The notes beneath the pieces are model-generated. The model saw only the letters and a program-made list of their open reading frames with translations. It made no database searches and was not told where the DNA came from. Below, one piece after another: positions 1 through 64,000 of a DNA stretch of 64,000 nucleotides. Within the stretch, counting starts at the first letter, position 1. Every line of letters begins with the position of its first letter. The position numbers and the translations under genes were made by a program. The DNA is taken from NCBI RefSeq assembly GCF_001417775.1, contig NZ_BBZJ01000023.1, positions 62,001-126,000 of the forward strand, in the 5' to 3' direction. The stretch comes from Streptomyces sp. TP-A0356. GTDB taxonomy: Bacteria > Actinomycetota > Actinomycetes > Streptomycetales > Streptomycetaceae.

Positions 1-2
1 AG

Positions 3-251
3 CAGTATGCCCGTACCCACAGTGTGACCCTCGGCTACCTCGGTGCTGTCCAGGTCCAGCAGGGACGCCTCGATGAGGCATGTGGTACCTGGGGACAAGC
101 ACTGGACGCCATGGCTGGCGTCCAGTCCGGCCGCGCCCGCGACGTCATCGTCCGCATGCAGAGCGACCTCTCGCCTGTGCGGCAACGTGGTGGCCGCCAC
201 GTCGCCGAACTGGACCGCCGGGCGCGGGAAATGCTGCGCGCCATAGGCTGA
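3..251 (+). CDS. C-terminal part of a TPR-type protein (5' end outside window)
   Basis: The reading frame is open from the window edge and ends at 251. The visible 82 residues are helical: a TPR-like stretch (LGYLGAVQVQQGRLDEA near the start, then GTWGQALDAM), a charged segment, and a short helix ending in LRAIG. This resembles the tail of the XRE/TPR regulators common in Streptomyces, where a helical repeat domain follows an N-terminal HTH. The N-terminus is not in the window, so the DNA-binding part cannot be checked. The link to the XRE family is inference from the tail only. Confidence 0.5.
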   Translation, partial: QYARTHSVTLGYLGAVQVQQGRLDEACGTWGQALDAMAGVQSGRARDVIVRMQSDLSPVRQRGGRHVAELDRRAREMLRAIG

Positions 252-323
252 CCACAGGGCACGTCCGCAGCTATTGACGGCAGCTGCTGAACACGCGACC
301 CCGTTAGAGAGGAACGAGCGCCG

Positions 324-824
324 ATGGCAACGTACGAGGTCGAATCGATCGCAACGGTGGTCGGGGGCCACACCCGCGTTCAGGACGATTACCAGGGCGG
401 AGTCGAGTCGGTCATCCGACTCAACGAGGCGTACCCCCTTGAGACGCTGCAGGGAATCGAAGAGTTTTCCCACCTGACGGTGACCTGGCTCTTCCACCTG
501 GCGCGACCGGAAGACGTCCAGCTCCACGCACGCAGCCCCCGCGGGAATCCGGACTGGCCGTCGACCGGTACCTTCGTCCACCGCAACCATCGGCGTCCCA
601 ATCAACTGGCGATCAGCTACCCGCGGCTGCTCGAGGTCGAGGGACGGGACCTGTTGGTCACCGATCTCGATGCTGTAGACGGAACGCCCGTGATCGACTT
701 GGCACCGTACTTCGAACAGATGGGGCCTCGTGGCCCGATCCGTCAGCCCGCCTGGCCCGGCGAGATGCTCGAACCGAATTACTGGGCGAAGGCAAGCGAA
801 CGGCCCTCGGAGCGCCCTGTATGA
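324..824 (+). CDS. TsaA/TrmO-like SAM-binding family protein
   Basis: 166 aa, close to the size of single-domain TsaA/TrmO-like (UPF0066) proteins. The family uses S-adenosylmethionine to N-methylate t6A37 in some tRNAs, although many small actinobacterial members are uncharacterised. Visible family features are the N-terminal beta strand with IATVVGG, the ARSPRGN-type segment followed by GTFVHRNHRRPNQLAISY (canonical: RSPFRPNPIGLS), and a C-terminal DLDAVDGTPVIDLAPYF strand. ATG at 324 is preceded by an AGAGGAACG-type ribosome binding site. It stands alone between the partial TPR protein and a convergent RsbW-like gene. tRNA methylation is inferred from the family; the substrate is unknown. 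Confidence 0.75.
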   Translation: MATYEVESIATVVGGHTRVQDDYQGGVESVIRLNEAYPLETLQGIEEFSHLTVTWLFHLARPEDVQLHARSPRGNPDWPSTGTFVHRNHRRPNQLAISYPRLLEVEGRDLLVTDLDAVDGTPVIDLAPYFEQMGPRGPIRQPAWPGEMLEPNYWAKASERPSERPV

Positions 825-886
825 CAGAAGCGACTGAGCTGCCGGGCTTGCCATTTGCATCGTCGGGAACCAACTGGAGGTCTGGC

Positions 887-1396
887 TCAAGCTGCAGCCC
901 TCGCGTCTCGGAACTCACACCACGTCTCCTCGCCGTTGCTCTCCCATGCGTCTGAGATCGCATCGACCAGCCGGATCCCGCGCCCCGATTCGCCGTCGGG
1001 TCCGGCTTCCTTGAGCACAGCGGGCGCCGGGTTGTGGTCGGTTACCGAGACACGCACCACGTCGACGGCCACCGTGATGTGGAGCACGACTTCGCCCTCA
1101 CCGTGGACCACGGCGTTGGTGACCAGCTCCGAAACGGCCAGTACGACGAACCCCGCCACCGGCTCCGAAACACGGCACCGCCGCAGGAACGCCCTGGCTA
1201 TGCGCCGCATCTCCCCGACCTTCGCAAGGTCGGGGAGAAGGGCCGCCTGACAGGCATGGGATGCCGCCGGTACCTCTGCCCTCGCCCATGCGCCGGCCTC
1301 GTCTTCCTGAACCGGCCTGACGCATGACGCGCCTGCTGTAGCCGCACAGCTGCGGATGCCCCCGCCGGGCGGGGCCGCCTCTTGGAGCCTGGTCAT
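887..1396 (-). CDS. RsbW-like ATP-binding protein (HATPase_c_2)
   Basis: 169 aa. Residues from about 50 on form a GHKL-type ATPase as in anti-sigma kinases: the N box reads AVSELVTNAVVHG, followed by VRVSVTDHNPAP (the D of the DxG region) and SGRGIRLVDAISDAW (glycine-rich lid). Streptomyces carry dozens of such orphan regulators, which bind ATP and usually pair with anti-sigma antagonists or XRE/DUF397 genes. No partner sits next to this one. The first ~45 residues are low complexity (PPGGG, Cys/Ala-rich), and no clear Shine-Dalgarno precedes the ATG at 1396, so the true start may be further in. It lies 90 bp from the IS110 element. Confidence 0.7.
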   Translation of the reverse strand: MTRLQEAAPPGGGIRSCAATAGASCVRPVQEDEAGAWARAEVPAASHACQAALLPDLAKVGEMRRIARAFLRRCRVSEPVAGFVVLAVSELVTNAVVHGEGEVVLHITVAVDVVRVSVTDHNPAPAVLKEAGPDGESGRGIRLVDAISDAWESNGEETWCEFRDARAAA

Positions 1397-1484
1397 GTGG
1401 GCTATGGCACCGTGCGGCGACGCCGTCGACCAGGGGAATCCAGAGGGGGAAAATCATGTCAAGACATCTCAGGGGGCTTAGAAG

Positions 1485-2726
1485 TCAAGCTGCCTGCTCG
1501 GCCGGGGGTGACAGGAGCGGTGCGAAGGCCTGCTGTTCGTCGAAGAGCTGCCGGGCCTTGAGACAGTGATGGAGCTGGCCGAGGAAGCGGTTCAGCAAGT
1601 GCCGTTGTGCGGCGGCGTGCCAGTCGCCATGCTCGCGTCGGCGCCGGTAGTGCGCGTTTGCTCCTGGTGAGGCGGTGAGGGCGGCGAAGGCCCAGAGGAA
1701 GCCGGCGTTGATGAGGCGGTTGTTCTTGACGAAGCGGCGGCCGACGAAGCGCTTCTTGCCAGAGGCCCGGGTGATGGGCGCGGATCCGGCGTATGACTTC
1801 AGTGCCCGGGCGTCGGTGAACCGTGCCCGGTCATCGCCCAGCTCGGCGAGGACGCGGGCGCCGAGCATGGGCCCAAGGCCCGGGAAGCTGAGCAGGATCT
1901 CGCTGTCGGCGTGCTGGTGAAAGGCGGCTGTGGCTGCCTCCGCGAGGTCGTCCGCGGCCTGGCAGGCGGCGTCCAGCTGCTTGAGCAGAGCCAGGAGCTG
2001 GTGGCCGAAGGCATCCTCGACGCTGGGGAGCTGGTGGGCGTACTCGGCGCGGAAGACGGCCCGTAGCCGCTCGGCTTCCGCGTCGCAGCCGCGGAGGCGG
2101 CCACTGCGTTTGAGGGCGGCCCTCAACTGGGCGAGGGTGAGCTTCGCGGCCTTGGCCGGGGTCGGGGCCAGAGTGAGGATGACACGGGAATCAGCCCTGG
2201 TCAGACCGCTCTGCTTGGCCTGGAAGGCCAGCAGAGCAGCAGGGTAGTACTCGCGCAGGAGCGAGCGGACCTGGTTGGCGACCTGCTGCCGAGTCCAGAC
2301 GGCGTCCTGCTGGGCTCGGGCCAGGACAGTGATGGCCTGGGCGAGTTCGGAGTCCGCCGGCAGGGGCCGGTGGGCGTGCATGTCAGTGCGCAGGATGTTC
2401 GCGAGGACCAGGGCGTCGCCGGGGTCGGACTTCTTGCGGCTGACGCCGTGGCGGTCGCGGTAGCGGGCGGCCGCGAGCGGGTTGATCGCGAAGACCCGAC
2501 GGCTGCCGGTGCGCAGGCTCGCAACCAGGAGGCCGTGGCTGGTCTCGATGGCCACCGGTATCGGATCGTCTGGGCTGTCACCGTGTTCGGCCAAGAGGGC
2601 CAAGAGCTTGTGGTAGCCGGCCGCGTCGTCGGTGATATGGGCTTTGGCGAGCAAAGTGCCGGCTTCGTCGACGAGGGCAACGTCGTGGTGTCGCTCCGCC
2701 CAGTCGATGCCGCAGAACACGGTCAA
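1485..2726 (-). mobile_element. IS110-family transposase (DEDD recombinase)
   Basis: Coding sequence of an IS110-family insertion sequence, about 413 aa. The N-terminal RuvC-like DEDD domain shows CGIDWAERHHDVAL (first Asp), VAIETSHG (Glu) and KKSDPGDALVLANILRTD (last Asp pair). The C-terminal Transposase_20 domain shows FPGLGPMLGARVLAELGD, then LKSYAGSAPITRASGKKR, which carries the family's conserved serine. I start it at TTG 2726, because GGGAGGA lies five bases upstream and the conserved domain begins at once. An open frame continues to 2768 without support, and GTG 2720 is an alternative. No frameshift or stop is visible, so it may be active. IS110 elements lack inverted terminal repeats, so the outer ends are not certain. 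The non-coding flank at 2727-3110 is treated separately. Confidence 0.9.
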
Positions 2727-3110
2727 GCTGTCCTCCCAGATCTGTCCGTTTATGCAGGTCACGAGCACATGCGGGTCGCGCGGCGCCCTAATCCAAGGAC
2801 TCGTTGGTCCGCCATCTCAGTAGCCGTTCGCAACACCAGCGCGCTCCAGGGGCTCGATCTTCTGCAGAGCTCGCTGGCTCGCGGATGAACAAGAGGTCGA
2901 CCCTGGAGCGGGCTCGCGCCGTGACGATCAACGTCCGAGCGGTCCCCGCGAGTTTCGCGGTGATCACGGAGGCGCCGGGCTGCGCCGCTCTTGACAGAGG
3001 CCTCAAGGGCCCGGGGAAACGGAGGCATCAGCCCGGCGCCCGCGTCATCACCGCGAACCCCGCAACGGACAGCGATGCCGCTCTTTGAGGAGGCCTTGAT
3101 GGCCAGGGGG
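2727..3110 (-). ncRNA. candidate IS110 left end with guide (bridge) RNA
   Basis: The 5' flank of the transposase has no plausible gene but holds two strong inverted repeats. The first has 10-bp perfect arms (CGCTCCAGGG at 2842-2851, complement at 2901-2910). The second is long and imperfect (2952-2982 with 3029-3058, about 27 of 30 positions pairing). A 33-bp imperfect direct repeat (2984-3016 and 3077-3109, both beginning GCCGCTCTT) overlaps the outer part. In IS110-group elements the region upstream of the recombinase encodes a structured guide RNA with two stem-internal-loop domains for target and donor DNA. Two separate stem-loops at the right position, strand and length fit that. The function and exact ends are inference. 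Confidence 0.35.
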
Positions 3111-3220
3111 GATCCAGGCATTCGCTGTCCTGCGCGAGCAGCTGCCCGGGTCGTTGCACGGGCCCGGGCCGTCTGCTTCCGCACTGGATTAGGGGGAAAC
3201 TGAAGGGGGGAATTGAGGCC

Positions 3221-4498
3221 ATGATTGGATTCCGCCCACCGACAGAGGTCACACTCATGCCAGACCCGTTCGCCGACCTGCTCCTCCGGCTTCGGCAGGA
3301 GGCGGGCCGGACACAGGAGGAGCAGGCGGAGGCGATCAACGCTGTCTCCGGCCGGGACACCATGACCCGCCGAGAGATCAGCCGTTATGAGAACTTCGAG
3401 AACATTCCTACCAACCACACAATCGGCCACATCGCGGCGGCCTGCGGTGTCCCCTTCGAGGAACTACAGCGAGAGGCCAAGGCCGCCCGCGCTCGGAAGA
3501 GAAAGGGGCATGCCGATGCAGGGGAGGACCAAGACGCCGTGAAGCGTCGCACGCTCCTGGGTAGCGCCACTATCGGCGTGAGCGTGGCCGCCGAGCCGTG
3601 GGGGCGCCTCGCCTTCGCCCTCAGCAAGGGGAACAAGATCGATTCGCCCGCTGCCGCCGCGCTCATCGACCGAGCCGCTGAACTGCACGTCCAGGAACTC
3701 AACCTCAGCGCGCGGCGGCTACAAAAAACGGTCGAGTCGCATCTTGACGCGATCACTGCGGCCCTGCCTCGTGCAGGCGAACACGAAGGCGCTCTCACCA
3801 TCGCCGCCGGGGAAACCGCCGCTCTGGCCGGTTGGGTGGCCTGGGACCTGGGGGAGCACGACAAAGCCAACGCCTACTACAAGGTCACGTCGCAGTGCGC
3901 GGCGGCTGCCGGGCATCCTCCACTCCGAGCCCTGGCCCTGACCTACAGCAGCTACGGCGCTTTGACGCCAAAGGCGAAGATGGAGTTCCTCTCCCAAGCC
4001 GCCAACGACGTGCGAGGCCACGGTAACGCTACTGCTGCCGCCTGGGTTCTCGGTAGGCACGCGGAAGAAGCTGCGGCGGCCGGCGACGAGGTGGGGGCGC
4101 TCCAGGCGTTAGACCGAGCGCGCTTCGCCTACGATTTCGCGGACCACACCAGCGAGCAGGCATGGGTCAGGTTCGTGACCCCATACCGCATGGACTCGTT
4201 GGCCCTGTCCGTGTACGGCCAGCTGAGGCGCCCCGAGCTCACGTCCACAGCTGATACCGCGGTCGACCGCCTCGGAGACGGGCTACCGGACGGGGGCGTC
4301 GTAGTCCTCGGTGATCTGGCGTCGGCCCTACTGCGTGGGGGTGACGTCGACCAAGGCGTCTACGTGGCCCGCCAGTTCGCTGCGGCGGCACAGGCCAAGC
4401 CCAACACCATGGGCAAGGAGCGGGCGGCGGCTATTGCAGCGTTGCTTCCTGACAGCGAACACGAATTTGCCGTTTATTTCCGGCGGTTCACATCCTGA
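3221..4498 (+). CDS. XRE-family regulator with TPR-like sensor domain
   Basis: 425 aa. Residues ~13-75 form an HTH of the XRE type (DLLLRLRQEAGRTQEEQAEAINA ... MTRREISRYEN ... IPTNHTIGHIAAACGVPFEEL). A basic stretch AKAARARKRKG follows, then a KRRTLLGSA segment as seen after the HTH in related Streptomyces regulators, and a long alpha-helical TPR-like C-terminal half that probably senses a ligand or partner. Start: ATG 3221 has AGGGGGG upstream. ATG 3257 (MPDPFADLL) is an alternative with GAGG and gives a more family-like N-terminus. It stands alone beside the IS110 end. Its target is unknown. Confidence 0.8.
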   Translation: MIGFRPPTEVTLMPDPFADLLLRLRQEAGRTQEEQAEAINAVSGRDTMTRREISRYENFENIPTNHTIGHIAAACGVPFEELQREAKAARARKRKGHADAGEDQDAVKRRTLLGSATIGVSVAAEPWGRLAFALSKGNKIDSPAAAALIDRAAELHVQELNLSARRLQKTVESHLDAITAALPRAGEHEGALTIAAGETAALAGWVAWDLGEHDKANAYYKVTSQCAAAAGHPPLRALALTYSSYGALTPKAKMEFLSQAANDVRGHGNATAAAWVLGRHAEEAAAAGDEVGALQALDRARFAYDFADHTSEQAWVRFVTPYRMDSLALSVYGQLRRPELTSTADTAVDRLGDGLPDGGVVVLGDLASALLRGGDVDQGVYVARQFAAAAQAKPNTMGKERAAAIAALLPDSEHEFAVYFRRFTS

Positions 4499-4563
4499 TC
4501 CGCCTCGGGTGGCACGCGGCACGCCCAGGGCGCCAACGCCGCCGACGCCCGGCCCGTGGCTCC

Positions 4564-4890
4564 TCAGTCCGATTCCGTCTCCTCGAAGACCCAGGACAGG
4601 TACGCCTCCGACCCGCCGGTTACGGGGAGTGTGATCCATTGGGGGACGTCGTACGAGTGCTTCTCGTGCACCCACGCTTCCAGCGCGGGTAGACGGTCCG
4701 TCGTAGTCATGTAAGAGATGCGCCACTCCTGCGCCGCCTCGACCTTCCCTTTCCACCAGTAGAAGGCGGTGATTGGCGCATCGATGTGAACACCCGCTGC
4801 CAGCTTGCTCTCGACCGCACCTCGGGCCAGCATCTTCGCCTGCCCCTCGTCGTCGCTGGTCGTCTGCGCAATCACAATATCGTTGGCCAT
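4564..4890 (-). CDS. cutA: CutA divalent-cation tolerance protein
   Basis: 108 aa, the normal length of CutA, a small trimeric ferredoxin-like protein linked to copper and divalent-cation tolerance; its precise role in Actinobacteria is unsettled. Diagnostic segments are IVIAQTTSDDEGQAKMLARGAVESKLAAGVHI near the start, ITAFYWWKGKVEAAQEWRISYMTT (the conserved YxWxGK and E/W positions) and HSYDVPQWITLPVTGG-EAYLSWV at the C-terminus. An open frame runs upstream to 5046, but ATG 4890 is chosen because GGAGAGG lies just before it and the fold begins there. It is a single gene, convergent with the XRE gene. Confidence 0.93.
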   Translation of the reverse strand: MANDIVIAQTTSDDEGQAKMLARGAVESKLAAGVHIDAPITAFYWWKGKVEAAQEWRISYMTTTDRLPALEAWVHEKHSYDVPQWITLPVTGGSEAYLSWVFEETESD

Positions 4891-5915
4891 GCAACTACCT
4901 CTCCAGCTCGGGTGCTGCGACCCTACCCAGCCGTCCAGGGCACGCCTGAAAGCCGGTCGCCACCCCTGAAGGCGAGCGAAGCTCGACCACGACCTGTACC
5001 AGTCAGGTGGCGGCGGGCCATGCGGGGCGGCGCGTCGCTTCGGCACTGGGGTGGCAGGTTCTCGTCAACGAGGTCGGCGCCTCCATGATGCAGGCGCCGG
5101 AGCCCGTGCGCTTCATAAGCCCACGACAGGAGGACTTGCTGGCTGTCCGCGGCCATTCGCTCACGGCAGACGAGAAATAGGACCACAGGACTGGATACCT
5201 CCGTCCGGACCATGTCAACGTACAACGTCCCGGAAACCACCAGGCCAGGATGTGCAGATGGTCCACTGCGGCCCGGGTTGCGAAATGCCTTGTAATCCTG
5301 CACCCGTGTGACTGCCTTGCTGCCAGGGCTCCTACTTGGGGAGGTCCGCCTGTCTGACCCCGCTATGCGATCCGCTCGTTTCACTGCACCCGCACCTTAT
5401 ACCCGCGGCGCGTCTGAACGCCTGGTACAGCCAGGCAGCCAGCGACTACGGGACCGTCTCCGCCGGGCTGTGCGTCTGCTTTTGCGTGGCCGGCCTGTTC
5501 GGTGAGGACCTGTTGCAACGTGGCTATCGCAGCGTCAGTGCCGCCCTCGCATACCTTGGGGCATGTCTTGGCGCCGCAACATGGCAAATGGCACACGCCA
5601 TCAGGGCGAGCGCCTTGCTGCGCGGAATCTCGACCGCCTCACCGATGACGGTCCGCTGGTGCTCGCCACGGACGGCGCGCACCTGGTTGCGCGTCGACTG
5701 GCCCTGGCTGCGGCGAGCCTAAGCAGATGCCGTCTTCGTGATGCGGTGCGCAACATAGACGACGATCGCCGGTTAGCAAAACCGGCGATCGTGAGGTTCC
5801 TTGAGGACGTTCGCATGCGCGGCTGTGCTTGGCGGCGGAGCTGCAGCGAACTCAGCAGCTCGTGAAACGGGATGGCACTGGTCTGGTGCCAGCCAGATGA
5901 TCCGGCGCCCTGCTG
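4891..5915. other. ~1 kb without a convincing gene, upstream of the integrase
   Basis: No open frame in this stretch looks like a known protein. The best candidate is a + strand frame at 5336-5722 with a hydrophobic middle (AGLCVCFCVAGLFG) that could be a small membrane protein or the tail of a decayed gene. It lacks a ribosome binding site and its second half loses GC-rich codon use. The striking element here is the hairpin at 5762-5792. The stretch ends at the integrase start, so it may hold the element's attachment site and excision functions, but no tRNA 3' end or direct repeat marking an att core was found. Confidence 0.3.
5762..5792. repeat. perfect 13-bp inverted repeat with AGCAA loop
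   Basis: Arms ACGATCGCCGGTT (5762-5774) and its exact complement (5780-5792) are separated by AGCAA. It lies about 125 bp upstream of the integrase start. There is no T-run on either side, so a classical terminator is not obvious. It could be a factor-independent Streptomyces terminator, an integrase/excisionase arm site or an operator. Confidence 0.6.
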
Positions 5916-7139
5916 GTGCAGGTCCCCTTGAAGGAGAGTGAGTACCCCCTGTCCGTTCCGATCAAGAAGCTTCCACCCAACTCCAAGGGACAGGTGCGTT
6001 ACCGGTTCGTAGTCGACGTAGGCATCGACCCTGCCACCGGGAGGCGCAAACAGCTGACGCGTACGTTCGCCACTCTCAAGGAGGCAAAGGCTGAGTACGC
6101 GCGCATCACCAACCGCCGCGAGGAAGGGACATTCGTACCGCCCAACCAGATAACCGTCAATGGGTGGCTTGATCAGTGGCTGGCCATGAAAGCAGAGGAT
6201 CTGGAAGAGACCACTGTCTACAACTATCGGGTCACCCTCGACCGGGTTCGGGGGAGGCTGGGGCGCATCCGGCTTCAGGAACTCACCGAGGAAGATGTAG
6301 AAGAGTGGATGCACTGGGCGTTGAAGCACGGGCGTGTACGTGGTGGTAAGGCAGGTACTCCGCTGGGAGTGACCAGCGTGGAAATGAGTCTTGCCCGATT
6401 GAAGGACGCCCTGAATCGAGCCGTTACGCGTCGGCTAGTAACTATGAATGTAGCCCAACATGTGACCATCCCACGGAGGGCACGTAAAGAAGAGCGAAAG
6501 AAGAAGCAGGAGGTGAAGCCGTGGAACGTGCGGGAGATTCAGACGTTCATTCACGGTGTCCGGACAGAACGGCTTTACGCTGCCCTCTTGCTGTCCCTCA
6601 TGGGTCTACGTCCGGCTGAAGTCTGCGGACTCCGGTGGGAAGACGTGGACTTGGAAGCCGCCACAATCACCATAGCCAACACTCGGACGATGATGGGAAA
6701 TCGGTACGTTGTGGAGAAGGACACCAAGTCCCTGGCTGGGGAACGGGATCTTCCTTTGCCAGCACCGGTGCTGGCTGCCCTCAAGTCGTTCAGGGCTCTC
6801 CAAGCCAAGGAGAAGCTCGTCCTCGGTGAGGCTTACTCGGATTCCGGATACGTCGTGGTGCACGAGACCGGGGAAGCCTTCACGATCAAGCAGCTCCGCA
6901 GACGCGCTTACCGGCTCATGGAGATCCTTGAACTCCGCAGAGTGCGCCTCTACGACGCTCGCTCCTCCTGCCTCACATACCTCGCCAACAAAGGCGTGCC
7001 GGATCACATCCTTGCGCGGTGGGCCGGACACACGAACGTCAAGACCACCAAGAAGTGGTACGTGAAGCCGGATGTGGAGGACCTCCGTGGAGCCGCCACA
7101 ACGTGGGACGGCCTGCACGGTGCTGCGACGGAGGGGTAA
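5916..7139 (+). CDS. tyrosine-type site-specific integrase
   Basis: About 407 aa, the size of integrases of Streptomyces integrative elements. The N-terminal arm-binding domain (GRRKQLTRTFATLKEAKAEY) and SAM-like core-binding domain (residues ~75-185) precede the catalytic domain. Catalytic positions seen: Arg in LMGLRPAEVCGLRW, Lys in DTKSLAGERDLPLP, Arg in LYDARSSCLTYLA, His in RWAGHTNVKTTKKWY, and Tyr nucleophile in KKWYVKPD. The box II histidine (HxxR) is replaced by Tyr (YDAR). Codon use is less GC-rich than in neighbours, which fits transfer. The start is unsure: GTG 5916, or CTG 5949 with AAGGAG upstream. No excisionase or replication gene is next to it. Confidence 0.88.
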   Translation: MQVPLKESEYPLSVPIKKLPPNSKGQVRYRFVVDVGIDPATGRRKQLTRTFATLKEAKAEYARITNRREEGTFVPPNQITVNGWLDQWLAMKAEDLEETTVYNYRVTLDRVRGRLGRIRLQELTEEDVEEWMHWALKHGRVRGGKAGTPLGVTSVEMSLARLKDALNRAVTRRLVTMNVAQHVTIPRRARKEERKKKQEVKPWNVREIQTFIHGVRTERLYAALLLSLMGLRPAEVCGLRWEDVDLEAATITIANTRTMMGNRYVVEKDTKSLAGERDLPLPAPVLAALKSFRALQAKEKLVLGEAYSDSGYVVVHETGEAFTIKQLRRRAYRLMEILELRRVRLYDARSSCLTYLANKGVPDHILARWAGHTNVKTTKKWYVKPDVEDLRGAATTWDGLHGAATEG

Positions 7140-7515
7140 GCCTGACTCAGGCGGTCTGCCGATTGGGCGACCTGCCCAGCCGTATGGCAGTCAAATCGAG
7201 GTGACCCGGAGGCCGGCTGCTGGCTGTGGACCAGCGACGGCAACGGGGAGGGGCGGGCAGGCTACGGCCAACGTCTCCCCTCCTGCGAGGGAAGGCAGAG
7301 CTTGCCCGCCGTGTGTGCGAGGTCTGATGCAGTACAGAATGTAGCGCTGGGATTGATCACGGCCGCTAGCACAGGGAAGGGTGCTGGCGTGGAGCTTCCG
7401 AGAAGGATCGTTGAGCGGGTGTGGGCGTATGACCTGCTGCGGATGTTCGGCCGGGAGGGGCACCAGCCCGCTGCCAACCCCTTGCCCCGCCGACCTGATC
7501 CCCGACGCCACGGGC
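7140..7515. other. gap after the integrase
   Basis: The 376 bp downstream of the integrase show no convincing gene and no tRNA end. Short GC-rich runs are present but there is no long inverted repeat. An attachment half-site could be here. None was recognised. Confidence 0.3.
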
Positions 7516-7854
7516 ATGACCGCGTTCAACGCCGCGTACAAGGCCGCCAAGCGGCAGCAGGCCGTATTCGTCGCCGTCGAGTGCCAGGCCCAGCGCTGGA
7601 CGGTGAAGGCCGACGCGCTCACCGCCCCGCAGCACCACATCGACACCGCGGTGTACGACGCCATCCGCAACGCGGCCATTCACCTGATCCGCTCCCGCGA
7701 GATCCGCCCCGACTCCTCGTGCGGGCCGGTCTACTTCGTCCTATACGACCTGGAGTGTGAAGACAGGGCCCGTGAACTCGCCGCCGCACTGCACGCCGCC
7801 CTGTACGGAGACCTCGGCCCCCTGACCCAAGCCGTATCCGACACCCCGGCCTGA
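7516..7854 (+). CDS. hypothetical protein, ~112 aa
   Basis: I do not recognise this family. From ATG 7516 the protein reads MTAFNAAYKAAKRQQ, then a strand-rich middle (AVFVAVECQAQRWTVK) and a helical C-terminus (AVYDAIRNAAIHLIRSREI, then ARELAAALHAALYGDL). Codon use has the usual high GC3 from about 7500 onward but not before it, so the frame's extension to 7381 is not supported. There is no clear ribosome binding site, and the true start may be a few codons upstream. It may be the 3' remnant of a longer gene. It sits inside the integrase-linked accessory stretch. Confidence 0.45.
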   Translation: MTAFNAAYKAAKRQQAVFVAVECQAQRWTVKADALTAPQHHIDTAVYDAIRNAAIHLIRSREIRPDSSCGPVYFVLYDLECEDRARELAAALHAALYGDLGPLTQAVSDTPA

Positions 7855-8352
7855 CCAGCAACTGGCCCCGAGCCGAAGCAACTACCGGCCTTCCAGGCGT
7901 CCGCCGCCCGCTGGGCGGCCTCCTCCCACGAAGCGCCGCCGCGGCCCACGAGCGCGGCGAGCCTCCCGCCGACGCTCAAGGACCGGGCCAGCCAGCCACC
8001 GCGCACGCCAGAATTCTGCTGCTCACTCACAGAGCAAGATCACCCCCTGGCCCCTTTGTCACGTATCTCGGTGACGCCTGGGTCGGCGGGAACCCTCAGC
8101 TCAAGGCCATGACCAATCTCAGCGCCAACGGCTGTACCGATGTCCCGAGGCCGGTCTTGCACGCGCTGTAGGTCACGGTGGCGGCGGCTGCCGCCGCCAC
8201 GTCTGCTGTGGTGGTGCTCATGAGGGCAGGGTATCGGCCGCCGCGGCGGCTGTTTGAGGGCGATGCAGCGAGCCTTCTTCGGAGAAGGCCGGTGCCTGCA
8301 GGAGGAGTTCCACTCTTCTGCAGGCGCGGCACGACGCACAGGGGTGTGAGCG
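7855..8352. other. ~500 bp with no reliable gene
   Basis: Two minus-strand frames start here, one at 8030 (99 aa) and a 41-aa one at 8221-8096 (MSTTTADVAAAAAATV). Both lack a ribosome binding site and family resemblance. The second runs through a GGC-repeat palindrome (11-bp arms, 8178-8200). Nothing else is seen. Confidence 0.3.
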
Positions 8353-8550
8353 TTACAGGTCCGACTCTGCGGGCGGGAGCTCAGTTTCGCTGCGCTTGTG
8401 CAGCCAGTTCAGCAGCTTGAAGCCACGCTCGCTCTGCTCAGCGTTTCCCCACAGTGCGGCCGAGAATGCTGCCACGGTGAGGGCCACAACGGTCGTGAGC
8501 ACGACCGTCTCCGGGCCGCTGAGTGGCTGGGGCTGGCTTGGGGTGTCCAT
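8353..8550 (-). CDS. small single-pass membrane protein
   Basis: 65 aa. The start at ATG 8550 is fixed by a textbook GGAGG six bases upstream, although the frame is open further. Residues ~14-38 (ETVVLTTVVALTVAAFSAALWG) form one transmembrane helix. The C-terminus is charged (FKLLNWLHKRSETELPPAESDL). Small proteins of this type are widespread in Streptomyces and unassigned. It follows the frameshifted zinc-ribbon gene and the AlbA_2 gene on the same strand and may be cotranscribed. Function unknown. Confidence 0.6.
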   Translation of the reverse strand: MDTPSQPQPLSGPETVVLTTVVALTVAAFSAALWGNAEQSERGFKLLNWLHKRSETELPPAESDL

Positions 8551-8675
8551 CGGTGTCCTCCGTGTTGAGCGGTGCAGGGGATCCAGCGTAGGAGGCACTC
8601 TGGGGCGGGCGGGCAGATATCGGGCGGAACGCCCCTTGCGGATAATGGCGTTGCCGGGCAGGGCACGGAGAGCAG

Positions 8676-8866
8676 CTACTCGCCGGACGCCTCGCGCTCC
8701 GCCTTCCACGCCGCGTGCAGCTGGGGCCCCCAGTCCACCAGTGGCACCGGCCGCAGTAGCCGTCCTCCACGTCCTTGGGGTGCCACGACTGCACACCGCA
8801 CTCAGGACACACGATCGAGGGCTGCGGGTCGGTGACGGCGTGGGGTGACTGTTCGGACGCACGCAC
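8676..8866 (-). pseudogene. small zinc-ribbon protein gene with a 1-nt frameshift
   Basis: From GTG 8866 the frame gives SIVCPECGVQSWHPKDVEDG and YCGRCHWWTG, a treble-clef/zinc-ribbon pattern CxxC...CxxC common in tiny Streptomyces proteins. Right after WTG, in a G5C4 run near 8730, the frame goes wrong. In another frame the expected tail appears (PQLHAAWKAEREASGE, stop at 8676). The span is 191 nt, one base short of 64 codons, so a single lost base explains it. This may be a true frameshift or a base error in the homopolymer. The gene begins 13 bp after the stop of the AlbA_2 gene. Confidence 0.6.
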
Positions 8867-8878
8867 GCTGAGAGGTTA

Positions 8879-10183
8879 TTAGTCCCCGAGCATGTTCATG
8901 CCGAACTGGTGCAGCAGTCCCTCAGCAAGTTCAGTTGCCGCTGCGGCGAGTGCTTCATCGTCGATGAAGGGTGCCAGCTCACCGTCAGCCGGTTGGACCT
9001 TCCTCGGATGGCGTGCCCACTCGGCTATCGCCAGGCGGCCGCCGAGCTCAATCACAGCCGGCGCCAGCCGGTTCCAGTCAGCCTCCGGGAGGATGGTGAG
9101 GACAGCGCGGAGGTCGATGGGACTGTCGGCGCGCAAGGCCAAGCGGTATTCGTGGGCCAGCGCCACGCTCTCGAAGACCGACCTGATGAGCGCTGGGCAC
9201 GAGATGGCGACGTCATCCGACTCCACCAAGCCGGGGATGGCGTAGTGGGAAAGGTCGACAGCGGTGATGACGCTGCCGTCGTGATGCAGTTCGACAAGGA
9301 CCCTCTGTCGACCGCTGGCCCGCGCTGGCACCAGCATGTTCGTCTCCATCCAGCGGCGCAGGCCCCGGCTGGGATTGTTGTCAAGGAGGCCGAGGAGGAG
9401 CTGTGGTCCCAGAAGCCGTCGCAGCGGGACAGCACGGTTGAGTGCCGCATCGGCGCGCTTGGCGCTCTGAGAGATGACCCACTGGACCTCAGCACGTGTC
9501 GGGGCTGGGACGGTGCGAGGCAGCGGGCGGGTGGGTCGTGCGACGACGACCAGCCATGCCGTCGGGGCGTCCGACTCTCCCGAGAGGAGGTCGGTGGTGT
9601 GCCGGACGTGCTTGTCCAGGGCGACCTCGGCGGCGTCCTGGCGGGCGAACCGGGCACGGTAGGACGCGGCGATCTGGTGCTCGGGCATGTAGGCGGTGTC
9701 GTCGCGGTGCCGATAAGGCGCGTTGAACGTGGTCTTGTCCTTGTCCTTCTGCTGCCACCCGTACAGGAAATGCGGCGCCGTCTCGCTGGCCGGCACGTCG
9801 ACGACGAAGACGTCCTTTCCGCTCCCGTCGGTCGCTGGCAGCCTCAGGTAGCTCACTCCGGTCACGACGGGCTGCAGGTGGACGCGGAGCCACTGGCCCA
9901 GCTTCTTGTCGTCGATCTCGTTCAGGTTGACGCCGACCAGTTCTACGGCGTCGCTCACGCCGTAGACCAGAAGTCCGCCCCGGGTGTTGGCCATGGCGGC
10001 GACATCCTTGGAGAACTCGTTCCACTCGCCCTTGACCTTGGCCTCTCCCGGGACCATCTCTTTCCAGTCCAGGTCGTCGCTCTCGGCGAGCTTGCGCTGT
10101 ACGGCCTCGGAGACCATGTCGTAGGTCAGGGGCCCCGGTGGGCGGCCGAGGTACTCGTGCAGTCGCGTCCAGGAACGTGCCAT
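8879..10183 (-). CDS. Schlafen/AlbA_2-domain protein
   Basis: 434 aa. Residues ~34-180 match the AlbA_2 (Schlafen, formerly divergent AAA) domain: SDDLDWKEM (35-43) with the conserved acidic E/W-K, then EFSKDVAAMANTRGGLLVYGVSD (57-78), the NxxGG signature, and a later VFVVDVPAS strand. AlbA_2 domains bind nucleic acid, and some Schlafen proteins are RNases. The remaining 250 residues are mixed alpha/beta (HHDGSVITAVDLSHYAIPG; a helical end) and unassigned. It heads a small minus-strand group with the zinc-ribbon and membrane proteins. Accessory location near an integrase and a PIN protein suggests a host-defence or RNA-processing role; this is inference. Confidence 0.75.
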   Translation of the reverse strand: MARSWTRLHEYLGRPPGPLTYDMVSEAVQRKLAESDDLDWKEMVPGEAKVKGEWNEFSKDVAAMANTRGGLLVYGVSDAVELVGVNLNEIDDKKLGQWLRVHLQPVVTGVSYLRLPATDGSGKDVFVVDVPASETAPHFLYGWQQKDKDKTTFNAPYRHRDDTAYMPEHQIAASYRARFARQDAAEVALDKHVRHTTDLLSGESDAPTAWLVVVARPTRPLPRTVPAPTRAEVQWVISQSAKRADAALNRAVPLRRLLGPQLLLGLLDNNPSRGLRRWMETNMLVPARASGRQRVLVELHHDGSVITAVDLSHYAIPGLVESDDVAISCPALIRSVFESVALAHEYRLALRADSPIDLRAVLTILPEADWNRLAPAVIELGGRLAIAEWARHPRKVQPADGELAPFIDDEALAAAATELAEGLLHQFGMNMLGD

Positions 10184-10324
10184 CCCGGCACCCTAATCGG
10201 CGAAACCCCCGGCGGCCGGTGCTTTTCCCATCCGTCCGTTGCTGCGGGCCTTCCTGCCAGGTAGTCCGTAGCGATGACTCTACGTCGGCCTGCTCGCAGA
10301 TGACCGCGCAGGCAAGTTGGGCAG

Positions 10325-10925
10325 GTGAACCCCCGCGACCTCGAACTCACCCTGGCCGCCGCCCGCGCGGTCGGCACCTGCCCGCCCGGCGAGGAGGCCG
10401 CCTGGACCGAGCAGGTCCGCGCCCGCGCCATCCCCTGTACACCCTCGCCGACACCGTTGGGCAGGACCTTCAGCGCCTAGACGCGGCGAAGCAGTTCACG
10501 TCCACCCTGCTCTCCGTAAGCGTCTAGGACACCAGCACCCGCGGCCTCCTGGTGGTCCGCAACACCTCCGGCGAGCTGGAGCACCTGCGCACCGATCGCG
10601 GCGACACCGAGGTCGGCCGTGCCATGCTCGAGCGTGCCCGGGCGCTGCTCGGGCACCGGCTGCGGGTCTACCGCGTCAACGAGCAGATGGCCGGCAACCC
10701 CAAGATGCAGGTCCGCACTGTCGTTCACCTGGCCGACTACGGACCTGACACCGACCCGGTGCACGAGCACAGTGTGCGAAGGAGAACGTGCTGGCTGCCG
10801 CCGAGGGCGACATTGATGCCGCTCGCCGGGCCTGGGTGGTCGCCGGGCTTCCAGAGTCGGGTTCCGTCTCCATCACCCAGCTCGTCGCCGCCCTCGCCGA
10901 GGTACCGAACGCCGGCGCTCGCTGA
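10325..10925 (+). pseudogene. multiply frameshifted hypothetical gene
   Basis: Pieces of one protein appear in order in several frames: MNPRDLELTLAAARAVGTCP (from GTG 10325), AAKQFTSTLLSVSV near 10490-10527, then a long clean run from 10552 (LLVVRNTSGELEHLRTDRGD ... AMLERARALLGHRLRVYRVN ... RTVVHLADYGPDTDPVHEHS), and after another shift near 10775 ENVLAAAEGDIDAARRAWVV to a stop at 10925. GC3 is high throughout, so this is a decayed coding gene and not random sequence. At least two frame changes and an internal loss near 10440-10490 are needed. The family is not recognised. It lies between the AlbA_2 and PIN genes. Confidence 0.55.
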
Positions 10926-10954
10926 CCGACCACCGTCGTCTCCGGCTGGCTGGG

Positions 10955-11908
10955 TCAGCTCAGGGGCTGCGTCGCTCGTTCAGCCTGCCGTTCACGGCGC
11001 TTCGCACGAGTGCCGGTGCCCGGCTTGTTCTCGGCCTCCCAGTCCGGTTCTGGGCCAGGGTCCCTCGCCTCCACCTTGGTCACCTGCAGCCCGGCAGCCC
11101 GCCCGCGGGTGTGCTGCCCGGTGTCGCACGTCAGCAGCCGTACGTCGCGCGCCGCGAGGGACTGGATGGCCACCGCCCGGTCGATGATCTCGTCATCGGC
11201 GATCGGAAGGCGGACATGGCCGGGCTGGTCCAAGACGATCTCCACGTTCACTTCCCCACGCCACCTGGCTGGCTCACCGCTCTTGTCCGACTCGCGCAGA
11301 ACGCCGAAGGTGCGGCCCTTCAGGACCTCGTCGAGGTGACCGAGCGTGTGAGTGGCGCGCCAGCGCGATCGGTGCTTTCCCGACTCCTTCAGCCCGTCCA
11401 GCTCGTCGACCACGACGATCGGGAACAACAGGCGAATGTCGGCGTCCGGAGGGAACTCGAGGACCTCATGCAGGTCGACTTCGGAGAGCCTGTCGGGGTT
11501 CTGGATGTAGAAGCTGGAGTCGGCGACGACGAACCGCTCCAGCCCCGTCCAGCGCTCTATCTGGACGGTGAGCGCCTTGAGGGCCTCTTCGAGAGCCTGG
11601 ATGCGTTCGGTCACTTCGAGGTTGATCAGCCCGTTGCCGAGGCGCTCCTGGGCGCTGCCAGCGAGCGTGCCGCAGCTCCCGAGGAGCGACTGGTACCGGG
11701 GGGTGAGGAGGAGGCGGTCGATGTCCTTGCCGCTGATCTGGTGGCGGAGCGTCTCAGCGGTGTCGGTGACCCAGTTCAGGTAGCGCATGAGCCGGGAGAA
11801 CGCCGTTTCCGGTCCAGCACCCCCGAGGCTGATGGCCGCGGTGTGGGCGCTGCGGAGTGCTTCTCGTATGTTGCGGCGATCGGCGCCTGGGTGGGGCGTG
11901 ATGAGCAT
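10955..11908 (-). CDS. PIN-domain protein (putative ribonuclease)
   Basis: 317 aa from ATG 11908, chosen because AAGGA lies seven bases upstream; the frame is open to 11956. The N-terminal ~120 residues are helical, with a coiled segment (LINLEVTERIQALEEALKAL). A PIN nuclease fold follows: VVADSSFYIQ (Asp130), IVVVDELDGLK (Asp168, Glu169), DDEIIDRAVAIQ (Asp238/239, Glu240, Asp243) and LLTCDTGQHTRGRAAGL (Asp262), so all acidic metal-binding positions are present. The C-terminus is basic (RAKRRERQAER). PIN domains cut RNA, often as toxins. No small antitoxin gene of the usual type is adjacent, so it is more likely a stand-alone RNase. It sits in the accessory block next to the AlbA_2 protein. 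Confidence 0.75.
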   Translation of the reverse strand: MLITPHPGADRRNIREALRSAHTAAISLGGAGPETAFSRLMRYLNWVTDTAETLRHQISGKDIDRLLLTPRYQSLLGSCGTLAGSAQERLGNGLINLEVTERIQALEEALKALTVQIERWTGLERFVVADSSFYIQNPDRLSEVDLHEVLEFPPDADIRLLFPIVVVDELDGLKESGKHRSRWRATHTLGHLDEVLKGRTFGVLRESDKSGEPARWRGEVNVEIVLDQPGHVRLPIADDEIIDRAVAIQSLAARDVRLLTCDTGQHTRGRAAGLQVTKVEARDPGPEPDWEAENKPGTGTRAKRRERQAERATQPLS

Positions 11909-11991
11909 GCGTCGATCCTTCCAGCCGGTCGAGGCGAGCGGAGGAGAACCGGGCAATGCTCAAGCGGCAGGAGCTGTAGTGCGAGGCGCGC

Positions 11992-12441
11992 TCAGCTACC
12001 CGTCAACGTGGCGAGCGCGGCAGGGTCGGCTGCACGCGCAGAGAGGTACCCGCCGTGCTGGTCATAGCCGATGAACCCGCCCTGGAACAGGCGCGTGTGC
12101 GAGGCGACGAACTCGTCGACGTCCATCTCGTCACGAGGCCGCAGACCCGCGTTCTCCTCGGCGCCGGCGATCAGCGCCGACACCGTGCGGGCTTCCACGC
12201 CGGTGATGCGGCCCTCGGCGACCGCACACATGGTCGCGATGGCGTCGAGCGCCACGACGTCGCCGCTCTCTCTCATGCGGATACGCATCGTTGGAGGGTA
12301 GACCCGGCCGCCGATCTCTTCCGTCTCGTCCCGGTACACCAGGGGCTCCATGGGGCCTGACGCTGTCGGCGCATCCCGCCAGCTGCGGTCCTTGGGCCCT
12401 TTCCCTTTCGCCGCCCGTCGAGCCTGACTCTTTCGTCCCAT
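11992..12441 (-). CDS. hypothetical protein, ~149 aa
   Basis: Not recognised. From ATG 12441 it begins MGRKSQARRAAKGKGPKDRS, a strongly basic, probably disordered tail. An acidic alpha/beta region follows (YRDETEEIGGRVYPPTMRIR, DVVALDAIATMCAVAEG, TVSALIAGAEENAG), ending in DEFVASHTRLFQGGFIGYDQ. GC3 supports coding. The frame is open to 12519, but the upstream extension is Cys/Arg-rich and unlike real protein. No strong ribosome binding site is seen. It lies 83 bp upstream of the PIN gene on the same strand and could be cotranscribed with it; a partner role is only possible. Confidence 0.5.
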   Translation of the reverse strand: MGRKSQARRAAKGKGPKDRSWRDAPTASGPMEPLVYRDETEEIGGRVYPPTMRIRMRESGDVVALDAIATMCAVAEGRITGVEARTVSALIAGAEENAGLRPRDEMDVDEFVASHTRLFQGGFIGYDQHGGYLSARAADPAALATLTGS

Positions 12442-12631
12442 GCCGGGTGAACGAGCCGGGGCCCGGCGCTGGTGTCGCCCGCACATCACGCGTTCGGTGC
12501 AGCGCACGTAGCCGCGCATGCCACGACAAGACAGCCACCCGTTTGGTCACCGAAGCCGGAGGAACCTGGAGCCGATACGCCCCTGGCGACCACAGGCGGT
12601 GACAAGTTCGTCGAGGAGGCGCAACGCAGCC

Positions 12632-13171
12632 TCAGCACGACACCTTGCCCTCAGCGAATGCCTTGGTAACTGCCGTGGTCAAGACGACGGTGACGGTGAG
12701 AACAGCACTGAGCAGTTCAGAGACCACGAGAATCTGAGCGAATGATGTTGCTGGGTGAATATCTCCGAACCCTGTCGTGGTCCAGGCCGTGACGGAGAAG
12801 TACACCGCGCTCGCTGGGGTCAACGCCTGGCTGAAGGACCCCCGGACCCCGGACGACAGCAGGTAATAGCCCGAGGCGAACACCATCATCTGCCCGATCA
12901 GGAAGAAGCCGATCATGAGCGACAGCTGGAGCCTTGATCCCTCGATCCAGGCGTTCTCGCGGCCGAAGGTGATCGAGGCGCCGATCATCAGCGCGCATGT
13001 TGTGACGACGCCCAATGCGAGGCAGACGTAAGCCAGCCACCTCGGAAGCGCAGGAATCATGGCGAGGGCGGGAAGCAAGCCGAACGCAGGCCAGACAACA
13101 AAATCGACGGGCGTGATCCGCCCCCCATACTCGACCACGATCGGTTCATGCGAATCCTCATCGCCCACCAC
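12632..13171 (-). CDS. potassium channel family protein (Ion_trans_2)
   Basis: 179 aa. Hydrophobic helices at ~24-40, 45-67 and 84-106, a pore helix (PASAVYFSVTAW) and a last helix at 143-166 surround the selectivity filter TTTGFGD (131-137), a GFG variant of the usual GYG as found in many bacterial channels. There is no cytoplasmic RCK/TrkA domain. The annotated start is the first of two tandem GTG codons. TAGGGT lies only a few bases upstream, so a leaderless message from the second GTG is possible. It is the last gene of the accessory stretch before core gene pcaDC. Confidence 0.85.
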   Translation of the reverse strand: MVGDEDSHEPIVVEYGGRITPVDFVVWPAFGLLPALAMIPALPRWLAYVCLALGVVTTCALMIGASITFGRENAWIEGSRLQLSLMIGFFLIGQMMVFASGYYLLSSGVRGSFSQALTPASAVYFSVTAWTTTGFGDIHPATSFAQILVVSELLSAVLTVTVVLTTAVTKAFAEGKVSC

Positions 13172-13603
13172 TGAACCCTAGAACGGGTGAGGGTGAGTGA
13201 TACGAAGACATGCTGGAGGCCACTACCGACCGTGACGGAACTCCTCACGGACCGGTGAATACGCGATGCATGGACATGCGACCCCACCCGGGCTGTTCGC
13301 CGGTGAATCCCAGAGGTTTTTCAGGTACGTCATGCCGATCCTTGGTGACGGCACTACACGCTTTGCTGCAAACCAGACCGTCTGGAAGCCGTGCCGAAGT
13401 GGGAAGCTGCGCAGTGCAGGGATCGCGAGGGTGCGCGAGCCGGGAGGACGCACTGTCCCCACGGTCAGGCGTGCACATCGAAGTACCCGTACGTGGACCC
13501 ATGAGGGTCTTGGCGGTGCCGGGCGTGCCGCGCCGCGAGGGTCACGAGCCGCCGGGTTCACCTGGCCGTGTGAGATTTCGTGAGACGTGAGAGGGTCTGG
13601 GGC
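13172..13603. other. 432-bp gap between K+ channel gene and pcaDC
   Basis: Divergent intergenic region. No gene, tRNA or long repeat is seen. This is where the accessory block ends and core metabolism begins, so it is a candidate island boundary, but no direct repeat with the integrase region was found. Confidence 0.3.
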
Positions 13604-14899
13604 GTGAGTGAGACACCCCCGAACACCCTGCAATACCGCTTTGACGGGCCAGAAGACGCTCCGGTCCTGATCTTGGGTCCCTCACTGGGTACCACATGGC
13701 ACATGTGGGACCGGCAGGTCCCCGAGCTCGCCCAGCAGTGGCGGGTCTTCCGGTTCGACCTGCCCGGTCATGGCGGCGCCCCCGCGCACCCGGCGGGGTC
13801 CGTCGCCGACCTCACGGCCCGGCTGCTCGCCACCCTCGACGGACTGGGAGTGCATCGCTTCGGCTACGCGGGCTGCGCGCTCGGCGGCGCCATCGGGGCC
13901 GAGCTGGCGCTGCGCCACCCCGAGCGGCTCGCCTCGCTCGCCTTGATCGCCGCCTCGCCCCGGTTCGGCACGGCCGACGAGTTCCGCCAGCGCGGCGTGA
14001 TCGTCCGGACCAACGGGCTCGACCCGATCGCCCGGACCTCGCCGGAGCGGTGGTTCACCAGTGGGTTCGCGGCCGCCCAGCCCGCGATCACCGAGTGGGC
14101 CGTGCAGATGGTGCGCACCACCGACCCCGGGTGCTACATCGCCGCCTGCGAGGCGCTGGCCGCCTTCGACGTACGGGCCGAACTCGGCCGCATCGGCGTG
14201 CCCACCCTCGTCCTGGTCGGCTCCGACGACCAGGTCACCGGCCCCGCCGAGGCGCGCACCCTGGTCGCCGGGATACCGGACGCCCGGCTCGCGGTCGTTC
14301 CCGGCGCATCCCATCTGGTGCCCGTCGAGCAGCCCGCGGCGGTCACGGATCTGCTCGTCCGCCACTTCTCCACCGCCTGGCAGCCGGCGTTCGACGCGAC
14401 CGGCCAGATGGCGGCGATCGTGGCACCCCCGGTGAAGCCGGTGCTGGCCCCACCGCCGCCGGTGGCGCCCGTGGCGGAGATCGCCCCGGCCGCCGTCCCG
14501 GCCGAGCTCGGGGGCAGGCCCGACCCGTACGACGCGGGGATCAAGATCCGTCGTGAGGTGCTCGGCGACGCACACGTCGACCGGGCGCTGGCTTCGGCCG
14601 ACGACTTCTCCGGGGACTTCCAGGAGTTCGTCACCCGTTACGCGTGGGGCGAGATCTGGGACCGGCCCGGTCTGGACCGCCGCGTGCGCAGCTGTGTGAC
14701 GCTCACCGCCCTGGTGGCGGGCGGCCACCTGGAGGAGCTCGCCTTCCACACCCGGGCGGCCCTGCGCAACGGACTCACACCGGGCGAGATCAAGGAGGTG
14801 CTGCTCCAGGCCGCGGTCTACTGCGGAGTGCCGGCCGCGAACAGCGCGTTCAAGGTGGCGCAGCAGGTCATCCGCGAGGAGACCACGCCCCAGGAGTGA
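13604..14899 (+). CDS. pcaDC: 3-oxoadipate enol-lactonase / 4-carboxymuconolactone decarboxylase fusion
   Basis: 431 aa from GTG 13604 (GAGAGGG upstream; the open frame starts at 13580). Residues ~10-265 are an alpha/beta-hydrolase of the PcaD type (GPSLGTTWHMWDRQVPEL; RFDLPGHGGAP). Residues ~305-431 are a carboxymuconolactone decarboxylase domain (AFHTRAALRNGLTPGEIKEV, AAVYCGVPAANSAF). A Pro/Val/Ala linker joins them, as in actinobacterial PcaL fusions of the protocatechuate branch of the beta-ketoadipate pathway. The triad Asp (GSDDQV, 208/209) and His237 (PGASHLVP) are present, but the nucleophile elbow reads GCALGG, with Ala92 where Ser is expected. No other pca gene is in the window. Confidence 0.88.
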   Translation: MSETPPNTLQYRFDGPEDAPVLILGPSLGTTWHMWDRQVPELAQQWRVFRFDLPGHGGAPAHPAGSVADLTARLLATLDGLGVHRFGYAGCALGGAIGAELALRHPERLASLALIAASPRFGTADEFRQRGVIVRTNGLDPIARTSPERWFTSGFAAAQPAITEWAVQMVRTTDPGCYIAACEALAAFDVRAELGRIGVPTLVLVGSDDQVTGPAEARTLVAGIPDARLAVVPGASHLVPVEQPAAVTDLLVRHFSTAWQPAFDATGQMAAIVAPPVKPVLAPPPPVAPVAEIAPAAVPAELGGRPDPYDAGIKIRREVLGDAHVDRALASADDFSGDFQEFVTRYAWGEIWDRPGLDRRVRSCVTLTALVAGGHLEELAFHTRAALRNGLTPGEIKEVLLQAAVYCGVPAANSAFKVAQQVIREETTPQE

Positions 14900-14969
14900 T
14901 CGTCAGCCGGGCATCAGGAGCACCACGCTGAGCGGGCCCCGGCGGGGCCGGCGGGGGCAGGATGGATCC

Positions 14970-15605
14970 ATGAAGCTCACGAAGAAGGCGCATGCCTGCA
15001 TCCGGCTGGAGAAGGACGGGCGCACCCTCGTCATCGACCCCGGCACGTTCAGCGAGGAGGACGCCGCGGTCGGCGCGGACGCCATCCTGGTCACGCACGA
15101 GCACCTCGACCACTTCAACGAGGAGCGGCTGCGGGCCGGCATGGAGGCCAACCCGGGCGCCGAGATCTGGACCCTCGCATCCGTCGCGGACAGGATCTCG
15201 GCGGCGTTCCCGGGCCGTGTGCACACCGTCGGCCACGGCGACACCTTCACCGCCGCGGGCTTCGACGTCCAGGTGCACGGCGAACTGCACGCCGTGATCC
15301 ACCCGGACATCCCGCGCATCACGAACGTCGGCTATCTGATCGACGGCGGCAAGGTCTTCCATCCCGGCGACGCGCTCACCGTCCCCGACCGCCCCGTCGA
15401 GACGCTGATGCTTCCGGTGATGGCCCCCTGGAACAAGATCGCCGAGGTCATCGACTACGTCCGCGAGGTCAAGCCGCGGCGCGCGTACGACATCCACGAC
15501 GCCCTTCTGACGGATCTCGCCCGCCCGATCTACGACAACCAGATCGGCGCGCTGGGCGGAGCCGAGCACCTGCGACTGACGCCGGGGGCGTCGGCGGAGG
15601 TCTGA
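14970..15605 (+). CDS. MBL-fold metallo-hydrolase
   Basis: 211 aa. A compact metallo-beta-lactamase-fold protein with the metal motif THEHLDHF (HxHxDH), plus HVGHGD-type and FHPGD (Asp) ligands further on and a C-terminal AYDIHDALL His. Length and motifs resemble UlaG/YycJ-like 'L-ascorbate-6-phosphate lactonase-like' hydrolases; the substrate cannot be read from sequence. It starts at ATG 14970 with AGGATGG upstream. It stands between pcaDC and xthA and is followed by its own terminator hairpin at 15626-15661. Confidence 0.85.
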   Translation: MKLTKKAHACIRLEKDGRTLVIDPGTFSEEDAAVGADAILVTHEHLDHFNEERLRAGMEANPGAEIWTLASVADRISAAFPGRVHTVGHGDTFTAAGFDVQVHGELHAVIHPDIPRITNVGYLIDGGKVFHPGDALTVPDRPVETLMLPVMAPWNKIAEVIDYVREVKPRRAYDIHDALLTDLARPIYDNQIGALGGAEHLRLTPGASAEV

Positions 15606-15625
15606 GGAGCCCTGAAGCCGGGTGA

Positions 15626-15661
15626 GGCCGGGCCCGGCACCGTTGCGTGCAGGGCCCGGCC
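15626..15661. terminator. stem-loop terminator between MBL gene and xthA
   Basis: A perfect 10-bp stem GGCCGGGCCC (15626-15635) pairs with 15652-15661, with a further GCAC/GTGC pairing inside the loop. It lies 21 bp after the MBL stop. No T-run, as usual in Streptomyces. Confidence 0.65.
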
Positions 15662-15681
15662 ACGTTGTCGTACCGGCCAGG

Positions 15682-15694
15682 TAGGTTGTGAGGC
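15682..15694 (+). promoter_or_regulatory. -10 element giving a probable leaderless xthA mRNA
   Basis: TAGGTT (15682-15687) lies seven bases before the xthA ATG at 15695, so transcription would start at or next to the start codon. The -35 region is weak. The GAGG before the ATG is too close to act as a good ribosome binding site. Confidence 0.4.
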
Positions 15695-16474
15695 ATGCGC
15701 ATCGCGACCTGGAACGTGAACTCGATCACCGCCCGTCTCCCGAGGCTGCTGGCCTGGCTGGAGAGCAGCGGCACGGACGTGCTGTGCCTCCAGGAAGCCA
15801 AGGTCGCCGAGGACCAGTTCCCCTACGACCAGCTGCGCGACCTGGGCTACGAGGCGGCGGTCCACGCCACCGGCCGGTGGAACGGCGTCGCGGTGCTCTC
15901 CCGCGTCGGCCTGGACGACGTGGTGAAGGGGCTGCCGGGCGACCCCGGTTACGAGGGCGTCGAGGAGCCCCGCGCCCTCTCCGCCACCTGTGGCCCGGTC
16001 CGCGTCTGGTCGGTGTACGTGCCGAACGGCCGCGAGGTGGAGCACGCGCACTACGCCTACAAGCTCCAGTGGTTCGAGGCATTGAAGGCGGCCGTGGCGG
16101 GCGACGCGGCCGGCAGTCGCCCGTTCGCGGTGATGGGCGACTACAACGTGGCGCCGACGGACGACGACGTCTACGACGTGGCGGCCTTCGACGGCCTCAC
16201 CCATGTCACCCCGGCCGAGCGGGCCGCCCTGGCCGCGCTGCGGGAGACGGGCCTCACGGACGTCGTCCCGCGCCCGCTCAAGTACGACCACCCGTTCACC
16301 TACTGGGACTACCGCCAGCTGTGCTTCCCCAAGAACCGCGGCATGCGCATCGACCTGGTGTACGGCAACGAGCCGTTCGCGAAGGCGGTCAAGGACGCGT
16401 ACGTGGACCGGGAGGAGCGCAAGGGCAAGGGCGCCTCCGACCATGCGCCGGTCGTGGTGGACCTGGACGTGTAG
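15695..16474 (+). CDS. xthA: exodeoxyribonuclease III (AP endonuclease)
   Basis: 259 aa, normal for XthA, which cleaves at abasic sites and degrades 3' ends in base excision repair. Exonuclease-endonuclease-phosphatase fold: MRIATWNVNSITARL (Asn), VLCLQEAKV (Glu), VWSVYVPNG (Tyr region), AVMGDYNVAPTDDDV (Asp/Asn), FTYWDYR, MRIDLVYGN (RIDL) and the terminal GASDHAPVVVDLDV (catalytic His). All catalytic positions are present. It is monocistronic, with a hairpin upstream and a likely leaderless start. Confidence 0.95.
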   Translation: MRIATWNVNSITARLPRLLAWLESSGTDVLCLQEAKVAEDQFPYDQLRDLGYEAAVHATGRWNGVAVLSRVGLDDVVKGLPGDPGYEGVEEPRALSATCGPVRVWSVYVPNGREVEHAHYAYKLQWFEALKAAVAGDAAGSRPFAVMGDYNVAPTDDDVYDVAAFDGLTHVTPAERAALAALRETGLTDVVPRPLKYDHPFTYWDYRQLCFPKNRGMRIDLVYGNEPFAKAVKDAYVDREERKGKGASDHAPVVVDLDV

Positions 16475-16534
16475 GAAGGCTCCCGCGCGGTGTCACGGTG
16501 GTGCGCCCCGTCCTGCCGGTGACACGCTGGGCGC

Positions 16535-16975
16535 ATGGACATCCCTTTCCTGGGCAACTGGCGCAAGAAGCGCGGCCCCGCCGTCGGTGTCGCGGTGTTC
16601 TCCGACGGTGACGCCGACGCGACCGGCGTCACCGGCCTCCTCTCCGAGTGCGAGCTGCTGCGCTCCCAGGCCGAGCAGGCGGGCGTCGAACTCGACGACT
16701 CCGCTGCCTCGTTGGAGGCGCTCGACCAACTCCTGCCGCGCTGGCGCGACGACGAGGAGATCCTGCCCTGGCTCGGGAACGACGCGGGCCTCTACCTGGG
16801 CACGGTCATCGTGCGCACGGTCCCGGGCGCCGCCTGGGAGATCTGGCCGAACGGCCATCCCGTGGTACGGCTGGTCTCCGGCCGTGAGATCGACGTGGTC
16901 GCCGACGGCCACACCTGGGCGTCCACGGGCGCCCCCGAGCTGTCGCAGGTGTATGCGGAGGTGGCGGAGGCATAG
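16535..16975 (+). CDS. hypothetical protein (DUF6278-like)
   Basis: 146 aa, a conserved Streptomyces family without known function that I tentatively link to DUF6278. It begins MDIPFLGNWRKKRG, followed by a helical segment (TGLLSECELLRSQAEQAGVE), an acidic DDEEILPWLGNDAGLYLGTV and a beta-rich C-terminal part (WEIWPNGHPVVRLVSGREID). No signal peptide or metal motif is seen. It is followed at once by a 23-bp stem terminator. Its place after xthA is short-range only; no functional link is implied. Confidence 0.7.
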   Translation: MDIPFLGNWRKKRGPAVGVAVFSDGDADATGVTGLLSECELLRSQAEQAGVELDDSAASLEALDQLLPRWRDDEEILPWLGNDAGLYLGTVIVRTVPGAAWEIWPNGHPVVRLVSGREIDVVADGHTWASTGAPELSQVYAEVAEA

Positions 16976-17033
16976 GGCGCTTCTGACGGATCTCCGCCGC
17001 TCCTGCCCCACGGAGATCCGTCAGAAGCGCCCT
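16974..17033. terminator. 23-bp perfect stem terminator
   Basis: Arms at 16974-16996 and 17011-17033 are exact complements, with a 14-nt loop. The left arm begins inside the stop codon of the upstream gene (AGGGCGCTTCTGACGG...). It is unusually long and perfect for a Streptomyces terminator and can act in both directions. Confidence 0.75.
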
Positions 17034-17092
17034 GGCCGCCGAGCCGCCCCGCTCAGCCGCCGTTCCCGCCGCCGAGGGCTTCGCCTCCCCCT

Positions 17093-17133
17093 CGGCACCC
17101 TTCCCCGTAAATCGGCACCCTTGCCCCGTAAAT
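17093..17133. repeat. tandem 20-bp repeat before the ABC transporter operon
   Basis: CGGCACCCTTCCCCGTAAAT (17093-17112) is repeated directly as a 21-bp copy with one inserted G (17113-17133). It lies about 105 bp upstream of the ATPase gene start, in the region expected to hold its promoter. It could be a double binding site for a regulator. Confidence 0.55.
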
Positions 17134-17236
17134 ACGGCTAATGCCCGCGAAGTGCGTGTCGTCTAGGGGGTCCGTCCCCGTCTGGATAGTTTGCGGGACC
17201 TGCGACACGGCGGGGAGCGAGGAGGGCGGGCTGGGC

Positions 17237-17980
<744 letters not shown>

Positions 17981-17995
17981 CCCGGGGGTGCGACC

Positions 17996-18907
17996 ATGAT
18001 CCGTACCGCATGTGTGCGGCTCGCCCTGGCGGTGCTCGCCGTGGTGGCCGCGGCCGCCTGCGGCAAGGAGGGCAGCCCGCCGGTCAAGGGACCGGCCACC
18101 GATCGGCTCCCCGCCTACCGGGTGGCGCAGGGGTTCCGGCTCCCGGCCTCGCCCACCTGGAAGCGGGCCGTCGGACGCGGCTACTTCGTCGTCGGAGTCA
18201 AGGAGGACCAGCCCTACCTCGGCCAGCGGGACCCGGCGACCGGCACCTACTCCGGCTTCGACATCGAGATCGCCAGGATGATGTCGGCCTCGCTCGGCCT
18301 CGCCCCCGGGACCATCCACTTCAGGACCATCGCCTCCGCCAACCGCGAAACCGCCCTGCAGAACGGGCAGATCGACTACTACGTCGGCACCTACACGATC
18401 AACGCCCTGCGCAAGAAGCTCGTCGGCTTCGCCGGGCCGTACTACCTGGCCGGCCAGTCGCTGCTGGTCCGCAGGAACGAGCACGGCATCGACGGCCCAC
18501 AGGACCTGGACGGCAAACGCGTGTGCTCGGCGGCCGGTTCGACCCCGTACCAGCGCGTCCGGAAGGAACACCCGAAGGCGGTCCTCGTCGCGTACGACAC
18601 CTACTCCGTGTGCGTGGACAACCTGCTCACCTACCAGGTCGACGCCGTCACCACCGACGACGCCATCCTCATCGGCTACGCCGCGAAGGCCCCCGAGGAG
18701 CTCAAGGTCGTCGGCAGGCCCTTCTCGAAGGAGCCGTACGGCATCGGTGTCCCGCACGGCGACAACGCCCTCAGACTCGCACTCGACGACGCGCTGGAGG
18801 CCCGCGAGAAGAACGGCGACTGGAAGAAGGCGTACGAGGCGACGCTCGGCCTGTCCGGCGTGCCCGCACCCACCCCGCCCGCGATCGACCGCTACCCGGC
18901 GAGCTGA
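17996..18907 (+). CDS. amino-acid ABC transporter substrate-binding lipoprotein
   Basis: 303 aa. The N-terminus [20 protein letters not shown] followed by AC is a lipoprotein signal with Cys20 as the acylated residue. The rest is a family 3 periplasmic-type receptor: [14 protein letters not shown] (strand and ligand pocket), [15 protein letters not shown] (class 3 signature), [20 protein letters not shown], and [15 protein letters not shown]. It starts 15 bp after the ATPase gene. In S. coelicolor GluB has the same role; orthology is not claimed here. Confidence 0.92.
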
Positions 18908-18918
18908 GCGAGGCACTC

Positions 18919-19563
18919 GTGAACGTACTGACAGACAACTTCCCCACCTTCGCCAAGGGCTTCCTCGGCACCGTCCAACTCACCGTCTACGCCTCCGCGC
19001 TGGCCCTCGCGCTCGGCTTCGTGATGGCCTCGTTCCGGGTCGCGCCCGTGCGGTCCCTACGGGCCTTCGGCACCGCGTGGGTGACGGTCCTGCGCAACAC
19101 CCCGCTCACCCTGCTCTTCTTCGCGGTACTGCTCGGACTGCCGCGGTTCGGGATCGTGCTGCCCTTCATGGTCTTCGCCGTGCTGGCGCTCGGCTGCTAC
19201 ACCTCTGCGTTCATCTGCGAGGCGCTGCGCTCCGGCATCAACACCGTGCCCACCGGCCAGGGCGAGGCGGCCCGCAGCCTCGGCATGACCTTCGGGCAGA
19301 CCCTGTCGCAGGTCGTGCTGCCGCAGGCCTTCCGCTCGGTCATCGCGCCGGTCGGATCGATCCTGATCGCACTCACCAAGAACTCGGCGATCGCCGGCGC
19401 GTTCAGCGTGACCGAACTGCTCGGCACGTACCGGATCATGAGCGAACTGGGCTACAACATCATCTTGACGTTCGTCTGGATCGCCGTCGGCTATCTGATC
19501 GTCACCGGTGCCATCAGCGCGGTCTTCAACCTCCTGGAACGCCGGTGGGGAGCCGCCCGATGA
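18919..19563 (+). CDS. amino-acid ABC transporter permease
   Basis: 214 aa from GTG 18919 (GAGCGAGG upstream). About five transmembrane helices; HisM/GlnP-type permease. The EAA-loop reads EALRSGINTVPTGQGEAARS and contacts the ATPase. The upstream segment FLGTVQLTVYASALALALGF is the conserved first helix. The 3' end overlaps the next permease gene by ATGA (19560-19563), so the two are translationally coupled and likely form a heterodimeric channel. Confidence 0.92.
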   Translation: MNVLTDNFPTFAKGFLGTVQLTVYASALALALGFVMASFRVAPVRSLRAFGTAWVTVLRNTPLTLLFFAVLLGLPRFGIVLPFMVFAVLALGCYTSAFICEALRSGINTVPTGQGEAARSLGMTFGQTLSQVVLPQAFRSVIAPVGSILIALTKNSAIAGAFSVTELLGTYRIMSELGYNIILTFVWIAVGYLIVTGAISAVFNLLERRWGAAR

Positions 19564-20447
19564 CCGCCAGAACCGCCGCCACCACCGCCCTCTACGACAT
19601 CCCGGGGCCCAAGGCCCGGCAGCGGCACCGCGCCTACAGCGCCGTGTCCACCGCCGCCCTGCTCGCCCTGGTCGCCTGGGTGGTGTATCTCCTGCTCCGC
19701 ACGGGCCAGTTCACGTACACGAAGTGGATGCCCTTCGAGTACAAGGGGATCCAGGAACTGCTGCTGCGGGGGCTCGGCAACACGCTCAAGGCCTTCGCCA
19801 TGGCGGCGGTGCTCTCGCTGGCACTGGGCGGGCTCCTCGCCACCGGACGGCTCTCCGAACACGCGCCGGTGCGCCTGCTGTCGACACTCGTCGTGGAGTT
19901 CTTCCGCGCCATGCCCCTGCTGGTGATGATCTTCTTCATCTTCGTGGCGCTGAAGGTGCAGCCCCTGCCCGCGCTGGTCGCGGGACTCACGCTCTACAAC
20001 GGCTCGGTGCTCGCCGAGGTCTTCCGCGCGGGTGTCAACTCCGTGGACCGGGGCCAGAAGGAGGCCGCGTACGCACTCGGCATGCGCAAGACACAGGCCA
20101 TGTCGTACGTCCTCGTGCCACAGGCCGTGCGGGCCATGCTGCCCGCCATCATCAGCCAGCTGGTGGTGGCCCTGAAGGACACCTCGCTCGGGTATCTGAT
20201 CACCTATGAGGAGTTCCTCCACGCGGGGAAGCTCATCGCGTCCAACCTCGACTACGATTTGCCGTTCATCCCCGTGGTGATGGTGATCTCGCCTCTCTAC
20301 ATCGGGATGTGCATGCTGCTGTCCTGGTGCGCCCGGCGGGCGTCCCGGTGGGAGCAGCGCAGTCCCAAGACCCGGGCCGTGGACGTCGCGGCCGAGCCGG
20401 GGACACTGCTGCCGGGTGGGGGTCCCCCCACGGCCCCGAGACCGTAG
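19560..20447 (+). CDS. amino-acid ABC transporter permease (second subunit)
   Basis: 295 aa from ATG 19560, overlapping the previous stop. It has an extra N-terminal helix compared with its partner (SAVSTAALLALVAWVVYLLL). It then has the HisM-type core (GLGNTLKAFAMAAVLSLALG) and EAA loop (EVFRAGVNSVDRGQKEAAYA). The last 15 residues (GTLLPGGGPPTAPRP) are coded by a GC-rich hairpin that looks like a terminator, so the C-terminus may have been extended by this repeat. Confidence 0.9.
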   Translation: MTARTAATTALYDIPGPKARQRHRAYSAVSTAALLALVAWVVYLLLRTGQFTYTKWMPFEYKGIQELLLRGLGNTLKAFAMAAVLSLALGGLLATGRLSEHAPVRLLSTLVVEFFRAMPLLVMIFFIFVALKVQPLPALVAGLTLYNGSVLAEVFRAGVNSVDRGQKEAAYALGMRKTQAMSYVLVPQAVRAMLPAIISQLVVALKDTSLGYLITYEEFLHAGKLIASNLDYDLPFIPVVMVISPLYIGMCMLLSWCARRASRWEQRSPKTRAVDVAAEPGTLLPGGGPPTAPRP

Positions 20448-20452
20448 GGGGA
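20423..20452. terminator. hairpin over the stop codon of the transporter operon
   Basis: TCCCCC (20423-20428) pairs with 20447-20452, and ACGG (20430-20433) with CCGT (20442-20445), around one mismatch. The stop TAG (20445-20447) lies inside the right arm. Similar G/C-run hairpins end many Streptomyces operons. Confidence 0.55.
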
Positions 20453-20499
20453 GGGGAGCAGCAGTCACAGGGCCAGGCCCGGCCGGCGGCAGCCGGAGA

Positions 20500-22065
20500 T
20501 CACTGCTCGCGCAGCGGAACGGAGACGTAGGACGGATCGTCCGCGGGCGAGGAGAAGGTCAGCTGCGCGCCGGGCGGGTTGTGCTCCATGTAGAGCGGGT
20601 CGACCGTGTCGACGACCAGGGCCAGCCGGTGCCCGGCCGGGACGTCGTAGGCCGTGGAGAACAGATCCAGGTCGACGCCGAACGGCTTGCCGGGTGTGCG
20701 GCCGTACCAGGTGTACGGCGCGGTGCTGACCAGCTTGCCGACGCCGAGCGGGCCCACGTCGTACAGATAGGCGACGAGGGTGCCGTTCTCCTTGGTGCCG
20801 GTGACGGTGGTGTGCAGCTTCGCCGTGCCGCGGATGTGCTGGGCGGCGGCGTACTTCTCCGACTGCCAGACGGCGGCCCAGCGGCGGGGGAGCAGGGGGA
20901 TCCACGCCATCGGAGGGATGTGCGCCACCTGGTCGAGGATGCTGGAGAGGAAGACGATCCCGCCGTCCGCGCCCGAGTCGACGTTCGCGTGGATCGTGGT
21001 GGTGCCCGCGAGGTCTATCTTCCTGCTGGTCGCGGCCACCGACTTCCAGTCCGGATAGCCCTCGTAGCCGCCCCCGGTGCGGGACTTGAGCTGGACCGGC
21101 TGCTCCCTGTCGATGCCGTTGTCCTGGCCCCTGAGGTAGTGGTCGAGCCACCGCTCGGTGCTGGTCCACACGTCGTTGGGCAGCCCGAACAGCCCGGGGA
21201 TCTCAGGCGTGGCGTGGTCGCCCGGACGCAGCTCCAGTCTCTTCGGGCCCGTCAGCTTCTCGTAGAAGTCGGTGTACGAGTTGACCGGGAAGACCGTGTC
21301 GCCCCAGGCGTTGGCGAGCATGATCGCCGCGCCGTTCCTGTTGATCTGGCCGAGGTAGGTCTCGGCGGACCGCTTCTTCCCCCAGGCGATGAGGTCCTGC
21401 TCCTTGGCCAGGTTGCCGGCGTAGAAGTCGTTGAACACCTGCCGGGTCTCGGGGCTTTCGCGGCCGGTGAGCGTCGCCGCGCCGTCGAGCACGGCGGCCG
21501 CCTCGACGTGCTGGGTGCGGCCGGAGTAGATGGAGCCGGTGAGGTCCGTCCAGCCGCTCAGCGAGGCGACCGCCTTGATCCGCTTGTCGTGCGCGGCGGC
21601 GAGCAGACTGATGCCGGCGCCGTAGGAGACACCCGCCATGCCGATGTGCCGTGCGTCGGCGGGGGTGTTGGCGAGTGCCCAGTCGATGACCTTGGACGCG
21701 TCGGCTATGTCGGGCGGCCCCGCCACTTCTATCCGGCCGCCGGACTGCCAGAAGCCCCGTACGTTGTAGGTGACCACGACATAGCCGGAGTCCGCGAGCC
21801 TCTGGGCCTGGACGAGGTACTCGACCTGCGGCAGGCCCCAGCTCGTGGGAAGCACGACGAGCGGGTAGCGCTGTGCGGCGCCCGCGCCCCGGGGCGTGAC
21901 GACGTTCGCCTTGAGGACCGTGCCGCCGTCGCCGGTGATGTCGACGAACCGGACGGCGTTCGCGGCCTGGGCGGTGGGGGCGAGTCCGAGGGCGCTGCCG
22001 GCGATCAGCGTCGCCGAAACGGCACCCACGGCGGTCGTACGCAGGGCCTTGCGGTGGTGTCCCAC
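20500..22065 (-). CDS. secreted S15/CocE-type alpha/beta-hydrolase
   Basis: 521 aa from GTG 22065 (GTGAGGAGTG upstream). N-terminal signal peptide: basic HHRKALR, hydrophobic VGAVSATLIAGSALGL, cleavage near APTAQAAN. Catalytic domain of the CocE/X-Pro dipeptidyl-peptidase (peptidase S15) type: Ser in GVSYGAG, Asp in NAWGDTVFP, His in PGDHATPE. A C-terminal jelly-roll (from ~residue 350) ends in the family's DVPAGHRLALVVDT and DPSYVSVPL. It could be a secreted peptidase or esterase; the substrate cannot be read. It has its own promoter with repeated GTAAC motifs. Confidence 0.88.
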   Translation of the reverse strand: MGHHRKALRTTAVGAVSATLIAGSALGLAPTAQAANAVRFVDITGDGGTVLKANVVTPRGAGAAQRYPLVVLPTSWGLPQVEYLVQAQRLADSGYVVVTYNVRGFWQSGGRIEVAGPPDIADASKVIDWALANTPADARHIGMAGVSYGAGISLLAAAHDKRIKAVASLSGWTDLTGSIYSGRTQHVEAAAVLDGAATLTGRESPETRQVFNDFYAGNLAKEQDLIAWGKKRSAETYLGQINRNGAAIMLANAWGDTVFPVNSYTDFYEKLTGPKRLELRPGDHATPEIPGLFGLPNDVWTSTERWLDHYLRGQDNGIDREQPVQLKSRTGGGYEGYPDWKSVAATSRKIDLAGTTTIHANVDSGADGGIVFLSSILDQVAHIPPMAWIPLLPRRWAAVWQSEKYAAAQHIRGTAKLHTTVTGTKENGTLVAYLYDVGPLGVGKLVSTAPYTWYGRTPGKPFGVDLDLFSTAYDVPAGHRLALVVDTVDPLYMEHNPPGAQLTFSSPADDPSYVSVPLREQ

Positions 22066-22101
22066 GGGTCACTCCTCACATGATCAGTGCAAAGTGACCC
22101 G

Positions 22102-22147
22102 ACAGTAACCTCAGGTCCCTACCAGATGTAACCCAGCGGTAAGTTAC
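22102..22147 (-). promoter_or_regulatory. promoter with GTAAC repeats before the secreted hydrolase
   Basis: Read on the - strand: TTACAT (22131-22126), 18-bp spacer, TACTGT (22107-22102), about 37 bp before the start codon. GTAAC occurs at 22105-22109 and 22128-22132, and inverted at 22143-22147. The last two form an inverted pair 10 bp apart over the -35 element, which fits an operator. Confidence 0.4.
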
Positions 22148-22180
22148 GTGGGAGTAAAGGTTCCTGACGGATGGTGAGAG

Positions 22181-22936
22181 TCAGGAAGCCCGGTGGGAGT
22201 TGCGGGGGGCCGCCGTCGGGGCGGGAGCCTGTGCGGCCCGTGTGACGTCTCCCACCAGTTCCACCACGTCCGGGCCGTACGCCCCTGAGTTGACGACCTT
22301 CAGCAGCAGGACGAAGGAGCCGTTGCCGTACTTGCGCGCCAAGCGGTCGTGGTGGCGCGCGAGATAGCGGGTCGCCGCCTGGTTGGTGATCGCGCGTTGG
22401 CCGCAGAAGAGGAAGACGGGCCGGGCGCCGTTGCCCAGGTCCGCCGTGAGCCGGGCGAGGATCACGTACTCGGCACTGCCGGACTCCAGCCGGTACAGCT
22501 CGCCGCCGATGCGGAACGCCCCGCGTTCCGGGCCGGGTTCGGGGTCGGTGTTCACCTGTATACCGGGCAGGAGTGAGTGAAGGTGTGCCGCCATCCGGCG
22601 GTTGGAGGAGGGCCCTCCCACACAGAACTCCGTGCGCTCCCCGAAGCCCTGTTGGGCCGCGTCGTGCGCAACGACCTGGGCGTTCGCCCCGCAGTCCTTG
22701 ATGAGCGCGGCGAGTTCCAGCAGCGCGAACACGTCGTGTCGCATCACCGTCAGCTCGGGACCGCCCGCCTCGCGGTTGACCACCAGCAGCGACTCGGAGT
22801 TGTCGGGCAGCCCGAAGAACGCCTGCCTACGGCGGAGTTTCCGCTTCCACAGATACGTACGGGCGAGCCAGCCGAGCGCGGCACTGATGCCGGCCGCGAT
22901 CACCCCGAGGGCGATGTTGCGCACGTCGTCGTTCAT
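22181..22936 (-). CDS. membrane-anchored hypothetical protein
   Basis: 251 aa from ATG 22936; the frame is open to 23137, but the upstream part is proline/arginine filler. Residues ~7-25 (ALGVIAAGISAALGWLARTY) form an N-terminal membrane anchor followed by basic LWKRKLRRRQ. The soluble part is alpha/beta: ESLLVVNREAGGPELTVMRH, CGANAQVVAHDAAQ, and EYVILARLTADLGNGARPVF then LFCGQRAITNQAATRYLARH. This conserved Streptomyces family has a Rossmann-like look but no known function. It is divergent from the gamma-glutamyltransferase gene. Confidence 0.7.
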   Translation of the reverse strand: MNDDVRNIALGVIAAGISAALGWLARTYLWKRKLRRRQAFFGLPDNSESLLVVNREAGGPELTVMRHDVFALLELAALIKDCGANAQVVAHDAAQQGFGERTEFCVGGPSSNRRMAAHLHSLLPGIQVNTDPEPGPERGAFRIGGELYRLESGSAEYVILARLTADLGNGARPVFLFCGQRAITNQAATRYLARHHDRLARKYGNGSFVLLLKVVNSGAYGPDVVELVGDVTRAAQAPAPTAAPRNSHRAS

Positions 22937-22981
22937 GGGCGCGCATGGTAGCGGGCCGAGGCGGAGCGGTGTTCGATGGGA

Positions 22982-23011
22982 CTGACGGGACCATGGCAAT
23001 GCGGTTACGCT
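22982..23011 (+). promoter_or_regulatory. probable vegetative promoter of ggt
   Basis: CTGACG (22982-22987), 18-bp spacer, TACGCT (23006-23011), about 30 bp before the ggt ATG, which has GGAGG at the right distance. Confidence 0.45.
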
Positions 23012-23040
23012 GCGCTGACGGTTGTCGACTGGAGGTACGA

Positions 23041-24837
23041 ATGCGTCGCCCTGTCGCGCGGAATCTTGCGGTGTTGGCGGTCTCGGCCGCCGTGGTGTCG
23101 GTGGGAGCGGCGGCACCGCCGTCGTCCGCTCCGGCACGGGAGAAGGTGCCCGTGGCCGTCGGCTACGGGGGAGCCGTCGCGAGCGTCGACGCGGACGCCT
23201 CCGCCGCCGGTATCGAAGTCCTCAGGAAGGGCGGCAACGCGGTGGACGCGGCCGTCGCCACGGCAGCCGCGCTCGGTGTCACCGAGCCCTACTCCGCGGG
23301 CATCGGCGGAGGCGGCTACTTCGTCTACTACGACGCCAAGTCCCGCACGGTGCACACGATCGACGGCCGCGAGACCGCCCCGCTGTCCGCGGACTCCCAC
23401 CTCTTCGAGGAGAACGGCAAGGCGCTCGCCTTCGCCGACGCCGTCAGCAGCGGGCTGAGCGTCGGCACCCCGGGCACGCCCGCCACCTGGCAGAAGGCGT
23501 TGGACGAGTGGGGCACCGAGCGGCTCCGCACGGTCCTGAGGCCGGCCGAACGGATCGCGCGCAACGGGTTCACCGTCGACGACACCTTCCGCTCGCAGAC
23601 CGCATCCAACGAGACCCGCTTCCGGTACTTCCCGGACACGGCCAGGCTGTTCCTGCCGAACGGCGCGCTCCCCGTCGTCGGCTCCACCTTCAAGAACCCC
23701 GACCTCGCCCGCACCTACGAGGAGCTGGGCCGCAACGGCGTCGACGCGATCTACCACGGTGACCTCGGCCAGGACATCGCCGCCACCGTGAACAAGCCGC
23801 CGGTGGACCCCGCGTCCGGCTGGAACGCCCGCCCGGGCAAGCTGTCCGCCAAGGACCTCGCGGCGTACCGGACGAAGCTCCAGGCGCCGACGAAGACGTC
23901 CTACCGCGGTCTGGACGTCTACTCCATCGCGCCCTCCTCCTCCGGCGGCACCACGGTCGGCGAGGCGCTCAACATCCTGGAGCGGACCGACCTCTCCAAG
24001 GCGAGCGAGGTCCAGTACCTGCACCACTTCATCGAGGCGAGCCGCGTCGCGTTCGCGGACCGCGGCCGCTGGGTCGGCGACCCCGCCTTCGAGGACGTGC
24101 CGACCAAGGACCTGCTGTCGCAGAAGTACGCCGACTCCCGCGCGTGCCTGATCAAGGACAACGCGGTGCTCACCAGCCCGCTCGCGCCCGGTGACCCGCG
24201 CCACCCTGCGGCCTGCGCCGACCGGGGCACGGCGGCTCCGACGACGTACGAGGGCGAGAACACCACGCACCTCACGGTCGCCGACAAGTGGGGCAACGTC
24301 GTCTCCTACACACTCACCATCGAGCAGACCGGCGGCAGCGGTATCACCGTCCCGGGCCGGGGCTTCCTCCTCAACAACGAGCTGACGGACTTCTCCTTCA
24401 CGCCCGCCAACCCGGCCGTCCACGACCCGAACCTGCCCGGCCCGGGCAAGCGTCCGCGCTCCTCGATCTCCCCGACGATCGTGCTCGACAAGCAGGGCAG
24501 GCCGGTCGTCGCGCTCGGTTCGCCCGGCGGAGCCACCATCATCACGACCGTGCTGGGGACCCTGACCGGGTTCCTCGACCGGCACCTGCCGCTCGTCGAC
24601 GCGATCGCCGCGCCGCGCGCCAGCCAGCGCAACGCCGCACAGACGGAGCTCGAACCCGGCCTCTACAACAGCGATCTGCGGACACAGCTGGAGGCGATCG
24701 GCCACTCCTTCAAGTTGAACCCGGAGATCGGCGCGGCCACCGGTGTGCAGCGGCTGCCGGACGGCAGGTGGCTGGCCGCGGCGGAGAAGGTGCGGCGCGG
24801 CGGCGGGTCCGCCATGGTGGTGGACCCGACGCCGTGA
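23041..24837 (+). CDS. ggt: gamma-glutamyltransferase, secreted
   Basis: 598 aa from ATG 23041 (TGGAGG upstream). The signal peptide is MRRPVARNLAVLAVSAAVVS plus VGAAAPPSSAPA. Normal GGT layout: large subunit with GGNAVDAAVATAAALGVTEP and SAGIGGGGYFVYYD, and the autocleavage site ENTTHLTVADKWGNVVSYT with nucleophile Thr409. The small subunit has the oxyanion/substrate segments GRGFLLNNELTDFSF and RPRSSISPTIV, and GSPGGATIITTV. The enzyme hydrolyses or transfers the gamma-glutamyl group of glutathione-like peptides or glutamine outside the cell. A second, cytosolic family member lies at 43153. Confidence 0.94.
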   Translation: MRRPVARNLAVLAVSAAVVSVGAAAPPSSAPAREKVPVAVGYGGAVASVDADASAAGIEVLRKGGNAVDAAVATAAALGVTEPYSAGIGGGGYFVYYDAKSRTVHTIDGRETAPLSADSHLFEENGKALAFADAVSSGLSVGTPGTPATWQKALDEWGTERLRTVLRPAERIARNGFTVDDTFRSQTASNETRFRYFPDTARLFLPNGALPVVGSTFKNPDLARTYEELGRNGVDAIYHGDLGQDIAATVNKPPVDPASGWNARPGKLSAKDLAAYRTKLQAPTKTSYRGLDVYSIAPSSSGGTTVGEALNILERTDLSKASEVQYLHHFIEASRVAFADRGRWVGDPAFEDVPTKDLLSQKYADSRACLIKDNAVLTSPLAPGDPRHPAACADRGTAAPTTYEGENTTHLTVADKWGNVVSYTLTIEQTGGSGITVPGRGFLLNNELTDFSFTPANPAVHDPNLPGPGKRPRSSISPTIVLDKQGRPVVALGSPGGATIITTVLGTLTGFLDRHLPLVDAIAAPRASQRNAAQTELEPGLYNSDLRTQLEAIGHSFKLNPEIGAATGVQRLPDGRWLAAAEKVRRGGGSAMVVDPTP

Positions 24838-24852
24838 CCGCCGGCAGGCGGC

Positions 24853-27588
24853 CTACTCGGGAGGGGACTCCTGGTCCCCTTCGGGGCGGGCCGTCTCGCC
24901 GCCCTGCACCGCGGGGGGTTCGGTCTCTCCGCCCGGCCGAGTGGGGGGTGCGACGTCCCTGGTGGCGGCGTCCGCGCCCGGCTCCGGGGGAGCCCAGGCC
25001 TCAGCCCTCTGCTCCGCCGGAGGGGCGGCCGCCCCGGCCGCCGCCTTCGGAGCGGGCGGCTGGGTGCGGTAGACGAGCTGCCCGTCCTCCGCGTCCACCA
25101 CGACCCGGCCGCCAGGCTCGATCTCGCCGTCCAGGAGCAGCCGGGAGAGCCGGTTCTCGACCTCCCGCTGGATGGTGCGGCGCAGCGGCCGGGCACCGTA
25201 CTCCGGCTGGAAGCCGCGCTGCGCCAGCCAATCGACGGCCCGCTCGGTGAACTCGATGTCGATGTCCTGGGCGTGCAGCCGACGCCGTGTCTTGTCGAGC
25301 ATCAGGTCGGTGATGCGCCGCAGTTGTTCGGACGTCAGCTGCCGGAAGATCACGATCTCGTCGATGCGGTTGAGGAACTCGGGCCGGAAGTGCTCGCGCA
25401 GCGGACGCAGGATCTGCTCGCGCCGCGCCTCCTCGTCCGCCTCGGGGCCGCCCGCCCCGAACCCGATGCCGGCGCCGCGCCGGGTGATCGCCTCGGAGCC
25501 GAGGTTGCTGGTCATCACGATGACCGTGTTGGTGAAGTCCACCGTGCGGCCCTGGGCGTCGGTGAGCCGGCCGTCGTCGAGGACCTGCAGCAGGATGTTG
25601 AAGACGTCCGGGTGCGCCTTCTCGATCTCGTCGAGCAGCAGCAGCGAGTACGGATGCCGCCGTACGACCTCGGTGAGCTGCCCGGCCTCCTCGTGGCCGA
25701 CGTATCCGGGCGGGGCGCCCACCAGGCGGCTGACGGTGTGCCGCTCCTGGTACTCGCTCATGTCGAGGCGGACCATGCGTTCCTCGCTGCCGAACAGCGC
25801 CTCCGCCAGCGCGCGGGCCAGCTCCGTCTTGCCGACGCCGGTCGGACCGAGGAAGAGGAAGCTGCCGATCGGACGGTCGGGGCTGGACAGTCCGGCGCGT
25901 GAGCGCAGCACCGCGTCGGCGACCGCGCGGACCGCCTCGTCCTGCCCGATGACCCGCTGGTGCAGATGCTCCTCCAGGGCGAGCAACCGTTGCTTCTCCT
26001 CCTCGGTGAGCCGGCTCACCGGGATGCCGGTCAGCCGGGAGACGACCTCGGCGATGGCCTCGGCGGTGACCTCCAGATGCTGCCCCTCGTCGGCCTCGGT
26101 CTCGCCGGAGGCCTCTTCGATCTTCTGCTTCAGCTCACCGATACGGTCGCGCAACTGCGTTGCCTGCTCGTACTGCTCGTCGGCCACCGCCTGGTCCTTG
26201 TCCCGGGTCAGCTGCTCGACCTCGCGCTCCATGGCCCGTACGTCCGTGCCCTTCGTCCGGGCGCGCAGCCGCACCCGGGCGCCGGCCTGGTCGATCAGGT
26301 CGATCGCCTTGTCGGGCAGATGGCGGTCGGTGAGGTAGCGGTCGGACAACTCCACCGCCGCGATCAGTGCCTCGTCGGTGTAGCGGACCTGGTGGTGGGC
26401 CTCGTAGCGGTCGCGCAGCCCGCGCAGGATCTCGATGGCGTCCGCGACGGTCGGCTCGGGTACCAGGATGGGCTGGAAGCGCCGGGCCAGCGCCGTGTCC
26501 TTCTCGATGCGGCGGTACTCCCCGAGCGTGGTGGCGCCCACGATGTGCAGTTCGCCGCGGGCCAGGGCGGGCTTGAGGATGTTGCCCGCGTCCATGGAAC
26601 CGCCCTCCGTGCCGCCGCCCCCGGCACCCACGACGGTGTGCAGCTCGTCGATGAAGACGATCAGCTCGTCCGAGTGTGCGCGGATCTCGCCCACGATGTT
26701 GTTGAGCCGCTCCTCGAAGTCGCCCCGGTAGCGGGTGCCGGCGACCACACCGGTCAGATCCAGGGCGACGACCCGGCGGCCGAGGAGGATGTCGGGCACG
26801 TCGCCGTCGGCGATGCGCTGGGCGAGCCCCTCGACGATGGCGGTCTTGCCGACGCCCGCCTCGCCGATGAGGACCGGATTGTTCTTGCCGCGGCGCGAGA
26901 GCACCTCGATGGTCTGCTCGATCTCGTCGTCCCGTCCGATCACCGGGTCGATACGGCCCTGACGCGCGAGGTCGGTGATATCGCGGCTGTACTTGTCCAG
27001 GGTGGGGGTCCTGGTGGCACGCGGTCGTTCTGGGCGCGCCTGGGTGGCCTCACCCGCCTCCGGCTGCGGGGCGGCGGGCGCGAAGTGGGCGGAGTGGAGG
27101 ATGTGCCCGGCCGCCGAGTCGGGATTCGCCGCCAGGGCGCTCAGGACGTGCTCGGGGCCGATGTAGCCGGCGCCGCTCGCGCGGGCCAGTTCGTGGGCGT
27201 CCAGCAGGGCGCGTTTGACGGCGGGCGTCAGGGAGAGCGAGGTGGGCGGCGGCGCTTCGCCCGAGGTCTGCCGGGGCGGGCCGGAGCGCTGGTCGATCTC
27301 CGTCGCCAGCGAGTCGGGATCCGCCCCGGCGCGGCTCAGCAGACTCCGGGTCGGTTCGGTGGCGAGCGCGGCGCGCAGCAGGTGCTGGGTGTCGAGATCA
27401 CGGCTGCCGTGCTCGGCGGCGTACTGCGCGGCTCCGACGACCAGCTGCCGGGCCGGCTCGCTCAGCATCCGGCCGAGGTCGATCTGCCGGGGACCGGGAC
27501 GCTGTCCGCCGAAGATTCGTGCGAAGTACTCTGCGAAGGGGTCCGGGCCGTAGCCCTGCGGACCGTTGAACCCGCTGGTCATGGCCAT
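24853..27588 (-). CDS. ClpC-like AAA+ unfoldase
   Basis: 911 aa from ATG 27588; the frame continues to 28275 without coding character. Order: Gly/Pro-rich N-terminus, two Clp_N repeats (~45-170), AAA-1 (Walker A GEAGVGKT 242-249; [13 protein letters not shown]), UVR-like middle ([21 protein letters not shown]), AAA-2 ([14 protein letters not shown] near 577; [15 protein letters not shown]; arginine finger region [12 protein letters not shown]) and D2-small. The loop [10 protein letters not shown] carries an IGF tripeptide as in ClpP-binding unfoldases. The last ~70 residues are a Pro/Ala/Glu tail, not usual in ClpC. It is probably a third, accessory ClpC paralogue. No HspR (HAIR) or CIRCE box was seen upstream. 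Confidence 0.9.
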
Positions 27589-28023
27589 CCGTTCCGGCGT
27601 CCCGGCGGGGGGCCCGGGACACGCTCGTTGATCGACGTGGCGGTTGCCGCGAGTGCCCCTGGGGGGCCCGGTTACACCCGTGAGGCGGCTGGCGCCCGTA
27701 GACCACGATGGCACGATCCCCTGCGGGGGGCATGTCCAGGCACGCCGTCGCCCACGTGCTGGATGGCGTCGGGCGACTGCGGTGCGCGTCACCGTGCCGT
27801 GAGGATCCGCGGGCCCCTCCGCGTGATCGCCACCGTCGCCGGGCGGTGCGCGCCGGCCGCCGTGTGATCGGGGCGCGTCCCGGCCGGGCCCGGGGAGCGC
27901 ACGAGTCCCGCGCGCTCCCGTTGAGCGCTCCGCGTCCCGTCTGAAAGCTCGCTGTAGCCCATCTGTAACACGGCTGGTGTTGTCTACCGGACCGGAGGAC
28001 TTCACTCGGGCGGGAGCTGGGCG
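27589..28023. other. divergent intergenic region clp / 28024 gene
   Basis: 435 bp between two divergent start codons. No gene, no HAIR or CIRCE operator and no long inverted repeat was found. It should hold both promoters. Confidence 0.35.
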
Positions 28024-29523
28024 ATGGCTGTGGATCAACTCCCGGGACGGATGCGGGAGTTCGCGAGCTACCTGAATGGGCTGCTGGCGCGGCTCGACCA
28101 GGGCGACGGCTGGTGCGGAGTGTTCTGGCAGCGCGACCCCGACGGCATGCGGGCCTGCCGCGACGGCCGGGAGGTGCCGCCCTGGGACGTCGTGGAGGCG
28201 CTCCTGCGGGACCTCGCCGCCGCATACGGACCGGCGACCGCCGCGCGGGAGGCCGAGCGGGCCAGGCCGCTGCACGGTGCCGCGCTCGACGCGTACGACG
28301 CCCGGCCCGGCGGCCGGGACGCCCTCGGCGACCGCCTCGACGTGATGCTCCGCGAGAAGCGGTACGCGGCGGAGCGGACGACGGACCTCCGGCGTCGGCT
28401 GGAGGCGGCCGCCAACCGGGAACAGGCCGAGTCGCTACGCCTCGACCTGGCCTGGGCCCAGGACGACCACCAGCGCGCCACGGCCCGCTGCGCGGAACTC
28501 CGCCGCCGAATGGAAGCCCTCGACCACCACGCCCTGCGCTCCCCGGCGCAGGGCGTGGTGGCATCCGGGACACCCCGGGCCGGGGACGTGCGGGGGACCG
28601 GCCCTCGCCCCGAGGTCCCTCGGCCCGGTGCTCGGCCGGCCGGCGCTCCCACCGCGCCGCACGCCCCGGCCTCCGGAGAGCCCGCCCGAGGTCGCGAACC
28701 CTCCGCCGAAGCCTCCGTGTCTCCCGCCCGCTCCCCAGAACCCCCCGCCCCGTCCCCAGAACCCCCCGCCCCGTCCCCCGAACCCCCCGCCCGGCAGCGC
28801 TCCAAGCGCCGTCCCCGAGGCAGTGCCCGTTTCGCCGGTGCGATGGACGTCCCGGACGTGCCCCCGGCCGATGCGCCCGCGCCCGCGCCTGCGCCCGCTC
28901 CCAGCCGTCGCAGCCTCCGCGGCGCCCGGTTCGCCGGGGCGGCGGCCGAGGAGCCTCAGACGGCGCCCCAGCCGCGTCGCGAGGCCTCCGACGAGGCGGA
29001 CCGGCGGATCACCGCCGACACCGTCGCCACGCTCGCCCGGCTGCGCGCCCAGGGCCGTAGCGGCGAGGCGCACGCCCTGCTCGTCGAGGCCGCCCAGTGG
29101 CCCGCCGCGCGTTACCCCCTGCTCGCCGCCGAACTCCACCGCGCGGGCCTGGACGCCGACTGGGCCACCCTGCTGTGGGAGGCCGCATCCATGACCGTCG
29201 ACCGGCTGGTCGCGGCCTCGGACGCCCTCATCGCCGCCGGCCGTACCGCCGACGGTGAGCAGATGCTGCGCCAGGGCGTCCTGCGGCCGGCGGACGAGAT
29301 CGGCGCGGCCGTGCTGGGGCTCGACGCCGACGGCCGACACCGCGAGGTGCGCGCCCTCCTCGACGCGTACGTACGCATCCGCCCGCCGGAGGAAGCCGCC
29401 CGCAGTGCCGTGGCGGACCCGCAGCGGCTCGTACCGCTGTTGCTGGAGGCGGCCCGTGGGGTCTCCGACGAGCGGCACTGGGATCTTGTGCACGCCCTCC
29501 GGGTGGCCGGATTCACCGCCTGA
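28024..29523 (+). CDS. large modular hypothetical protein with ARFAGA motifs
   Basis: 499 aa. Residues 1-~165 are helical with coiled-coil stretches (EQAESLRLDLAWAQDDHQRA, ARCAELRRRMEALDHH). Residues ~170-320 are a Pro/Ala-rich disordered linker with three tandem SPEPPAP units and two copies of ARFAGA (268-273, 301-306), each in a basic setting. Residues ~330-499 are helical repeats (TLARLRAQGRSGEAHALLVE ... YPLLAAELHRAGLDADWATL). Streptomyces annotations sometimes call such proteins UL36-like, without functional meaning. It is divergent from the ClpC-like gene. Function unknown. Confidence 0.75.
   Translation: MAVDQLPGRMREFASYLNGLLARLDQGDGWCGVFWQRDPDGMRACRDGREVPPWDVVEALLRDLAAAYGPATAAREAERARPLHGAALDAYDARPGGRDALGDRLDVMLREKRYAAERTTDLRRRLEAAANREQAESLRLDLAWAQDDHQRATARCAELRRRMEALDHHALRSPAQGVVASGTPRAGDVRGTGPRPEVPRPGARPAGAPTAPHAPASGEPARGREPSAEASVSPARSPEPPAPSPEPPAPSPEPPARQRSKRRPRGSARFAGAMDVPDVPPADAPAPAPAPAPSRRSLRGARFAGAAAEEPQTAPQPRREASDEADRRITADTVATLARLRAQGRSGEAHALLVEAAQWPAARYPLLAAELHRAGLDADWATLLWEAASMTVDRLVAASDALIAAGRTADGEQMLRQGVLRPADEIGAAVLGLDADGRHREVRALLDAYVRIRPPEEAARSAVADPQRLVPLLLEAARGVSDERHWDLVHALRVAGFTA
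28524..28561. repeat. 16-bp perfect hairpin inside a coding gene
   Basis: Arms at 28524-28539 (CCACCACGCCCTGCGC) and 28546-28561 are exact complements around TCCCCG. It lies in frame within the hypothetical gene, coding DHHALRSPAQGVVA at the junction of the helical domain and the disordered linker. Confidence 0.6.
28731..28793 (+). repeat. three tandem 21-bp units coding SPEPPAP
   Basis: Units at 28731-28751, 28752-28772 and 28773-28793 differ at one or two positions each and extend the proline-rich linker of the hypothetical protein by seven residues per copy. The tract is likely to vary in copy number between strains. Confidence 0.6.
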
Positions 29524-29600
29524 GCGGTCCACCGACAATCGGACCACTCGCCCACGGGGGTGCGAAACCTGATCGACTTCGCGGGTTAACGACGATGGTC

Positions 29601-29629
29601 TTGGCAAGGCCGTCCCCGAGGCTTACGTT
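29601..29629 (+). promoter_or_regulatory. promoter of the pyrimidine-catabolism cluster
   Basis: TTGGCA (29601-29606), exact 17-bp spacer, TACGTT (29624-29629), 80 bp before the first gene. It is the best vegetative-type promoter seen in the window. Confidence 0.55.
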
Positions 29630-29630
29630 C

Positions 29631-29667
29631 GAGCCTCTACCACCTGTGTCTACGGGCGTAGAGGCTC
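29631..29667 (+). promoter_or_regulatory. 10-bp inverted repeat over the transcription start (operator candidate)
   Basis: GAGCCTCTAC (29631-29640) and its exact complement (29658-29667), 17 bp apart, begin two bases after the -10 element. The expected start site near 29636 is within the left arm. This is where a repressor would block the operon. The PucR protein coded at 31900 is the obvious local candidate; a 5'-leader hairpin is the alternative. Confidence 0.45.
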
Positions 29668-29708
29668 TCTGACGTCCCTACCGGGACAACAGGCAAAGGA
29701 GCGGCACC

Positions 29709-30551
29709 ATGGCCCACGTCGTACGCGCCGCACTGGTCCAGGCGACCTGGACCGGCGACACGGAATCCATGATCGCCAAGCATGTGGAACACGCCCGTGA
29801 GGCGGCCCGGCAGGGGGCGAAGATCATCGGCTTCCAGGAGGTCTTCAACGCCCCCTACTTCTGCCAGGTCCAGGAGCCCGAGCACTACCGTTGGGCCGAG
29901 CCCGTGCCGGACGGCCCCACGGTCACCCGTATGCGGGAACTGGCGCGCGAGACCGGCATGGTGATCGTCGTCCCCGTCTTCGAGATCGAGCAGTCCGGCT
30001 TCTACTACAACACCGCCGCCGTGATCGACGCGGACGGCACCTGTCTCGGCAAGTACCGCAAGCACCACATCCCGCAGGTCAAGGGCTTCTGGGAGAAGTA
30101 CTACTTCAAGCCGGGCAACCTGGGCTGGCCCGTCTTCGACACCGCGGTCGGCAAGGTCGGCGTCTACATCTGCTACGACCGCCACTTCCCGGAAGGCTGG
30201 CGGCAACTCGGCCTGAACGGCGCCCAACTGGTCTACAACCCGTCCGCCACCTCGCGCGGCCTGTCCGCCTACCTCTGGCAGCTGGAACAGCCCGCGGCCG
30301 CCGTCGCCAACGAGTACTTCGTCGCCGCGATCAACCGGGTGGGCCGGGAGGAGTACGGCGACAACGACTTCTACGGCACGAGCTACTTCGTCGATCCCCG
30401 CGGGCAGTTCGTGGGGGAGGTCGCCGACGACAAGGAGGAGGAACTCGTCGTCCGCGACCTCGACTTCGACCTCATCGAAGAAGTGCGGCAGCAGTGGGCC
30501 TTCTACCGAGACCGCCGCCCCGACGCGTACGAAGGACTGGTGAAGCCGTGA
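29709..30551 (+). CDS. nitrilase-superfamily C-N hydrolase (probable beta-ureidopropionase)
   Basis: 280 aa. Catalytic triad Glu44 (FQEVF), Lys118 (KYRKHHIPQ) and Cys155 (VYICYDRHFPEGW), with second Glu in the usual WEKYYF segment. FNPSATSRGL-type (YNPSATSRGL) and ANEYFVAAINRVG motifs are those of N-carbamoyl-beta-alanine / N-carbamoylputrescine hydrolases. In this context the expected step is N-carbamoyl-beta-alanine to beta-alanine, CO2 and ammonia. It is the first gene of the cluster, with GGAGCGGCACC before the ATG. Its stop overlaps the next start (GTGA). A close paralogue of the same length lies at 33611. Confidence 0.9.
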   Translation: MAHVVRAALVQATWTGDTESMIAKHVEHAREAARQGAKIIGFQEVFNAPYFCQVQEPEHYRWAEPVPDGPTVTRMRELARETGMVIVVPVFEIEQSGFYYNTAAVIDADGTCLGKYRKHHIPQVKGFWEKYYFKPGNLGWPVFDTAVGKVGVYICYDRHFPEGWRQLGLNGAQLVYNPSATSRGLSAYLWQLEQPAAAVANEYFVAAINRVGREEYGDNDFYGTSYFVDPRGQFVGEVADDKEEELVVRDLDFDLIEEVRQQWAFYRDRRPDAYEGLVKP

Positions 30552-31831
30552 CCGACCTCCACGCCCGCCACAAGGCCGTCCTGCCCGACTGGCTGGCCCT
30601 GTACTACAAGGACCCCCTGGAGATCACCCATGGCGAGGGCCGCCACGTCTGGGACGCCGACGGGAGGAAGTACCTCGACTTCTTCGGCGGGATCCTCACC
30701 ACCATGACCGCGCACGCCCTGCCCGAGGTCACCAAGGCGGTGACCGAGCAGGCCGGCCGGATCCTGCACTCCTCGACCCTCTACCTCAACCGGCCGATGG
30801 TCGAACTCGCCGAGCGCATCGCCCAGTTGAGCGGTATCCCGGACGCCCGTGTCTTCTTCACCACGTCCGGCACCGAGGCCAACGACACCGCGCTGCTGCT
30901 GGCGACCACCTACCGGCGCAGCAACCAGATCCTGGCGATGCGCAACAGCTACCACGGCCGCTCGTTCAGCGCGATCGGCGTCACCGGCAACCGCGGCTGG
31001 TCCCCGACCTCGCTGTCACCGCTGCAGACGCTGTACGTGCACGGAGGCGTCCGCACCCGCGGCCCCTACGCCCACCTCGGCGACGCCGAGTTCATCGCGG
31101 CCTGCGTCGAGGACCTGAAGGACCTGCTCGGGCACACACGGCCGCCCGCCGCCCTGATCGCCGAGCCCATCCAGGGCGTCGGCGGCTTCACCTCCCCGCC
31201 CGACGGCCTGTACGCGGCCTTCCGCGATGTGCTCCACCAGCAGGGCGCCCTGTGGATCGCGGACGAGGTGCAGACCGGCTGGGGCCGCACCGGCGACCAC
31301 TTCTGGGGCTGGCAGGCTCACGCCGCTTCGGGTCCGCCCGACATCCTCACCTTCGCCAAGGGCATCGGCAACGGCATGTCCATCGGCGGGGTCGTCGCCC
31401 GCGCCGAGATCATGAACTGCCTGGACGCCAACTCCATCTCGACGTTCGGCGGCACCCAGATCACCATGGCCGCCGGCCTCGCCAACCTCACCTACCTGGT
31501 GGAGCACGACCTCCAGGGCAACGCCCGGCGTGTCGGCGGACTGCTCATCGAGCGGCTGCGGGCCGTCGCGGCGCAGCTCCCGGTCGTACGGGAGGTGCGC
31601 GGGCGCGGCCTGATGATCGGCGTCGAGCTGGTCAGGCCCGGCACGGACGAGGCCGACCCGGACGCGGCTGCCGCCGTGCTGGAGGCCGCCCGTGAGGGAG
31701 GTCTGCTGATCGGCAAGGGCGGCGGCCACAACACCAGCGTGCTGCGCGTCGCCCCGCCGCTCACGCTCACGGTCGCGGAGGCGGAGGAGGGCGCCACGAT
31801 CCTGGACCGTGCCCTCAGGAGCGTCCAGTGA
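30548..31831 (+). CDS. class III aminotransferase (beta-alanine / beta-aminoisobutyrate type)
   Basis: 427 aa from GTG 30548, overlapping the previous stop by GTGA. PLP fold-type I: TSGTEANDTALLLA, SYHGRSF, LIAEPIQGVGGF, ADEVQTGWGRTG, and the PLP lysine Lys271 in TFAKGIGNGMSIGG. It resembles AGXT2-like omega-aminotransferases. Coupled to a beta-ureidopropionase, it most likely moves the amino group of beta-alanine or beta-aminoisobutyrate to pyruvate or 2-oxoglutarate, giving (methyl)malonate semialdehyde. Substrate assignment rests on context. Confidence 0.9.
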   Translation: MTDLHARHKAVLPDWLALYYKDPLEITHGEGRHVWDADGRKYLDFFGGILTTMTAHALPEVTKAVTEQAGRILHSSTLYLNRPMVELAERIAQLSGIPDARVFFTTSGTEANDTALLLATTYRRSNQILAMRNSYHGRSFSAIGVTGNRGWSPTSLSPLQTLYVHGGVRTRGPYAHLGDAEFIAACVEDLKDLLGHTRPPAALIAEPIQGVGGFTSPPDGLYAAFRDVLHQQGALWIADEVQTGWGRTGDHFWGWQAHAASGPPDILTFAKGIGNGMSIGGVVARAEIMNCLDANSISTFGGTQITMAAGLANLTYLVEHDLQGNARRVGGLLIERLRAVAAQLPVVREVRGRGLMIGVELVRPGTDEADPDAAAAVLEAAREGGLLIGKGGGHNTSVLRVAPPLTLTVAEAEEGATILDRALRSVQ

Positions 31832-31899
31832 CGAGCCGCATCCCGGGCAGCGCCGTCCTGAGGTGTCTCCCATAGGAACCTGAGCAAGGGAACGTCGCC

Positions 31900-33459
31900 A
31901 TGACCACCGTCTTGGAACCCGCCCTGTCGGTACGCCAGGTCCTCACCCTGGACCGGGTGCTCGCCGGAGAGCCCGAGGTGGTGGCCGGCGCCGGGCACCT
32001 CGACCGGCCGGTGCGCTGGGTGCACGTCGCCGAGGCACCCGACGTCGGAGTCATGCTCAGCGGCGGCGAGATGGTCCTGACCACCGGGGTACTGCTCGCC
32101 GGTGACGAGGACAAGCAGGCGGAGTACATAAGGTCCCTGCACCGCGCGGAGGCCGCCGCCGTCGTCCTCGGACTCGGCCGTGCCTTCCCCTCGCCCCCGG
32201 CCGTGATGCGCCGCGCCGCCGAGCGCTGCGGGCTGCCCATGGTGGTCCTGCACCGGCCCTTCCCCTTCGCCGAACTGACCGAGGAGGTCCAGTCCCGGCT
32301 GGTGCGGCGGAAGTTCGCGGCCGTGAGCCTGTCGGAGTCCGTACGCACGGCCCTGACCGGGCTCATCACGGCGGGCGCCCCGCTCCAGCGGCTGCTCGAC
32401 GAGATCGCCGTGCACGCGGGCTGCCCCGTGATCCTCACCAACCTCGCCCACCGTGTCCTCGCCACGGCGGGCGAGCGGTCCGCGGTCGACGACGTACTGC
32501 GCGACTGGGGGCGCATCGCCCGGCAGGCGGGCGGCAGCGAGGGCGACGGCTGGGTCCGCGCCGAACTCGGTGGGCGCGGCGAGCGCTGGGGCCGGATCGT
32601 ACTGTGCGGCCATCGCGGCGAGGGCCCCATCGGGCGCCTCCTCGCGGAGCGCGCCGCAGAGGCCCTGGTGCTGCACCGAATGCTCGGCGGCACCGCGCAC
32701 TCGTGGGAGGAGCAGTCCGCCCAGAGCCTGCTCACCGACCTCGTCTCCGGGGCCGTACCGGCCCGCCAGCTTCTACCGCGGGCACGCGCGGCCGGGCTGC
32801 CCGTCAACCGCCGTACCTTCGTGCCCCTCGTCGTCAGCGACGGCGAGGCGGCCGGGCTCGACCGTGTGCTGCGGCTGCTGGGGCTGCACGGACTCGTCGC
32901 CGAACTCGCCGACGGGGCCACCGCCGTCCTGCTCAGCCTCGCCCGCGACCAGGACGCCCAGGCGCTGACCGCGCACTTCGCCGCCCGGCTGCGGACGGAG
33001 TCCGGGGCGTGCGGGACGGTCGTCGCGGCTGCCGACCCGCGCGCCGCCTGGGAGGACGTGCCGGCCGGGCTGCGCGAGGCCCAGCATGTGGCGGACGCCG
33101 TCGCCGACCATTCCGCCGCGCTGGACCTCCCTGCCGTCGTACGCCTCAGGGACGTCCATCTGCGCGGTCTGATCAGGCTGCTGCGCGACGACCCGCACGT
33201 GCAGTCCTTCGCCGAGCGGGAGCTCGACGGGCTGCTGTGCGGGCGTGACGCCGAGCAGGAGCTGCTGCCCGTGCTGCGGACCTATCTGGCCACCGGCCGC
33301 AACAAGTCCCGCACCGCTCAGCTCCACCACGTCAGCCGTCCCGCGCTCTACCGCAGGCTGGAGGCCATCGAGGGCCGCCTCGGGGTCGACCTCGACGACT
33401 TCGAACAGGCCGCCTCCGTGCACATCGCGCTGCTCGCGCACGACGCCCAACAGGGGTGA
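31900..33459 (+). CDS. PucR-family transcriptional regulator
   Basis: 519 aa. N-terminal PucR purine-catabolism domain (residues ~10-130: VRWVHVAEAPDVGVMLSGGE, EMVLTTGVLLAG), a middle CdaR GGDEF-like region, and a C-terminal HTH_30 (LRTYLATGRNKSRTAQLHHV ... RPALYRRLEAIEGRLGVDLDD). Regulators of this family control purine, pyrimidine, proline or sugar-acid catabolism and respond to small molecules. Embedded between catabolic genes on the same strand, it is the likely regulator of this cluster, possibly through the inverted repeat at 29631-29667. Confidence 0.92.
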   Translation: MTTVLEPALSVRQVLTLDRVLAGEPEVVAGAGHLDRPVRWVHVAEAPDVGVMLSGGEMVLTTGVLLAGDEDKQAEYIRSLHRAEAAAVVLGLGRAFPSPPAVMRRAAERCGLPMVVLHRPFPFAELTEEVQSRLVRRKFAAVSLSESVRTALTGLITAGAPLQRLLDEIAVHAGCPVILTNLAHRVLATAGERSAVDDVLRDWGRIARQAGGSEGDGWVRAELGGRGERWGRIVLCGHRGEGPIGRLLAERAAEALVLHRMLGGTAHSWEEQSAQSLLTDLVSGAVPARQLLPRARAAGLPVNRRTFVPLVVSDGEAAGLDRVLRLLGLHGLVAELADGATAVLLSLARDQDAQALTAHFAARLRTESGACGTVVAAADPRAAWEDVPAGLREAQHVADAVADHSAALDLPAVVRLRDVHLRGLIRLLRDDPHVQSFAERELDGLLCGRDAEQELLPVLRTYLATGRNKSRTAQLHHVSRPALYRRLEAIEGRLGVDLDDFEQAASVHIALLAHDAQQG

Positions 33460-33610
33460 AACGCCGTGGAAAAGAGCGGGAAACCGGTGCGTACGGGGCG
33501 GGGTGACACCGTGGAACGCGAGGCGCCCGCAGACGTGACACGGTGCGACTCAAACCGGCCCGACCGGCTTCCTAAGCTCGCCGGACACCGAGCCACGACC
33601 GGAGGTCCCG

Positions 33611-34453
33611 ATGAGCAGAGTGATCCGTGCCGCCGTCTTCCAGACCGCCTGGACCGGCGACAAGGAATCGATGATCCAGGCCCACGAGCAGGCGGTACGC
33701 GACGCCGCCGCGCAGGGTGCTCAGGTCCTGTGCTTCCAGGAGCTGTTCTACGGGCCGTACTTCTGCCAGGTCCAGGACCCGGCGTTCTACGAGTACGCCG
33801 AGCAGATCCCGGACGGCCCGATCGTCAAGCGTTTCCAGGCGCTGGCGAAGGAACTGGGCATCGTGCTCGTCCTGCCCATGTACGAGGAGGAGCAGCCCGG
33901 CGTGCTCTACAACACCGCGGCGGTGATCGACGCGGACGGCTCGTACCTCGGCAAGTACCGCAAGACCCACATCCCCCAGGTGAAGGGATTCTGGGAGAAG
34001 TTCTACTTCCGCCCGGGCAACTCCGGCTGGCCCGTCTTCGACACCAAGGTCGGCAGGGTCGGCGTCTACATCTGCTACGACCGCCACTTCCCGGAGGGCT
34101 GGCGGGCGCTGGGCCTCGCGGGCGCCGAGATCGTGTTCAACCCGTCGGCGACCTCACGCGGTCTGTCCGGCTATCTGTGGCAGTTGGAGCAGCCGGCGGC
34201 GGCCGTCGCCAACGAGTACTTCATCGGGGCGATCAACCGGGTGGGCGTCGAGGAGTACGGCGACAACGACTTCTACGGGACGTCCTACTTCGTGGACCCG
34301 GAGGCCCAGTTCGTCGGCGAGGTGGCCAGCGACAAGGAGCCCGAACTCGTCGTCCGCGACCTGGACATGGCGAAGCTACGGGAGGTCCGCGACCGTTGGC
34401 AGTTCTACCGGGACCGGGCGCCGGGCGCGTACACGCCGCTGACCGCGCCGTGA
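33611..34453 (+). CDS. nitrilase-superfamily C-N hydrolase, second copy
   Basis: 280 aa, equal in length and closely similar throughout to the protein at 29709, with the same Glu44, Lys118 and Cys155. Differences cluster near the substrate side: QELFYGPYFCQV instead of QEVFNAPYFCQV, and PMYEEEQPGVLYN instead of PVFEIEQSGFYYN. The start ATG 33611 has CGGAGG upstream. The next gene downstream is dihydropyrimidinase, so one copy may serve N-carbamoyl-beta-alanine and the other the methylated or another carbamoyl substrate. That division is inference. There is a 150-bp gap from pucR, so it may have its own promoter. Confidence 0.9.
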   Translation: MSRVIRAAVFQTAWTGDKESMIQAHEQAVRDAAAQGAQVLCFQELFYGPYFCQVQDPAFYEYAEQIPDGPIVKRFQALAKELGIVLVLPMYEEEQPGVLYNTAAVIDADGSYLGKYRKTHIPQVKGFWEKFYFRPGNSGWPVFDTKVGRVGVYICYDRHFPEGWRALGLAGAEIVFNPSATSRGLSGYLWQLEQPAAAVANEYFIGAINRVGVEEYGDNDFYGTSYFVDPEAQFVGEVASDKEPELVVRDLDMAKLREVRDRWQFYRDRAPGAYTPLTAP

Positions 34454-34459
34454 AGGAGG

Positions 34460-34560
34460 CCGGCCGCCGCGCCCCCGAAAGGGGCGCGGGGCAGCGGTCC
34501 GACACGCGGCTCCGCCGCGTGGGCGCGACCAGCCAGCAACCACCCGCACTGTCCGACCGC
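34460..34560. repeat. dispersed Streptomyces-type intergenic hairpin element
   Basis: Two hairpins in tandem: CCGCGCCCC/GGGGCGCGG with loop CGAAA (34467-34489), and CACGCGGC/GCCGCGTG with loop TCC (34503-34521), followed by GGGCGCGACCAGCC. From memory, this combination recurs between genes in many Streptomyces genomes. It lies between the second C-N hydrolase and hydA and may act as a partial terminator or mRNA stabiliser. Confidence 0.5.
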
Positions 34561-34602
34561 ACCCCAGCGGAGCGTCCACGCAGGTAAGGGAGCAGAGGGA
34601 GC

Positions 34603-36006
34603 ATGAGCAGCCGTACCGTCATCCGCGGTGGCCTCGTCATCACCGCGTCCGACGAGATCCACGCCGATGTCCTGATCGAGGACGGCCGCATCGCCGCCCT
34701 CGCCGCGAGCGGCACCCCGGCCGCCGAGGCCTTCACGGCCGAGCGGTCCATCGACGCCACCGGCAAGTACGTGATCCCGGGTGGGGTCGACGCCCACACC
34801 CATATGGAGCTGCCGTTCGGCGGCACCTTCGCGTCCGACACGTTCGAGACCGGCACCCGGGCCGCCGCCTGGGGCGGGACGACGACGATCGTCGACTTCG
34901 CGGTGCAGAGCGTCGGCCACAGCCTGCGCGAGGGCCTGGACGCCTGGCACGCCAAGGCGGAGGGCAACTGCGCCATCGACTACGGCTTCCACATGATCGT
35001 CTCCGACGTCAACCAGGAGACGCTCAAGGAGATGGACCAGTTGGTCGAGGAGGGCGTCACCTCCTTCAAGCAGTTCATGGCCTACCCCGGCGTCTTCTAC
35101 AGCGACGACGGCCAGATCCTGCGCGCCATGCAGCGCTCCGCCGAGAACGGCGGTCTGATCATGATGCACGCCGAGAACGGCATCGCGATCGACGTGCTGG
35201 TCGAGCAGGCGCTGGCCCGTGGCGAGACGGACCCGCGCTACCACGGGGAGGTCCGCAAGGCCCTTCTGGAAGCCGAGGCCACCCATCGCGCCATCAAGCT
35301 CGCCCAGGTCGCGGGGGCGCCCCTGTACGTCGTGCACGTCTCGGCGCAGGAGGCGGTCGCCGAGTTGGCCAGGGCGCGCGACGAGGGGCTCAACGTCTTC
35401 GGCGAGACCTGTCCCCAGTACCTCTTCCTGTCCACCGACAACCTCGCCGAGCCGGACTTCGAGGGCGCCAAGTACGTGTGCAGCACCCCGCTGCGGCCGA
35501 AGGAGCACCAGGCGGCCTTGTGGAAGGGCCTGCGCACCAACGACCTCCAGGTGGTCTCCACCGACCACTGTCCGTTCTGCTTCGTGGGCCAGAAGGAGCT
35601 GGGCCGGGGCGACTTCTCCAAGATCCCCAACGGCCTGCCCGGCGTCGAGAACCGTATGGACCTGCTGCACCAGGCCGTGGTGGACGGGCACATCTCGCGC
35701 CGCCGCTGGATCGAGATCGCCTGCGCCGCCCCGGCACGGATGTTCGGCCTCTACCCCACCAAGGGCACCGTCGCCCCGGGCGCGGACGCCGACGTCGTCA
35801 TCTACGACCCGCACGCCGAGCAGGTCATCTCCGCCGAGACGCACCACATGAACGTCGACTACTCGGCGTACGAGGGCAAGCGCGTCACCGGCCGGGTCGA
35901 GACCGTCCTCTCGCGCGGCGAACCCGTCATCACCGAGCGGGAGTTCACCGGACGCGCGGGACACGGCGTCTACACCCCCCGCTCCACCTGTCAGTACCTC
36001 AACTAG
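34603..36006 (+). CDS. hydA: dihydropyrimidinase / D-hydantoinase
   Basis: 467 aa, the usual length. Amidohydrolase metal site: VDAHTHMEL (His pair), the carbamylated Lys156 in SFKQFMAYPGVFYSDDGQ, MMHAENG and YVVHVSAQEAV (His ligands) and STDHCPF (Asp). ETCPQYLFL and RMDLLHQAVVDG are typical of hydantoinases. It opens dihydrouracil or dihydrothymine to the N-carbamoyl-beta-amino acid, the substrate of the two C-N hydrolases upstream. AGCAGAGGGAGC precedes the ATG. The LLM gene follows 11 bp later, so they share an mRNA. Confidence 0.93.
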   Translation: MSSRTVIRGGLVITASDEIHADVLIEDGRIAALAASGTPAAEAFTAERSIDATGKYVIPGGVDAHTHMELPFGGTFASDTFETGTRAAAWGGTTTIVDFAVQSVGHSLREGLDAWHAKAEGNCAIDYGFHMIVSDVNQETLKEMDQLVEEGVTSFKQFMAYPGVFYSDDGQILRAMQRSAENGGLIMMHAENGIAIDVLVEQALARGETDPRYHGEVRKALLEAEATHRAIKLAQVAGAPLYVVHVSAQEAVAELARARDEGLNVFGETCPQYLFLSTDNLAEPDFEGAKYVCSTPLRPKEHQAALWKGLRTNDLQVVSTDHCPFCFVGQKELGRGDFSKIPNGLPGVENRMDLLHQAVVDGHISRRRWIEIACAAPARMFGLYPTKGTVAPGADADVVIYDPHAEQVISAETHHMNVDYSAYEGKRVTGRVETVLSRGEPVITEREFTGRAGHGVYTPRSTCQYLN

Positions 36007-36017
36007 GAGTGGCGCAC

Positions 36018-37037
36018 ATGGACTTCGGACTCGTCCTGCAGACCGACCCGCCGGCCTCACGGGTCATCAGCCTGATGAAGCGCGCCGAGCGCAACGGCTT
36101 CCGCTACGGCTGGACCTTCGACTCGGCCGTGCTGTGGCAGGAACCGTTCGTGATCTACAGCCAGATCCTGGCGAACACCCAGAAGCTGACGGTCGGCCCG
36201 ATGGTGACGAACCCGGGCACCCGCACCTGGGAGGTCACCGCCTCCACCTTCGCCACCCTCAACGACATGTTCGGCAACCGCACGGTCTGCGGCATCGGGC
36301 GCGGCGACTCCGCGATGCGCGTCGCCGGGCGCAAGCCCAACACCCTGGCCCGGATCAGCGAGGCCATGAAGGTCATCCGCGCGCTGGCCCGCGGCGAGGA
36401 GGCCGACCTCGGCGGCACCGTGGTCAGGATCCCGTGGATCAAGCCCGGCGCCGAACTCCCGGTCTGGATGGCCGCGTACGGCCCCAAGGCCCTGAAGATG
36501 ACCGGAGAGGAGGCCGACGGGTTCATCCTCCAGCTCGCCGACCTGTATCTGACCGAGTACATGGTCAAGGCGGTCAAGGACGCGGCGGTCGCGGCCGGCC
36601 GCGACCCCGGGGACGTCACGATCTGCGTGGCCGCCCCGGCGTACGTCACCGAGGACGACTCGCCGCAGGCGCTCGCCCACGCCCGTGAGCAGTGCCGCTG
36701 GTTCGGCGGCATGGTCGGCAACCACGTCGCCGACCTGGTCGCCAAGTACGGCGAGCACTCGTCCGCCGTCCCCGACGAACTCACCGACTACATCAAGGCC
36801 CGCCAGGGCTACGACTACGCCCACCACGGGCGCAGCGGCAACCCCGACACCCAGTTCGTGCCGGACGAGATCGTCGACCGGTTCTGTTTGATCGGCCCGG
36901 TCGAGAGGCACATCGAGAAGCTCAACGCCCTGCGCGAGCTGGGCGTCGACCAGTTCGCCGTGTACGACATGCACGACGCGCAGGAAGCCGTCATCGACGC
37001 GTACGGGACGCAGGTCATCCCGGCCGTCAACGGCTAG
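36018..37037 (+). CDS. TIGR03842-type LLM flavin/F420-dependent oxidoreductase
   Basis: 339 aa from ATG 36018 (AGGAG eight bases upstream). Luciferase-like TIM barrel: MDFGLVLQTDPPASRVISLM, NGFRYGWTFDSAVLWQEPFV, LTVGPMVTNPGTR, CGIGRGDSAMRVAG, PVWMAAYGPKALKMTGEEAD, and FGGMVGNHVADLVAKYG. The TIGR03842 subfamily is repeatedly found next to hydantoinase genes. It could supply the redox step that a dihydropyrimidine dehydrogenase normally does, as no classical one is here, or act on another pyrimidine-derived compound. F420 versus FMN use cannot be decided from sequence. Confidence 0.88.
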   Translation: MDFGLVLQTDPPASRVISLMKRAERNGFRYGWTFDSAVLWQEPFVIYSQILANTQKLTVGPMVTNPGTRTWEVTASTFATLNDMFGNRTVCGIGRGDSAMRVAGRKPNTLARISEAMKVIRALARGEEADLGGTVVRIPWIKPGAELPVWMAAYGPKALKMTGEEADGFILQLADLYLTEYMVKAVKDAAVAAGRDPGDVTICVAAPAYVTEDDSPQALAHAREQCRWFGGMVGNHVADLVAKYGEHSSAVPDELTDYIKARQGYDYAHHGRSGNPDTQFVPDEIVDRFCLIGPVERHIEKLNALRELGVDQFAVYDMHDAQEAVIDAYGTQVIPAVNG

Positions 37038-37074
37038 CCCCGCAGGCCTTTTGGCCCGCCCGCCCCCAACTCGC

Positions 37075-37097
37075 CCCCTTCCCGTCCCGGGAAGGGG
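37075..37097. terminator. stem-loop after the LLM oxidoreductase gene
   Basis: CCCCTTCCCG (37075-37084) pairs perfectly with 37088-37097 around a TCC loop. It sits 38 bp after the stop and before the transporter gene, so it may reduce read-through. Confidence 0.5.
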
Positions 37098-37253
37098 CCA
37101 GGGCGCTCCCTGTTGATTCGTCCCCGGGGGCGCACCCCCCATCGGCATCGCCCGCACGGCCTTTCGTCCATCGTTCGTCGTACTCCCGGGGATGAGTTGA
37201 GCTTCCCGGAGTCCGCATCCCCAGATGAGTCTTCGCGATACGAGGTGGTCCCG

Positions 37254-38804
37254 ATGTCCTCCAGAGGAAGAACCCTGGCCGATCCGGCCGTTGTGCAGCA
37301 GGTGTATCCGGACGGCCGGGTCGCCTTGCCCGATCCGGCGGTGCTGGACGATTCGCGTTTCGCCAACGCGGATCTGGTGCCGGTCCCGATTGCGCGCCGG
37401 ACATGGGGGACCTACAACTATCTCGCCCTTTGGGTGGGGATGGCGCATTGTATCCCGTCGTGGACGCTGGCGTCGGGGCTGGTGGCGCTGGGGATGGACT
37501 GGAAGCAGGCAGTGCTGACGATCGCGCTGGCGAACGTGATCGTGCTGGTGCCGATGCTGCTGACCGGTCATGCCGGCACCAAGTACGGGATTCCGTTCCC
37601 GGTGTTCGCGCGGGCGTCGTTCGGGGTGCGCGGGGCGAACCTGCCGGCGATGGTGCGGGCGGCGGTGGCGTGCTGCTGGTTCGGCATCCAGACCTGGATC
37701 GGTGGGGAAGGCATCTTCCTGCTGGCCGGCAAGCTGTTCGGCCACGGCTGGCTGAACGCCGGTCCGATAGCGGGCACGCCGTGGACCCAGTGGCTGTCCT
37801 TCGGTGTGTTCTGGCTGGTCGAGGTCGCCATCATCACCCGTGGCATGGAGACGCTGCGCAGGGTGGAGAACTGGGCGGCGCCGCTGGTGATCGTCGGCGC
37901 GCTGGTGCTGCTGGGGTTCATGGCCGCCAAGGCGGGCGGCTTCGGCCCGCTGCTGGACCAGCCCTCGCGCCTGGGCTGGGGGAGCGGGTTCGCGAAGGTG
38001 TTCTTCCCCTCCCTGATGGGCATGATCGGCTTCTGGTCCACGCTGTCGCTGAACATCCCGGACTTCACTCGCTTCGGCGGCAGCCAGCGCGCCCAACTGT
38101 GGGGCCAGGCCCTGGGCCTGCCGACCACGATGACACTGTTCGCGATCCTGTCGGTGCTGGTCACGTCCGGCTCCCAGGCCGTCTACGGGGCGCCGATCTG
38201 GGATCCGATCGCACTGAGCGCGAAGATGAGCAACACCGTCGGCGCCTTGTTCGCTCTGGTGATCGTGATGGTGGCGACCTTGTCGGTGAACATCGCCGCC
38301 AATGTCGTCTCCCCGGCGTACGACCTGTCGCACTTGCTGCCGCGCCTGGTCAGCTTCCGCACCGGCGCGCTGATCACGGGCGTGGTCGGCGTCCTGATCA
38401 TGCCGTGGAAGCTGATCGCCAACCCGCATGTGTACATCTTCACGTGGCTCGGCTTCGTCGGCGGCCTGCTCGGCACCGTGGCCGGCATCCTCGTCGTCGA
38501 CTACTGGATCGTGCGCCGTACCCGCTTGGCGCTGGGGGAGCTGTATCAGCTCGGCGGCCGCTACTGGTACACCGGCGGCTGGAACCTGCGCGCGGTGGCG
38601 GCCTTCGTGGTCGGCGGTGTCCTGGCCGTCGGCGGCTCGTACTCGACCGTGGTCAAGGGCGTCAAGCAGGGCCCCTTCCCCGCCGACGGCGTCATCCCGT
38701 TCCTCAAGCCCCTGGCCGACTACGGCTGGGCCGTCGGCCTGGCCTCCGCCCTGCTGGTCTACACCCTGCTCAGCCTCGGCCGTAGGCAGAACCAGGACAG
38801 CTGA
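37254..38804 (+). CDS. NCS1-family nucleobase:cation symporter
   Basis: 516 aa from ATG 37254 (CGAGGTGG upstream; the frame is open to 37113). Twelve helices are expected and visible. NCS1 features: ADLVPVPIARRTWGTYNYLA at the first helix, WIGGEGIFLLAGKL, FWSTLSLNIPDFTRF, VNIAANVVSPAYDLSHLLP, and VAGILVVDYWIVRRTRLALG with GRYWYTGGWN near the end. The family imports uracil, thiamine precursors, allantoin, hydantoins or cytosine. Placed last in this cluster, uracil, thymine or hydantoin is the likely cargo. A strong terminator follows. Confidence 0.93.
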   Translation: MSSRGRTLADPAVVQQVYPDGRVALPDPAVLDDSRFANADLVPVPIARRTWGTYNYLALWVGMAHCIPSWTLASGLVALGMDWKQAVLTIALANVIVLVPMLLTGHAGTKYGIPFPVFARASFGVRGANLPAMVRAAVACCWFGIQTWIGGEGIFLLAGKLFGHGWLNAGPIAGTPWTQWLSFGVFWLVEVAIITRGMETLRRVENWAAPLVIVGALVLLGFMAAKAGGFGPLLDQPSRLGWGSGFAKVFFPSLMGMIGFWSTLSLNIPDFTRFGGSQRAQLWGQALGLPTTMTLFAILSVLVTSGSQAVYGAPIWDPIALSAKMSNTVGALFALVIVMVATLSVNIAANVVSPAYDLSHLLPRLVSFRTGALITGVVGVLIMPWKLIANPHVYIFTWLGFVGGLLGTVAGILVVDYWIVRRTRLALGELYQLGGRYWYTGGWNLRAVAAFVVGGVLAVGGSYSTVVKGVKQGPFPADGVIPFLKPLADYGWAVGLASALLVYTLLSLGRRQNQDS

Positions 38805-39345
38805 ACCGCCAACCGGCCGACGGACACGCCGAGGACAGGTTGGGCAAGGGCCTCTGACCTGCGTCGGAGGCCCTTCCCTGGTTCGGATCCATGGGACGGG
38901 ACGCTGTCTCTCTACTCGCGGCTCTGGCAACTGCCGTGAGGCAGGACGTGGCCTGCGGTGGAAAGGTGGCGGTCTGAACCGCTCCGGGTCTGACGGAGGC
39001 TCGATTCCCTGAGCCGACCTGGTGCCCGCGCCCACGGCCCGCATACCCGGCCAGCAGCATCCGGCCGTGCCGGTGGTGACCGAGCTGTGAAAGACGGATC
39101 CGGTCCGTCGGCAGGGCGCGGTAACGTCGACCAGGGGTTCGTCCTCAAGGAGGGGCGGGGACAGTGGAGGTCGGGCTTTGACGGCAGGAGGTTCGCGCCC
39201 GGTGCCCAAGTCCAGGTGAGTTCCGCACGGTTGGCACCGACCTTCAGGATCTGAGCTTGTTCTTTTAACCTCGCGCCGCGTCGGGCGGTCGCGCGGTGGG
39301 ACAAATTTCGGTGCGTGTCGGGGGCAGACTGGTCAGACTCATGGC
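38805..39345. other. 541-bp gap after the pyrimidine cluster
   Basis: Apart from the terminator at 38846-38875, no gene or RNA is recognised. Frames crossing it lack the codon bias of real genes. A GGCTC...GAGCC hairpin near 38993-39010 superficially resembles a tRNA T-arm but does not fit. Confidence 0.35.
38846..38875. terminator. 13-bp stem terminator of the pyrimidine cluster
   Basis: AAGGGCCTCTGAC (38846-38858) pairs with 38863-38875 (one G-T pair) around a CTGC loop, 42 bp after the transporter stop, followed by CCCTGG. Confidence 0.7.
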
Positions 39346-39756
39346 ATGACAGCGAAGATCAGCCGCATCAACCCCGATCAGTTGCATGAGACACCGGGCT
39401 ACAACCACATCACCGTGGTGGAGACCGGCCGAACGGCCTACCTGGCGGGGCAGTGCCCCCTCGACCAGGGCGGCTCTCTCGTCGGCCCGGGCTCCCTCGA
39501 GGTGCAAGTCGATCAGGTTGTCGTGAACGCACTTGCTGCCCTTGCGGCGGTGAATGCTCAGCCGCAGCACGTGGTGCGTTCGGTGATCTACGTGCGGAGC
39601 GATGACAGGGAGGACCTGGGTCTCGCCTGGCACCGGCTTACCGCTTCCGCTCTCGGGCCGGCCTTCACGTCCGCCAGCACGCTCTTGGGGGTTGCGCAGC
39701 TGGGCTTCGCAGGGCAGCTGGTCGAGGTGGACCTCACCGTCGCGCTGCCCGACTGA
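39346..39756 (+). CDS. RidA/YjgF-family protein
   Basis: 136 aa, a RidA (Rid/YjgF/UK114) domain protein, a trimeric family that often removes reactive enamine/imine intermediates. Seen: YNHITVVETGRTAYLAGQCP, the middle helix VDQVVVNALAALAAVNAQPQ, VVRSVIYVRSDDRED, and LGVAQLGFAGQLVEVDLTV. The usual catalytic Arg (in the family's VRxxVYV strand region) corresponds to VVRSVIYV here. The C-terminal segment has QLGFAG where classic RidA has VAxLPxGxxVEI, so it is a variant subfamily. The ribosome binding site is weak. Confidence 0.82.
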   Translation: MTAKISRINPDQLHETPGYNHITVVETGRTAYLAGQCPLDQGGSLVGPGSLEVQVDQVVVNALAALAAVNAQPQHVVRSVIYVRSDDREDLGLAWHRLTASALGPAFTSASTLLGVAQLGFAGQLVEVDLTVALPD

Positions 39757-39873
39757 GCGAAGGAGTTCGGGCTCGATCCGGTGTGGGTCGGCCCGGATGG
39801 GGAGCGAGTAGCCCGTATCGCCTTGGTGGGCCAGAGCGGAAGAGCTCTGATCCACCAAGCGCGGTAGGCGACT

Positions 39874-40062
39874 TCAGTCCTGGGTGTTGGCCGCGTGGGC
39901 GATGAACGCCGACCAGGCGGCGGGGGAGAGGGCGAGCTGCCCCAGCTCTCGCTGCTTCGAGTCGCGCACGTGGATGGACTCGTCCACGGCGACCTCGATG
40001 CAGTTGTCGCCCTCGCTGCCGCTATAGCTGCTCTTGAACCACGCCCGTTCAGTGGTGCTCAT
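39874..40062 (-). CDS. DUF397-domain small protein
   Basis: 62 aa from ATG 40062, overlapping the stop of the XRE gene (ATGA). DUF397 is read from WFKSSYSGSEGDNCIEVAVD, then IHVRDSKQRELGQLALSPAA and WSAFIAHA. Such proteins act with XRE/WhiJ-type regulators and RsbW-like ATPases in Streptomyces development and antibiotic control; some XRE/DUF397 pairs behave like toxin-antitoxin partners. The translational coupling to the XRE gene supports a direct partnership. Confidence 0.9.
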   Translation of the reverse strand: MSTTERAWFKSSYSGSEGDNCIEVAVDESIHVRDSKQRELGQLALSPAAWSAFIAHAANTQD

Positions 40063-40907
40063 AGCGCTCCTCGGATCTCCTTCAGCAGGCTCACGCTGGC
40101 CCTGCAATCGAGGGCCTGCGCACGCAGCTTGCCATACCGCTGGAGCAGCACACTCACGTCCTCTGGCGCGTTGATCAAGCTGCTTGAGCGCTGCCCCTCG
40201 GTGTAGCCGAACCACTGGTGATCCGGAGTCTCCGACAGGTACATCTGTCCGTCAACGCCCACGTGATCCTCTTGCTGAAGTGGCATGATCTGGATCTCGA
40301 CGTTGCGTAGCTCTCCGACTCCCAACAGGTGGTCGATGAGTGCCCTTGTGACCTCGCAGCCGCCCACCCGTCGTACGATGAGAGCCTGCTCGATGACAAA
40401 GCTGAACGCTGTGTTTGGCCTGCGGCCGAGGAGTTGCTGCCGTTCCAGCCGCGCCGCGACCTCCCGTTCAAGCCGTTCTTCGGTGACCGGCGGCAACCGC
40501 CTCTCGAAGATCGCCCTGATGTACGGCTCCGGCTGCAACAACCCCGGAATCGCCCGGCACTCGTACGCATAGAGCGAGATCGCCTCCTCCTCGATCCCCG
40601 CCCACTGCTGGAACCACGACGCCAGCCCCTGCCTCCGCGTCAGGTTCCGCGCAGCTGCCCGCAGCACCCGCGGCGCCTCCAGCACCTCACCCGCCCGCTC
40701 GATGAACCTCGGCTGCGGAAACCGCCTACCCTGCTCCAGCTTGGCGATGGCGTGCACCGAGTAACCGACGACCTCGGCGTACTCCTCCTGCGTCAGCCCC
40801 GCTGTCTCCCGCAGCGCCTTGTGGACCGCGCCGAAGGTCTTGAGGCTGTCCGACGCCTCTGGTTCACTGCCGCCACCCCCGGCCCCCGCGCCCTCGACGT
40901 CCACCAC
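40059..40907 (-). CDS. XRE-family regulator (WhiJ-like, DUF5753)
   Basis: 282 aa. After a Gly/Ala-rich start, the HTH spans ~25-80 (AVHKALRETAGLTQEEYAEV, YSVHAIAKLEQGRRFPQPRF). The remainder is the DUF5753 sensor (WFQQWAGIEEEAISLYAYEC, IPGLLQPEPYIRAIFERRLP, RPNTAFSFVIEQALIVRRVG). Family members repress developmental or antibiotic genes together with a DUF397 partner. It is divergent from an RsbW-like ATPase gene, with a short inverted repeat between them. It is one of many paralogues in any Streptomyces genome, so its target is not predictable. Confidence 0.9.
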   Translation of the reverse strand: MVDVEGAGAGGGGSEPEASDSLKTFGAVHKALRETAGLTQEEYAEVVGYSVHAIAKLEQGRRFPQPRFIERAGEVLEAPRVLRAAARNLTRRQGLASWFQQWAGIEEEAISLYAYECRAIPGLLQPEPYIRAIFERRLPPVTEERLEREVAARLERQQLLGRRPNTAFSFVIEQALIVRRVGGCEVTRALIDHLLGVGELRNVEIQIMPLQQEDHVGVDGQMYLSETPDHQWFGYTEGQRSSSLINAPEDVSVLLQRYGKLRAQALDCRASVSLLKEIRGAL

Positions 40908-40990
40908 GCCCGGCCCCCTCCCGTACCTACCACGCGCTCAACCCGCACATGGTTACGGGGTGTCACGCGCCCTGTCCAGCGAGTGAACCA

Positions 40991-41007
40991 GTACAACGCG
41001 GCTGTAC
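40991..41007. promoter_or_regulatory. operator-like inverted repeat between divergent XRE and ATPase genes
   Basis: GTACA (40991-40995) and TGTAC (41003-41007), seven bases apart, are each part of a repeated ACCAGT/TACCAGTG motif. Centrally placed in the 149-bp divergent region, it is a candidate site for the XRE protein. Confidence 0.3.
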
Positions 41008-41056
41008 CAGTGTCGTGCCTGGTTGAACCGCCCGCTCTGCCGGAACGCTGACCTCC

Positions 41057-41554
41057 ATGACAGCGCCACACGCCCAAGCCCCGGTCACCGTACGTGTGTT
41101 CAGCCAGCGCCTCAGCGCCACCCGCCGCGCCGCCCGACTCGCCAGGCGGCTCACCATCCACCAACTCGACGCCTGGGGAGTCCCGTACGGCTCCGACGCC
41201 TCCGACACCGCCGCCCTGATCGTCGCCGAACTCGCAGCCAACGCCGTCCTCCACGGCCGCGTGCCAGGCCGGGACATCGCCCTGCGTCTGACACACAGCC
41301 CCGGCACGATCCGCATCGAGATCGCCGACCCCCGCGGCGAACGCCTCCCGCGACTCCCGACGTCTCCGGTCCCCGACGCCGAGACCGGCCGCGGCCTCAT
41401 CCTGATCGACGCCCTCGCCTCCCGCTGGGGCGTCGACACCGAACCCGGGCCGGGCAAGAGGGTCTGGGCGGAGATCGACCGCGGGATCGGCTCCCACGCC
41501 CGTAGTGCCACTCACCGGGCCGTGTCAGTGCCTCCTGCCACCCTGCTCCCATGA
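41057..41554 (+). CDS. RsbW-like ATP-binding protein of the XRE/DUF397 trio
   Basis: 165 aa GHKL ATPase: TAALIVAELAANAVLHGRVP (N box), IRIEIADPRGERLP (DxR), and DAETGRGLILIDALASRWGV (glycine lid), then KRVWAEID. It starts at ATG 41057 with CTGACCTCC upstream and is divergent from the XRE gene. In AbaA/WhiJ-type clusters this ATPase, the XRE regulator and the DUF397 protein work as a unit. Kinase activity on an anti-sigma antagonist is possible but not shown by sequence. Confidence 0.88.
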   Translation: MTAPHAQAPVTVRVFSQRLSATRRAARLARRLTIHQLDAWGVPYGSDASDTAALIVAELAANAVLHGRVPGRDIALRLTHSPGTIRIEIADPRGERLPRLPTSPVPDAETGRGLILIDALASRWGVDTEPGPGKRVWAEIDRGIGSHARSATHRAVSVPPATLLP

Positions 41555-41870
41555 GCACGCGACAGACATTCTTATGGTTCGTCTTCTACTTGCCGGGGCG
41601 ACTTCTCGGCCGCGTGCGCCTGTTGAAGCGGCTGGGGCGGCGCACAGCAGAGAACCGTGCGGTGGCCGGCATCCTCATCGCCGAGTACTGGATCCTGCGC
41701 CGCGCCCGACTGGACCTCGCCGACCTGTAGCGCATTGCCGCCCTGTCGTCGCTCGCCGACTACGGCTGGGCGGTGGGGCTGGGCACGTCGCTGGTGCTGT
41801 ACGTGGCGCTGATGCTGCTGCGCGGCCGGGAGAGCGGCACGGCCCGACCACCCGAGGCGCGTGCAGGACG
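41551..41870 (+). pseudogene. remnant of an NCS1 nucleobase transporter C-terminus
   Basis: In one frame, VAGILIAEYWILRRARLDLA (from 41662) matches VAGILVVDYWIVRRTRLALG of the intact NCS1 protein 3 kb upstream. After an in-frame TAG (41728-41730), LADYGWAVGLGTSLVLYVAL (from 41752) matches its last helix LADYGWAVGLASALLVYTLL. About 50 residues between them are deleted. The 5' part (ATG 41551, FLWFVFYLPGRLLGRV) does not match NCS1 and may be unrelated sequence joined at the break. Clearly dead. Confidence 0.7.
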
Positions 41871-41871
41871 G

Positions 41872-42558
41872 TCAGTTCTTCTGACCGCCCTTCAGCGCGG
41901 TCACCGCTTCCCTGGCGGCCTTGATGGCACCCTTGTTGATCTCGTCCGCACCGGGCGCCTTCTTGGTCTCGAAGTTGCTGCCGTTGTACGTGACGACCAC
42001 CAGCGCGTTGGACACGCGAGCCAGTACCACGCCCTCGCGGGTCTCCTGCTTGTCCTGGGTGGTGAGGTTCACGACGGAGTAGGCCGAGTCACCGAGACCG
42101 GGAACCGCGCCTCCGCCGCTCTTGTCCGTGGTGCGCGCGGTGTAGGACTTCTGCGCCGCCGCGTCCGAGCCGGTGATCTCGTAGGACACGTCGAGCCACC
42201 GGTAGTCATAGCCCTTGAGGGCGTTCCAGGAGCAGGTGCGGCGCACCTTCGTGTCCGTAGAGGGGATCTCCTTCCCGTCCGTCTTGGCGCCGGGCACCAG
42301 GGACTTGACGGTCTCCGTGGCCACGGCGGCACAGGGCGCGGGAGAGGAGGAGTACGTCTTCGTCGCCGTCGCCGCCGACGTCGTGGGAGCGGCGGCCGAC
42401 TGGGTGTTCGCGGTGCCCGGCGCCTGCCCGGTGGGTCTGTGCTCGGCGGTCGGCGTCGCGGCGAACGGACCGGACGACAGGGCCCAGCCCGCCGTGGCGA
42501 GCACGGCGACCGGCGCCAGGCGCGCACTGAGGGCGAGCGGCAGAGGAAGAGAACGCAC
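41872..42558 (-). CDS. secreted or membrane-anchored protein (DUF3558-like)
   Basis: 228 aa from GTG 42558 (GAGAAG upstream; the frame is open to 42621). N-terminal hydrophobic segment LPLALSARLAPVAVLATAGW acts as signal or anchor. A Thr/Ala/Ser-rich linker follows (APTTSAATATKTYSSSP), then a folded domain with two cysteines (PCAAVATETVKSLVPGAKTD; RRTCSWNALKGYDYRWLDVS), and GVVLARVSNALVVVTYNGSN. The domain pattern resembles the DUF3558 cell-envelope proteins of actinomycetes, though the lipobox is not convincing. Function unknown. Confidence 0.7.
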   Translation of the reverse strand: MRSLPLPLALSARLAPVAVLATAGWALSSGPFAATPTAEHRPTGQAPGTANTQSAAAPTTSAATATKTYSSSPAPCAAVATETVKSLVPGAKTDGKEIPSTDTKVRRTCSWNALKGYDYRWLDVSYEITGSDAAAQKSYTARTTDKSGGGAVPGLGDSAYSVVNLTTQDKQETREGVVLARVSNALVVVTYNGSNFETKKAPGADEINKGAIKAAREAVTALKGGQKN

Positions 42559-42687
42559 GGCGCACTTCTCGTGGGGGACGGTGCGGAGGAGTCCGCACAG
42601 CGGACGGGACGCCAGTGTCACATGACTGCCGGTAGGGCGGAAGTATGAACTCGCTGCGTACCTGCGTGGTGACAGCGGTTCAGCCCC

Positions 42688-42715
42688 CGAGAGGCGTCCG
42701 CCTCGACGCCTCTCG
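42688..42715. terminator. stem-loop downstream of the DUF6480-like gene
   Basis: CGAGAGGCGTC (42688-42698) pairs perfectly with 42705-42715 around CGCCTC. It lies just past the stop of the minus-strand gene at 42750. Confidence 0.6.
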
Positions 42716-42749
42716 CCACGGAGTGCCCCTTATGTCGCGGCCCCCTTCC

Positions 42750-43025
42750 TCACAGCCTGAGCGACAGCGCGTAGGCCAGGAAGAACCCGGCCACCAGCAC
42801 CACGAGGATCATGATGATGGCCAGCGGTGCTTTGGCCCAGCCCCGCGTCCTCTGGTACTCCACCTGCGGAACGGCATCCTCGATGCCGCTCTCTGCCGGC
42901 GGGGTCTCGCCCGGCGGAACCCCGCCCGGCTGCACCGTGGGCCGCCCTGGCTGCGCGTCGCCGGGAGCGCCGTGGCGCTGGTCCCCCGTCCCGCCCGTTC
43001 CGGTGTTCCGGTGCATCTGGTTCAT
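42750..43025 (-). CDS. small membrane protein, DUF6480-like
   Basis: 91 aa. The N-terminal half is Gly/Pro/Gln-rich with VQPGGVPPGETPPAESG, a hallmark I associate with the Streptomyces DUF6480 family. Then comes YQRTRGWAKAPLAIIMILVV and LVAGFFLAYALSLRL, one C-terminal transmembrane helix (~67-88). Function unknown. No strong ribosome binding site precedes ATG 43025. Confidence 0.7.
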   Translation of the reverse strand: MNQMHRNTGTGGTGDQRHGAPGDAQPGRPTVQPGGVPPGETPPAESGIEDAVPQVEYQRTRGWAKAPLAIIMILVVLVAGFFLAYALSLRL

Positions 43026-43152
43026 GGCCGTCGAGTACCCCTGCTACCGGCCCTGACGCGGACATCGACGGACGAAAGGGATGACCCCTGCCGGGTCGCC
43101 CACCGCATGCGTACGATCACCGGACCGGCCCCGTGAGCAGTGAGGAGTCCCG

Positions 43153-44979
43153 ATGTTCACCACCCGGCCCACCCTCCAGGGCACCTTCGGCATGGTGTCC
43201 TCGACGCACTGGCTGGCCTCGCAGTCGGCGATGGCCGTCCTGGAGGACGGCGGCACCGCCTACGACGCAGCCGTGGCGGGGGCGTTCGTGCTGCACGTCG
43301 TGGAGCCGCATCTGAACGGGCCCGCAGGCGAGGTTCCGATCCTCCTCGCCCCGGCGGGCGGCGAGGTGCGGGTGCTGTGCGGGCAGGGCGTCGCACCGGC
43401 GGGCGCCACGATCGCCCACTACAGGGGCCTCGGCCTGGATCTCGTGCCCGGTACCGGACCCCTCGCCGCGGCCGTCCCCGGCGCCTTCGACGCCTGGATG
43501 CTCCTGCTGCGCGACCACGGCACGAAGTCCCTCGCCGACGTCCTGACGTACGCCATCGGATACGCGGAGCACGGGCACGCGCCCGTGGAGCGCGTCGGCG
43601 AGACGGTCGAGAGCGTGCGCGAGCTGTTCGAGACGGAGTGGACCTCCTCGGCCGAGGTGTACCTGCCGGGCGGGACGGCTCCGAGCCCCGGCCGGCTGCT
43701 GCGCAACCCCGCGCTGGCAGCCACCTGGAAGCGGCTGCTCGCCGAGGTGCCCGGGGCCGGGGACCGGGTGGCACAGATCGAGGCGGCCCGGCAGGTGTGG
43801 CGGTCGGGATTCATCGCCGAGGCGCTGGTGCGCCAGGCGCGGCGGCCCACCATGGACAACAGCGGCGAGCGCCACAGCGGCACCCTGACGGCCGACGATC
43901 TGGCCGGCTGGTCCGCCGCGTACGAGGCCCCGGTGACGTACGACTGGAACGGCTGGACCGTGTGCAAGGCGGGCCCCTGGAGCCAGGGGCCGGTCCTGCT
44001 GCAGCAGCTCGCCCTGCTCCCGCCCGAACTGCCGCGGTACGGCTCCGCGGACTACGTCCATCTCCTGATCGAGGGCTGCAAGCTCGCCATGGCCGACCGC
44101 GAGGCCTGGTACGGCGACGCGGCCGAGGTACCGCTGGACGAGTTGCTGTCGGACGCGTACAACGCCGAGCGGCGCGCCCTGGTCGGCGACAAGGCGTCGT
44201 ACGAGCTGCGTCCCGGCGCCCCCGGAGGCCGCGTCCCGCGGCTGAGCAGGCACGCGCGCATGCCGGCCGTCGGCGATCCCGGCTTCGACCCCATGGGGGT
44301 CGGCGAACCGACCGTCGCCAAGCACCCCACCTCTGCGGTGCCCGGCGAGCCGGACGTCACCGCCGACGGGGCCACCCGCGGCGACACCTGCCACATCGAC
44401 GTCGTCGACCGCTGGGGCAACATGGTCGCGGCCACCCCCAGCGGTGGCTGGCTGCAGTCCAACCCGGTCGTGCCCGAGCTGGGCTTCCCGCTCGGCACCC
44501 GCCTCCAGATGAGCTGGCTGGACGAGGGCCTGCCGAACTCCTTGACGCCGGGGCGACGCCCCCGCACCACCCTCACCCCTTCGATCGCGCTGCGCGACGG
44601 GGTGCCGGTGCTGGCGTTCGGCACGCCCGGCGGCGACCAGCAGGACCAGTGGCAGCTGCACTTCTTCCTTGCCGCCACCCTGCGCCCGGCGGTCCGCGGC
44701 GGCCTCGACCTCCAGGGCGCCATCGACGCCCCGAACTGGCACAACGACAGCTTCCCCGGCTCCTTCCACCCGCGCGGCATGCGCCCCGGCAGCGTCACCG
44801 TGGAGTCGCGCACGGACCCCGGGGTGATCGAGGAACTGCGCCGCCGCGGCCATGAGGTCACGGTCGGCGAGGCCTGGTCGGAGGGCCGGCTGTGCGCGGT
44901 CGCCCGGGACCCGGAGACGGGCGTGCTGTCCGCCGCGGCGAACCCGCGGGGAATGCAGGGGTACGCCGTCGGACGCTGA
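43153..44979 (+). CDS. gamma-glutamyltransferase-family enzyme, cytosolic
   Basis: 608 aa, Ntn-hydrolase of the GGT family but without signal peptide. N-terminal SSTHWLASQSAMAVLEDGGT and YDAAVAGAFVLHVVEPHLNG match the large subunit; the autocleavage site is RGDTCHIDVVDRWGNMVAAT with probable nucleophile Thr412. The small subunit has GRRPRTTLTPSIALRDG and FGTPGGDQQDQWQLHFF, where classic GGTs have GSPGGxxI. The QQDQW insertion and DTCH instead of TTHY place it in the branch often annotated as cephalosporin acylase/GGT-like; it may hydrolyse another gamma-glutamyl or acyl amide. GTGAGGAGTCCCG precedes the ATG. Confidence 0.88.
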   Translation: MFTTRPTLQGTFGMVSSTHWLASQSAMAVLEDGGTAYDAAVAGAFVLHVVEPHLNGPAGEVPILLAPAGGEVRVLCGQGVAPAGATIAHYRGLGLDLVPGTGPLAAAVPGAFDAWMLLLRDHGTKSLADVLTYAIGYAEHGHAPVERVGETVESVRELFETEWTSSAEVYLPGGTAPSPGRLLRNPALAATWKRLLAEVPGAGDRVAQIEAARQVWRSGFIAEALVRQARRPTMDNSGERHSGTLTADDLAGWSAAYEAPVTYDWNGWTVCKAGPWSQGPVLLQQLALLPPELPRYGSADYVHLLIEGCKLAMADREAWYGDAAEVPLDELLSDAYNAERRALVGDKASYELRPGAPGGRVPRLSRHARMPAVGDPGFDPMGVGEPTVAKHPTSAVPGEPDVTADGATRGDTCHIDVVDRWGNMVAATPSGGWLQSNPVVPELGFPLGTRLQMSWLDEGLPNSLTPGRRPRTTLTPSIALRDGVPVLAFGTPGGDQQDQWQLHFFLAATLRPAVRGGLDLQGAIDAPNWHNDSFPGSFHPRGMRPGSVTVESRTDPGVIEELRRRGHEVTVGEAWSEGRLCAVARDPETGVLSAAANPRGMQGYAVGR

Positions 44980-45118
44980 ACCGGTGCGGTCGCACGGCTT
45001 CGAGGTGTGCCGGCGGGTGGCACGCGTCACGCGCGAAGCAGCCCCGTCTTCATGCCGATTCCACCCCGAGTACACCGGACCGGCGGGGATTGTCAGCGGC
45101 GCGTGCTCTCATAGGGGC

Positions 45119-45964
45119 ATGATCGAAGACTTCGAAACCATCGACGAGTTTCTCACCCACGGCACCTCCGACGTCGAGGAGGCGATCCGCACGGCGGCCG
45201 CCACCGAGATCATGCCGCGCTTCCGGCAGCTCGCCGCGCACGAGATCGACGAGAAGAGCGGCCCGCACGACCTGGTCACGGACGCCGACCGCAAGGCCGA
45301 GATCTACCTCACCGAGCAGCTCGTGAAGCTGCTGCCCGGCTCGGTCGTGGTGGGCGAGGAAGCGGTCCACGCCAACCCGGCGACATACGAGGCCGTCCAC
45401 GGCGAGGCGCCGGTCTGGATCGTCGACCCGGTCGACGGCACCCGTCAGTTCGTCCACGGCGACCCCGGCTTCTGCACGCTTGTCGCGCTCGCCCAGGGCG
45501 GTGTCGTGCGCGCCTCGTGGACATACGCACCGGCCCACGACCGGCTGGCCGTGGCGATACGGGGCGGGGGCGCGTTCCTCGACGGCGAGCGCCTGCGCTC
45601 GGGCTCGCCCGAGCCGGGCCGCGACCTGGAGGTGGCCACCTCCCACCCGTACTACACGACGGACGAGCAGAAGCGCGCGCTGCTCGGCCTGTGGACGGAC
45701 GGCGTCCGTCCGCGTTCGTGCGGTTCGGCGGGTCTGGAGTACCTCAGCGTCGCCCAGGGCGTGCTGGACGCCACGGCCTTCTCCTGGGAAGCGGCCTGGG
45801 ACCACGCGGCGGGACTGCTCCTGGTCGAGGAGGCGGGCGGCACCCATCTCACCCGGACGGGTGCACCGTTCCGCATCACGGGTGGCAACGCCCTGCCGTT
45901 CACCGCGGCCCGGGACGAGGCCACGGCCCGCCGCGTGGTGGAGCTGCTGTCCGGCGGTGCCTGA
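45119..45964 (+). CDS. inositol monophosphatase family protein
   Basis: 281 aa from ATG 45119. Li-sensitive phosphatase fold: DLVTDADRKAEIYLTEQL, VVVGEEAVHANP (Glu), the metal motif VDPVDGTRQFVHGDPGFC (DPxDGT), and the second signature SWEAAWDHAAGLLLVEEAGG (WDxxAG). Substrate could be myo-inositol-1-P, histidinol-P, PAP or a sugar phosphate. The absence of his genes argues for a general phosphatase. AGGGG precedes the ATG. It is a single gene between the GGT-like and FAD oxidoreductase genes. Confidence 0.9.
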   Translation: MIEDFETIDEFLTHGTSDVEEAIRTAAATEIMPRFRQLAAHEIDEKSGPHDLVTDADRKAEIYLTEQLVKLLPGSVVVGEEAVHANPATYEAVHGEAPVWIVDPVDGTRQFVHGDPGFCTLVALAQGGVVRASWTYAPAHDRLAVAIRGGGAFLDGERLRSGSPEPGRDLEVATSHPYYTTDEQKRALLGLWTDGVRPRSCGSAGLEYLSVAQGVLDATAFSWEAAWDHAAGLLLVEEAGGTHLTRTGAPFRITGGNALPFTAARDEATARRVVELLSGGA

Positions 45965-46109
45965 GACCGCCCGCGCGGGGAACCGCCTGGTCCCGGCGCG
46001 AAAACGGAATCGTGGTCTCCGTCTGCGGCCGCCGCCTTCGCCCCAGAGGTGTCAGTCCCCCGGCATATCCTGATGCCCAGTGGCCGTCGGCTGACGAAGG
46101 AGTCCGAAG

Positions 46110-47528
46110 GTGCCGTCGATGCTCGATGCGGTCGTGGTGGGAGCGGGGCCGAACGGACTGACGGCTGCCGTGGAGCTCGCCCGCCGAGGCTTCTCCGTGG
46201 CCGTCTTCGAGGCGCGAGACACCATCGGCGGCGGCGCCCGCACCGAGGAGCTGACGCTGCCCGGCTTTCGCCACGACCCCTGCTCGGCGGCACACCCCCT
46301 CGGCATCAACTCGCCGGCGTTCAGAGCCCTGCCCCTGGAGCGGTACGGCCTCGAATGGCTGCACCCCCAGCTCCCGATGGCCCATCCCCTCCTGGACGGC
46401 ACCGCCGCGGTGCTGTCCCGGTCCGTGGCCGAGACGGCCGCCTCGTTCGGCCCCCGGGACGCGGGGACGTACCGCAGGCTGGTCCAGCCCTTCCTCTGCC
46501 GCTGGGACACCCTGGTCCGGGACTTCATGTCCCTGCCCCTGACCGCACTGCCCCGCGACCCGGTCACCCTGGCCCGCTTCGGCCTCGCCGGACTGCCTCC
46601 CTCGACCTGGCTGATGCGCCGCTTCCGCGACGAGCGGGCGAAGACCCTGTTCGCCGGGCTCGTCGCACATGTGATGGCCCCGCTGGACGGCTTCGCCACG
46701 GGCGGGATCGGGCTGGTCTTCGCGCTGGCCGCGCACGCCCGCGGCTGGCCGGTAGCCCGCGGCGGCTCGCAGGCCGTCTCGGACGCCCTCGCCGCGTATC
46801 TGAAGGACCTCGGCGGCACCGTCCACACCGACTACGAGGTCAAGCGTCTCGACGACCTGCCCCCGGCGCGCGCGTACGTGTTCGACACCTCGCCCACCGC
46901 CCTGGCCCGGATCGCGGGCCTCGGCCGGTACTACGAGCGATACCGGTACGGCCCCGGCGTCTTCAAGCTCGACTACGCGCTGGACGGCCCGGTGCCGTGG
47001 ACCGCCCAGGAGCCGCGGGTCGCCGGCACCGTGCAGATCGGGGCGGACAGCGCGGAGATCGGCACCGCGCTGCGCGCCGCGTCCCGAGAGGGCCGCGCAC
47101 CCGACCACCCGTTCCTGATCACCGTGCAGCCCGGCGTCGTCGACCCCACCCGCGCTCCGGACGGCAAGCAGGTGTTCTGGGCGTACGGCCATGTGCCGAA
47201 CGGCTGGCGCGGAGATCTCACCGACGCCGTCGAACGTCAACTGGAGCGCTTCGCACCGGGCTTCCGCGACCGCGTCCTGGCCCGCGCCACGGCGGGGCCG
47301 CCCGAACTGGCCGCCCGCAACGCCAATTACGTGGGCGGCGACATCGCCACCGGCGCGGTGTCCGGGCTTCAGGTGCTGCTGCGCCCCAAGGTGTCCCTGT
47401 TCCCGTACAACACTCCCCACCCGGCCGTCTTCATCTGCTCCTCGGCCACCCCTCCCGGCCCCGGCGTGCACGGCATGTCCGGGCACAACGCGGCGAAGGC
47501 GGTCTGGAGGAGGCTGAGACAGACATGA
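46110..47528 (+). CDS. FAD-dependent NAD(P)-like oxidoreductase (phytoene desaturase type)
   Basis: 472 aa from GTG 46110 (AAGGAG seven bases upstream). N-terminal dinucleotide fold [20 protein letters not shown] with [15 protein letters not shown], as in phytoene dehydrogenase-like/CrtI-type proteins; C-terminal GxGxHGMSG segment ([18 protein letters not shown]) closes the FAD site. The middle substrate domain ([20 protein letters not shown]) is not diagnostic. No other carotenoid genes are present, so the substrate is open. Its stop overlaps the start of the macrodomain gene (ATGA), an unusual pairing. Confidence 0.87.
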
Positions 47529-48034
47529 CCACGATCACGCTCGTCCAGGGGGACATCACCCGGCAGAGCGCCGACGCGATCGTCAACGCGGCCAACTCCT
47601 CGCTGCTCGGCGGGGGAGGCGTGGACGGCGCGATCCACCGGCGAGGAGGCCCCGCGATCCTGGAGGAGTGCCGCAGACTCCGCGCGTCCGGCTACGGCAA
47701 GGGACTGCCGACGGGCCACGCGGTCGCCACCACTGCGGGCGAACTGGACGCCCGTTGGGTGATCCACACGGTGGGTCCCGTGTTCGCCACCACGGAGGAC
47801 CGCTCGGAGCTGCTGGCGTCCTGCTACCGGGAGTCATTGAAGGTCGCCGACGAGCTCGGCGCCCGTACGGTCGCGTTCCCCGCCATCTCCACCGGTGTCT
47901 ACCGCTGGCCGATGGAGGACGCCGCCCGTATCGCCGTCGAGACGGTGCGGGCCACGGACACGGCGGTCGAGGAGGTCAGATTCGTCCTCTTCGACGAGCG
48001 GGCGTACGACGCGTTCGCCCGGCACGTCCCTTGA
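47525..48034 (+). CDS. macrodomain protein (O-acetyl-ADP-ribose deacetylase type)
   Basis: 169 aa. Macrodomain with [20 protein letters not shown] (Asp and Asn of the ADP-ribose site), [40 protein letters not shown] and the phosphate loop [20 protein letters not shown]. This is the MacroD/YmdB group, which removes acetyl-ADP-ribose or mono-ADP-ribose. A sirtuin that would generate O-acetyl-ADP-ribose is 3.2 kb downstream. Start ATG 47525 overlaps the stop of the FAD gene. Confidence 0.92.
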
Positions 48035-48224
48035 CATCCGCGCGGCATCGCGGCATGCACGGACGGCTGCGGGGCAGGCGAAGCGAGCTCGCCGAACGGC
48101 CCCTCCAGCTGTGCTCCCATACGACCCCCACCGAGGGCCCACTGCAGGTCGGGACCACGTACATGTCGGATTCCCGCCAGCCGAGGCCCGGCCGATGGCC
48201 GATGCTGGAGGCATGCGAAACGGG

Positions 48225-49691
48225 ATGCACACCGACCGGGAGCGCTGTGTACGCGCCGTCCAGTCGAAGGACGCGCGCTTCGACGGCTGGTTCTTCACGG
48301 CGGTCCTGACCACTCGGATCTACTGCCGCCCCAGCTGCCCGGTCGTGCCGCCGAAGTCGGCGAACATGACGTTCTTCCCGAGCGCGGCCGCCTGCCAGCA
48401 GGCCGGTTTCCGGGCCTGCAAGAGGTGCCGCCCGGACACCAGCCCCGGCTCACCCGAGTGGAACCAGCGTGCCGACCTCGTCGCCCGCGCCATGCGCCTG
48501 ATCGCCGACGGCGTGGTCGACCGCGAGGGCGTGCCCGGTCTGGCCGCCCGCCTCGGCTACAGCACCCGCCAGATCGAGCGCCAGCTCCTCGCCGAACTCG
48601 GCGCCGGACCTCTCGCGCTGGCCCGGGCCCAGCGCGCCCAGACCGCCCGGCTGCTCATCGAGACGACCGCGCTGCCGATGGCGGAGATCGCCTTCGCGGC
48701 CGGCTTCTCCTCGATCCGCACCTTCAACGACACCGTCCGCGAGGTCTTCGCGCTCTCCCCGAGCGAGCTGCGCGGCCGCCTCCCGAAGAACACCGTGATC
48801 ACACCCGGCAGCCTGAGCCTGCGGCTGCCGTTCCGGGCCCCGCTCAACCCGGAGAACCTCTTCGGCCACCTCGCCGCGACCGCCGTCCCGGGTGTGGAGG
48901 AGTGGCGCGACGGCGCCTTCCGGCGCACGCTCCGGCTGCCGTACGGCCATGGAATCGCGGCGCTGACCCCGGGGACCGACCACATCGCGTGCCGCCTCAC
49001 CCTCAGCGACATGCGCGATCTGCCGGTGGCCATCAGCCGCTGCCGCCGCATGCTCGACCTGGACGCCGATCCGGTCGCGATCGACGACCAGCTGCGCACG
49101 GACCCGGTGCTGGCGCCCCTGGTCGACAAGGCGCCCGGCCGCCGGGTACCGCGCACCGTCGACGAGGCCGAGTTCGCCCTGCGCGCCGTCCTGGGCCAGC
49201 AGGTCTCCACGGCCGCCGCCCGCACCCACGCGGCCCGCCTGGTCACCGCGCACGGCGAGCCGGTGGAGGACCCCGAGGGCGGCCTCACCCACCTCTTCCC
49301 GGAGCCCGAGGCACTGGCCGCGCTCGACCCGGAGACCCTGGCGCTGCCGCGCACCCGCCGTACCACCTTCACCACCCTGGTGAGCCAACTCGCCGACCGC
49401 ACCCTTCACCTGGGCGTGGAGAGCGACTGGGAGGAGAGCCGCGCCCGGCTGCTGTCCCTGCCCGGCTTCGGCCCCTGGACGGTCGACGTGATCGCGATGC
49501 GGGCACTCGGCGACCCCGACGCGTTCCTGCCGACCGACCTCGGCATCCGGCGCGCCGCACAGGAGCTGGGTCTGCCCTCCACCCCCGCCGCACTCACCGC
49601 ACGTGCGGCGACCTGGCGGCCGTGGCGGGCCTACGCCGTCCAGTACCTGTGGGCGACGGACAGTCACCCGATCAACTTCCTCCCCGTGTAA
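48225..49691 (+). CDS. Ada-AlkA fusion: alkylation-response regulator and 3-methyladenine glycosylase
   Basis: 488 aa from ATG 48225 (ATG 48213 is an alternative). Module 1 (1-~80) is the Ada N-terminal zinc domain with the four cysteines (IYCRPSCPVVPPKS ... FRACKRCRPD), the first pair including the methyl-acceptor. Module 2 is an AraC HTH (~90-185; LAARLGYSTRQIERQLLAEL, MAEIAFAAGFSSIRTFNDTV). Module 3 is AlkA (AlkA_N and HhH-GPD; LPGFGPWTVDVIAMRALGD, then LPTDLGI with the catalytic Asp). It senses methyl phosphotriesters, activates transcription and excises alkylated bases. ogt follows 15 bp later, forming an adaptive-response operon. Confidence 0.93.
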   Translation: MHTDRERCVRAVQSKDARFDGWFFTAVLTTRIYCRPSCPVVPPKSANMTFFPSAAACQQAGFRACKRCRPDTSPGSPEWNQRADLVARAMRLIADGVVDREGVPGLAARLGYSTRQIERQLLAELGAGPLALARAQRAQTARLLIETTALPMAEIAFAAGFSSIRTFNDTVREVFALSPSELRGRLPKNTVITPGSLSLRLPFRAPLNPENLFGHLAATAVPGVEEWRDGAFRRTLRLPYGHGIAALTPGTDHIACRLTLSDMRDLPVAISRCRRMLDLDADPVAIDDQLRTDPVLAPLVDKAPGRRVPRTVDEAEFALRAVLGQQVSTAAARTHAARLVTAHGEPVEDPEGGLTHLFPEPEALAALDPETLALPRTRRTTFTTLVSQLADRTLHLGVESDWEESRARLLSLPGFGPWTVDVIAMRALGDPDAFLPTDLGIRRAAQELGLPSTPAALTARAATWRPWRAYAVQYLWATDSHPINFLPV

Positions 49692-49706
49692 GGACGTTCA
49701 GCGACC

Positions 49707-50195
49707 ATGACAGTGAAACAGCACACCGTGACCGAGGGCCCCTACGGCCCGCTGACCCTCGTCGCCACCGACGGCGTCCTGTGCGGCCTCTACATGGCCG
49801 GTCAGCGTCACCGCCCACCGGAGGAGACCTTCGGCGAGCGCGACGAGGGGCCCTTCGGCGAGGCCATCGACCAGCTGGAGGCCTACTTCGCGGGCGAGTT
49901 GCAGGAATTCACCCTCGAACTCCGCTTGGACGGCACGCCGTTCCAGCGCAGCGTCTGGGAACAGCTGCGTCTGATCCCCTACGGCGAGACCCGTTCGTAC
50001 GGCGAACTGGCCGCAGCCCTCGGCAGTCCCGGCGCCTCCCGCGCGGTCGGACTGGCCAACGGCAGGAACCCCATCGGCATCATCGTCCCGTGCCATCGGG
50101 TCGTCGGCGCCGGCGGCGGTCTGACGGGCTACGGCGGCGGCCTGGACCGCAAGAAGCGCCTCCTGGACTTCGAGAGCGGCGCGGCCCTCTTCTGA
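49707..50195 (+). CDS. ogt: methylated-DNA--protein-cysteine methyltransferase
   Basis: 162 aa, O6-alkylguanine-DNA alkyltransferase. DNA-binding HTH and active site: FQRSVWEQLRLIPYGETRSY, ASRAVGLANGRNPIGIIVPC, then HRVVGAGGGLTGYGGG. The IVPCHRV motif holds the acceptor cysteine, which takes the methyl group irreversibly. It is 15 bp behind the Ada-AlkA gene, so both are expressed together under alkylation stress. Confidence 0.95.
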   Translation: MTVKQHTVTEGPYGPLTLVATDGVLCGLYMAGQRHRPPEETFGERDEGPFGEAIDQLEAYFAGELQEFTLELRLDGTPFQRSVWEQLRLIPYGETRSYGELAAALGSPGASRAVGLANGRNPIGIIVPCHRVVGAGGGLTGYGGGLDRKKRLLDFESGAALF

Positions 50196-50359
50196 GCGCG
50201 CCCCCCTCGCTCCGACCGCGCCTTCACGCGCGGGGAAGCGCACCGGGCGGACCAGGGCCGGCCGAGTCGCACGCGCCGGTCGGGCGGCGGGACTGGTATC
50301 AAGATCCGGGGGCGCGACGGCACTGCCTCCGCGTCCGTGCCACTCGGGAAGGAGGAGCC

Positions 50360-51148
50360 GTGCCGGCCAGGAACGTCGTCGTCAACCGTGCCGCCCTGGG
50401 ACATCGCATCAGCTACGCCCTGCGCCACCCGGAGCGGGTACCGCAGCACCTGGCCCGCGCCGCCCGGGACCTGTGGCTGCGCCGCCGCCGGCCGGACCAC
50501 ATCTCCTACTACCGTGCCGTGATGCGGTCCGACACCCGCGCCGACCCGGACGCGGCGGTCGGCAGCCGCAGCCGTGAGCGCTGGCTGGCGCTGGGCGCGA
50601 TGCAGTTCGACTACCTGCTCGGCCACGGTCTGCGCCCCGAGCACCGCATGCTGGAGATCGGGTGCGGCAATCTGCGCGGCGGCTGGCGGTTCATCCGCCA
50701 TCTGGAGCCCGGGCACTACTACGGCATCGACATCTCACCCGACATCCTCCTCGCCGCGCACGACACGGTCGTGGAGATGGGCCTGCAGGCCCGGCTCCCC
50801 ACCCTGACCCCCGTACGCGACCTGACGCTGCGGTTCCTGCCCGACGCCCACTTCGACGTGGTGCACGCGCACAGCGTCTTCTCCCACTCGCCGCTGCCGG
50901 TCATCGAGGAGTGCCTGGCCAACGTCGGCCGGGTGCTGGCCCCGGGCGGCTGGTTCGACTTCACCTTCGACCGCACCGAGGGCAAGGAGCACCATGTGCT
51001 GCGGGAGGACTTCTACTACCGCACCGAGACGCTCCTCGCGCTGGCGGGCAAGCACGGCCTGAAGGCCCGGTTCATGGCGGACTGGGAGCAGCTGCCGCAC
51101 GGTCAGTCCAAGATCCGCGTCACCAACCCGGCCGGACAGCACACCTAG
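50360..51148 (+). CDS. class I SAM-dependent methyltransferase
   Basis: 262 aa from GTG 50360 with GGAAGGAGG upstream. Methyltransferase fold: motif I HRMLEIGCGNLRGGWRFI, YYGIDISPDILLAAHDTVVE (acidic SAM-ribose residue), FDVVHAHSVFSHSPLPVIEE, and RVLAPGGWFDFTFDRTEG. The first ~60 residues are basic and helical (HPERVPQHLARAARDLWLRRR), possibly membrane- or nucleic acid-associated. The substrate is unknown. It is convergent with the sirtuin gene and shares a terminator. Confidence 0.82.
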   Translation: MPARNVVVNRAALGHRISYALRHPERVPQHLARAARDLWLRRRRPDHISYYRAVMRSDTRADPDAAVGSRSRERWLALGAMQFDYLLGHGLRPEHRMLEIGCGNLRGGWRFIRHLEPGHYYGIDISPDILLAAHDTVVEMGLQARLPTLTPVRDLTLRFLPDAHFDVVHAHSVFSHSPLPVIEECLANVGRVLAPGGWFDFTFDRTEGKEHHVLREDFYYRTETLLALAGKHGLKARFMADWEQLPHGQSKIRVTNPAGQHT

Positions 51149-51212
51149 TGCTGTGGCCGGAAAGGTTTGCCGGGCGTCGCGAGCCGGTGAACCTTTCCGG
51201 TCGCGGCACTAG
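51145..51212. terminator. bidirectional terminator between methyltransferase and sirtuin genes
   Basis: CTAGTGC (51145-51151) pairs with 51206-51212, and CCGGAAAGGTT (51157-51167) pairs with 51190-51200, forming one interrupted stem. Both stop codons of the convergent genes lie in or next to it. Confidence 0.65.
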
Positions 51213-51943
51213 GCACCGTCCTCGCCGAGCCGGTGCAGCAGCTTCGGCAGCGCGGTGCCGATCGGTTCCCGTACGACCTCGTCGGCCCGGTCGTCGTACG
51301 GCGTCGGCTCCGCGTTGACGATGACCAGCCGTGCCCCGTGGTCGGCGGCCAGACCCGCGAGCCCGGCGGCGGGCTGCACCTGGAGACTGCTGCCCACCGC
51401 GAAGAACACGGTGCAGGCCTTGGTGATGGCGACGGCCTCGCCCAGCACCCCCGGGTCGAGCCGCTCGCCGAACATCACGGTCGCCGACTTGAGGATGCCG
51501 CCGCACTCCAGACACGGCGGATCGTCCTCACCCGCCTCGACCCGGGCGAGCGCGTCCTCCATGGGACCACGCGCATGACACTTCGTGCAGACGACGCTAC
51601 GGACGGTGCCGTGCAGCTCCAGTACCTTGCGGGCGGGCATCCCGGCGAGCTGGTGCAGCCCGTCCACGTTCTGCGTGATCACCCGCACGGGCACCCCGGA
51701 TCGCTCGAGCTCGGCCACGGCCCGGTGCGCGGCGTTCGGCTCGGCCCGCAGAGTCCGGTTCCTGCGCCGCATCTGCCAGGAGCGCCGCCGTATCTCCGGA
51801 TCGCCCATGTAGTACTGATAGGTCACGAGCTTCTCCGCCTCGGGATCCCGCCGCCACAGCCCGTTCGGGCCGCGATAGTCGGGGATCCCGGAGTCGGTGG
51901 AGATACCGGCGCCGCTGAGGATGGCGACGAGGGGTTTCGACAT
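51209..51943 (-). CDS. sirtuin (NAD-dependent protein deacetylase)
   Basis: 244 aa from ATG 51943. Class III deacetylase: VAILSGAGISTDSGIPDYRG, VITQNVDGLHQLAG, LELHGTV (catalytic His), zinc site VCTKCHARG and CLECGG, and AVGSSLQVQPAAGLAGLAAD. It removes acyl groups from lysine using NAD+. The upstream TACCCT, seven bases before the ATG, suggests a leaderless message. The SseB-like gene lies 74 bp upstream. With the macrodomain protein it would make and remove O-acetyl-ADP-ribose. Confidence 0.93.
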   Translation of the reverse strand: MSKPLVAILSGAGISTDSGIPDYRGPNGLWRRDPEAEKLVTYQYYMGDPEIRRRSWQMRRRNRTLRAEPNAAHRAVAELERSGVPVRVITQNVDGLHQLAGMPARKVLELHGTVRSVVCTKCHARGPMEDALARVEAGEDDPPCLECGGILKSATVMFGERLDPGVLGEAVAITKACTVFFAVGSSLQVQPAAGLAGLAADHGARLVIVNAEPTPYDDRADEVVREPIGTALPKLLHRLGEDGA

Positions 51944-52017
51944 GCCACCGAGGGTAGGGCGGGCGATTGCGGTGGGGCGAACGGGTATCGGCGCTTCGCC
52001 CGGACCGGGTGGACCGG

Positions 52018-52488
52018 TCATGCGGTCGGGCTCTGGCCGGCCTCTCCGGAGGGGTTCTCCTCCTGGCCGGTCTGCCCGGACAGGCCGGCCTGGCTGAGGG
52101 CGGGCAGCGCCCGTACCAGGTCGGCGGGGAGGGCAAGGCCTTCCTCGCTGGACGGGTCGACGGCCAGCCACAGGTCGTCCGCCGGCCAGTTCGCGGCCAG
52201 TCCGACGAGCGGGACGCTGACCGCTGAGCCCGGGTCGGCCCCGGCCGCCACCAGTGCCTCCTCGGACGTGAAGACGGGGACGAATCGCTTGCCGTCCTGT
52301 TCGATCACCGGCAGGGCGACGGCGCCCTCGGGACGCTCCTCGCCCTCGGGCGGCGGCCCTTGCGGCACCAGGACTTCGCTGTTCGCGAGCTCCATCAGGG
52401 CGGCCTGGGTGTCCGCCGCGGCCTGGGCTTCCTCGGAGGCGGCAGCCTCGGGGGAAGGCGCGTTCTCGTTGGGGTTCGAGGTGCTCAT
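52018..52488 (-). CDS. SseB-domain protein
   Basis: 156 aa. Acidic, Ala/Glu-rich N-terminus (ENAPSPEAAASEEAQAAADT), then an SseB-like domain: ALMELANSEVLVPQGPPPEG, LPVIEQDGKRFVPVFTSEEA, and WPADDLWLAVDPSSEEGLAL. AGAGGACCACCC precedes ATG 52488. SseB-type proteins in Streptomyces have no agreed role. The gene lies between the DUF2267 and sirtuin genes on the same strand. Confidence 0.82.
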   Translation of the reverse strand: MSTSNPNENAPSPEAAASEEAQAAADTQAALMELANSEVLVPQGPPPEGEERPEGAVALPVIEQDGKRFVPVFTSEEALVAAGADPGSAVSVPLVGLAANWPADDLWLAVDPSSEEGLALPADLVRALPALSQAGLSGQTGQEENPSGEAGQSPTA

Positions 52489-52539
52489 GGGTGGTCCTCT
52501 TGTCGGCGTTGTGCACCGGCCCCCGCTCGGTGGAGGCCG

Positions 52540-52902
52540 CTAGATGTCCTGAAACTCGTTCGGCAGCTGATCCATGACGTCCTGGAACTCCTTGCCGGGG
52601 ACGGCATCGTGCAGTGTCATGAACACAGCCCGAACCCCTCGGCGCGCCACGGTCTCGTCGACATTCGCGCGTTCGCTCACCCGCCGTACGAATTCGTCCA
52701 AGCCGAACTTCTGAGCCACGTCCACCGGGGGCATCAGGGGCGGGGCGACCTCCGGCGGAAGGACTTCCGCCAGATCCTCCGCCTCGCCGGCCGTGATCCG
52801 CTCCGCGAGCGTCAGCATCGTGGCCCGGGTCAGCCGCGCTGCCTCATCCTCCGGCACGTCGGCACGCTGAGCGACCAGTCGGATGAACTCGTCGTGATCC
52901 AT
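52540..52902 (-). CDS. DUF2267 protein
   Basis: 120 aa, helical. MDHDEFIRLVAQRADVPEDE, LTRATMLTLAERITAGEAED and LAEVLPPEVAPPL form the first half. FVRRVSERANVDETVARRGV and VFMTLHDAVPGKEFQDVMDQ repeat the same helical design in the second half, as in DUF2267 proteins. Function unknown. GAGGAGTC precedes the ATG. It has an 18-bp tandem repeat in the region upstream. Confidence 0.82.
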   Translation of the reverse strand: MDHDEFIRLVAQRADVPEDEAARLTRATMLTLAERITAGEAEDLAEVLPPEVAPPLMPPVDVAQKFGLDEFVRRVSERANVDETVARRGVRAVFMTLHDAVPGKEFQDVMDQLPNEFQDI

Positions 52903-52969
52903 GAAGACTCCTCGCTCGACATGTCGCCTGAAGAGCGGCGAGATTGCCGAAAGGCATGTCGAAGGCGTT

Positions 52970-53005
52970 CTGTCCTCGGCCGTCGGCCTGTCCTCGGCCG
53001 TCGGC
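52970..53005. repeat. two tandem 18-bp repeats
   Basis: CTGTCCTCGGCCGTCGGC at 52970-52987 is repeated exactly at 52988-53005, in the intergenic region 70 bp upstream of the DUF2267 gene. Confidence 0.6.
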
Positions 53006-53188
53006 CGGCTGGTCCGGCCGAGACCGGTTGCACCGGCGCATTCCCTCCGTCACGGGAGCTGCGGTTGAGCCGCTTGCGGTGCCTGGCCCCCCGAGTGCCT
53101 GCATCCTCGCCCACTCAAACCGGTCACCGGCGACTACTTGGGACATGTTTCGGACCGCGCCGGCCGTGGAGACCGCGCGGAGCCCGGA

Positions 53189-53680
53189 TCACCCGGCGCG
53201 GTGGCCGTTCTCCAGCTCCACCGGCCCCGAGCCGTCCGCCAGCACGTCGAGCCCGGCCAGGACACGTCGGCCCAGTGCCCCCGGCAGATACTCGGTGAGC
53301 TCCTCGCGCGGCACGAGCCGCCACGACAGCAGCTCCTCCTCCTGCAGCCGGATCGCCTTGAGGTCCTCCTCGCCCAGGACGCCGCCGTCGTACAGATACG
53401 CCACCAGCGGCGGCCGAGCGGCGCCGTGCACCCAGTCCACCGCGAGCAGCCGCCCGAGCTCGACGTCGAGCCCGATCTCCTCCGCGGTCTCCCGCCGGGC
53501 GCCCTGGCGCGGCGTCTCCCCGTCGTCCGACTCGATCGTCCCGCCCGGCAGCGCCCAGCCGTCACGGTAGTTCGGCTCGACCAGCAGCACCCGGCCCTCG
53601 TCGTCGCGGAAGAGCGCGGCGGCGCCGGCGAGGACACGGGGGAGGGAAGCGATGTACGTGGCGAAGTCCGGGAACGTCAT
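53189..53680 (-). CDS. NUDIX hydrolase
   Basis: 163 aa from ATG 53680; the frame is open to 53911 but that part is repetitive. NUDIX box: GGTIESDDGETPRQGARRET then AEEIGLD (Gx5Ex7REUxEExGU), preceded by RVLLVEPNYRDGWALPGG. It hydrolyses a nucleoside diphosphate linked to another moiety; the substrate is not predictable. TACCCT lies six to seven bases before the ATG and no ribosome binding site is visible, so it may be leaderless. Confidence 0.9.
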   Translation of the reverse strand: MTFPDFATYIASLPRVLAGAAALFRDDEGRVLLVEPNYRDGWALPGGTIESDDGETPRQGARRETAEEIGLDVELGRLLAVDWVHGAARPPLVAYLYDGGVLGEEDLKAIRLQEEELLSWRLVPREELTEYLPGALGRRVLAGLDVLADGSGPVELENGHRAG

Positions 53681-54013
53681 TGGGGCAGGGTAACCAGTCG
53701 GCGCGGAAGTTCTCCCCCGCCCTCCGCACCCACCGGACCCGCCCCCGGCTGTTTCCCCTGTTCCGCCAGCCCCACCGTCCGCTCCGCCGGTGTGTGAGCC
53801 GGACCGCCGTCGAAACCGCCGACGGCGCTGCGGACCGTGTCCTGAGTCGGTGTCCAGGCCGCCACGCACGGTCAGGGCGATCGTCGGCAATGACAGCGTG
53901 GCCATGCTCATAGCTCAGGCGGGGCGCAGCCCGCTCGCCGCTCCGGGAAGGGGCAGCGCGATCTCGTCATCTCCTTCGTTCGGGATTGGGAGAGGGAGAC
54001 GCGGCCCTTGGCA
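53681..54013. other. 333-bp gap, nothing recognised
   Basis: Between the NUDIX start and the TetR remnant. No gene, RNA or repeat was recognised apart from the NUDIX promoter elements. Confidence 0.35.
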
Positions 54014-54382
54014 TCAAGTTCCGGATCCGCCGCGGGCGGGCGGAGTCAGGAGGGGGATGAGCACCTCGTCGACGATGCGGTGGGTGAGTTCGACGCTGCG
54101 GTGACCGCCGAGGTAGAGCTGCTCCACGAGCATCGGACCGAACAGGATGCGGTCCACGAGGTCGAGGACGCGGCTGTCCTGCGGGATCTCGCCGCGGTCG
54201 ACGTGCCGTTGGAGGATGGTGCGCAGGGCTTCGAGTCCGGGTTCGAGCATCAACTCGCGTAGCGCCTGCATGAGTTCCGGATCGAGCGGGACGGCCTGGA
54301 AGAGGCTGCTCATGGCGGGCGCGGAACCGGGGATGGAGTGCCGGGCTCGCTCGTCCCGTCGGACCTTGCCCACAGGGGTCAT
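54014..54382 (-). pseudogene. TetR-family C-terminal domain without its HTH
   Basis: 122-aa frame from ATG 54382. From MSSLFQAVPLDPELMQALRE through LMLEPGLEALRTILQRHVDR, GEIPQDSRVLDLVDRILFGP and LVEQLYLGGHRSVELTHRIV it matches the ligand-binding C-terminal domain of TetR/AcrR regulators. The ~60-residue HTH that must precede it is absent in all frames upstream, and the first 20 residues (MTPVGKVRRDERARHS) are not TetR-like. It is most likely a 5'-truncated gene; a DNA-binding-free regulator is less likely. Confidence 0.6.
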
Positions 54383-54435
54383 GGCTTCGGTGTACCCGCT
54401 TCGGTGGGTGATTGGTTCCGGGAGCCGGACGGGGC

Positions 54436-54465
54436 ATGACGGCGGGGGTGTCCTGCGGCTAGGGT
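54436..54465 (+). promoter_or_regulatory. probable promoter of glycerate kinase gene
   Basis: ATGACG (54436-54441), 18-bp spacer, TAGGGT (54460-54465), about 55 bp before the start codon. Confidence 0.45.
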
Positions 54466-54520
54466 CGCAGCGGCGCGACTGCCTTGACGTGCGCAAGGCT
54501 GGAGAGCAAGGGGAGTGCAG

Positions 54521-55690
54521 GTGGCGGACGCTGCAGTGAACGACACCCGGACGGCGCGGACGGCGCGGCGGGTGCTCATCGCCGCGGACAAGTTCAAGGG
54601 ATCGCTGACGGCCGTAGAGGTCGCTGAGCGGGTGACGACGGGACTGCGCAGAGTCGTGCCGGGTCTCGACGTCGAGGCGCTGCCCGTGGCCGACGGAGGC
54701 GACGGCACGGTGGACGCGGCGGTAGCGGCCGGGTTCGAACGACATGAGGTACGGGTCGCGGGTCCGCTCGGCGACGAGGTGACGGCGGCGTTCGCGCTGC
54801 GTGGTGACACCGCGGTCGTGGAGATGGCGGAGGCGAGCGGGCTGCAGCGACTGCCGGCCGGGGTCTTCGCACCGCTGACCGCGTCCACGTACGGCTCCGG
54901 GGAACTGCTGCGGGCCGCGCTGGACGCCGGGGCGCGGACGATCGTGTTCGGGGTCGGCGGGAGCGCGACGACCGACGGGGGCGTGGGGATGCTGTCCGCG
55001 CTCGGGGCGCGGTTCCTGGACGCCGAGGGCGAGCCGGTGGCACCGGGCGGTGGGGGACTGGCGCAGCTCGCTCGTGCCGATCTCTCGGGCCTGGACCCGA
55101 GACTTGCCTCGGTCGAACTGGTGCTCGCGAGTGATGTGGACAACCCGCTGACCGGGCCGCAGGGCGCGCCCGCCGTGTACGGGCCCCAGAAGGGCGCCTC
55201 GCCGGACGACGTCGCGACGCTGGACGCGGCGCTCGCGCACTACGCCAAGGTGCTGGAGGAGGCGATCGGTCCCCGCGCGGCGCAGTACGCCGCGTCGCCG
55301 GGGGCCGGCGCCGCGGGCGGCATCGGCTATGGTGCGCTGATCCTGGGGGCGCGCTTCCGGCCCGGTATCGCCGTCATGCTGGATGTCCTGGGCTTCGCCC
55401 GGGCGCTGGAGCGGGCCTCTTTGGTGATCACGGGTGAGGGATCGCTGGACGAGCAGACGCTGCACGGCAAGGCCCCGGCGGGCGTCGCCGCGGCGGCGCG
55501 GGCGGCGGGCAAGGAGGTCATCGCGGTCTGCGGCCGCCTGGCCCTGCCGCCGGAGGCCCTGGGCAGGGCGGGGATCCGCCGGGCGTACCCCCTGACGGAG
55601 GAGGAGCCGGACGTCGCGAAGTCCATCGCGCAGGCGGGCCCGATCCTGGAACGGGTGGCGGAGCGGATCGCACGGGACTTCCTGGGCTGA
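54521..55690 (+). CDS. glycerate 2-kinase (GarK/GlxK family)
   Basis: 389 aa from GTG 54521 (AAGGGGAG five bases upstream). Glycerate kinase type 1: RVLIAADKFKGSLTAVEVAE, LPVADGGDGTVDAAVAAGFE, TIVFGVGGSATTDGGVGMLS, VLASDVDNPLTGPQGAPAVY, LVITGEGSLDEQTLHGKAPA. It phosphorylates D-glycerate to 2-phosphoglycerate and so feeds C2 compounds such as glyoxylate (an end product of the ethylmalonyl-CoA pathway coded nearby) into lower glycolysis; that link is inference. It ends at a very strong terminator. Confidence 0.93.
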   Translation: MADAAVNDTRTARTARRVLIAADKFKGSLTAVEVAERVTTGLRRVVPGLDVEALPVADGGDGTVDAAVAAGFERHEVRVAGPLGDEVTAAFALRGDTAVVEMAEASGLQRLPAGVFAPLTASTYGSGELLRAALDAGARTIVFGVGGSATTDGGVGMLSALGARFLDAEGEPVAPGGGGLAQLARADLSGLDPRLASVELVLASDVDNPLTGPQGAPAVYGPQKGASPDDVATLDAALAHYAKVLEEAIGPRAAQYAASPGAGAAGGIGYGALILGARFRPGIAVMLDVLGFARALERASLVITGEGSLDEQTLHGKAPAGVAAAARAAGKEVIAVCGRLALPPEALGRAGIRRAYPLTEEEPDVAKSIAQAGPILERVAERIARDFLG

Positions 55691-55724
55691 GCGGATTCCT
55701 GTCCGCGGGCATGACCGTAGAAGA

Positions 55725-55770
55725 GAACGGGTGTGGGCCCGAGCCATGTGGCTCGGGCCCACACCCGTTC
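55725..55770. terminator. 46-bp near-perfect palindromic terminator
   Basis: Arms 55725-55746 and 55749-55770 are exact 22-bp complements (GAACGGGTGTGGGCCCGAGC...), leaving only two central bases. It lies between the convergent glycerate kinase and pssA genes and serves both directions. Confidence 0.75.
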
Positions 55771-55789
55771 GCGTCGTCTGCCGGCAGGG

Positions 55790-56647
55790 TTACGGCAGCT
55801 GCGCCGCACGCGCCTCGCGCCGGTTGTCGCGGAAGTTGTTCACCCGGCGAGCCGTCGCGAACAGCGGGATCACCGCGCCCATGACCAGCTGCAGCGCGCA
55901 GCCCGTCTGGAGGAGGAGCTGCCCGCTGGGGGCGTCGAAGGCCCAGGCCGCCAGGAGGCCCATCGACAGGACGATCCAGGACAGCATCGCCACGGCCAGG
56001 CGGCCCCGCGGCTTCGGGTACTCCACCCGGCTGACCATCAGCCACGCCGTACCCAGGATCGCCAGCAGCGTGGCGAAGAACGGCAGCTCGAGAAGGACGA
56101 TCGAGACCACCGTGAGCGCCCCGAACGGCGAGGGCATGCCCTGGAACATGCCGTCCTTCATCGTCACGCAGGAGAAGCGGGCCAGTCTCAGGACCACCGC
56201 CAGCAGCACCACGATCGCTCCGAGCGCGGCCACCCTCTGGTGCGCGTCGTCCGCGACCATGCCGTAGACCAGTACGAAGTACGCCGGCGCCAGACCGAAG
56301 CTGATCAGGTCCGAGAGGTTGTCCAGCTCCGCGCCCATGGGCGAGCTGCGCAGCTTGCGGGCCACCAGGCCGTCGAACAGGTCGAAGACCGCAGCGCACA
56401 GCATCAGGATGACGGCCGTGGCCGCGCTGTGCCGGGCCATGCCCGCCGACTCGTCGTGGCCCGTCAGGTGCGGGATCAGGATGCCCGTGGTGGTGAAGTA
56501 CACCGCCATGAACCCGCACGTCGCGTTGCCGAGGGTGAGGGTGTCCGCTATTGAGAGGCGGAGCGAGAGGGGCATCTCCTCCTCGTCGTCCACCTCGTCG
56601 GCCTCCGGTACCCAGCCGGACTTGGTATCGCGATCAATCACGGTCAA
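55790..56647 (-). CDS. pssA: CDP-diacylglycerol--serine O-phosphatidyltransferase
   Basis: 285 aa integral membrane enzyme with ~7 helices. The CDP-alcohol phosphotransferase signature DLFDGLVARKLRSSPMGAEL followed by DNLSD has all conserved aspartates. It makes phosphatidylserine from CDP-diacylglycerol and serine. Its start lies inside the 3' end of psd (14-bp overlap), so the two are coupled. The acidic N-terminus (ADEVDDEEE) is cytosolic. Confidence 0.93.
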   Translation of the reverse strand: MTVIDRDTKSGWVPEADEVDDEEEMPLSLRLSIADTLTLGNATCGFMAVYFTTTGILIPHLTGHDESAGMARHSAATAVILMLCAAVFDLFDGLVARKLRSSPMGAELDNLSDLISFGLAPAYFVLVYGMVADDAHQRVAALGAIVVLLAVVLRLARFSCVTMKDGMFQGMPSPFGALTVVSIVLLELPFFATLLAILGTAWLMVSRVEYPKPRGRLAVAMLSWIVLSMGLLAAWAFDAPSGQLLLQTGCALQLVMGAVIPLFATARRVNNFRDNRREARAAQLP

Positions 56648-57290
56648 GGCGAGTCACCCCAGCCACGGTCTTCTGACCGACCTCGACCGCGACCTCCACG
56701 CCCTCGGGCAGATAGAGGTCGACGCGCGAACCGAAGCGGATCAGACCGATACGGTCACCCTGCTCGACCTTGGTGCCCTGCGGCACGTACGGGACGATCC
56801 GGCGGGCGACCGCGCCGGCGATCTGGATCATCTCGATGTCGCCGAGCTCGGTGTCGAAGTGCCACACCACGCGCTCGTTGTTCTCGCTCTCCTTGTTGAA
56901 GGCGGGAACGAAACCGCCCGGGATGTGCTCGACCGACGTCACCGTGCCGGCGAGCGGCGCGCGGTTGACGTGGACGTTGAGCGGGCTCATGAAGATCGCG
57001 ACCCGGGTGCGTCCGTCCGTCCACGGCATGATGCTCTGCACCACACCGTCGGCGGGCGAGATGACCCGGCCCTGGGCGATCTCACGCTCGGGGTCGCGGA
57101 AGAACCACAGCATGCCCGCCGCGAGCGCGGTGGCGGGCACGGCCACGGCCTTGGCGGCGCCGGAGCGGCGCGCCCGGGCCAGGCTGAGTGCTGCGGTGGC
57201 AACGGTCGGGAGAAGCCACGGCGATGCTCCGCGCGCGAGACGTACGCTGACAAGGCTGTCGCGTGGTGCAGAGGTTTGGCTGTGGGGCAT
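56634..57290 (-). CDS. psd: phosphatidylserine decarboxylase proenzyme
   Basis: 218 aa, the short soluble-type Psd (archaetidylserine decarboxylase-like). VISPADGVVQSIMPWTDGRT and SPLNVHVNRAPLAGTVTSVE hold conserved Asp and His. The self-cleavage site is LIRFGSRVDLYLP, where Gly-Ser is split to give the pyruvoyl group. One N-terminal hydrophobic stretch (AKAVAVPATALAAGMLWFF) anchors it. Together with PssA it produces phosphatidylethanolamine, a main Streptomyces lipid. It is upstream of pssA and overlaps it by 14 bp. Confidence 0.93.
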   Translation of the reverse strand: MPHSQTSAPRDSLVSVRLARGASPWLLPTVATAALSLARARRSGAAKAVAVPATALAAGMLWFFRDPEREIAQGRVISPADGVVQSIMPWTDGRTRVAIFMSPLNVHVNRAPLAGTVTSVEHIPGGFVPAFNKESENNERVVWHFDTELGDIEMIQIAGAVARRIVPYVPQGTKVEQGDRIGLIRFGSRVDLYLPEGVEVAVEVGQKTVAGVTRLDRD

Positions 57291-57414
57291 GGATGACCTT
57301 CGTAGCGGATGATGCCGCGCTTCGACGGGGGACGGCGGCTTTCCGGCGATCGTACCGGTCGCGGGCTACAACTGGGCAAGCCAGGAAGTCGAGTCGGCGG
57401 CCGAAGAGTGTTCA

Positions 57415-57449
57415 CGGGGTGTGATCTTCTTCGCGAAGAAAACACCCCG
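57415..57449. terminator. terminator after the ethylmalonyl-CoA operon
   Basis: CGGGGTGT (57415-57422) pairs with 57442-57449, enclosing the perfect 14-bp palindrome TTCTTCGCGAAGAA (57427-57440). It lies 12 bp past the stop of the last gene in the operon and before the psd promoter. Confidence 0.65.
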
Positions 57450-57460
57450 AACCCGAGCAA

Positions 57461-58666
57461 TCAGCCCTGGAGTCGATACTCTTCGAGCAGTCGGCGACCG
57501 ATGATCATTTTCTGGATTTCGGCGGTACCTTCGCCGATCAGCAGCATCGGGGCCTCACGGTAGAGGCGCTCGATCTCGTACTCCTTGGAGAAGCCGTAGC
57601 CGCCGTGGATCCGGAAGGCGTCTTCCACGACCTCTTTGCAGTACTCGGAGGCGAGGTACTTCGCCATCCCCGCCTCGAGGTCGTTCCGCTCCCCGGAGTC
57701 CTTTTTGCGTGCCGCGTTCACCATCATGGCATGCGCGGCCTCGACCTTGGTGGCCATTTCCGCCAGTTTGAACTGAATGGCCTGATGCTGGGCGATCGGC
57801 TTGCCGAAGGTGTGACGCTGCTGGGCGTAGGAGACGCCCAGCTCGAAGGCACGCTGAGCGACGCCGCAGCCACGCGCCGCGACGTTCACCCGGCCGACCT
57901 CGACGCCGTCCATCATGTGGTAGAAGCCACGGCCGGTGACGCCGCCGAGCACCCGATCGGCCGGAATGCGCAGGCCGTCCATGATGAGCTCGGTGGTGTC
58001 GACACCCTTGTAGCCCATCTTGTCGATCTTCCCCGGGATGGTGAGACCGGGGCGGACCTCGCCGAAGCCGGGCTCCTTCTCGACCAGGAAGGTCGTCATC
58101 GACTTGTGCGGCGCCGTGCCCTCGGGGTGTCCTTCGTCACTCCGGACCAGCACGGCGACGAGCGAGGAGGTGCCGCCGTTCGTCAGCCACATCTTCTGGC
58201 CGGTCAGGACGTACTCGTCGCCGTCCTTGACCGCCTTCGAGGTGATCGCCGACACATCGGAGCCGAGGGCCGGCTCCGACATCGAGAAGGCGCCGCGGAT
58301 CTCGCCCAGCGCCATCTTGGGCAGGAAGTGGTCCTTCTGCTCCTGAGTACCGTGCTGCTTGAGCATGTACGCGACGATGAAGTGCGTGTTGATGATGCCG
58401 GAGACCGACATCCAGCCGCGGGCGATCTCCTCCACGCACAGGGCGTAGGTGAGGAGCGACTCGCCCAGGCCCCCGTACTCCTCGGGGATCATCAGACCGA
58501 AGAGGCCCAGCTCCTTGAGGCCGTCGACGATCTGCTGCGGGTACTCGTCGCGGTGCTCCAGCTCGGTCGCGACCGGGATGATCTCCTTGTCCACGAAGTC
58601 GCGGACCGTGGAGACGATCTCCTGCTGGATGTCCGTGAGACCGTGGGTCTGGGCGAGACGGCTCAT
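57461..58666 (-). CDS. acyl-CoA dehydrogenase, probable (2S)-methylsuccinyl-CoA dehydrogenase
   Basis: 401 aa from ATG 58666 (AGGAGAAGC upstream, overlapping the mch stop by ATGA). Acyl-CoA dehydrogenase fold: FSMSEPALGSDVSAITSKAV (FAD loop), WLTNGGTSSLVAVLVRSD, RHTFGKPIAQHQAIQFKLAE, and RIHGGYGFSKEYEIERLYRE, GEGTAEIQKMIIGR (catalytic and FAD region). Its place as the last gene of the ccr-ecm-mcl-mch operon identifies the likely step, methylsuccinyl-CoA to mesaconyl-CoA. The specificity is inferred from the operon. Confidence 0.9.
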   Translation of the reverse strand: MSRLAQTHGLTDIQQEIVSTVRDFVDKEIIPVATELEHRDEYPQQIVDGLKELGLFGLMIPEEYGGLGESLLTYALCVEEIARGWMSVSGIINTHFIVAYMLKQHGTQEQKDHFLPKMALGEIRGAFSMSEPALGSDVSAITSKAVKDGDEYVLTGQKMWLTNGGTSSLVAVLVRSDEGHPEGTAPHKSMTTFLVEKEPGFGEVRPGLTIPGKIDKMGYKGVDTTELIMDGLRIPADRVLGGVTGRGFYHMMDGVEVGRVNVAARGCGVAQRAFELGVSYAQQRHTFGKPIAQHQAIQFKLAEMATKVEAAHAMMVNAARKKDSGERNDLEAGMAKYLASEYCKEVVEDAFRIHGGYGFSKEYEIERLYREAPMLLIGEGTAEIQKMIIGRRLLEEYRLQG

Positions 58667-59178
58667 TGCTTCTCCTGCGACTTCAGCTCCGGGCGGCCGG
58701 GCTGCTCGCCGCCGCGCTCCTTGATGTACGTCTCGGTGGGGACCATGACCTTGCGGCGGAACACGCACACCAGCGTGCCGTCCTGCTTGTAGCCCTTGGT
58801 CTCGACATGGACGATGCCGCGGTCGTTCTTCGACTTCGACGGCCACTTGTCGAGCACGGTCGTCTCGCCGTAGATGGTGTCGCCGTGGAAGGTCGGCGCC
58901 ACGTGCTTGAGCGACTCGATCTCCAGGTTGGCGATCGCCTTGCCGGAGATGTCCGGCACCGACATGCCGAGCAGCAGCGAGTAGACGTAGTTCCCGACGA
59001 CGACGTTCCTGCCGAAGTCGGTCGTCTTCTCCGCATAGTTCGTGTCCATGTGGAGCGGGTGGTGGTTCATGGTCAGAAGACAGAACAGGTGGTCGTCGTA
59101 CTCCGTGACCGTTTTGCCCGGCCAGTGCTTGTACGTCGCCCCGACCTCGAACTCCTCGTAGGTCCGTCCGAACTGCAT
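58663..59178 (-). CDS. MaoC-type hydratase, probable mesaconyl-CoA hydratase
   Basis: 171 aa hot-dog fold dehydratase. FEVGATYKHWPGKTVTEYDD then HLFCLLTMNHHPLHMDTNYA holds the R-hydratase Asp/His pair region, followed by VVVGNYVYSLLLGMSVPDIS and VAPTFHGDTIYGETTVLDKW. It hydrates mesaconyl-CoA to beta-methylmalyl-CoA in the ethylmalonyl-CoA pathway. It sits four bases after the lyase gene and overlaps the dehydrogenase start, so all three are coupled. Confidence 0.88.
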   Translation of the reverse strand: MQFGRTYEEFEVGATYKHWPGKTVTEYDDHLFCLLTMNHHPLHMDTNYAEKTTDFGRNVVVGNYVYSLLLGMSVPDISGKAIANLEIESLKHVAPTFHGDTIYGETTVLDKWPSKSKNDRGIVHVETKGYKQDGTLVCVFRRKVMVPTETYIKERGGEQPGRPELKSQEKQ

Positions 59179-59182
59179 GGCC

Positions 59183-60202
59183 TCACGCCTCCGGGATCTC
59201 GAACGTGCTGGTGCGCTGCATGCCGGCGGCGCGGCCCTTGCCCGCGACGACCAGTGCCATCTTGCGGCTCGCCTCGTCGATCATCTCGTCGCCGAGCATC
59301 GCCGAGCCCTTCTTGCCGCCCGCCTCGGACGTGTAGTACTCGTACGCGTCCAGGATCAGCTCGGCGTGGTCGTAGTCCTCCTGGGACGGCGAGAACACCT
59401 CGTTGGCGGCGTCCACCTGGCCCGGGTGCAGCACCCACTTGCCGTCGAAGCCGAGCGCCGCGGCACGCCCCGCCACCTCGCGGAAGCCGTCCACGTTGCG
59501 GATCTGCAGGTAGGGGCCGTCGATCGCCTGGAGGTTGTTGGCGCGGGCGGCCATCAGGATCCTCATCAGGATGTAGTGGTAGGCGTCCGCCGGGTAGCCG
59601 GGCGGCTGCTCGCCCACGACCAGCGACTTCATGTTGATCGACGCCATGAAGTCGGCCGGGCCGAAGATGATCGTCTCGATGCGCGGGGAGGCCTGCGCGA
59701 TCGCGTTGACGTTGTTGAGGCCCTGGGCGTTCTCGATCTGCGCCTCGATGCCGATCCGGCCGACCTCGAAGCCCATCGTCTTCTCGATCTGCGTCAGCAG
59801 CAGGTCGAGCGCGACGACCTGCTCGGCGCTCTGCACCTTCGGCAGCATGATGCAGTCGAGGTTCGGGCCCGCGCCCTCGACCACCGTCACGACGTCGCGG
59901 TACGTCCATTCGGTCGTCCAGTCGTTGACACGCACGACCCGCGTCTTGCCCGTCCAGTCGCCCTCGTTGAGGAACTTGACGATGGTGTGCCGGGCCCCGG
60001 GCTTGGCCAGCGGCGCGCACGCGTCCTCCAGGTCCAGGAAGACCTGGTCGGCGGGGAGGCCCTGCGCCTTCTCCAGGAAGCGGGGGTTGCTTCCCGGGAC
60101 CGCGAGGCAGGAGCGTCGCGGACGCAGACGGTTGACGGCAGGAACGGGCGCGGCGGAGCCGCTCGCTGCGAGGGTGGCGGCGGGCGACGGGCGGGCGGTC
60201 AT
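59183..60202 (-). CDS. CitE/HpcH-type lyase, probable beta-methylmalyl-CoA / malyl-CoA lyase
   Basis: 339 aa from ATG 60202 (overlaps the ecm stop by ATGA). CitE-like TIM barrel: RSCLAVPGSNPRFLEKAQGL, DQVFLDLEDACAPLAKPGAR (metal Asp/Glu), MLPKVQSAEQVVALDLLL, GIEAQIENAQGLNNVNAIAQ (metal Glu), FGPADFMASINM (metal Asp) and GKWVLHPGQVDAANEVFSPS. It cleaves beta-methylmalyl-CoA into glyoxylate and propionyl-CoA. The N-terminal ~25 residues (Ala/Pro/Ser) are not part of the fold. Confidence 0.91.
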   Translation of the reverse strand: MTARPSPAATLAASGSAAPVPAVNRLRPRRSCLAVPGSNPRFLEKAQGLPADQVFLDLEDACAPLAKPGARHTIVKFLNEGDWTGKTRVVRVNDWTTEWTYRDVVTVVEGAGPNLDCIMLPKVQSAEQVVALDLLLTQIEKTMGFEVGRIGIEAQIENAQGLNNVNAIAQASPRIETIIFGPADFMASINMKSLVVGEQPPGYPADAYHYILMRILMAARANNLQAIDGPYLQIRNVDGFREVAGRAAALGFDGKWVLHPGQVDAANEVFSPSQEDYDHAELILDAYEYYTSEAGGKKGSAMLGDEMIDEASRKMALVVAGKGRAAGMQRTSTFEIPEA

Positions 60203-62247
60203 GCGGGGACCTCCAGGGGGTCGAGCTTGTTCGCTGTGCGGATCTCGTCGACGATACGACCGATGATCCCGGTGATGTCGAAGTCCTTCGGGGTGAAGAC
60301 CGCGGCCACTCCAGCGGCCCTCAGCTGCTCGGCGTCGCCGTTCGGGATGATCCCGCCGGCGATCACCGGAATGTCGGTCGCGCCGGCCTCGCGCAGCCGC
60401 TCCAGCACGTCCGGCACCAGCTGTGCGTGCGAACCGGAGAGGATGGACAGACCCACCGCGTGCACGTCCTCCGCGAGGGCCGCGTCCACTATCTGTTCGG
60501 GCGTCAGCCGGATGCCCTGGTAGACCACCTCGAACCCGGCGTCGCGGGCTCGCACGGCGATCTGCTCGGCGCCGTTGGAGTGCCCGTCCAGGCCCGGCTT
60601 GCCGACCAGGAAGCGCAGCTTGCCGACGCCGAGATCCTGGGCCGTGACATCCACCTTGCGGCGGACCTGGGCCAGGGCGGTGCCCTCCTCGGCGGTCACG
60701 GCCACCGGCGCCGACGACACACCCGTCGGCGCCCGGAACTCGCCGAACACCTCGCGCAGGGCCCCGGCCCACTCACCGGTCGTCACCCCGGCGCGGGCGC
60801 ACTCCAGGGTGGCCTCCATGAGGTTGTCCGTGCCCTTGGCCGCCTCCTTCAGCCGCTCCAGCGCCTTGCACGGGCGCGGGTGGTTGAACGGCGGCTGGTA
60901 GCGGGTGTCGCGCCAGTGCTGGAGCGACTCGATGACGCGCGCCTCGACCGCCGGGTCGACCGTCTGGATCGCGGTGTCCAGATCGGCCGTCAGCGGGTTC
61001 GGCTCGGTCGTCTCGAAGAGGTTGACGCCGACGATCTTCTCCTGGCCGGACTCGATACGGGCCCGGCGGGCCGCGTGCGAGGCGACGAGCTGCGACTTGA
61101 GGTAGCCGGACTCGACGGCCGCCATCGCGCCGCCCATCTCCTGGATCCGCTCGATCTCGGCGAGCGACTCCTCGACCAACTGGCCCACCTTGGCCTCGAT
61201 GACCGTCGATCCCTCGAAGATGTCGTCGTACTCCAGCAGATCGCTCTCATGGGCGAGCACCTGCTGGATGCGCAGTGACCACTGCTGGTCCCAGGGCCGG
61301 GGCAGGCCCAGCGCCTCGTTCCAGGCGGGGAGCTGGACGGCACGCGCGCGTGCGTCCTTGGAGAGGGTCACGGCCAGCATCTCCAGCACGATCCGCTGGA
61401 CGTTGTTCTCCGGCTGGGCCTCCGTAAGACCAAGCGAGTTGACCTGGACGCCGTAGCGGAAGCGACGGTGCTTGGGGTCCTCGATGCCGTACCGCTCGCG
61501 CGTGATCCTGTCCCAGATGCGGCCGAACGCCCGCATCTTGCACATCTCCTCGACGAAGCGGACGCCCGCGTTCACGAAGAAGGAGATGCGGCCCACGACA
61601 TCGCCCATGCGCTCCTGCGGCACCTGGCCGCTGTCGCGCACCGCGTCGAGGACGGCGATGGCCGTCGACATCGCGTAAGCGATCTCCTGGACCGGTGTGG
61701 CGCCCGCCTCCTGCAGGTGGTAGCTGCAGATGTTGATGGGGTTCCACTTCGGTATGTGGGAGACCGTGTACGCGATCATGTCCGTCGTCAGCCGGAGCGA
61801 GGGACCCGGCGGGAAGACGTGCGTGCCCCGCGACAGGTACTCCTTGACGATGTCGTTCTGGGTCGTGCCCTGGAGTTTGGTGATGTCCGCGCCCTGCTCC
61901 TCCGCGACGACCTGGTAGAGCGCCAGCAGCCACATGGCCGTGGCGTTGATGGTCATCGAGGTGTTCATCTGCTCCAGGGGTATGTCCTGGAACAGCCGGC
62001 GCATGTCACCGAGGTGCGACACAGGAACGCCCACCCGGCCGACCTCACCGCGGGCGAGGACGTGGTCGGGGTCGTAGCCGGTCTGCGTCGGCAGGTCGAA
62101 CGCCACCGACAGACCCGTCTGGCCCTTGGCGAGGTTGCGCCGGTACAGCTCGTTGGACGCCTCGGCCGTGGAGTGACCGGCGTAGGTGCGCATGAGCCAC
62201 GGCCGGTCCTTCTCCCGCCTTGTTCCGGCGGGCTGACGCTCAGTCAT
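60199..62247 (-). CDS. ecm: ethylmalonyl-CoA mutase (B12-dependent, MeaA-like)
   Basis: 682 aa acyl-CoA mutase in one chain. The substrate-binding TIM barrel has RPWLMRTYAGHSTAEASNEL, RGEVGRVGVPVSHLGDMRRL, and SYHLQEAGATPVQEIAYAMS. The C-terminal cobalamin domain has GKPGLDGHSNGAEQIAVRA (DxHxxG, base-off B12), LSILSGSHAQL (SxL) and VIAGGIIPNGDAEQL (GG). The shape and neighbour ccr identify ethylmalonyl-CoA to methylsuccinyl-CoA conversion. The gap to ccr is 18 bp and the 3' end overlaps the lyase gene. Confidence 0.93.
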   Translation of the reverse strand: MTERQPAGTRREKDRPWLMRTYAGHSTAEASNELYRRNLAKGQTGLSVAFDLPTQTGYDPDHVLARGEVGRVGVPVSHLGDMRRLFQDIPLEQMNTSMTINATAMWLLALYQVVAEEQGADITKLQGTTQNDIVKEYLSRGTHVFPPGPSLRLTTDMIAYTVSHIPKWNPINICSYHLQEAGATPVQEIAYAMSTAIAVLDAVRDSGQVPQERMGDVVGRISFFVNAGVRFVEEMCKMRAFGRIWDRITRERYGIEDPKHRRFRYGVQVNSLGLTEAQPENNVQRIVLEMLAVTLSKDARARAVQLPAWNEALGLPRPWDQQWSLRIQQVLAHESDLLEYDDIFEGSTVIEAKVGQLVEESLAEIERIQEMGGAMAAVESGYLKSQLVASHAARRARIESGQEKIVGVNLFETTEPNPLTADLDTAIQTVDPAVEARVIESLQHWRDTRYQPPFNHPRPCKALERLKEAAKGTDNLMEATLECARAGVTTGEWAGALREVFGEFRAPTGVSSAPVAVTAEEGTALAQVRRKVDVTAQDLGVGKLRFLVGKPGLDGHSNGAEQIAVRARDAGFEVVYQGIRLTPEQIVDAALAEDVHAVGLSILSGSHAQLVPDVLERLREAGATDIPVIAGGIIPNGDAEQLRAAGVAAVFTPKDFDITGIIGRIVDEIRTANKLDPLEVPA

Positions 62248-62265
62248 CTATGACCTCCGCCGTCG

Positions 62266-63603
62266 TCAGATGTTCCGGAAGCGGTTGATGGCGTCGACGT
62301 GCTTGGCACGCAGTTCCTGGTCCCGCACGCCCAGGCCCTCCTCGGGGGCGAGGCACAGGACGCCGACCTTGCCCTGGTGGAGGTTGCGGTGCACGTCGTA
62401 CGCGGCCTGACCGGTCTCCTCCAGCGGGTACACCTTGGAGAGCGTCGGGTGGATCTTGCCCTTCGCGATGAGCCGGTTGGCCTCCCAGGCCTCGCGGTAG
62501 TTGGCGAAGTGCGAGCCGATGATCCGCTTGAGGGACATCCACAGGTAGCGGTTGTCGTACTCGTGGTTGTAGCCGGAGGTCGAGGCGCAGGTGACGATCG
62601 TGCCGCCCTTGCGCGTCACGTACACCGACGCACCGAAGGTCTCGCGGCCGGGGTGCTCGAAGACGATGTCCACGTCCTCGCCGCCCGTCAGCTCACGGAT
62701 GCGCTTGCCGAAGCGCTTCCACTCCTTCGGGTCCTGGGTGTGCTCGTCCTTCCAGAACTTGTAGTCCTCGGCGGTGCGGTCGATGATCGCCTCCGCGCCC
62801 ATCGAGCGGCAGATCTCCGCCTTGGCCGGCGAAGAGACGACGCAGATGGGGTTGGCGCCGCCCGCGAGGGCGAACTGGGTCGCGTACGAACCGAGGCCGC
62901 CGCTCGCGCCCCAGATCAGCACGTTGTCGCCCTGCTTCATCTGGGCGCCGTTGCGGGAGACGAGCTGGCGGTACGCGGTGGAGTTGACCAGGCCCGGGGC
63001 GGCGGCCTCCTCCCAGCTCAGGTGGCCCGGCTTGGGCATCAGCTGGTTGGACTTGACGAGCGCGATCTCCGCCAGGCCGCCGAAGTTGGTCTCGAAGCCC
63101 CAGATGCGCTGCTCGGGGTCGAGCATCGTGTCGTTGTGCCCGTCGGAGGACTCCAGCTCCACCGACAGACAGTGCGCGACGACCTCGTCGCCCGGCTTCC
63201 AGGCGTTGACGCCCGGGCCGGTGCGCAGGACGACGCCCGCGAGGTCGGAGCCGATGATGTGGTACGGCAGGTCGTGGCGCTTGGTGAGCTCGGAGAGCTT
63301 GCCGTAGCGCTCCAGGAAGCCGAACGTGGACAGCGGCTCGAAGATCGAGGTCCACACCGAGTTGTAGTTGACCGAGGAGGCCATGACGGCCACCAGGGCC
63401 TCGCCCGGGCCGAGCTCGGGCAGCGGGACCTCGTCCACGTGCAGCGACTTGCGGGGGTCCTTGTCACGGGTGGTGAGCCCCGCGAAGATCTCCGTCTCGT
63501 CCTTGTGCACGGTGACCGCGCGGTACGAGTCGGGGAGCGGGAGAGCGGCGAAGTCGGCGGACGTGGCCGTCCCCGACTGGATCGCGTCCAGGATGTCCTT
63601 CAC
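62266..63603 (-). CDS. ccrA: crotonyl-CoA carboxylase/reductase
   Basis: 445 aa. Zinc-free medium-chain dehydrogenase/reductase: NADPH site IWGASGGLGSYATQFALAGG. The CO2-binding residues known from the Kitasatospora enzyme, Asn81 (NYNSVW), Phe170-Glu171 (WGFETNFGG) and His365 (IIGSHFANYR), are all present at the same numbering. It converts crotonyl-CoA, CO2 and NADPH to (2S)-ethylmalonyl-CoA, the first dedicated step of the pathway and a polyketide extender unit. It is the first gene of the five-gene operon. Confidence 0.96.
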   Translation of the reverse strand: MKDILDAIQSGTATSADFAALPLPDSYRAVTVHKDETEIFAGLTTRDKDPRKSLHVDEVPLPELGPGEALVAVMASSVNYNSVWTSIFEPLSTFGFLERYGKLSELTKRHDLPYHIIGSDLAGVVLRTGPGVNAWKPGDEVVAHCLSVELESSDGHNDTMLDPEQRIWGFETNFGGLAEIALVKSNQLMPKPGHLSWEEAAAPGLVNSTAYRQLVSRNGAQMKQGDNVLIWGASGGLGSYATQFALAGGANPICVVSSPAKAEICRSMGAEAIIDRTAEDYKFWKDEHTQDPKEWKRFGKRIRELTGGEDVDIVFEHPGRETFGASVYVTRKGGTIVTCASTSGYNHEYDNRYLWMSLKRIIGSHFANYREAWEANRLIAKGKIHPTLSKVYPLEETGQAAYDVHRNLHQGKVGVLCLAPEEGLGVRDQELRAKHVDAINRFRNI

Positions 63604-64000
63604 GGTGTTGCCTCCGGCGAATGGCGTCTTGAGGGAAGACGCTGAGGGTTACGTCGGTGCTGCTGCTGGTGTGAGGGGTGCCGTCGGTTCGGCTCAGTGG
63701 TGCTGTGGCAGCGCTTTGTGGCGCGGGAGGGTTGCCTGTGACGCAGGCGTCCGGGCGCGCCGGCCGAGGGCCGGCGGGGACAGCCGGCGTACGAGAGGTC
63801 TTTGCACGCCGGCCGCCCGGACATCACCAACGTATGGCACGGCGTGTCACCCCGCAAGGCACGGAGTGCCAGATCTTGCTCTCAGATGAAATCTTTACGT
63901 AACAAATGAGCGATGATCGATCAAAGCGGCCGTCGGATAGGTGACAATGGGCGGTCTTGTGGGCGTCGGACCGTCTTGTGCCGGCAGCAGTGGCGTCGGA
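63604..64000. other. region upstream of ccr to window end
   Basis: 397 bp without a convincing gene. It holds a promoter candidate for ccr and two short palindromes, TTACGTAA (63895-63902) and TGATCGATCA (63914-63923), in an unusually AT-rich patch for this genome. The next gene is beyond the window. Confidence 0.4.
63896..63924 (-). promoter_or_regulatory. promoter candidate of the ethylmalonyl-CoA operon
   Basis: On the - strand, TTGATC (63924-63919), 17-bp spacer, TACGTA (63901-63896). Both hexamers lie within short palindromes, so a regulator may bind over the promoter. It predicts a leader of about 290 nt before ccr, which is long, so a nearer start site is also possible. Confidence 0.35.

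What the first reader, a model, noticed from the sequence alone, without database searches (positions are those of the whole stretch)
2727..3110. Possible guide (bridge) RNA of the IS110 element
The 5' flank of an intact IS110-family recombinase carries two strong stem-loops (10-bp perfect arms 2842/2901; ~30-bp imperfect arms 2952/3029) and no gene. IS110 elements are now known to carry a structured RNA upstream of the recombinase with two internal loops that pair with target and donor DNA. Position, strand and length fit. The sequence shows the repeats; the RNA role is inference.
Basis: partly seen in the sequence, partly recalled or inferred. Interest (0 to 1): 0.72.

Follow-up and report, generated by a model that had tools for sequence, protein, structure and literature searches.

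The report
Jumping gene with two address guides
A small Streptomyces jumping gene carries a guide RNA that appears to hold not one but two interchangeable "address" loops for choosing where to insert, and its relatives carry one to four, which is unlike the single-address guide RNAs described so far.

Summary
The element is 1729 bp (1464-3190 plus a CT core); an empty site elsewhere matches the joined flanks at 1070 of 1071 bases. On the minus strand it encodes two tandem target-binding loops (TBL-A 2970-3040, TBL-B 3067-3129), a conserved non-guide hairpin (2838-2914) and one donor-binding loop (about 2787-2820). TBL-A matches the window's own target at 13 of 14 bases. TBL-B matches the sites of 13 of 18 near copies, 11 of them inside an IS5-family transposase gene. 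In 90 related elements 1, 2, 3 or 4 loops are found (21/47/19/3). In 74 with both flanks the best loop fits its own target at 11.66 of 14, against 6.06 for targets of other groups (10,000 permutations: mean 6.21, maximum 8.18). In 49 of 51 multi-loop elements left and right guides pick the same loop. Near-identical elements sit at unrelated sites, each fitting a different loop; one pair is IS117, the S. coelicolor minicircle. No RNA or transposition experiment was done.

The parts
1464..3190 (-). IS110 element without cores (1727 bp; 1729 with one CT core)
   Evidence: empty site L119 matches joined flanks 1070 of 1071 without a gap at the junction; near copies L009, L010/L097, L011, L012, L095 align only from 3196/3198 to 1460/1461
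3191..3192 (-). left CT core; left target TTCAGTTTCCCC lies at 3193-3204
1462..1463 (-). right CT core; right target TGACA begins at 1461
1485..2768 (-). IS110 recombinase ORF (427 aa from the first GTG; conserved part from about 2714)
   Evidence: NF033542 188.9 bits, cut-off 140; PF01548 and PF02371; ORF
1483..1488 (-). -35-like TTGACT in the right end; with TCTAAT formed across the circle junction (1464-1462 + 3190-3188) it gives TTGACT-N18-TCTAAT
   Evidence: full pattern at the reconstructed junction of 46 of 48 elements; the CTAAT part was also used to find left ends; activity not tested
3067..3129 (-). target-binding loop B (first, 5'), covariance-model hit 47.0 bits; not the loop that fits this insertion
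3107..3115 (-). left target guide B, GGATCCCCC (followed by CT)
   Evidence: fits sister-copy targets
3083..3089 (-). right target guide B, CTCAAAG (pairs with CT-TTGAG)
2970..3040 (-). target-binding loop A (second), covariance-model hit 72.9 bits; the loop that fits this insertion, 13 of 14
3013..3021 (-). left target guide A, CGTTTCCCC
2990..2996 (-). right target guide A, TGTCAAG (pairs with CT-TGACA)
2838..2914 (-). conserved hairpin between target loops and donor loop; carries an AGAYCG motif like the target loops; role unknown
2813..2820 (-). left donor guide CTGAGATG (same as right end 1465-1472)
   Evidence: sequence; LD/LDG covariation in relatives
2787..2795 (-). right donor guide TGGATTAGG (pairs with left end CTAATCCA)
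   Evidence: sequence; RD/RDG covariation in relatives
2797..2810 (-). donor-loop hairpin GGAC/GTCC, covarying across relatives
   Evidence: helix 7: 5 of 9 pairs with changes on both sides

Best explanation
This is an IS110-group insertion sequence of the IS117 kind whose left end encodes a bridge RNA with an array of two alternative target-binding loops and one shared donor-binding loop. Shown here by sequence: the ends, the CT core, the guide-target and guide-donor complementarity, the covarying stems, and the presence of elements with the same array at sites that fit different loops. Inferred: when the element leaves as a circle, the joined ends create a promoter (TTGACT-N18-TCTAAT) that transcribes the left end; a recombinase dimer binds one target loop, another dimer binds the donor loop, possibly of another RNA copy, and the element goes to whichever site fits the loaded target loop. 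The array thus gives one element several unrelated addresses. Here loop A sent it to the region between an NsdA-family regulator gene and a HATPase-type gene; loop B would send it into an IS5-family transposase gene. Whether the array is cut into single-loop RNAs is open.
For: Empty site L119 1070/1071, gapless at CAGTTTCCCC-CT-TGACATG. Own target vs loop A 13/14, while no CT site in the 64-kb window as it stands scores above 10 for A or 11 for B. Covariance model: two hits in the window (E <= 0.05) and only these two in its 8.4-Mb genome (E <= 0.001). 90 elements: 21/47/19/3 with 1/2/3/4 loops. 74 elements with both flanks in 22 groups: 11.66/14 vs 6.06 null; 60 of 74 beat every other-group target; permutations mean 6.21, sd 0.39, max 8.18 vs 11.77. 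49 of 51 multi-loop elements: left and right guides point to the same loop, 22.7 expected; 15 of 17 groups wholly agree. In 50 multi-loop elements with a good match the second-best loop averages 5.88 and none reaches 11. Same array, different loop fitted: window/L010/L092 vs 13 sisters; L018/L016; L019/L025; L066,L070/L071; IS117 (L103/L156) vs L147, 2508 of 2529 identical, loop 2 (6+5) vs loop 3 (7+5). 11 of 13 B-site copies abut an IS5-family transposase, 0 of 3 A-site copies do. Donor guides, where my pattern could read them (not in the window's nearest copies): RD/RDG 66 of 68, LD/LDG 37 of 37; dinucleotide 42 of 45 vs 13.5 expected. Stems: covariation score above all 500 shuffles in three alignments. 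Junction promoter pattern 46 of 48. In IS621 target and donor loops of one complex come from two RNA molecules, and separate loop molecules work in vitro (PMC11208158, passages), so an array is mechanically possible.
Against: No RNA, protein or transposition data. 18 of 90 elements have no good match by my threshold (>=11/14, or >=7/9 left only where the right flank is unknown); of the 15 of these with both flanks L072 (7) and L061, L141, L148 (8) are poorest. 10 of the 21 single-loop elements fall short: in the nine with both flanks the left guide fits only 4-7 of 9, the right 3-5 of 5. Searching the left target alone, the loop beats every other 9-mer of the left end in only 51 of 90 elements (20 ties, 19 worse, against about 350 windows). 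Left guide A is followed by GG, not by the CT core, whereas in IS621 the core is part of every guide pairing. The donor loop alone does not fold better than shuffles. The relatives were found through this recombinase or left end, element ends were set by motifs learned from the near copies (so CTAAT of the -10 box is partly built in), and related sequences are not independent: shuffles of alignments are no probability. Of 103 sources scanned for loops two had none (L033, L085) and eleven more were dropped (nine without a left end, two duplicates). Weak loops may be missed, so loop counts are lower bounds. Three of six IS117 primer sequences were not found at the IS117 locus (IS117-F, intseq1, attM5'1); they may lie in the vector.
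Confidence: 0.88

Rival explanations
1. Ordinary bridge RNA with one working target loop; the other loop is a non-functional relic of a duplication.
For: One loop is enough to explain any single insertion; in 21 of 90 relatives only one loop was found.
Against: Of 18 near copies with the same two loops 13 sit at B sites and 3 at A sites; right guides show 0 changes of 126 in either loop, against 348 of 7236 elsewhere in the left end; IS117 and L147 fit different loops of one array; every position of 2- and 3-loop arrays is in use somewhere.
Confidence: 0.06
2. The array is a precursor cut into separate single-loop RNAs, each paired with a separate donor-loop RNA, so no molecule ever carries two target loops at work.
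For: In IS621 the two loops of one complex come from two molecules and separate molecules work in vitro (PMC11208158 passages); RNAs of 70-100 nt were purified with transposases of this family (PMC11187229 passages).
Against: I did not look for or test any processing signal. This is a refinement of the main reading rather than its opposite.
Confidence: 0.35
3. The hairpins are protein-binding DNA structures or an mRNA leader that regulates the recombinase, not guides.
For: They lie just upstream of the recombinase gene and fold strongly.
Against: The loop bases track each element's insertion site and its own ends, while the stems vary with compensation.
Confidence: 0.02

Closest known systems
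IS621 bridge RNA system (IS110 group), PMC11208160 and PMC11208158
   Same: recombinase family, RNA upstream of the gene in the left end, left/right target guides and left/right donor guides, CT core, promoter formed at the circle junction
   Different: one target loop there (5' stem-loop, one target loop, one donor loop; 177-nt RNA); here two target loops (1-4 in relatives), an extra conserved hairpin before the donor loop, and a left end of 463 bases up to the first conserved recombinase residue
IS117, the 2.5-kb Streptomyces coelicolor minicircle (PMC2194683)
   Same: donor end AGCCCCCTGAGATGT-CTA identical; recombinase and left end closely related; loop A of the window has the same guides (CCGTTTCCC, TGTCAAG) as the third loop of the IS117 copy found here
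   Different: IS117 has three target loops and extra genes before its right end (2529 bp core to core here); the paper predates bridge RNAs and reports two consensus groups of target sites without this explanation
IS1111 group seekRNA (PMC11187229)
   Same: DEDD transposase with RNA-guided target choice
   Different: RNA is downstream of the gene there; upstream here
TIGR-Tas (PMC12045711)
   Same: tandem guide units and an RNA-binding protein related to the IS110 RNA-binding domain; the recombinase weakly hits the TIGR_Tas model (30.9 bits, cut-off 100)
   Different: 36-nt tigRNAs that direct DNA binding or cutting; that paper contrasts its arrays with IS110 bridge RNAs, which it calls a single two-stem unit (passage)

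Membership tests
IS110 family, IS110 group | DEDD (RuvC-like) domain plus Transposase_20 domain | tested here: met
   PF01548 123.4 bits, PF02371 54.0 bits; NF033542 188.9 bits over cut-off 140
IS110 family, IS110 group | bridge RNA in a long left end upstream of the gene, short right end | tested here: met
   left end 463 bases to the first conserved residue with the guides inside it; right end 21 bases after the stop codon
IS110 family, IS110 group | insertion at a short core without further target duplication | tested here: met
   CT core, empty site L119
IS110 bridge RNA | target loop whose left and right guides pair with opposite strands of the target and covary with it | tested here: met
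IS110 bridge RNA | donor loop that pairs with both element ends and covaries with them | tested here: met
   66 of 68, 37 of 37, 42 of 45
IS110 bridge RNA | one target loop and one donor loop per RNA | tested here: not met
   two target loops in the window; two or more in 69 of 90 elements
IS110 bridge RNA | promoter formed at the circle junction and transcription of the RNA | tested here: inconclusive
   TTGANN-N16/19-YCTAAT at 46 of 48 junctions; transcription not testable here
IS110 bridge RNA | RNA bound by the recombinase and needed for transposition | not testable with these tools
   needs experiment
IS110 recombinase | catalytic D/E/D/D and serine at the IS621 positions | tested here: inconclusive
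   a sequence search of solved structures gave no IS110 relative, so residues were not aligned to IS621
IS1111 group | RNA downstream of the gene | tested here: not met
   only 21 bases of element follow the stop codon
TIGR-Tas | Tas protein | tested here: not met
   TIGR_Tas_endo 30.9 bits, below cut-off 100

The most novel reading that the evidence does not exclude
A natural multiplexed bridge RNA: one donor loop served by an array of one to four interchangeable target loops, each a self-contained hairpin cassette that is gained, lost and exchanged between elements, so that a single transposon lineage keeps a portfolio of unrelated addresses. As far as my ten literature searches show it would be the first guide array described for an IS110 bridge-RNA system, and a functional parallel to TIGR and CRISPR arrays.
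Probability: 0.78. Interest if true: 0.9.

Novelty: new variant of a known kind. Interest (0 to 1): 0.85.

Why it matters
Bridge RNAs are known as one target loop plus one donor loop, and are being developed as programmable recombination tools. A natural array would show that target loops are separable cassettes, suggest multi-site tools from one transcript, and could explain an old observation: IS117 integrates into two distinct consensus groups of sites (PMC2194683, section 7). It is directly testable in laboratory Streptomyces, partly from site sequences already in print.

Tried and rejected
Rejected: (1) the 2842/2901 hairpin as a target guide. It has a target-loop-like shape and an AGAYCG motif, but its region fits own left targets no better than other groups' (6.03 against 6.18, n = 90); matches to the element ends were only looked at by eye; role left open. 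(2) AGGGGGAAA at both ends (near 1443 and 3191) as a duplicated target; the true right end is 1464. (3) A first regex for the donor loop failed on the nearest copies (a similar pattern also could not read them), and a first alignment was spoilt by one truncated locus. (4) A first parse of right guides picked the wrong AG in some rows (48 elements, 11.38); fixed (47 elements, 11.64). (5) Right ends set with one mismatch misplaced three elements (L074, L083, L084); exact motifs were used later, and a pattern that includes the -35 box found 27 further right ends behind passenger genes. (6) A phylum-wide search with the target-loop model found 2 of 396 genomes, the own one and one of the same genus; it used stricter filters, so it says little about how widespread arrays are. 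(7) A protein search of plasmids (906 records with a match) was not followed up.

Literature: ten searches (two of them on IS117) and passages in six papers showed no report of more than one target loop in a bridge RNA; most listed papers were not opened, and the library holds no preprints and few subscription journals, so this is weak evidence of absence.

Full report
THE ELEMENT. The window carries an IS110 recombinase ORF on the minus strand (1485-2768; NF033542 188.9 bits, PF01548, PF02371). Near copies L009, L010 (= L097), L011, L012 and L095 (90.7-93.8% identical DNA) align with the window only from 3196/3198 down to 1460/1461, and their outer sequence differs; other near copies stop earlier on the right, several of them because other genes lie before their right end. 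Joining the two window flanks gives a sequence found uninterrupted in other genomes: L119 1070 of 1071, L120 98.7%, L121 97.2%, L122 and L124 about 90%; the stretch at the junction, CAGTTTCCCC-CT-TGACATG, is gapless in the alignments I saw (L119, L120). The element is therefore 1464-3190 plus one CT core, 1729 bp, inserted between an NsdA-family regulator gene (3221-4498 +, NF053720) and a HATPase_c_2 gene (887-1396 -).

THE RNA. In recombinase orientation the left end reads: 5' hairpin, target loop B, target loop A, a conserved hairpin, donor loop, gene. The first sign of two target loops was a 45-nt direct repeat (2984-3028 and 3077-3121, 71%) whose loop bases differ just where guides should lie. 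Loop A offers CGTTTCCCC and TGTCAAG, fitting the window's target AGTTTCCCC-CT-TGACA at 13 of 14; the best CT site in the 64 kb as it stands scores 10 for A and 11 for B. Loop B offers GGATCCCCC and CTCAAAG, which does not fit here (6 of 9 and 1 of 5) but fits the sites of sister copies. The donor loop offers CTGAGATG (same as the right end) and TGGATTAGG (pairs with the left end CTAATCCA).

RELATIVES. A genome scan (280 relatives, best 80 kept), genus and family searches (392 and 394 genomes) and a plasmid search (22 records, ten regions fetched) gave the loci. A covariance model of the target loop was built from 62 loops. It finds 169 hits at E <= 0.05 in 85 sources of 596 kb, two of them in the window (72.9 and 47.0 bits) and none elsewhere in it; at E <= 0.001 it finds only these two in the own genome. 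Of 103 sources given to the final scans, L033 and L085 had no hit, nine had no left end by my motif and two were duplicates, which leaves 90 elements. Loops found per element: 1 in 21, 2 in 47, 3 in 19, 4 in 3; left-end length rises with loop number (366-551, 384-590, 566-671, 685-706 bases). Weak loops may be missed.

GUIDES AND TARGETS. Score: nine left plus five right bases, best loop. With both flanks known (74 elements, 22 groups sharing loops), own target 11.66, targets of other groups 6.06 (sd 1.47); 60 of 74 beat all others; 10,000 permutations with one element per group reached at most 8.18 against 11.77. Left side only, all 90: 7.08 of 9 against 4.47, permutation maximum 5.33. Of 56 multi-loop elements with both flanks five tie; in 49 of the other 51 the left and right guides independently name the same loop, 22.7 expected; exceptions L045 and L136. 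In 50 well-matched multi-loop elements the best loop scores 12.32 and the second 5.88, never 11 or more. Good match by my threshold: 72 of 90 (11 of 21 single-loop, 61 of 69 multi-loop elements); loop positions used: first and second of two (27, 15), first, second and third of three (7, 6, 4), first and last of four (1, 1).

ONE ARRAY, DIFFERENT ADDRESSES. Of 18 near copies with the same two loops, 13 sit at B sites, 3 (window, L010, L092) at A sites, 2 (L017, L141) at neither by the threshold; these two fit B on the right only (5 of 5). Of the 13 B-site copies 11 abut the second half of an IS5-family transposase at their left core, L011 and L090 do not, and none of the 3 A-site copies does. 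The own genome has three unoccupied B-type sites with one mismatch; the one examined (L138) lies in an IS5-family transposase gene. Other arrays shared by elements at sites that fit different loops: L018/L016, L019/L025, L066,L070/L071.

IS117. The donor end quoted in PMC2194683 (sections 5 and 7 and passages seen), AGCCCCCTGAGATGT-CTA, is the right end of this family. The KpnI and NheI primers used there to amplify chromosomal IS117 match one locus exactly (L103, extended as L156), at the two ends of an element of 2529 bp, and intseq2 matches inside; three other primers of the paper were not found there. I take it as IS117 or a copy at the same site. It has three target loops; its chromosomal site fits loop 2 (6 of 9, 5 of 5). 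A copy on a Streptomyces leeuwenhoekii plasmid (L147), 2508 of 2529 identical, sits at an unrelated site that fits loop 3 (7 of 9, 5 of 5). The paper reports that IS117 integrates into two consensus groups of sites; the array could explain this, but the site sequences are in a figure I could not see.

STRUCTURE AND DONOR PAIRING. On a plain MAFFT alignment of 62 loops (A1), 14 of 17 pairs change on both sides in some sequence (9 of 500 shuffles as high) and 0 of 500 shuffles reach the covariation score; a model-fitted alignment agrees. The hairpin-plus-donor-loop region (48 sequences) gives 20 of 53 pairs with changes on both sides, 0 of 500 shuffles. Shuffles ignore relatedness, so these are not probabilities. 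Where my pattern could read the donor loop (it could not in the window's nearest copies), left-end base CTAAT[C/T] and its guide partner agree in 66 of 68 elements and right-end GAG[A/G]TG and its guide in 37 of 37; the two bases before it agree in 42 of 45, 13.5 expected (three of 48 not read). Joined ends give TTGANN-N17/18-YCTAAT in 46 of 48; CTAAT is also part of the motif by which left ends were found, so the -35 box and its spacing are the informative part.

EVOLUTION. The 184 loops fall into 81 types and 53 distinct arrays; 21 types occur in more than one array, and one type (guides like GTAAGGCCC/CCGATAG) is second in one array and first in another (single-linkage types). On a tree of 84 recombinases (six short or broken ones left out; one very long branch, L117) array size needs 20 changes (shuffled mean 37). 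In near copies both right guides are unchanged (0 of 126 each) while other left-end positions differ in 348 of 7236 cells. This suggests that loops are kept by selection and move as cassettes; how they move is not known.

COMPARISON. IS621 bridge RNA: 5' stem-loop, one target loop, one donor loop (PMC11208160, passages and section 12). In its structure the two loops come from two RNA molecules, and separate loop molecules suffice in vitro (PMC11208158, passages), so several target loops could share one donor loop. The TIGR-Tas paper says that IS110 bridge RNAs are a single two-stem unit (PMC12045711, passage). By membership this is an IS110-group element with a bridge RNA; the one-target-loop feature fails. 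Hence: new variant of a known kind.

LIMITS. All evidence is comparative sequence. Expression, processing, binding and dual targeting by one clone are inferred. Results against the reading are listed in the Against line.

Noticed in passing
L143, L146, L147/L156 (between recombinase and right end): Many relatives carry passenger genes: 31 of 74 measured elements are longer than 1850 bp; examples by annotation are a SAM-methyltransferase (L143), a GNAT acetyltransferase (L146) and a DinB-family gene (L147, IS117 kind).
   Followed up: partly
L065 (-544 and -472 from the gene) and L039 (-671 and -574): A second left-end head (CTAATYC...) lies inside the left end, at a GC|CT like the one that precedes target guides; possibly a trace of how arrays are rearranged.
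   Followed up: no
window 2838-2914: Conserved hairpin between target loops and donor loop with an AGAYCG motif like that of target loops; no sign that it fits targets; role unknown.
   Followed up: partly
L141, left flank: The left flank of this copy looks like the right end of another copy (CTGAGATGTG-CT), suggesting tandem insertion.
   Followed up: no
window 1457-1462 and 3193-3204: The target of loop A contains TTGACA, a -35-like box between two divergent genes, so the insertion may disturb a promoter.
   Followed up: no
own genome C38:11066, C38:18595, C46:32080: Three unoccupied B-type target sites with one mismatch; the one looked at (C38:11066, L138) lies where the two overlapping frames of an IS5-family transposase meet.
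   Followed up: partly
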